A stretch of DNA of 23,068 nt from a virus. This document shows positions 1 to 23,068 of the stretch, piece by piece; position 1 is the first letter of the stretch; each line of letters starts with the position of its first letter. The notes below the pieces were generated by a model. It worked only from the letters and a program-made list of their open reading frames with translations. It was not told the DNA's origin and did not search any database. Made by a program: the position numbers and the translations under genes. The DNA is taken from IMG/VR virus record IMGVR_UViG_3300017776_000204, positions 1-23,068 of that record; one strand, written 5' to 3'.

Positions 1-1
1 G

Positions 2-1228
2 GTCATCCATCTGGACCGCTTTGTGCTTTGTCGTGATCCTATGGGTCACGTCACAGAGATTGTTGTCGAAGAAGAGGTTTACCCGCAAGCATTACCCGAA
101 GGATTTTTAAACGACGAAGAGGAGGAAGGAGAGTACAGCGACGCAAGCAGCAAGAAGACAGTCAAGGTCTACACCTGCGTCAAGTTCTACGAAGGTGAGT
201 GCCACTGGTATCAAGAGGTCAAAGGCAAAGAGGTGCCAGGCACACACGGCATGTGCAAGGAAGAAGCCACCCCTTGGATCAGCCTGCGATTTGACCGCGT
301 AGAAAGCGAGGAGTACGGACGCAGTTACGTCGAGCAGTATTACGGCGACTTGCTTGCGCTTGAGAATTTGAGCCAAGCAATCTTGGAGTCGTCAGCTGCA
401 GCAGCCAAGGCAATCTTCTTGGTCAACCCCAACGGCATGACCAGGCCACGCACCCTGGCTAACGCAGCCAATGGTGCAATCGTTCAGGGGTCAGCGTCAG
501 ACGTGACTGTCGTGCAAACCCAGAAGGGGGCCGACATGCAGATTGCTAACGCCACTATCGAGCGCATTGAGCAGCGACTGCAGTATGCCTTCATGCTGCA
601 CACCGCTATTCAGCGACCGGGTGAGCGTGTGACTGCGGAAGAAATCCGCTTTATGAGTCAGGAGCTGAACGCCGGCACTGCAGGACTCTATTCAATTCTG
701 ACCCAGGAATTGCAGCTGCCCCTGGTGCGGCGGCTGATGCACATCTTGCAGCGTCAACGCAAGCTGCCCCCGTTCCCGAAAGGGCAGGGCGGCAAGGCTT
801 TAGTTAGCCCTAAGCCTGTTACTGGGCTTGAGGCAATTGGCCGCGGCGATGACAAGAACAAGTTGATTGAGTTCATCACAACTGCACAGCAAGTTCTTGG
901 CCCAGAGATCATGGCTGAGTACATCAATGTCGACGAAGCGTTACGTCGGTTGGCTGCAAGCGGCAGCATTGATACAACAAACCTTGTTAAAACGCCCGAG
1001 CAGTTAGAGAATGAGCGCGCAGCTGCAGCGCAAGCACAACAAGAAGCTCAACAACAACAGATGTTGATGGAGGGCCTCAAGTCTGGCGCCGCTACGCAAG
1101 CAGCTAAAAACTACACACAACCAGGAGCACCCTATGGCCCGCAGTTCGAAGACGGCAACCCCGACGCCGGAACCCCAAACCAACTCCCCGACGGAGACGC
1201 CGTCGCCGAAGGAGGACAAGCAAGTTGA
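2..1228 (+). CDS. Portal (head-tail connector) protein, T7 gp8-like, 5' end missing
   Basis: The frame is open from the first bases of the window, so the true start lies upstream; the GTG at 23 is an internal valine. About 408 codons remain, against roughly 536 in T7 gp8, so the N-terminal quarter is absent. The portal is the dodecameric ring at one capsid vertex through which DNA is packaged and ejected, and on which the core and tail assemble. Visible portal-type stretches are LDRFVLCRDPMGHV near the window start, SLRFDRVESEEYGRSYVEQYYGDL, and VTAEEIRFMSQELNAGTAGLYSILTQEL, a block typical of T7-family portals. The C-terminus is low-complexity (Q/A-rich, then G/D/P-rich), as is usual. Scaffold and capsid genes downstream fit the call. 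The last 95 nt are also read in another frame by the next ORF. Confidence 0.92.
   Translation, partial: VIHLDRFVLCRDPMGHVTEIVVEEEVYPQALPEGFLNDEEEEGEYSDASSKKTVKVYTCVKFYEGECHWYQEVKGKEVPGTHGMCKEEATPWISLRFDRVESEEYGRSYVEQYYGDLLALENLSQAILESSAAAAKAIFLVNPNGMTRPRTLANAANGAIVQGSASDVTVVQTQKGADMQIANATIERIEQRLQYAFMLHTAIQRPGERVTAEEIRFMSQELNAGTAGLYSILTQELQLPLVRRLMHILQRQRKLPPFPKGQGGKALVSPKPVTGLEAIGRGDDKNKLIEFITTAQQVLGPEIMAEYINVDEALRRLAASGSIDTTNLVKTPEQLENERAAAAQAQQEAQQQQMLMEGLKSGAATQAAKNYTQPGAPYGPQFEDGNPDAGTPNQLPDGDAVAEGGQAS
1123..1127 (+). promoter_or_regulatory. Ribosome binding site for the small overlapping ORF
   Basis: AGGAG lies six bases before the ATG at 1134, inside the portal coding sequence. It is one of the better Shine-Dalgarno matches in the window, and it is the main reason to accept the overprinted ORF as real. 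Confidence 0.55.
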
Positions 1229-1322
1229 AGTCATCGACATAGCAGTTGATGAATCACAGGGACAGTCAGCGTCAATGCCTGAAGTGACTGTCGACGACAA
1301 AGGCGTCATCCAAATTTCCTGA
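1134..1322 (+). CDS. Small acidic hypothetical protein overlapping the portal gene
   Basis: A 62-codon ORF starts inside the portal gene in another frame (95-nt overlap) and ends 5 nt before the scaffold start. It fills what would otherwise be a gap of about 100 nt between portal and scaffold. The first half is Thr/Pro/Ser-rich (KTATPTPEPQTNSPTETPSP). The second half is acidic with a regular hydrophobic pattern (VEVIDIAVDES, VTVDDKGVIQIS). There is no signal peptide or membrane segment. I do not recognise a family; T7 has no gene here. The position suggests a late virion or assembly accessory protein, which is inference. An extension of the portal by frameshifting is a less likely alternative. 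Confidence 0.6.
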   Translation: MARSSKTATPTPEPQTNSPTETPSPKEDKQVEVIDIAVDESQGQSASMPEVTVDDKGVIQIS

Positions 1323-1327
1323 GACTT

Positions 1328-2122
1328 ATGCCTGAACCTGTAGTTATCGCTAACGAACCGGCGCCAGCGATGGCGCCTAAAGATCAAGCAGCCCTTACTG
1401 ATAACGACAACGTCGAGATCCAGGGCGAAGAGCAACTGTTTGCCGGCAAATACAAAACTGTCGACGAGCTAGTTAAGGGCTACAAAGAACTTGAAAGCCA
1501 GCAAGGCAAAGCTGACAACGAGCCGGAGCAGGAGTTAGCTGAGGGCGAAGAGCAATCAGCTAAGGAGATCTACGGCGAAGTTATTGGCGGCCGCCTCGAA
1601 GAAGCTGGCATTGACTTTGGCGACATGTCTTCTCGGTACGCCGAGAGCGGCATGCTGCAGGACGATGACTATGGCGAGCTTGAGAAAGCTGGCTTTAGTC
1701 GCAGCATGGTCGACAATTACTTGGCCGGTCTGCAGTACAACGCTGCTCAAGACAGCGCACTCAACGCACAGCAGGTATCTCAAATCAAGACTGAGTTCGG
1801 TGGCACCGATCAGTACGACGAGATGACTACGTGGGCTGCAGAGAACATGGAGGCTGACGAGATCGCTGCGTTTAATCGCATTGTTCAAGGCAGTAACGAC
1901 GGCGCACAAATTCGCCTTGCCATTGCTGGGCTTTACGCTCAGTACACAGCAAGCGAAGGTCGTGAACCACAGCTGTTAGGCGGCAAGTCAAGCAGCAGCA
2001 GCGGCAGCAAGTTTGAGTCAACAGCTCAAGTGATTGAGGCAATGAATGACCCTCGCTATGCAAGCGACCCTGCCTATAGAAAAGCAGTAGAAAAGCAGCT
2101 AAGCCGCTCTGCTGTCTTTTAA
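1328..2122 (+). CDS. Capsid assembly (scaffolding) protein, T7 gp9-like
   Basis: This 264-aa acidic protein lies between portal and major capsid genes, the fixed place of the scaffold in T7-like phages. Scaffolds form the internal core on which the procapsid shell assembles and leave before DNA packaging. The sequence shows an acidic, disordered N-terminus, then FAGKYKTVDELVKGYKELESQQGK, a pattern very common in podovirus scaffolds. A helical middle follows (FGDMSSRYAESGMLQDDDYGELEKAGFSRSMVDNYLAGLQYN), then a Ser-rich linker and a basic, helical C-terminus (DPAYRKAVEKQLSRSAVF), the usual coat-binding end. Length is close to T7 gp9 (about 307 aa). It is followed by a strong terminator. Confidence 0.88.
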   Translation: MPEPVVIANEPAPAMAPKDQAALTDNDNVEIQGEEQLFAGKYKTVDELVKGYKELESQQGKADNEPEQELAEGEEQSAKEIYGEVIGGRLEEAGIDFGDMSSRYAESGMLQDDDYGELEKAGFSRSMVDNYLAGLQYNAAQDSALNAQQVSQIKTEFGGTDQYDEMTTWAAENMEADEIAAFNRIVQGSNDGAQIRLAIAGLYAQYTASEGREPQLLGGKSSSSSGSKFESTAQVIEAMNDPRYASDPAYRKAVEKQLSRSAVF

Positions 2123-2158
2123 TTAGGTGGGCCGAGAGAGCCTGCCTCACACACATTG

Positions 2159-2188
2159 ACCCTTGGCTTAAGTACCCAAGGGTTTTTT
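2159..2188 (+). terminator. Intrinsic terminator after the scaffold gene
   Basis: A perfect inverted repeat, ACCCTTGG and CCAAGGGT (2159-2166 with 2176-2183), with a 9-nt loop, is followed directly by a run of six T (2183-2188). It lies 36 nt past the scaffold stop and before the capsid gene, so it would cap the portal-scaffold message or limit read-through into the capsid gene. Confidence 0.82.
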
Positions 2189-2314
2189 ATTGGGCTGTTT
2201 ACTGCTTACAATCTGTCTACCTAGACATTCATCTGGCGCACTGGCCCTCTGCGGAGGACACCCTGTGAGCTAAGAAGACTGGTCGGGTGCAACCCAATCT
2301 TTCTTTTAAGCCTC
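2189..2314 (+). promoter_or_regulatory. Capsid gene leader, probable promoter region
   Basis: No gene is seen in these 126 nt. Because a terminator precedes it and the most abundant virion protein follows, a promoter is expected here. Two weak candidates are visible: ATTGGGC at 2189-2195, which equals the first seven bases of the Syn5 cyanophage RNA polymerase promoter as I recall it, and TACAAT at 2207-2212, a -10-like box without a convincing -35. The leader also has two small hairpins (CCTC/GGAG around 2246-2257, GGGT/ACCC around 2285-2295). No Shine-Dalgarno sequence stands before the ATG at 2315. The promoter assignment is inference. Confidence 0.35.
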
Positions 2315-3280
2315 ATGGCTAACTTCACAGCCTCACGGCTGGGTCTCGTCAACGCAACAGGCACCAGCTTCGACGCACTTTTTTTAAAAGTATTTTCAGG
2401 AGAAGTGCTTTCATCGTTCCGTAAGTCAACGGTGTTTGAAACTTTGCACACAGTTCGGACTATTAGTTCGGGCAAAAGTGCACAGTTCCCAATCATTGGT
2501 ACTAGCTCAACTGCATATCACACACCGGGCACGCAGCTGACAGGCAATGCCATCAAGCATGCAGAAGCAACTGTGCTTATCGACGACAAGTTGGTGAGCA
2601 ATGTTTTTGTTGCTGACATTGATGAGGCCAAGAACCATTACGACGTTCGCAGCCAATACTCAACTCAGATGGGCAACGCCCTGGCCTATACGTTCGACAA
2701 GAACGTGGCAGCCATGGTGGCCAAGGCTGCTCGCACCGGCACCAACTTCAACACTGACCTGCCAGGCGGTACTCAGATCAACATTGCTGCTGCTTCAAAC
2801 GCAAAGGCAAACATCACTGGTGCTCAGCTAGCAACTGCTCTGTTCTCTGCAGCTCAGAAGCTAGACGAGAATGACGTACCCCCTGATTCGAGAGTCGCCG
2901 TATTAGCGCCTCGCGAATACTACAAATTGGTACAAGAGACCAACGTAATCAACCGCGATTGGGGCGGCCAAGGTGCATACGGAGACGGCAAAGTCTTCCG
3001 TGTTGCTGGCATTGACATTGTCATGTCCAACCACCTGCCTACCAGCAACCGCTCTGCTGCTACTGGGGAGAACAACTCCTACGCAGCAAACTTCACCAAC
3101 AATGTTGGCCTTGTCTTTAACAAGCAAGCCGTCGGCACTGTGAAGTTGATGGACCTGAAGATGGAGCAGACAGGACAAGACGTCCATGCTCTTTATCAAG
3201 GTACATTCATGGTTGGATCCATGGCGCTAGGCACCGGAATCCTCCGTCCTGATTGCGCAATTGAGATCACATTCACTTGA
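2315..3280 (+). CDS. Major capsid protein, T7 gp10-like
   Basis: The 321-aa shell protein of the icosahedral head. It follows T7 gp10A closely block by block: ALFLKVFSGEVL-like DALFLKVFSGEVLSSF, RTISSGKSAQFPIIGTS, IDDKLVSNVFVADIDEAKN, HYDVRSQYSTQMGNALA, VGLVFNKQAVGTVKLMDLKME, and MALGTGILRPDCAIEI at the end. These cover the N-arm, the E-loop region and the P and A domains of the HK97-type fold. It is slightly shorter than T7 gp10A (345 aa), mainly at the N-terminus. No frameshift-extended minor form (10B) is evident, because a terminator starts within 10 nt of the stop. The gene is flanked by terminators on both sides, suggesting separately controlled, high-level expression. Confidence 0.97.
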   Translation: MANFTASRLGLVNATGTSFDALFLKVFSGEVLSSFRKSTVFETLHTVRTISSGKSAQFPIIGTSSTAYHTPGTQLTGNAIKHAEATVLIDDKLVSNVFVADIDEAKNHYDVRSQYSTQMGNALAYTFDKNVAAMVAKAARTGTNFNTDLPGGTQINIAAASNAKANITGAQLATALFSAAQKLDENDVPPDSRVAVLAPREYYKLVQETNVINRDWGGQGAYGDGKVFRVAGIDIVMSNHLPTSNRSAATGENNSYAANFTNNVGLVFNKQAVGTVKLMDLKMEQTGQDVHALYQGTFMVGSMALGTGILRPDCAIEITFT

Positions 3281-3286
3281 TTCAGT

Positions 3287-3312
3287 GGGGGCTTCGGCCC
3301 CCTCTTTTCTTT
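3287..3312 (+). terminator. Intrinsic terminator after the capsid gene (T-phi-like position)
   Basis: GGGGGC (3287-3292), loop TTCG, GCCCCC (3297-3302), then a T-rich tract TCTTTTCTTT. The UUCG-type tetraloop on a six-base GC stem is very stable. It sits 6 nt past the capsid stop, the same place as T-phi in T7, where partial termination sets the capsid-to-tail expression ratio. Confidence 0.88.
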
Positions 3313-3323
3313 GCTAATTAACA

Positions 3324-3932
3324 ATGGCACTAGCCCGCACCACATTCCTGGAAGCAGTGAACCGCGTCCTGCAAATGATGGGCGAGGCGCCGGTCAACAG
3401 TCTTACGGGTCAGTTCCCTACTGCCAAGCAAGCGCAAGACACAATCAACGACGTGAGCCGCAAGCTGCAGTCAGAGGGCTGGTCGTTTAACACCACACTG
3501 CAGCAAGCATTGCCACGCAACACAGGCAACGAGATTGATATGGGTCCAAGTGTTAGCCGTGTCGTGGTTGACCCATTGATCTACCCCGACGTGGATGTCA
3601 CCATGCGCGGCGGCAGGTTGTATGACAGGAAGGCTGGCAAGTTCACGTTTACCGAGGATCTCAAAGGTGACGTGACTGCGTTGCTGGATTGGGACGATCT
3701 ACCTGAGCACGCCCACCACTACATCACAATCAAAGCTGGGCGCCAGCTGCAAGAAGCCTTGCTGGGCAGCGCCGACTTGACCAAGATCAACCTAACGATG
3801 GAGGCAGAGGCGAAGAGCATTTTCCTGGAGGAAGAGACGACACGCAGCGAACACAACTTCTTGCGTGGCAACCCCAACCGCACCAGCGTGCTCAACACCT
3901 ACATGCCTAGTCGTGCCCTGCAGCGCTTCTAG
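3324..3932 (+). CDS. Tail tubular protein A, T7 gp11-like (adaptor/gatekeeper)
   Basis: This 202-aa protein follows the capsid gene, as gp11 does in T7 (196 aa). gp11 forms the dodecameric ring joining the portal to the nozzle. Family features are the N-terminal helix block LARTTFLEAVNRVLQMMGEAPVNSL, the segment AQDTINDVSRKLQSEGWSFNT, which is a hallmark of tail tube A, and PEHAHHYITIKAGRQLQEALLGS near the middle. The start is preceded by an A+T-rich stretch without a Shine-Dalgarno sequence. Only 2 nt separate its stop from the next start, so translation of the two tail genes is probably coupled. Confidence 0.95.
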   Translation: MALARTTFLEAVNRVLQMMGEAPVNSLTGQFPTAKQAQDTINDVSRKLQSEGWSFNTTLQQALPRNTGNEIDMGPSVSRVVVDPLIYPDVDVTMRGGRLYDRKAGKFTFTEDLKGDVTALLDWDDLPEHAHHYITIKAGRQLQEALLGSADLTKINLTMEAEAKSIFLEEETTRSEHNFLRGNPNRTSVLNTYMPSRALQRF

Positions 3933-3934
3933 TT

Positions 3935-6361
3935 ATGCCACTTGTCAGCAGCTCAATCCCCAACCTCATTAATGGGGTCAGCCAACAGCCGGCTGCGCTG
4001 CGATTGGCATCGCAAGCAGAGCAAGTTATTAACTGCATGCCAAGCCCAGTCGAAGGGCTGAAGAAGCGACCAGCGTCAGACCATGTCGCCAAGTTGTTTG
4101 CTGGCTCAGTTGCAAACAGCCCGCCGTACTGCCACATCGTTGACCGTGACGGCAGCATCCAGCACCTGCTGGTAATCCGTGACGGATCTATTAAGGTCTT
4201 TGCTTTGGACGGCACTGAGCGCACAGTCGCTACGCCTAACGGCACTGCCTACCTAGACGTCACAGGCAATCCGTCAGAGCAGTTCCGGCTGGCGTCCATT
4301 GCTGACACCACGTTCATCGTTAACCGCGAGAAGACGGTTGCCATGGACACGTCGAACTTGTCGACGAACTGGGGCACGAAGGGAATGATCTTTGTCAAAG
4401 CTGCCAACTACTCAACGACCTACAGCGTCACAGTTGCTGGCGTCACAAAGACGCATGCAACTAGCGCAACGGGAGCGCTGAGCACAATTGCAATTGCAAC
4501 AGCTCTGCGAAATTCTTTAGCAGGCGATAGCAATCTCAACGCTTTTACTTTTACTCAAAACGATTTTGTTATTCGCGTAACTAAGAACGACGGGTCTGAC
4601 TACACCATGTCTGCAAGCGATACGCGCAGCAGCACAGACATCAGCTCGATTAAGGGCACCGTGTCTGCCATTAACGACTTGCCTGCATCAGCAGAGCACG
4701 GGTTCAAAGTCAGGGTGCAGGGCTCAGCTGCCACCAGCTTTGACGATTACTACGTTGAGTTCGAAGCCAACGCTGGCAGTGGGTTTGGCCCTGGGGTGTG
4801 GCGGGAAACTGTTGCATCAAACATCCAATATCAATTTGACCGGGCCACCATGCCGCATGTGCTGGTGCGGGCTGCTAATAACACATTTACTTTCCAGCAA
4901 TTTGCGTGGTCAGGACGCATTGCAGGCGACCTAGCTTCAGCGCCTAACCCAACGTTTGTCGGCAGTCAGGTAAAAAACGTCAACGTGTTTCGCAACCGTC
5001 TTGTCTTTCTGGCGGACGAAAACGTCATCATGTCGGCCGCTGATAACTACGACAGGTTCTTTCCAGAGACTGTGCAAACTGTTGTCGACAGCGACCCGAT
5101 TGACCTGACGTCTGGCGGCACGTCAATCAACTTCCTAACCAGCAGCCTGGCGTTTGCCAACACGCTGCTGTTGTTTAGTGCTCACGGCCAGTTCAGGCTT
5201 GACACTGGCGCAACCACAGTGGGCACAGCACTCACGCCAAGGACTGCAACTGTCACAGCGATCACGACCTTTGACCAACTACAGACGGTTGATCCAGTTG
5301 GTGTTGGACGAACTGTTTACTTAGCTATTCCAAAAGGCACATCAAACACTGGGCTGCGCGAGTTCTTCCTGCCTGACGCATCTGGTCCTGTGCCGCTATC
5401 AGAGGAGGTATCGACGCCAGTGCCTAGGTTTGTGCCAGGCAATTTGATTTCGATCTCCGCGTCAGTCTCTGAAGAAGCGTTGGCAATGGTCAGCTCTGAT
5501 CAATACCAACGGCTGTACCTATACAAGTTTTTCTTTCAGGATGACAACAAGCTGCAGTCAGCCTGGGGTTACTGGGAGATCAATGCCGGCGGCAAGATTG
5601 TTGGCACTGCTGTACTTGACAGCGATCTGTACCAAGTAATCGAGTACAGCGACGGCGTCTATTTACAGAAGACATCGCTGCGTCCAGAGAACGTAGACAA
5701 CACAGCAGAGTTTGAGGTGCTGCTCGATCGCAAAACAACAGAGGCAAGCTGCAGTATTGCCGTCAACAATGCTGGCGGTCTTGGCGTGACGTCGACAATC
5801 ACATTGCCGTACCCAATTGCAACTGCCAGCAAGACAGTGCTGGTTGGCCGCAAGGCGACAAGCAACACGATCGCCCATGGCCTGGTGCTTGAGCCAACAG
5901 CAGAAAGCCTGGCTGGTGGGGCTGGCGGCAACGGCACAATCACTGTGCGCGGCGACCTATCTAACGCCAAGTTTTTTGTAGGCGAAACCTACGAAATGCT
6001 GTACGAGTTCTCGACGCCATACGTCAAAGAAGAGCCACCGGGTGGTGGTGTGTCTGTGGCTGCAGGCCCGCGGCTACAACTCCGCACATGGACTGTGGTT
6101 TTTGATGACACGTCTACTTTTGAACTTCGTATTACGCCGCAGGGCCGTTCGGTAAACAAGTTTCCATTCAACGGAATAACAACAGGTAGTGGCAACCCAG
6201 TGCTGGGCAGCGCTTCACTGTCAACCAGCAGCTTCCGTGCGCCAGTGATGGCAAGAAACATAGACACTAAGATTGAGATATTCAGCGACAGTCCGATGCC
6301 ATGCCGCGTGCAATCAGCAGAGTGGGAGGGCTGGTTGCAGAACAGGGCGCCGAGGATCTAG
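3935..6361 (+). CDS. Tail tubular protein B, T7 gp12-like (nozzle)
   Basis: An 808-aa protein matching T7 gp12 (about 794 aa) in size and place. gp12 forms the hexameric nozzle below the gp11 ring and contacts the fibres. Characteristic stretches are the N-terminal SSIPNLINGVSQQPAALR followed by QAEQVINCMPSPVEGLKKRP, which is diagnostic for podovirus nozzle proteins; FVGSQVKNVNVFRNRLVFLADENVIMS in the middle; and TSLAFANTLLLFSAHGQFRLD-like sequence further on. The C-terminus ends PCRVQSAEWEGWLQNRAPRI, also a typical ending for this family. The last 61 nt overlap the next ORF in another frame. Confidence 0.96.
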   Translation: MPLVSSSIPNLINGVSQQPAALRLASQAEQVINCMPSPVEGLKKRPASDHVAKLFAGSVANSPPYCHIVDRDGSIQHLLVIRDGSIKVFALDGTERTVATPNGTAYLDVTGNPSEQFRLASIADTTFIVNREKTVAMDTSNLSTNWGTKGMIFVKAANYSTTYSVTVAGVTKTHATSATGALSTIAIATALRNSLAGDSNLNAFTFTQNDFVIRVTKNDGSDYTMSASDTRSSTDISSIKGTVSAINDLPASAEHGFKVRVQGSAATSFDDYYVEFEANAGSGFGPGVWRETVASNIQYQFDRATMPHVLVRAANNTFTFQQFAWSGRIAGDLASAPNPTFVGSQVKNVNVFRNRLVFLADENVIMSAADNYDRFFPETVQTVVDSDPIDLTSGGTSINFLTSSLAFANTLLLFSAHGQFRLDTGATTVGTALTPRTATVTAITTFDQLQTVDPVGVGRTVYLAIPKGTSNTGLREFFLPDASGPVPLSEEVSTPVPRFVPGNLISISASVSEEALAMVSSDQYQRLYLYKFFFQDDNKLQSAWGYWEINAGGKIVGTAVLDSDLYQVIEYSDGVYLQKTSLRPENVDNTAEFEVLLDRKTTEASCSIAVNNAGGLGVTSTITLPYPIATASKTVLVGRKATSNTIAHGLVLEPTAESLAGGAGGNGTITVRGDLSNAKFFVGETYEMLYEFSTPYVKEEPPGGGVSVAAGPRLQLRTWTVVFDDTSTFELRITPQGRSVNKFPFNGITTGSGNPVLGSASLSTSSFRAPVMARNIDTKIEIFSDSPMPCRVQSAEWEGWLQNRAPRI

Positions 6362-6822
6362 GCGAGGCGCATCAGCGAGCTACTCGCCCATCTGACTTGC
6401 GGCACCTGGCAGACAACATGCGCGCCAATGACGTGGCAGAAGTCATGGCGTGTTCTGGTTGCACGCCTGACCAGATGCTGCTTCATTGCTTTCTACACAG
6501 CGTGCCGTGCCGGACGATGGTCAGCAGGCATGGCCACGTCATGGGTATGTGGGGCGTCGTACCTGAAGCAAGTGGTGGCAGGGTGTGGATGCTGGGCACA
6601 GAAGGCATGGTTGACGACAAGCGTGACCGGCGGACCTTTCTGCGAAAATCAAAAGAGCAATTGCAGGAATTGTTTAGTGACTACAGCGTGCTGTTCAATG
6701 TGGTCGATGCCCGCAATACTGTTCACATCCGCTGGATAAAGCACATGGGTTTTACCTTTGTCGCTGAACACGCAGAATGGGGACCAGAAAAGCGGTTGTT
6801 CTACGAGTTTGTGAGGATCTGA
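6301..6822 (+). CDS. gp13-like internal/assembly protein with GNAT-like features
   Basis: This ORF of up to 173 aa sits between nozzle and gp14 genes, the place of T7 gene 13 (138 aa). Shared features with T7 gp13 include an N-terminal R-P-S-D block, a middle strand region (MWGVVPEASGGRVWMLGTEG), a helix with basic residues (RRTFLRKSKEQLQELF) and the C-terminal block RNTVHIRWIKHMGF (residues 138-151), which recalls the last part of a GNAT acetyltransferase fold. No acetylation function is shown; in T7 gp13 is needed for assembly and is lost from mature virions. The start is uncertain: ATG 6301 gives a 61-nt overlap and extra N-terminal residues, GTG 6322 is possible, and ATG 6418 would cut off the conserved RPSD block. 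Confidence 0.82.
   Translation: MPRAISRVGGLVAEQGAEDLGEAHQRATRPSDLRHLADNMRANDVAEVMACSGCTPDQMLLHCFLHSVPCRTMVSRHGHVMGMWGVVPEASGGRVWMLGTEGMVDDKRDRRTFLRKSKEQLQELFSDYSVLFNVVDARNTVHIRWIKHMGFTFVAEHAEWGPEKRLFYEFVRI
6814..6817 (+). promoter_or_regulatory. Ribosome binding site of the gp14-like gene
   Basis: AGGA inside the end of the gp13-like gene, eight bases before the ATG at 6826. It supports that start. Confidence 0.45.
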
Positions 6823-6825
6823 CTT

Positions 6826-7518
6826 ATGTGTTCAGTTGTAGTTCCAATCGTTCTTGCCGTTGCACAAGCAGGCCTGGGCATCATGCAAGCCAGCGCCCAG
6901 GAGCAGGCGGCACGCGAGCAGGTTCGGTTTGCAAACCAGCAGGCAGAGCAGCAATTTCAGTTTGACCAACTGCAAACAGATGCAGCGCGCACTGCTGAAC
7001 TGCAACGCGAATCACAGCGCGAAGAAGAGATTCGCCGCAACACGGAGTTGGCTCAAATCACACGAGCTAACGAGATTGCTGCAATTAACACTCGGTTCAG
7101 GCAGGAGCAGGAAGCTTCATCGCAAAAACAACAAGAGCAAGGCAGGCGATCATTAGAAGCAGCTGGCAAAATCAGGGCTCAGGGTCGCATTGGCAACAAC
7201 GTTGACTTGTTGCTCGCTGACGTCAAGCGGCAGCAAGCGACGTTTGATTACTGGGACGGCAGAAACTTGGCATTTATTGGCAACGAGCTGCAAGCACGCA
7301 AGGATGTGGCACAAGGCAACTTTGCCAACCGCGTAGCTAATCAAAGCCCGTATCAGAAGAAAATGATCCTTGATCCGCTTGAGCCAATGAAGAGATCAAT
7401 GCCTAGTTCGGCGCCATACCGACTAGCTGCGTTTGGCTCAGTGCTTTCTGCTGCGTCTAGTGGCGTCAATATGTATGCGGGTGGTGCAAATGCTGACGGA
7501 ACTAACTTCTTCAAATGA
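6826..7518 (+). CDS. Internal virion (core) protein, T7 gp14-like
   Basis: A 230-aa protein in the gp14 position (T7 gp14, 196 aa). T7 gp14 is the smallest ejected core protein and forms a pore in the outer membrane. Matching features are the start MCSVVVPIVLAVAQAGLGIM, where T7 also begins MC and then a small hydrophobic segment; a long Q/E/R-rich helix (residues about 25-125) including QQRSLEA-type repeats; and the C-terminal block YQKKMILDPLEPMKRS, which parallels LQMVLDPLAIMG of T7. A small hydrophobic and Gly-rich C-terminus follows. The stop overlaps the next start (ATGA), indicating translational coupling with the gp15-like gene. Confidence 0.88.
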   Translation: MCSVVVPIVLAVAQAGLGIMQASAQEQAAREQVRFANQQAEQQFQFDQLQTDAARTAELQRESQREEEIRRNTELAQITRANEIAAINTRFRQEQEASSQKQQEQGRRSLEAAGKIRAQGRIGNNVDLLLADVKRQQATFDYWDGRNLAFIGNELQARKDVAQGNFANRVANQSPYQKKMILDPLEPMKRSMPSSAPYRLAAFGSVLSAASSGVNMYAGGANADGTNFFK

Positions 7519-10391
7519 CTTCCTCAGTTCGCGGCCTTTTTGTAGGCGGCAAATCCAACAGCGGCAACACTCGTCGCACCAGTCAACGCACAGCACCTGT
7601 TGCCGAAAACCAGGGCGGCACTGCACCACTGCCGGATATTGATTTACCTGCCGAGCAGTTGTCGCCGCGAGCCTCTATGCAAGTGGCACAGCTGCAAGCG
7701 GAGAAGCAGGAGTACGTCAAAAATATTGAGTTTCCGCGTTACCAGCAAGATCCAAAACCTACAGGTATTGACGACCTGCAACGCTTAGCTCAATCGCTAG
7801 GAAATTTCAGCAACGATTTAGGCAACGTTGTTAAGGCTGGCGTTGGCTTAGAGCAATCCAACATTGCAGCGGCTAAGGCGCACGCAGAACAACTAGCCGC
7901 ACAAGGCCAAGCTTTCGGCCCATTTGCTGACTATGCAGCGCTGGTGCGCCAACTTGAAAAAGCGTCGACGGACACGTCGCTAGCAGAACCAAGACGGCAG
8001 CAAGCAGAAACTTTGCTTGACGAAGTGCGAGCACGGGGCAACAGGATTAAGCCGTACATCACAAGCGAAGCCAGGATTCTTGGCGTACAACGCAACACCA
8101 CGACTCTGGCTGCTGCGCAAAACAAAAATCCAATTGTCGGGCAAGACGAACTAGGCAATGATCTGTACCTCACAGATGTTTCGGCTGACGATTCGCGCTA
8201 TTTGCAATGGGCAGATAACCATATTTTTGGGAACACCATCCTTACGCCAGCAGAACATGAGCGCGTTAAAGGAAATATTTCAGCAGCCAGGGTTAACGCT
8301 GCTAACTCTCACAACTCTCAAGTCGCAAAGCGCCAGCAAGAGCAATACGCCGCGTCGTTTCGTTCGCGTCTGTCACAGATCGGAGAAGAAGATGCAAAGT
8401 CAGCATTGTCGAGCGGCGTAATTGCTGCGCCAGAATCCAAGATTGATCGAATACAAACGATCATGGATGAACGGGCGTTTCTTGGCCTGCCAAGCGACAT
8501 GCAGCAAGATTTATATAACGAGGCTTGGGATTTTTATTCGCAAGGATGGGCGACGGTTTACGAAGACGAAGGCCAGCAGCTGTCGGCAACTGCAGCTGTT
8601 GAGTTATTTGGAGAACTATATGTAGGTCCGTTGTCGGATCGCCGCAAAGCTGACGGCACGCCTAATGAAGCTTTGCGTTGGGTTAATACGCAAGATGCAG
8701 ATTGGGCAGCAACGGCTGAGTTTGATCTATTAAATGATCAAGCGGAAAAACGCAGAGACAGGCGCGGTATCCAAGCGCAACAGATTTTGTTTGACACACG
8801 AGAAGACGTTGCTGAAATTCAGTCTTTACTGTCTAGCAAAAATCCAGAAACTGGAGAGTACGACCTTGCCTCGCGCAGGCTTGGCGTTGAAAAATACGAG
8901 CAGCTCAAAAAAAGCCTTGCAAGCAATACTGATTTAGATCAAAAAGTTGTGCGCACTGCAATTAGCGATCTCGATAAATTATTTGACAGTGTCTATGAAG
9001 TTGTTTACGGCGAGCAGTTAGACGAAAATTATTTACAAGCAGTTATGTTAACTGCTTTTGTTAAAGCAGGCAGCATGACTACGCCTGACTTTATACAAAG
9101 AATCTCAGACATGAAAGACAAGCGCGAGATACGCGAAGAAGATTACGAAAAGCTCATGGGCAAGTTGCCGTCAATTGTAAACAGTGACGCAAAATTGTCT
9201 AGCGCTTTTAAGACTGTTGAAACTGAACGCAAAAGGATTGAGGACAACATTAAAGCACTTGAAAAATCTGGCCTGTCTCCAACAGATTTACAGGTAGAAG
9301 CTCTCTATGAAGCGCGAGATGATTTGCTGCAACAGCAGGGGCAGCTTGTTGTTGATTACGTTGAAGGTAAAATTAAAACTGATGAAGAATTGCAAGAGCG
9401 CATATTGTCTATAGTGCCAACAGATCGTCAACAAGATCAAATAGTTGCGCTTGAAACATTTGAAGATTACAACAATTCCATACCAAGAATTAAGCCGTTA
9501 GAAAGCACGTCAGGCGTTGTGGACATGCAGCGCTATGACTCTGCGTTTCGCGGCAATACGGCAGAACGACAGCAGCAAATGCTTAAGCAGCACGAAGACG
9601 AGCAGCCAATCTTTCACGCAACGATGGCTGTCCGCCTAGGCATGTCATTAAAAGAAGGTGCACCAGTTGATGGGTACGACTTCAAAACAATCCAAGACAA
9701 TTTGCCGCCTGGCATTTCACCTGGTGCCTTTATGGAGCGCGAGCTTTTGAAGGTGGCCGCACTTGCAGAGCGAGCTGGCGACCCACGCGCAGCTCAGTAC
9801 AAACGACTTGCTAAAGAAATTGCTGATTACAAAGCGCCGCAAAAAGTTAGCTACGTTGCACCTGAGGCCATTAAAACTTTTGGCGCAAAAGCAAACCAAA
9901 CCCTTAGTGCAATGCTTGATGTACTTCTTGGAGTTAGTCCTGCCGCTGCGCAGATGGTTCCATCACAAGCTGAGTACAGATTTGCTCCTCCACCAGGCCA
10001 GCAAAGTATTCCTAATTTGGTAAAAATTGCGCTGAGTGCAGGCTTTACCCCAGAAGAAGCTGCTATTGCCGCGGCCGTCAGCATGGCGGAAAGCAGTGGC
10101 AAGCCCGGCGCATTTAACCCAGACGCATCTACTGGCGACAAGTCCTATGGGTTATGGCAAATCAACATGCTTGGCGGCATGGGGCCAGAACGCCGCAAAG
10201 AATTTGGCCTTGGCAGAGACGAAGATCTGTGGAACCCCACAACCAATGCAATGGCGGCCCGCAAAATTTATTTGTCACAAGGTTGGGGAGCGTGGAGCGT
10301 TACTCGCTCATACAAAGGAGCGCCGCCTGCATACCTCCAATATCTACCCGAAGCGCGCAAGGCATTGCAGACTGTGCTCAAGACCAAGTAA
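7515..10391 (+). CDS. Internal virion protein, gp15-like, with C-terminal lytic transglycosylase domain
   Basis: A 958-aa protein in the gp15 position (T7 gp15, 747 aa). T7 gp15 is a mostly helical core protein ejected to form part of the periplasmic conduit. Residues 1 to about 800 are long, charged, helix-rich and lack recognisable enzymatic motifs. Residues about 831-958 add a lysozyme-like transglycosylase domain, absent from T7 gp15: catalytic-type Glu859 in VSMAESSGKP, SYGLWQINM at 877-885, and DLWNPTTNAMAARKIYLSQGWGAWS. The start is the ATGA overlap at 7515. Codons around 8,900-9,500 are clearly more A+T-rich than the neighbours (37% G+C at 8941-9000). The gene ends 6 nt before the giant gene. 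Homology of the N-terminal part to gp15 rests on position and general character. Confidence 0.85.
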   Translation: MTSSVRGLFVGGKSNSGNTRRTSQRTAPVAENQGGTAPLPDIDLPAEQLSPRASMQVAQLQAEKQEYVKNIEFPRYQQDPKPTGIDDLQRLAQSLGNFSNDLGNVVKAGVGLEQSNIAAAKAHAEQLAAQGQAFGPFADYAALVRQLEKASTDTSLAEPRRQQAETLLDEVRARGNRIKPYITSEARILGVQRNTTTLAAAQNKNPIVGQDELGNDLYLTDVSADDSRYLQWADNHIFGNTILTPAEHERVKGNISAARVNAANSHNSQVAKRQQEQYAASFRSRLSQIGEEDAKSALSSGVIAAPESKIDRIQTIMDERAFLGLPSDMQQDLYNEAWDFYSQGWATVYEDEGQQLSATAAVELFGELYVGPLSDRRKADGTPNEALRWVNTQDADWAATAEFDLLNDQAEKRRDRRGIQAQQILFDTREDVAEIQSLLSSKNPETGEYDLASRRLGVEKYEQLKKSLASNTDLDQKVVRTAISDLDKLFDSVYEVVYGEQLDENYLQAVMLTAFVKAGSMTTPDFIQRISDMKDKREIREEDYEKLMGKLPSIVNSDAKLSSAFKTVETERKRIEDNIKALEKSGLSPTDLQVEALYEARDDLLQQQGQLVVDYVEGKIKTDEELQERILSIVPTDRQQDQIVALETFEDYNNSIPRIKPLESTSGVVDMQRYDSAFRGNTAERQQQMLKQHEDEQPIFHATMAVRLGMSLKEGAPVDGYDFKTIQDNLPPGISPGAFMERELLKVAALAERAGDPRAAQYKRLAKEIADYKAPQKVSYVAPEAIKTFGAKANQTLSAMLDVLLGVSPAAAQMVPSQAEYRFAPPPGQQSIPNLVKIALSAGFTPEEAAIAAAVSMAESSGKPGAFNPDASTGDKSYGLWQINMLGGMGPERRKEFGLGRDEDLWNPTTNAMAARKIYLSQGWGAWSVTRSYKGAPPAYLQYLPEARKALQTVLKTK
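10005..10388 (+). other. Lytic transglycosylase (SLT/lysozyme-like) domain at the end of the gp15-like protein
   Basis: Residues 831-958 read as a complete small transglycosylase domain. A helix (SIPNLVKIALSAGFTPEEAA) leads to AVSMAESSGKPGAFNP with the catalytic Glu859. Then come SYGLWQINM (Gly-Leu-Trp-Gln-Ile-Asn, residues 879-884), LWNPTTNAMAARKI, and QGWGAWS with two Trp. It would cleave peptidoglycan glycan strands locally during genome entry. In T7 the same activity is in the N-terminus of gp16; here it lies in the gene before. Just upstream is LLGVSPAAAQ, resembling a signal-peptidase site, perhaps by chance. Confidence 0.82.
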
Positions 10392-10397
10392 CGACAC

Positions 10398-13300
10398 ATG
10401 CCACTTAGCCTGGAAGAACTGCAGGGCCTGAGCTTCAGCAGTGAGCAGTCGCAGGAACCAGCACCGGTGGCGCCGGTTCAACAACTTGACGTTGTGCCAT
10501 TCGGCGCAGAAGAGCCGGAAGAAGCAGCGTTAGCAGAGCCTGTTGCGGAAGAGCAGCAAGAAAGGCAGGAAGAGCAGCAGCCAAATTTGCTGCAGCGTGC
10601 AGCTGATTTGATTACAGGTGCCAACGACTCATTACTTGCAGACATCAATACAGCCGCGGCCGTTACAGCGGAAAGCGGGTTTGTTAGGCCTTTGTATAAC
10701 CAGCTGTATGACCGCGTTGCAGAGAACCTTGGCCAAGGAGTTGGCGAAGAGCGCCGTGCAATTACAGGCTTTAACGAGGACGGCACATTTAAACAAGAAA
10801 CGTATGTAGTTCCCGAACTGCAAGAGTTTGAGCCTGTGCCACCCATGTTTAAAGACGGCAACGTCAACATGGATTACATCGAGCACATAACTGCGCCTAA
10901 CGAGCGCGGCTTGCGGCTTGGTTTGCTGCCAATGTTTACCGGCACAAAGCGCAAAGTCTTAGCCAAAGACGGCACGCTTAAAACTGTTCGGACTGACGCG
11001 CCGTTCCCTGTTGTTGGAGACGTTGAGCGTCTGTCAACTGGCAACGCGCTTGCTGACGCTGGGCTGGGAATGATTGGCCAGCTTGCGCAATTGCTGACGA
11101 TCAACAGCTTTATGCGCTCTGCAGGCATGCCGCGCACTCCTGGCGCGCAAGCTCTTAACAAGATTGCAGCCAACCCACAGTCCAGTCGCTTGCAGCGTCT
11201 CGGTGCTACTGCGGCGCGGGAATCCATGGACCTGCTGCCAGCATCGCTGCTGCAACGTGAAATTAATAACCCATACCTAGAAGGCACAGGCGTCAGCGCG
11301 CTTGGCGACCTTGGCGTTTACTCAGCAAAAAATCTTTTTCCAGACAACCCAGACATTCAAAGCTTTGCCGAAAAGATTCAAGGCTATACAGATGCCCTGC
11401 GCATTAACCCAGACGACCCGTTAGATGTTGCCCGCGGCAAAGCGCTAGCTGATGAACTGGTGTTTATGGCGCCGCTTGGCGGCCTGCTTGGCACCACGTT
11501 TTCTGCGTTATCAAAGAATGGGATGCAGGGCTCTGCGTTCCGAGAGCTAAACCAAGAATTGCAAGAGGCATACGCCGACGCCGCCGGCAAACTCATCCTG
11601 GCCAACAAGGCGGAAGGTGTTGCTCGTGCAGCGCGGGAGGTGCCAGAAACGCCACCAGCAGAAACGCTTGCAGAGGAAGTGCGCGTTTATTCCGCAGCTG
11701 AGCGCAAGCTGGATCAAGTTCGACGTGCTGATGAGCTGCGCAAAAAACAAGGCTTGCAGCGAGGAGAGGCGACAGAGCAATTAACGACTGACCCTGATCG
11801 GCCACGGGTGCTGGGACCAGAAGAAGCGGATGCACTTGTAGAGCAGAAGACGCAAGAAGCTGTTGCCAGCGTGCAAAAGCTGCAAACCGTTGTTGCAAAA
11901 GCTGGGCAAATTGCAGAGCCGCAAGCGCGGCCTCAAGGCGTTGACCCGCAAGTTGCGACCTATCCAAAAGAAGAGATTTTTACAGCACCTAAACAGCTGC
12001 AATACAAGCTGAGCGGCATCGGCAAAGGCGGCTCAACTGGCAGCCTGGGCGACGTCAAAAGCTATGACCCTGATCTAGCTGGCGTCATGCTGGTGTGGCG
12101 AGACGTCGAAGGAGAACTTGGCCCGCCTGGCCGTGTTTACGCAGTGGACGGCCACAACCGCTTAGAGCTTGCTGAGCGCAGTGGATGGCAAGGCGGCATG
12201 AACGTCATGTTCATCAATGACGCTCCTAACGCTGCAGCTGCACGCATGAAGGGCGCGTTATCCAACATTGCCCATGGCAACGGCACGCCGATTGACGCTG
12301 CTAAAGCCATGCGTGACGGCAATCTTGGCGTCGAAGATCTGCGCGCTAAGAACTTGTCGATCAAAGCCAGTGTTGCCAATACTGCAATTGGCTTAAAAGG
12401 TTTGCCACAAGATTTGTTTGACCAAGTTATCGACGGCAAGATCTCACAAAGTGCTGGCGCAATTGTTGGTCGCAGCAGCCTGAATGCTCAAGTGCAACGC
12501 GAGCTAATTCAAGCCGCAAGAAAGAAAAAGTGGTCCGACGCAAAGCTACGAGAGGCCACGGCCATGAGCTTTGACACTGTTGTCGAGCAAGGAGTTGACG
12601 CAGGCATGCTGCCTGGCCTTGGTGATTTCACGTCGACTGATTTCAATAAGCGCATGGACGTGCGCATTGCTATTCGCGGCCATCACATGAACGTTCTGCG
12701 TGCAATGGGCGCAGTGACTAACAGCAAGCGCAGCGTCGAGCTGGAAAAAACTGGCAACGTGCTGGATTTTGAAGCCAGCGCAGCAGCAGAAGAGTCTGCC
12801 AAACGTGGCATCAGCATTTTTAACAAGGTCGCAGGCATGTCAGGCCCTGTGTCTGACTTGATCAGCGAGCTTGTAAGCCAAATCGGTCCTGGCAAATCTG
12901 CACAAAAGTTGGTCGAGCGCAACGCGCAACGCATTAACGAGGTTCTAGACAGCTACATCAAGAAAGACTTGGTGCCTGCGCAAGCAGCAAAAGATGTTGC
13001 AGCAAAAGATGCAGCAAAAGCTGACGCCGAAGACGCAATTTTGGAGTCAGAGGCAGAGGTGCCGCGGCCAATCATTGAAAAGAAAAAAGTGCAAGTTGCT
13101 GCAGCTGAGCGGTATGCACGCGACTTAATGAAAAAGTCTTTTGCTGCTGTGCCTGCGGACAAAGAGCAAGAGGTGTTTGAGTACCTAATGCGCCAATACA
13201 TGGAGAAGGGTGCAATCACCAGCAACCCATTTCCTATCAACGCAAAGGCGGATCAGTTTCCTGACGCCAAAGTTGCCGAGCCAGAAGCATTACCCCTGGA

Positions 13301-16300
13301 TGATGTGCCGCCCGAGCGGCCAATGCTGCCGGAAAATTTGCGCGGGCCAGTTGACAGCATGGCCTACAAGCAAGCTCGGATTGCCTACGAATCCGACATG
13401 GATGCTGCTGTTTACATCTACATCAACAACGCCCGTAAATCACGTCGCGGCGAAACAACCTCCGCAAGCTGGAAAAAATACGGCGAGTTTTTGAACGAAC
13501 ACGGCATACCAGAAGGCCGTCGATACAAAATTTTTGCGCAAATCAAAGAGCATCTTGATTCTGCGCTGGTTGGCAAAGGCAACTTGCGTGGCGCAGCTAA
13601 CCGCGCAACAAAAGGCGTAGACGTAACTGTGCCTGACACCGGATTGTGGCGCGAAAGCGGTGCATTGATGATTGACTTGCCGCCTCTCAACAACATCGTT
13701 AACTACGGTCGCTTGGGCGAGGACTTTGCTGCGCGGCAGGGCATCACCATCCTCGATAACCCGCAGCTATCTACTGAGCTGATTGACGAGGTCTACAAAA
13801 TTACCGGCATGACGCGGGTAAAGGTAAAAGATCAAATTGAGTACGTCTTGTCGGAGTCGCAGGCCGCGCAGTACGGCAGACAGCCAGGCGAAACAGGCGT
13901 TGCCCGCGGCATGTACCTCGCTGGTCCGCGTGAAGCTGACGACTTAATTGTGCTGTCGATGTTTGACTCATCTGGCAACCCGACTCTGTTTACCAAAGCG
14001 TTACAGACAATTCACCACGAGGCGTTTCACCGCCTGATGAAGCGTCACTTCACTAAGGCTGAAATTGCTGTGATGAAAGACGCCCAGGGCGAGATTGCGC
14101 AAATTGCCATGAAGGTCATACCTGAGCTTGCAGCTGATATTGAGGCTGGTCGTTTGGACTTTGAAGAGCTTGCCGCTAACGCATTTATGGGCATGGGCTT
14201 GCGCCCTGGCTTGTTCAAAGGCGTGACTTGGGCAGAGCCAATGAAGAAAGCTCGCAAGATGCTTGATGCCACTCGCAACTTCTTGCTTGGCCGCGGCTTC
14301 CGAACATGGGACGACGTCTTTGAAAGCGCCTATGCAGGTGATTTTGCTGGCAGGGCAAAAGCAGCAGCGGACGGGGAAATGGGCATGCCGACTGTGCGCT
14401 ACAGCATCGACGACGTCGACCCTGAAGAAATGGCCAAGGGGATTCTGGGCAAATACGGCGATTACGAAGCGCGCATTGCCAGCGGCGACATGACCGTCGA
14501 AGACGCTTTAGCCAACGAGATACGCCGTGGCATTAGCCGCAGCGGCAAAACTAAATACGTCTCTAAATCAGGCGAAGAGCACGCTGCGTTTTTTGCTGCT
14601 GTGCGCGATTCCGTGACTCAGAACATGGAAAAGCTGACAGGCATCCGCAAATACGACGCTGACAAAAACATGGCTGAGGCGATGAGTTACATCGCTGACG
14701 CCGGAGCAGATGCTGGCGAAGCGCTTGAGTTTTACAAGCGTCTGTCAAACAGCAGCCTGCCGGGCAGCAGCGAAGTACAGGCTGGCTTTGCTGCAATTCG
14801 GTTTATCGGCGACGTTCACAACAATTCAGCGCGTCAATTTTCAATTGCATACGAACAAGCCGAACTTGCGGAAGGTAAAAACGAACAATTCCAAGGACTT
14901 GTTGCTGCTGTCAGTGACATGCTTGCGTACAGAGTTGAGTTGCGCCGCCAGTTGCGCAACTCGTCTCACAAGATGTTGCAAATGCAAGACGAAATTGAAA
15001 CTGCTGGCCTCTCGGTAACGTCTCTTTCTATGCCGCGAGATACAAAATTGCGCATAAATCTTCCAGAAAAAGAAGTAGAGCAACTCATGAGCGAAGGTTT
15101 TGGCTCCATGCCTGCAAAACCTGGTCTGATGGGCGACGGAATTTATATGACGTCTGACTTGTCACAGAATTTGGAGTGGGGCAACAGTCAAATCACAGGT
15201 GAGCTGAACTCAGACATAAAGATTTTGGACACAATTGCAATGGATAAAAGCATTGGCGACTTGCTGTATGACCTTGGCCTTGGTCCGATGAAGAAAAAAG
15301 GCAAGACATTTACGTTGTCAGACGCACAACGCGAAGGCTTGCAAGATTATGCACAGCGCCAAGGGTTTGCTGGTATTCGCTACGACAGCAATTACACGAC
15401 AACATCTACGCCAAATGATGAAATATTTATTTTTAATGAGGCAAAAGCAAATTTAATTGCGCAAACGGACAACGCAGTTGATCCACGAGCGCAGCAAATT
15501 GCAGATGCTGCAAAAGAAAATTCAGATCAAATATTTGCAGAGCCGTACACAATGGTTGAAAACATTGCTGACAATTTAATTGACGCAATAAGCAGCGGCA
15601 AAAACAACATTGAAACAGAGCGCTTAGCGGAAGCCTTAATAGCTATTGCAAGATCGGAAGTTGCTGAGCAACTGCACATGGTCGACATTTTGACCGAATC
15701 AAAAAATCGTCAAGGCACGGCAGATATGTTCTTTGACGCATATCGCGGTGGCATTTTATTTAGCGGTCAAACATGGCAAAAGATGGGCATGGGCACAGCG
15801 GTTCGTGCTCTTGCCATGCCTTACTCAGAGGCAAGTGGCCATTTAATGGAGGGCGGCGCAAAGCTTCTTGCAGGATCTGTAGGCGACAAACGCATGTTGA
15901 GCACAGCTCGCTACAGCTTTGCAAAAGCTGTTGCAGCCCCCATGAAACACGCTTTCTATTTGGCGCACTTGCCTATGGCATTGCGTATGGGACTTAGCGC
16001 AGTTAGGCACAACACAACGCTTGGTCGCGTAGGCCCAGGCACTGGGTTTGACCAAGCCGGCGGCACATTTGCGCAAGGTGGCATTGCGCGCCACATAGAA
16101 ACAAAGCCAACAGGCGACCCTGTTCACAACGCTGCTTATTACCTGCTGTCTCCTTTCCGCCAAGGCGGGCGTATTTCAGCAAGCATTGACACCTTCTTTA
16201 GCTACCTAGCAGGTCCAACAGAAAAGTTGTACGCAAATTTTGAAACTGCGTTTTTAGAACAAATTTCTAAAGGCGGGAGCGTAGACACTGCATTTAATTT

Positions 16301-18251
16301 TGCTTTTTCAGAAGCACAACGCCGCAGCAAAAAAGAATTTGCTGATCTTATTATTGACGGCAATGTAATTAAAAATGGAATTATGACGCCAGAGCACGTA
16401 CAAGAAACTCTTAATTACCTTAACTTTTCAGATCCGCTTAAAATTACACGCAAAGACGTTGGCGTTCGCACTTACAAGCAGGGCTTAAATGTTGCACGCC
16501 GAGAAGGACTTACCGACCCAGTTGACATTCACAACAGAGCAGTAGAGCACAACGAAGAAGTTACGCCTATTAAAACACTTATCGCTGGCGGCAAAGTTGC
16601 TGGACGCAATTTTCCTGGCATGAATTACTTGTCAGGCGGGCACGTTTACCACAACCTGCACAAAGAAGCGGTTGGAAAGTTTACTATTCCTATTCTCAAA
16701 ACGCCTATAAATATTTGGAAAGCGCACAACCGCGGATTGTTCCCGGCCAATCTGACAACAGACACTTGGTACAAGGATCTTGTAAGCGAAAACCCTTCGA
16801 CACGCGCCAAGGCGGCTGGTGAAATTGCTACTACTTCTGCAATCTTTACGGCGCTTGGCAGCCTTGTAGACGACGGCGCAATGATTGTGACTGGACCTAA
16901 TCCAGTTAACTACAGAAGGCGCGCTAACGACGAAATGGTGCGTAACCCGCCCTACTCAGTTGCCTTTAGGCAAGAAAACGGCAGCTATTCCGATTGGTAC
17001 AACATTGAAGCTATTGATGTTTTAGCAAGCTTTGTCTCCGTGCATGCAGCATTGCGCGAAAAGAAAGCGTTTATGACGCAAGAAGAGATCGAAGGCGACG
17101 TATGCGCAGGTATTTTGTGCCTCAACTCGGCAATGCGCGACCTTGGCGTTTTCGGCCGCGTCAATTTTATTGACCCTGTTAACCGCAACATGCTTGGCGG
17201 TGTCCGGGAAATTATTGAACTGGTTTCTCGTGTGCTGCCAGAAGAGGAAGGCCAGCACTCAACCAGCGTTGGCGACTCGTTGCGCAGATTTGTAACCCGC
17301 AAGGCAAGTAGCTTGCCTCCTGCGTTTATCCGCAACATCAAGGCAGACGCCACTGAAATGCGATATGGGCCAACAGGGCCAGGAATTGTTCCAAGGTCGC
17401 TGCCAGAGCATGTTCAAGTTTTCTTGACCAACTTGGACGAATCGTTTGCATCGCAAGGATTAACAGCTGGCGACAAAGAATACGTTTACTTGGACCCAAT
17501 TACTGCTTACCCCGTTTACAAGGCGAACAGCCCAGACCTGTGGGAAGCGCACGAAGACGACCAGCGGTGGGTAATGGCTGTGCTGACACAGTTCACGCCG
17601 CATGCTGGCTTTAGAACAATGCCTCAACGGCAAGGCATGCCGATCCATGAAGAAATTGCAAGGCTGCAGCGTCACAACCCACGGCCACTTGTCTTTTTGA
17701 CACGTCGCAACCTCAGCTTTGAGGAGATGGAAAACGGCAAAACTAAGAGCTACAACCTTGCTGATTACGAGGCACGTGGCTTGCGCGTTACAAACACAGA
17801 CGTCAACCAAATCAAGACCATTTTGGCTAATGAAATCAAGATCAATGGCGTAGGTGTTGAGGCTGCATTGACACGAATTATTAGGGAAAGCCCTGAGTAC
17901 AACGCAATTGGCACCTATCGAATAGAGCAAGTACCAGGCGGAAAGCCACAGCAGCGGCGCGCTTTGATGCTTACCAAGGAATACGCCAAGTATCGAAAAC
18001 TTGCTGTTGCTAGGTGGCTGGCAAAAGAAGACGGCCGCGGCGAGCTTTTCTTAAAAGCGCACGAAGAATTCAAAGCCGAAGCGCAAGAGTCGTCTCTTGT
18101 CTACAACCAGCGGCTGCAATTTCAGCAGCAAGTGCGCAGAGACCGCCTGCAGCGCTTAGAGCAAGACGAGCAAGCTCAAGCGGCACCTAGCGATGAGGGG
18201 CGCGTCGTGCAAGATATTGGTAGTTTTACTAGAGCAATCGGGAGCCAGTAA
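10398..18251 (+). CDS. Giant gp16-position internal virion protein with polyvalent-protein domains (2617 aa)
   Basis: One uninterrupted 2617-codon frame occupies the place of T7 gene 16 (1318 aa). Order of segments: an acidic, Gln/Pro-rich N-terminus (1-65); helical region with a hydrophobic patch near 350-375; E/R-rich coiled coil (about 380-500); ParB/DdrB-like domain (about 520-712, VDGHNR at 583-588); Ala/Lys-rich helices (about 720-1000); zincin metallopeptidase (H1207 E1208 x x H1211, E1256-E1257); helices; ADP-ribosyltransferase-like segment (about 1552-1688, GDGIYMT); then about 900 helical residues of gp16-like or large-polyvalent-associated type, including DTFFSYLAGPTEKLYANFETAF and DWYNIEAIDVLASFVSVHAALRE. 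No transglycosylase is at the N-terminus. By analogy with T7 it would be packed in the capsid core and ejected into the cell, delivering its enzymes with the DNA; this is inference. G+C falls to about a third in parts of 15,400-16,750. The stop overlaps the fibre start by one base (TAATG). Confidence 0.85.
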   Translation: MPLSLEELQGLSFSSEQSQEPAPVAPVQQLDVVPFGAEEPEEAALAEPVAEEQQERQEEQQPNLLQRAADLITGANDSLLADINTAAAVTAESGFVRPLYNQLYDRVAENLGQGVGEERRAITGFNEDGTFKQETYVVPELQEFEPVPPMFKDGNVNMDYIEHITAPNERGLRLGLLPMFTGTKRKVLAKDGTLKTVRTDAPFPVVGDVERLSTGNALADAGLGMIGQLAQLLTINSFMRSAGMPRTPGAQALNKIAANPQSSRLQRLGATAARESMDLLPASLLQREINNPYLEGTGVSALGDLGVYSAKNLFPDNPDIQSFAEKIQGYTDALRINPDDPLDVARGKALADELVFMAPLGGLLGTTFSALSKNGMQGSAFRELNQELQEAYADAAGKLILANKAEGVARAAREVPETPPAETLAEEVRVYSAAERKLDQVRRADELRKKQGLQRGEATEQLTTDPDRPRVLGPEEADALVEQKTQEAVASVQKLQTVVAKAGQIAEPQARPQGVDPQVATYPKEEIFTAPKQLQYKLSGIGKGGSTGSLGDVKSYDPDLAGVMLVWRDVEGELGPPGRVYAVDGHNRLELAERSGWQGGMNVMFINDAPNAAAARMKGALSNIAHGNGTPIDAAKAMRDGNLGVEDLRAKNLSIKASVANTAIGLKGLPQDLFDQVIDGKISQSAGAIVGRSSLNAQVQRELIQAARKKKWSDAKLREATAMSFDTVVEQGVDAGMLPGLGDFTSTDFNKRMDVRIAIRGHHMNVLRAMGAVTNSKRSVELEKTGNVLDFEASAAAEESAKRGISIFNKVAGMSGPVSDLISELVSQIGPGKSAQKLVERNAQRINEVLDSYIKKDLVPAQAAKDVAAKDAAKADAEDAILESEAEVPRPIIEKKKVQVAAAERYARDLMKKSFAAVPADKEQEVFEYLMRQYMEKGAITSNPFPINAKADQFPDAKVAEPEALPLDDVPPERPMLPENLRGPVDSMAYKQARIAYESDMDAAVYIYINNARKSRRGETTSASWKKYGEFLNEHGIPEGRRYKIFAQIKEHLDSALVGKGNLRGAANRATKGVDVTVPDTGLWRESGALMIDLPPLNNIVNYGRLGEDFAARQGITILDNPQLSTELIDEVYKITGMTRVKVKDQIEYVLSESQAAQYGRQPGETGVARGMYLAGPREADDLIVLSMFDSSGNPTLFTKALQTIHHEAFHRLMKRHFTKAEIAVMKDAQGEIAQIAMKVIPELAADIEAGRLDFEELAANAFMGMGLRPGLFKGVTWAEPMKKARKMLDATRNFLLGRGFRTWDDVFESAYAGDFAGRAKAAADGEMGMPTVRYSIDDVDPEEMAKGILGKYGDYEARIASGDMTVEDALANEIRRGISRSGKTKYVSKSGEEHAAFFAAVRDSVTQNMEKLTGIRKYDADKNMAEAMSYIADAGADAGEALEFYKRLSNSSLPGSSEVQAGFAAIRFIGDVHNNSARQFSIAYEQAELAEGKNEQFQGLVAAVSDMLAYRVELRRQLRNSSHKMLQMQDEIETAGLSVTSLSMPRDTKLRINLPEKEVEQLMSEGFGSMPAKPGLMGDGIYMTSDLSQNLEWGNSQITGELNSDIKILDTIAMDKSIGDLLYDLGLGPMKKKGKTFTLSDAQREGLQDYAQRQGFAGIRYDSNYTTTSTPNDEIFIFNEAKANLIAQTDNAVDPRAQQIADAAKENSDQIFAEPYTMVENIADNLIDAISSGKNNIETERLAEALIAIARSEVAEQLHMVDILTESKNRQGTADMFFDAYRGGILFSGQTWQKMGMGTAVRALAMPYSEASGHLMEGGAKLLAGSVGDKRMLSTARYSFAKAVAAPMKHAFYLAHLPMALRMGLSAVRHNTTLGRVGPGTGFDQAGGTFAQGGIARHIETKPTGDPVHNAAYYLLSPFRQGGRISASIDTFFSYLAGPTEKLYANFETAFLEQISKGGSVDTAFNFAFSEAQRRSKKEFADLIIDGNVIKNGIMTPEHVQETLNYLNFSDPLKITRKDVGVRTYKQGLNVARREGLTDPVDIHNRAVEHNEEVTPIKTLIAGGKVAGRNFPGMNYLSGGHVYHNLHKEAVGKFTIPILKTPINIWKAHNRGLFPANLTTDTWYKDLVSENPSTRAKAAGEIATTSAIFTALGSLVDDGAMIVTGPNPVNYRRRANDEMVRNPPYSVAFRQENGSYSDWYNIEAIDVLASFVSVHAALREKKAFMTQEEIEGDVCAGILCLNSAMRDLGVFGRVNFIDPVNRNMLGGVREIIELVSRVLPEEEGQHSTSVGDSLRRFVTRKASSLPPAFIRNIKADATEMRYGPTGPGIVPRSLPEHVQVFLTNLDESFASQGLTAGDKEYVYLDPITAYPVYKANSPDLWEAHEDDQRWVMAVLTQFTPHAGFRTMPQRQGMPIHEEIARLQRHNPRPLVFLTRRNLSFEEMENGKTKSYNLADYEARGLRVTNTDVNQIKTILANEIKINGVGVEAALTRIIRESPEYNAIGTYRIEQVPGGKPQQRRALMLTKEYAKYRKLAVARWLAKEDGRGELFLKAHEEFKAEAQESSLVYNQRLQFQQQVRRDRLQRLEQDEQAQAAPSDEGRVVQDIGSFTRAIGSQ
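11955..12533 (+). other. ParB/sulfiredoxin-like (DdrB-type) domain in the giant protein
   Basis: Residues about 520-712. The core is VYAVDGHNRLELAERSG, where GHNR is the GxxR phosphate-binding box of the ParB/Srx superfamily. The C-terminal extension (ALSNIAHGNGTPIDAAKAMR, then LPQDLFDQVIDGKIS and AGAIVGRSSL) matches the arrangement in DdrB-like ParB domains of polyvalent proteins from phages and plasmids. Members may bind or cut DNA or hydrolyse nucleotides; the activity here is unknown. Confidence 0.75.
12984..13020 (+). repeat. Short direct repeat in an Ala/Lys linker
   Basis: GCAGCAAAAG occurs three times (12984, 12999, 13011), coding AAKD-AAKD-AAKA in a helical linker. It probably arose by slippage. 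Confidence 0.6.
13785..14327 (+). other. Zincin metallopeptidase domain in the giant protein
   Basis: Residues about 1130-1310. The motif IHHEAFHRLMKRH gives zinc ligands His1207 and His1211 and catalytic Glu1208. The third ligand is probably in FEELAANAF (Glu1256 or Glu1257). The spacing, the following helix (ARKMLDATRNFLLGRGF) and the context agree with the metallopeptidase described in phage polyvalent proteins. It could process this large protein or cut a host target. Confidence 0.75.
15051..15461 (+). other. ADP-ribosyltransferase-like segment in the giant protein
   Basis: Residues about 1552-1688. GLMGDGIYMTSDLSQNLEWG (Tyr1583) resembles the G-x-G-x-Y-x-T strand of PARP/toxin-like ART domains. 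It is followed by LNSDIKILD, the GFAGIRYD strand and the closing NDEIFIFNEAKANLI (Glu1675), the usual end of ART domains in polyvalent proteins. The first NAD-contacting His or Arg cannot be fixed (Arg1552 is a candidate), so activity is unproven. Confidence 0.5.
18240..18244 (+). promoter_or_regulatory. Ribosome binding site of the tail fibre gene
   Basis: GGGAG six bases before the ATG at 18251, inside the end of the giant gene. Together with the TAATG overlap it fixes the fibre start. Confidence 0.55.
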
Positions 18252-21200
18252 TGCCGTTCGCAGAGGACTCGTACACGGGCAATGGCTCCACCAAGGAGTT
18301 CAATATCTCCTTTGCGTACATCTTGGAGAGTCACATTGAAGTGGCTCTCAACGAGGTTTTAACTACGGCGTTCACGGTCGACACGTCAACCAGCCCTAAG
18401 AAGGTGGTGATGAACACGCTGGGGTCAGAAACCTCAACGCAAACGACTACAGGCGCTCCAAAGGCTGGCGTCAACGTTGTGGTGCAACGGAACTCAAGCC
18501 TTAACGCTGCACTGGTTGACTACACCGACGGGTCGACTCTGATTGCAGACGATCTTGATAAGTCAAATAAACAATTCTTGTTTCTGCTGCAGGAGCAGGA
18601 CGACGAGCAGGCGGCAAACATTCAGTCAACGCTTGCAGGGCAAGACGCTCAGAACAAAAAAATTATCAACGTTGCGGACCCGACCGCAGCTCAGCACGCA
18701 GCAACCAAGAACTACGTCGACACTGGTTTCCAGCCGCTTGATGCTGAGCTAACTGAGCTGGCAACCATGTCGTCTGGCACTGCCGGCGCACTGGCAGACC
18801 TGACACAAGCAGAGACACAGATCCTTGATGGCGCAACCGTCAGCACGTCGGAGCTAAATACGCTTGATGGAATCACTGCGTCTACGTCAGAACTCAACAA
18901 ATTAGATGGCGTCACTGCCAGCACAGCTGAGTTAAACAAGCTGGACGGGGTTACAGCAAGCACTGCTGAACTCAACATTGTTGACGGTGTTACTGCTACT
19001 GCCGCTGAGATCAATGCGCTTGACGGGATCACTGCGTCTACTGCCGAGCTGAACAAGCTGGATGGCGTCACTGCATCGACGGCTGAGATCAACCTGCTGG
19101 ATGGCGTCACTGCCACAACAGCAGAGCTGAACTTTGTCGACGGTGTCACTTCTGCAATTCAGAACCAGATCAACGGCAAGCAGCCGCTGGACTCTGAACT
19201 GACAGAGCTGGCCACCATGCCAGCAACTACAGCATCTGCCCTTGCTGATCTAACTCAGGCAGAAGTGCAAGTGCTTGATGGTGCCACCCTCAGCACTACA
19301 GAGCTGAACAAGTTAGACGGTGTTACGTCGACGACAGCTGAGATCAACGTCCTAGATGGCGTCACTGCCAGCACTACCGAGCTAAATGTCACCGATGGAT
19401 TGACTGCATCAACGGCTGAAATCAATCAGCTGGACGGCAAGACAGTTAGCAGCACGCTGACACCAGCCAACACCAACGACATTCCGACCAGCTCGGCAGT
19501 CAACACGTTTGTGTCTGGCTTGCTTAATGCCTTGGGCGGCTTTGTCGCCATCGCAAACGAGGTCAGCTTCCCGACAACCAACCCTGACCCCAGCGATAAC
19601 GCGGGCACGGTGGTGTCAATTGCTGATGCCGGTGGCGTTGTAGTTGATGCCAGCGGAGTAAGCGCTACTGGTCGGACTACCGGCAACGTCACGGTCACAA
19701 TCAATGGCTTTCCTAGCAGCCTGCATAGCACCACCCTGGGCGCTGGCCTGGGCCTGCAAGTACAGACAACAAGCACACTCAACACTTACACCTATCACAA
19801 ACTCATTGCCAAAGAAGCTGACGTCAAACAGCTGAGCGATGACATCAATGATTTCCAAGCGCGGTATCGCGTGTCGGCTAATGCGCCAACCACGGATCTA
19901 GACGAAGGCGATCTCTGGTACGACACCACTGCCAACAAGATGAAGGTGTACGACACCGCAACATCTGCATGGAAAGAGGTTCAGTCTGTCGGCAACTTCT
20001 TTATCAACACACTGTCGTCGTCAAGCGCTACGGGCGGTGGGTCTGCCACATTTAACGGCAGTGCTTATCGGTTCACCCTTAGCAACGCTGGCGCTAACGC
20101 CCAGCAAATGCTGGTCAGTGTTAATGGCGTTATCCAAAAGCCAAACAGCGGCACAAGCCAGCCATCAGAAGGCTTTGCGATTAACAACAACGACATCATC
20201 TTTGCTGCTGCACCTGCGTCTGGTGCAAGTCAGTTCATTGTCACGATTGGATCAACAGTAAATATTGGTCAGCCAAGCAACAACACTGTTGACACATCGG
20301 AGCTAGTCGATGGTGCTGTTACTAACGCCAAGGTAAGCAGTAGTGCTGCAATTGCGTCTTCTAAACTTGCCAAACCTATCGACTTTGCTGACAACGAAAA
20401 AGCACGGTTTGGCACCGGCAATGATTTAGAAATTTATCACGATGGCAGTCATTCTTATGTTCTCGATAATGGCACAGGAGATCTTAGATTAGCCTCAAAT
20501 GGTGTCACAGCAATTACAAAAGGCGACTCAGAAATGTGTGCCGGCTTTAATGTAGACGGAGCAGTAGAACTTTATTACGACAACGCTAAAAAGCTTGAAA
20601 CCAAATCAGACGGCATCGACGTAACCGGCGAAGTCCAGTGCGACAGCTTGGATGTTGATGGAGCTGCTGAGATTAGTGTCCCTGGCAACTCCAGCGCTTT
20701 AGTCGTTAAACAATCAGGAGTCAGCGCTGAATACATTACTCTTTACGCAGCATCTGGGGGTGGCGGTCAAGTCTTTGTCAAAGATGGTTCTGGAACTTCA
20801 AAGATTCAACTACTGGGATCTGATGGCAGCGCCACGTTTGCTGGTCAAGTAGCAGCAGTCGCCAACAACGCATCTGGAACCGAGTCAGCTATTAAAGCAG
20901 TACAAATTAATGCAAATGGTTATGCGTTGTGGGTTGGCAGTGGTGAAAGTACCAGGACTGCTTATATCCTGCCCAACGGCTCGGCCACGTTTGCATCTAC
21001 AATTACTGCTGGCAATGAATCATCAACAGGAACAAACATATTTGCAAGTGGCAGTGCTCAAGGTATTGTTGGAGGAACTCAAAAGTGGTACTTGGGAACA
21101 GACGGCAGCGCCACGTTTGCTAGCACAATAATTTCAGGAGGTGACGCCTCAGGAGGGGCTAATACTGGATCGAGAATAGACGGAGGGAGTGGATTCTCTG

Positions 21201-21751
21201 CCTCTATGAATAATTCAACTTCGCTTATATATAGAGGTTATACGACCGGCTCTTCAACACCTTCCTTCTCCGTTCAAGCAAGCGGAAACGCATCTTTTTC
21301 GGGTAACATCACGGCTGGTAACGTCTCTGACATCAAGTTTAAAGAGAACATTACTGATGCAAAACCACAGCTTGCAGATGCAGTAGCTCTTGGCTCACAA
21401 CTTAAAAACTGGGATTGGAAGGATGACGCACCACTTAACGAAGAATTACGTGCAAAACGTTTTCTTGGTTTAGTTGCACAAGAAGCTGAGAAGGTTTGTC
21501 CTGGATTAACTTATACCGTATCTCGTACCAAGCAAGGTGCAGAGCTAACACCTGAAGCTACTGACGAAGAAGGTAACGTCACACCTGCAACCTACGAAGA
21601 GTTAGATGACAGCTACAAGGCTATCAACCATGACATCCTTGTGATGAAGTTATTGGGTGCAGTGGCTGAACAGAACACCCAAATTGAAACTTTAAAAACA
21701 CAAAACGCCTCCCTTGAGGCCAGACTTACAATCCTTGAAGGAGCTTCCTGA
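18251..21751 (+). CDS. Tail fibre, T7 gp17-type N-terminus, C-terminal S74 chaperone
   Basis: A 1166-aa receptor-binding fibre. Residues 1 to about 120 match the T7 gp17 tail-binding domain: YTGNGSTKEFNISFAYI, VVVQRNSSLNAALVDYTDGS, LIADDLDKSNKQFLFLLQE. Next is a repeat-rich shaft (about 160-400) built of 12 copies of a 13-residue ELNxLDGVTAS unit. A middle part (about 535-700: DLWYDTTANKMKVYD, FFINTLSSSSATGGG, GVIQKPNSGTSQPSEGFAI) is of a kind seen in many cyanophage fibres. The distal part has RFGTGNDLEIYHDGS (719-733) and four GSATFAS-type repeats. Residues 1026-1166 are a peptidase S74 intramolecular chaperone with a coiled-coil tail. The N-terminus links it to this tail; the distal part, more A+T-rich, looks exchanged. 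A second fibre-like gene follows after 2 nt. Confidence 0.93.
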   Translation: MPFAEDSYTGNGSTKEFNISFAYILESHIEVALNEVLTTAFTVDTSTSPKKVVMNTLGSETSTQTTTGAPKAGVNVVVQRNSSLNAALVDYTDGSTLIADDLDKSNKQFLFLLQEQDDEQAANIQSTLAGQDAQNKKIINVADPTAAQHAATKNYVDTGFQPLDAELTELATMSSGTAGALADLTQAETQILDGATVSTSELNTLDGITASTSELNKLDGVTASTAELNKLDGVTASTAELNIVDGVTATAAEINALDGITASTAELNKLDGVTASTAEINLLDGVTATTAELNFVDGVTSAIQNQINGKQPLDSELTELATMPATTASALADLTQAEVQVLDGATLSTTELNKLDGVTSTTAEINVLDGVTASTTELNVTDGLTASTAEINQLDGKTVSSTLTPANTNDIPTSSAVNTFVSGLLNALGGFVAIANEVSFPTTNPDPSDNAGTVVSIADAGGVVVDASGVSATGRTTGNVTVTINGFPSSLHSTTLGAGLGLQVQTTSTLNTYTYHKLIAKEADVKQLSDDINDFQARYRVSANAPTTDLDEGDLWYDTTANKMKVYDTATSAWKEVQSVGNFFINTLSSSSATGGGSATFNGSAYRFTLSNAGANAQQMLVSVNGVIQKPNSGTSQPSEGFAINNNDIIFAAAPASGASQFIVTIGSTVNIGQPSNNTVDTSELVDGAVTNAKVSSSAAIASSKLAKPIDFADNEKARFGTGNDLEIYHDGSHSYVLDNGTGDLRLASNGVTAITKGDSEMCAGFNVDGAVELYYDNAKKLETKSDGIDVTGEVQCDSLDVDGAAEISVPGNSSALVVKQSGVSAEYITLYAASGGGGQVFVKDGSGTSKIQLLGSDGSATFAGQVAAVANNASGTESAIKAVQINANGYALWVGSGESTRTAYILPNGSATFASTITAGNESSTGTNIFASGSAQGIVGGTQKWYLGTDGSATFASTIISGGDASGGANTGSRIDGGSGFSASMNNSTSLIYRGYTTGSSTPSFSVQASGNASFSGNITAGNVSDIKFKENITDAKPQLADAVALGSQLKNWDWKDDAPLNEELRAKRFLGLVAQEAEKVCPGLTYTVSRTKQGAELTPEATDEEGNVTPATYEELDDSYKAINHDILVMKLLGAVAEQNTQIETLKTQNASLEARLTILEGAS
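18731..19447 (+). repeat. Fibre shaft: 39-nt repeats inside a 450-nt super-repeat
   Basis: A 39-nt unit (13 residues, consensus STAELNKLDGVTA) occurs eight times in 18842-19153 and four times in 19292-19447. Each array is preceded, 111 nt upstream, by the same lead-in (QPLD-ELTELATM...LADLTQAE at 18731 and 19181, exactly 450 nt apart). The copies have diverged at the DNA level but keep frame, as expected for a trimeric beta-structured shaft whose length varies by whole units. Confidence 0.9.
20822..21310 (+). repeat. Degenerate GSATFA repeats in the distal fibre
   Basis: Four related segments: DGSATFAGQV (20822), NGSATFASTI (20975), DGSATFASTI (21101) and GNASFSGNI (21284). Copies 1 and 3 share 18 identical bases. 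They lie just before the S74 chaperone and probably form beta-helical turns. Confidence 0.7.
21326..21748 (+). other. Peptidase S74 intramolecular chaperone domain of the fibre
   Basis: Residues 1026-1166. The motif SDIKFKENI begins with the catalytic Ser1026, at which S74 chaperones cleave themselves off after the trimer has folded. FLGLVAQEAEKVCPGL and YKAINHDILVMKLLGAVAEQ are typical following blocks. The end (TQIETLKTQNASLEARLTIL) is a coiled coil. Mature fibre would end at about residue 1025. Confidence 0.9.
21738..21743 (+). promoter_or_regulatory. Ribosome binding site of the second fibre-like gene
   Basis: AAGGAG ten bases before the ATG at 21754, inside the end of the fibre gene. 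Confidence 0.5.
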
Positions 21752-21753
21752 CC

Positions 21754-23068
21754 ATGGCACTTACACAAATCACAACTGGCGGCGTCGATGAAAACATCAA
21801 CATCGACAGTAATACTCTGAAAGTTGACGGTACTAATAACCGGGTTGGAATTGGGACGGCGGCGCCTTCAACAAAGCTGCATTTAAATTCAACCGCTGGT
21901 ATAGCTACACGTATTGAAAGCACTGGAACAAGCGGCGATACAATATTAAATCTAAAAGGCAATGTAAATAATTGGGAATTAACAGCGCCTAATTCTTCCT
22001 CTGTTTATGGCTTCTACATTAAAGACGTAGCCAATAGCCGTATTCCGTTGTTTATCGACGGCTCGGGTAATGTTGGAATTGGAACAAGTCCTGACGTAAG
22101 ACTTCATGTTGCTGATACTTCTAGTGGTTCAAGTGCTTACATTGCTGAATTTGAAAATCTTGGCACAGCTAATAATACTGGATGTCAATTACTTCTTAGA
22201 ACACAAGCTGGCAGCACAAATACTGACGCATATATTGAATCTCAAGGCATTTCAGGCGGCAATTCAGTTTTAAAGTTTGCTACTGAAGGTTCTGGCACTT
22301 TGGCCGAGCGCCTACGAATCGACAGCTCGGGCAACTTGGGCGTGGGCACTGACAGTCCCAGCACTTTATTAGACGTTAGAGGCGAAATTTCTGTTGCATA
22401 TAACGCTAATTATGGCATTCGTTTTTACAATCAAACTAGAAACAATTGGTCAAGTATTGGCAATAATATTCCTGGAGGATCGTCAGCCGCAAACATGGTT
22501 TTTAAGGACTCAACTGGCGAAGTTATGCGTCTAGCCGGGGGCAGGCTGTTGGTGGGGACGACTACTGCTAATGCAGCACCTCTAACAGTAGCTGGAACAA
22601 CTGAGGCTTTAGGATCTAAGTTTAGGGCTGTATTTGGCGACGGATATATAGACGCAGATAGCGGCAGGGTATTTGGTGGTAATCCTGCAGAAGTTCAAAT
22701 TCAAACCGCTACAAACAATCGACCTGCTGTTCTGAGTCTTGGTGGTCCTCAAGGCACAAGTGAAGGTCTCGGGATAATTAATTTCTTCAACTCAGGTAAT
22801 GGTGACGATCACAGATCTCGTGCATTGATTGCTGCAGTTCAAGAAGGAAGTAACTCAAATCAAGGTGCAGCTTTGCGGTTTTACACTGCTGCCGATGGTG
22901 GATCGAGCCCTACGGAGCGATTTAAAATCGACAGCTTAGGTAGGATTGATCATTTTTCTAGTGACGGAAATGGTTATGACTTGCATCACGCTGAAACAGG
23001 CTCTACTGATGTAGCTTTTGCGCTTAAAAATGGTGCAACTGACCTTGATACAGGGACAGTTGTATTTA
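21754..23068 (+). CDS. Second fibre-like structural protein, 3' end missing
   Basis: An open frame runs from ATG 21754, 2 nt after the fibre stop, to the window end (438 codons, no stop). It begins MALTQITTGGVDENINIDS and then has repeated fibre motifs: NRVGIGTAAPSTKLHL, GNVGIGTSPDVRLHV, LRIDSSGNLGVGTDSPS, GGRLLVGTTT, and FKIDSLGRIDHF. Such VGIGT-SP-LHV repeats are typical of phage fibre and tailspike shafts that end in an S74 chaperone, which would then lie beyond the window. There is no gp17-type tail-binding N-terminus, so it may attach to the first fibre or be a separate appendage; this is inference. Codon use is A+T-rich like the distal half of the preceding gene. Confidence 0.82.
   Translation, partial: MALTQITTGGVDENINIDSNTLKVDGTNNRVGIGTAAPSTKLHLNSTAGIATRIESTGTSGDTILNLKGNVNNWELTAPNSSSVYGFYIKDVANSRIPLFIDGSGNVGIGTSPDVRLHVADTSSGSSAYIAEFENLGTANNTGCQLLLRTQAGSTNTDAYIESQGISGGNSVLKFATEGSGTLAERLRIDSSGNLGVGTDSPSTLLDVRGEISVAYNANYGIRFYNQTRNNWSSIGNNIPGGSSAANMVFKDSTGEVMRLAGGRLLVGTTTANAAPLTVAGTTEALGSKFRAVFGDGYIDADSGRVFGGNPAEVQIQTATNNRPAVLSLGGPQGTSEGLGIINFFNSGNGDDHRSRALIAAVQEGSNSNQGAALRFYTAADGGSSPTERFKIDSLGRIDHFSSDGNGYDLHHAETGSTDVAFALKNGATDLDTGTVVF

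Follow-up and report, generated by a model that had tools for sequence, protein, structure and literature searches.

Our analysis suggests that the major capsid gene of this T7-like phage is preceded by a structured leader RNA, built around a small hairpin whose stem varies between relatives and whose loop and bulge are almost fixed. Taken as a whole explanation, we think it rather probable that the capsid gene forms a transcription unit of its own, and that this unit carries the leader as a conserved cis-acting element. Transcription arriving from the scaffold side would halt at an upstream terminator (2158-2188), and a new RNA would begin near position 2219, driven by a host promoter of the sigma70-like type whose -10 box is TACAAT. 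The first 96 nucleotides of this RNA would fold into three parts: a core hairpin (P2), shown by covariation, that has a loop of the YNMG class and a bulge on its 3' side; an outer helix (P0) supported at the family level; and a third hairpin (P3) predicted from the single sequence. Transcription would then end at 3287-3312, just past the gene, to give an RNA of about 1.09 kb. The leader element most likely acts in cis on the capsid mRNA, most plausibly by setting its translation or its lifetime, and probably controls in this way the amount of shell protein made; a factor recognising the hairpin would mediate the effect. How T7-like phages beyond the coliphage model achieve a high and well-timed capsid output has been little mapped. 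A leader RNA with a variable stem and a near-fixed loop and bulge, common to phages of cyanobacteria, Pelagibacter, Roseobacter-group bacteria, Rhizobium and Bordetella, offers a concrete handle for learning whether it governs capsid yield and what binds it.

The window, by which we mean the whole stretch of 23,068 nucleotides analysed here, lies in the late region of a marine T7-like phage, with the scaffold, capsid and tail tubular genes in this order. An abstract counts the phage family to which it belongs among the most abundant in the ocean (PMC11092137). The capsid protein falls into PHROG 267 (major head protein, E 3.3e-84) and shares 73.4% identity with its counterpart in Prochlorococcus phage P-SCSP1u. 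The search that recovered a T7-like RNA polymerase gene in nine of nine related records gave no RNA polymerase match in the window, a 23-kb fragment. In the records of loci L009, L013, L023 and L040 (G001-G004) this polymerase gene lies on the strand opposite to the capsid leader, and P-SCSP1u, G005, G006, G007 and G008 have an arrangement unlike that one. Elsewhere in the window we noticed repeats spaced by 39 nucleotides inside the tail fibre gene (18812-19447) and an open reading frame of 958 amino acids (7515-10391) with no PHROG match at 1e-5. By eye, the stretch 5' of the capsid leader in L020, L022, L023 and L028 is unlike the 3' end of the scaffold gene of the other relatives, which suggests a change of gene there. 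The features of the capsid unit are collected in Table 1.

Table 1. Features of the capsid transcription unit, in coordinates of the window.
Feature	Position	Strand	Details	Basis
Upstream intrinsic terminator	2158..2188	+	stem 2158-2166/2176-2184, loop 2167-2175, T run 2183-2188; hairpin letters GACCCTTGG/CCAAGGGTT at 2158-2184	
Candidate host-type promoter, -10-like box	2207..2212	+	TACAAT	spacing conservation; no -35 match
Putative start region of the capsid transcript	2219..2226	+	conserved ACCTAGAC	conservation
Capsid 5' leader RNA	2219..2314	+	96 nt if the start is 2219	
Outer helix P0	2228..2269	+	position in the window ambiguous	family-level permutation test
Core hairpin P2	2243..2262	+	GG/CC 2243-2244/2261-2262; bulge ACA 2258-2260; CCUC/GAGG 2246-2249/2254-2257; UGCG loop 2250-2253	covariation; folds of 2225-2314 and 2219-2314
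Third hairpin P3 of the leader	2273..2307	+		single-sequence folds
Major capsid protein gene	2315..3280	+	321 aa	open reading frame, PHROG and relative match
Downstream intrinsic terminator, directly 3' of the capsid gene	3287..3312	+	GGGGGC-TTCG-GCCCCC 3287-3302, then tail TCTTTTCTTT	stock scan and fold

The strongest signal in the leader, which is 90-112 nt long among 43 distinct leaders, comes from P2. In three alignments its stem is paired in 98-100% of cases and shows double-sided changes at three of the four pairs. Cells in which both sides have changed number 40, 21 and 49, against 9.6, 6.0 and 14.0 in shuffles (0/500 shuffles in each alignment), and the covariation scores are 0.56, 0.35 and 0.61, where slid controls do not exceed 0.18, 0.09 and 0.10. 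Two other counts did not rise above the shuffles, namely the number of P2 pairs with double changes (260, 81 and 456 of 500) and the number of P2 pair types (147, 127 and 473 of 500). Across 36 distinct stem-loops we counted 140 Watson-Crick pairs, four G-U pairs and no A-C pair, a small number that leans towards a plus-strand RNA over a DNA hairpin. When no loop sequence was imposed and only a following A-N-A was required, all 132 matches to a covariance model of the hairpin combined a four-pair stem with a four-base loop. From their sequence, we take 130 of these loops to belong to the YNMG tetraloop class (UGCG 82, UACG 37, CACG 8, UGAG 2, CGAG 1); the remaining two are YNMG loops read in an alternative register. 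The bulge reads A-Y-A in 39 of 44 distinct stem-loops and A-G-A in the remaining five. Conservation is lower for the GG/CC pairs adjoining P2, which persist in just 72%, 4% and 38% of cells in the three alignments; this is because the lineages concerned often have U or A in place of the first G, and a bulge with one extra base. Run on full leaders, RNAalifold returned the hairpin with the GG/CC pairs and nothing else.

The remainder of the fold is less sharply drawn. For P0, a permutation test on 68 non-redundant elements gave -8.00 with their own flanks and -6.00 (sd 0.30) with permuted flanks (0/2000), a family-level signal in which the own flank ranked in the best 10% for only 14 of the 68 elements (mean rank 0.30). 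In the window itself P0 could be formed by UUCAU 2228-2232 with GUGAG 2265-2269, where two of the five pairs are G-U, or, following the fold of 2225-2314, by CAC 2239-2241 with GUG 2265-2267. Folded whole, the leader does only mildly better than its shuffles (z -2.15 for 2189-2340 and -1.30 for 2225-2314), and the minimum-energy fold of 2189-2340 lacks P2. Two further pairings were considered and not adopted. The first (P1) joins the 5' end ACCTAGA to the Shine-Dalgarno region. Of 43 distinct leaders, 26 form 6 bp or more in this way, compared with 4.8% of shuffles; the other 17, the window's own sequence among them, do not. The second (P1b, GACC with GGUC) was seen by eye with a weak count lacking a control, and we make no claim for it.

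The hairpin appears to be tied to capsid genes of viruses. A scan of viral contigs with its core pattern gave at least 119 stretches. Among the matches listed, 115 were analysed; all 115 have a complementary stem and 107 have a capsid open reading frame at most 700 nt downstream. In bacterial genomes, the same pattern gave 65 matches: a complementary stem was present in 10, close to what chance would give, and a capsid open reading frame downstream in none of the 65. Eight of the listed viral matches lacked a detected capsid. For two of them, L162 and L193, the flanks match those of leaders that do precede a capsid gene, and their dismissal as chance matches was dropped after this comparison. 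The covariance model, built from 32 sequences, was then searched at E up to 1 in two sets of further loci (55 of 80 and 57 of 93, selected by eye so that near-duplicates and truncated loci were left aside), many of them close relatives of model members. It found a match 34-155 nt 5' of the capsid gene in 49 of 55 and 51 of 57 of them, and a single match elsewhere. Six loci in each set gave no match; by eye, nine of these 12 carry a short-stem, long-stem or shifted version of the hairpin, and L337, L338 and L419 carry none.

Whole records contain exactly one copy in 20 of 27 cases and none in seven (T7, LUZ100, ProddE, Pasto, Limnohabitans phage, P-SSP7 and S-SBP1). Most of the 20 matched records hold model members or near copies, and the named phages among them are members of the model, so that this search bears on copy number and absence only. 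P-SSP7 and S-SBP1 do show a related-looking hairpin by eye despite the lack of a model match, and the UGCG form is present in a viral contig (L158) that shares the downstream sequence of P-SSP7. A weak second match to a leader model in P-SCSP1u (L082, 36706-36762, E 0.1) was absent from the whole-record search at 0.1. By host or name, the records bearing the element are linked to Prochlorococcus, Pelagibacter, Roseobacter-group Paracoccaceae, Rhizobium and Bordetella, and so span two phyla, the cyanobacteria and the proteobacteria.

What could such an element do? A stem free to vary, combined with a conserved loop and bulge, speaks for recognition by a partner and against a role in stability alone, and the spread over hosts of two phyla suggests that this partner is either encoded by the phage or widely shared. 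The variable distance to the start codon (34-155 nt) fits poorly with simple occlusion of the ribosome-binding site. The same variability would suit a hairpin that protects or processes the 5' end of the capsid mRNA, as a handle for RNase III or RNase E or as a stabiliser, with no regulator involved. Capsid protein is needed in bulk, nucleases such as RNase III and RNase E are widespread in bacteria, and in the clade of the window the element does sit close to where the mRNA presumably starts. On the other hand, neither a conserved loop nor a conserved bulge would be required of a plain stabiliser, and the YNMG loop (130/132) and the A-Y-A bulge (39/44) are both strongly kept; we regard 5'-end protection as a serious possibility, if short of a probable one.

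The hairpin might instead be an operator that throttles capsid translation when bound by a protein of the virion (capsid or scaffold) or by some other phage protein. Its presence as a single copy in 20 of 27 records, before the capsid gene, would agree with this, as would the conserved loop and bulge on a stem free to vary, which recall known coat-protein operators. The sharing of the hairpin by phages of two bacterial phyla makes a phage-encoded partner plausible. Our literature search, largely outside subscription journals, found no operator for a T7-like capsid gene, and we consider the operator, deduced from the features of the hairpin, somewhat unlikely. Bolder still, and in our view doubtful, is the generalization that a large part of the T7-like family carries a once-per-genome RNA operator before the capsid gene, read by a virion protein or another phage protein. 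If this were true, an RNA switch would tie capsid synthesis to assembly in the manner of RNA phages, but in double-stranded DNA phages of cyanobacteria and proteobacteria.

The cis-acting leader that we favour would be delivered as part of a transcript of its own, and the arrangement of terminators is consistent with this. The preliminary description placed the capsid leader and gene between two hairpin-T terminators, and folds, shuffles and a stricter scan all bear this out. Both sites combine a G+C-rich hairpin with a U run, the T tract of the downstream one being interrupted. The upstream hairpin has a folding energy of -12.8 kcal/mol (z -2.90) and the downstream one of -15.2 kcal/mol (z -2.84), with 3/200 shuffles equally good in each case. 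A stock scan missed the upstream terminator because its loop is 9 nt long. A stricter rule (loop 3-10, at least four G-C pairs, TTTT in the tail) finds on the plus strand of the window the two bracketing terminators and one weak site within the capsid open reading frame (2574-2600), against a background of two positives among 504 segments of 230 nt in six records (the window and five relatives). By the looser stock scan, positions 1-12000 hold 24 terminator-like sites on both strands, compared with 15.5 (sd 4.1) in shuffles, so that the bracketing terminators are not alone under that rule. The fold of 2125-2190 shows an extra hairpin at 2125-2147, between the scaffold stop codon and the upstream terminator.

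When the gap is compared across relatives, the promoter box and the leader are kept, and the two-terminator layout is not general. The upstream terminator is found in only 30 of 75 loci, the window included, and is absent from A+T-rich leaders such as that of P-SCSP1u; it is lineage-specific. Where present, its hairpin takes 14 distinct strings among 18 representatives (window included), the pairing being kept as the letters vary. The downstream terminator is found by the stricter rule in 55 of 74 loci, and several of the relatives that miss it show, by eye, a hairpin with a poorer T tract. Since the box and the leader are kept where the upstream terminator is missing, the conserved feature is the promoter box with the leader, and not the pair of terminators.

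The candidate promoter is supported by its spacing. Among 129 matches with an ACCTAG-type anchor (69 distinct leaders; 60 matches without the anchor were set aside), a sigma70-type -10 box, TANNNT, stands at a fixed distance from the putative start in 69 of 69 distinct leaders, the gap from TANNNT to ACCTAG being 6 nt in 65 of them and 7 nt in the other four. A promoter within 2189-2314 and a transcript of roughly 1.1 kb had both been predicted beforehand. The former now has a candidate in the TANNNT box, and the latter agrees with the distance of about 1.09 kb from the presumed start near 2219 to a stop near 3305; the conserved structured RNA in the same gap had been overlooked. A stock scan detected no two-hexamer site, and hence no -35 element, within 2189-2314. 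Neither the window, nor P-SCSP1u, nor any of four further whole or nearly whole relatives repeats the stretch from -40 to +10 beyond what shuffles give, with the sole exception of -40 to -20 in P-SCSP1u (17/20 matching positions, shuffled maximum 16). The upstream stretch is likewise unrepeated in CRP-171, where the comparison had no shuffled control. As the box is unrepeated in related whole or nearly whole records, it looks host-type, and its conservation suggests a sigma70-like promoter without a -35 element. A host promoter would be surprising here, since all nine relatives encode a T7-like polymerase, the expected maker of late mRNA, and the phage promoter that serves the capsid unit of LUZ100 counts against it. 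The motif ATTGGGC, just 3' of the upstream terminator, resembles what we take to be a cyanophage promoter; it was set aside as such, most relatives being without it.

Could the conserved stretch be a promoter for the phage's own T7-like RNA polymerase, possibly in the form of a DNA hairpin? The polymerase gene in nine of nine related records and the capsid-proximal phage promoters annotated in T7 and LUZ100 would speak for it. The virion polymerase of phage N4 uses DNA-hairpin promoters, which occur in several copies per genome. The hairpin studied here is found once per record (20/27) or not at all (7/27), the upstream stretch has no near-repeats in relatives, and four G-U pairs with no A-C pair in 36 stem-loops lean towards a plus-strand RNA. 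LUZ100 has few late promoters, so that a lack of repeats in the late region would be insufficient by itself, and it is the whole-record tests that carry the point; as the window is a 23-kb fragment without a polymerase match, the rejection rests on its relatives. With the stretch unrepeated and the hairpin single-copy in these relatives, we judge a phage-polymerase promoter at the leader very unlikely. That the leader is an antitermination signal, allowing host polymerase to pass the downstream terminator into the tail genes, is hardly to be expected: cis-acting antitermination RNAs exist in lambdoid phages, and the element does lie between a host-type promoter box and a terminator, yet nothing in our analysis links it to a polymerase.

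In the loci searched, the leader RNA corresponds to no family of Rfam 15. The window gave no match at the gathering threshold and nothing credible at E up to 5 in 2050-3400; in 14 further loci the only matches were to a tRNA and to Glutamine-II, neither of them at the element. No published description of the leader element was found in a literature search largely outside subscription journals. The main texts of two of the articles retrieved contain no word beginning with promoter or terminator (PMC9860041; PMC11092137), and that of a 2010 survey of structured RNAs with cyanophage motifs contains no word beginning with capsid (PMC2864571). Other marine phages likewise carry structured 5' leaders, including Glutamine-II (RF01704) and, in excerpts of the same survey, manA, wcaG and PhotoRC-II (PMC2864571); none of them matches the window. 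We observed a Glutamine-II match (RF01704, 48.1 bits) in P-SSP7 (L275:700-753, GU071093), about 250 nt before the capsid gene. A second pre-capsid structure-like element was seen by eye in P-SSP7 (L275, ~808-857) and S-SBP1 (L276, ~797-847); it consists of a closing stem and two hairpins, one like a tRNA T-arm, and has no Rfam match.

In form, the hairpin is reminiscent of the coat-protein operators of RNA phages, which are likewise small hairpins with a conserved loop and bulge, located at the capsid gene. The virus class, the loop and the bulge differ from those of the window. The transcription unit itself has closer parallels. Gene 10 of T7 is, like the capsid gene of the window, served by a local promoter (phi10) and followed by a terminator (Tphi). 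As had been stated at the outset, T7 has only the terminator after gene 10: in the stretch examined of a recombinant clone (PP384408), Tphi is the sole annotated terminator, with none upstream. Unlike the host-type candidate of the window, phi10 is a promoter for the phage polymerase, and the whole T7 record of this clone contains no match to the hairpin model. For LUZ100, excerpts of the source already report a capsid unit that has its promoter nearby and ends in a strong terminator downstream (PMC10134795). Its promoter phi7 is one of several similar phage-polymerase promoters and lies about 560-600 nt upstream; terminator T16 follows the capsid gene and the annotated terminators T13-T15 precede it. 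The LUZ100 leader carries a tRNA-Asn (L265:1140-1215) between phi7 and the capsid gene, and a UGCG hairpin is visible there by eye only, with no model match. With a local promoter and a terminator at the capsid genes of both T7 and LUZ100, isolation of the capsid unit is nothing new in kind; the novelty lies in the leader RNA.
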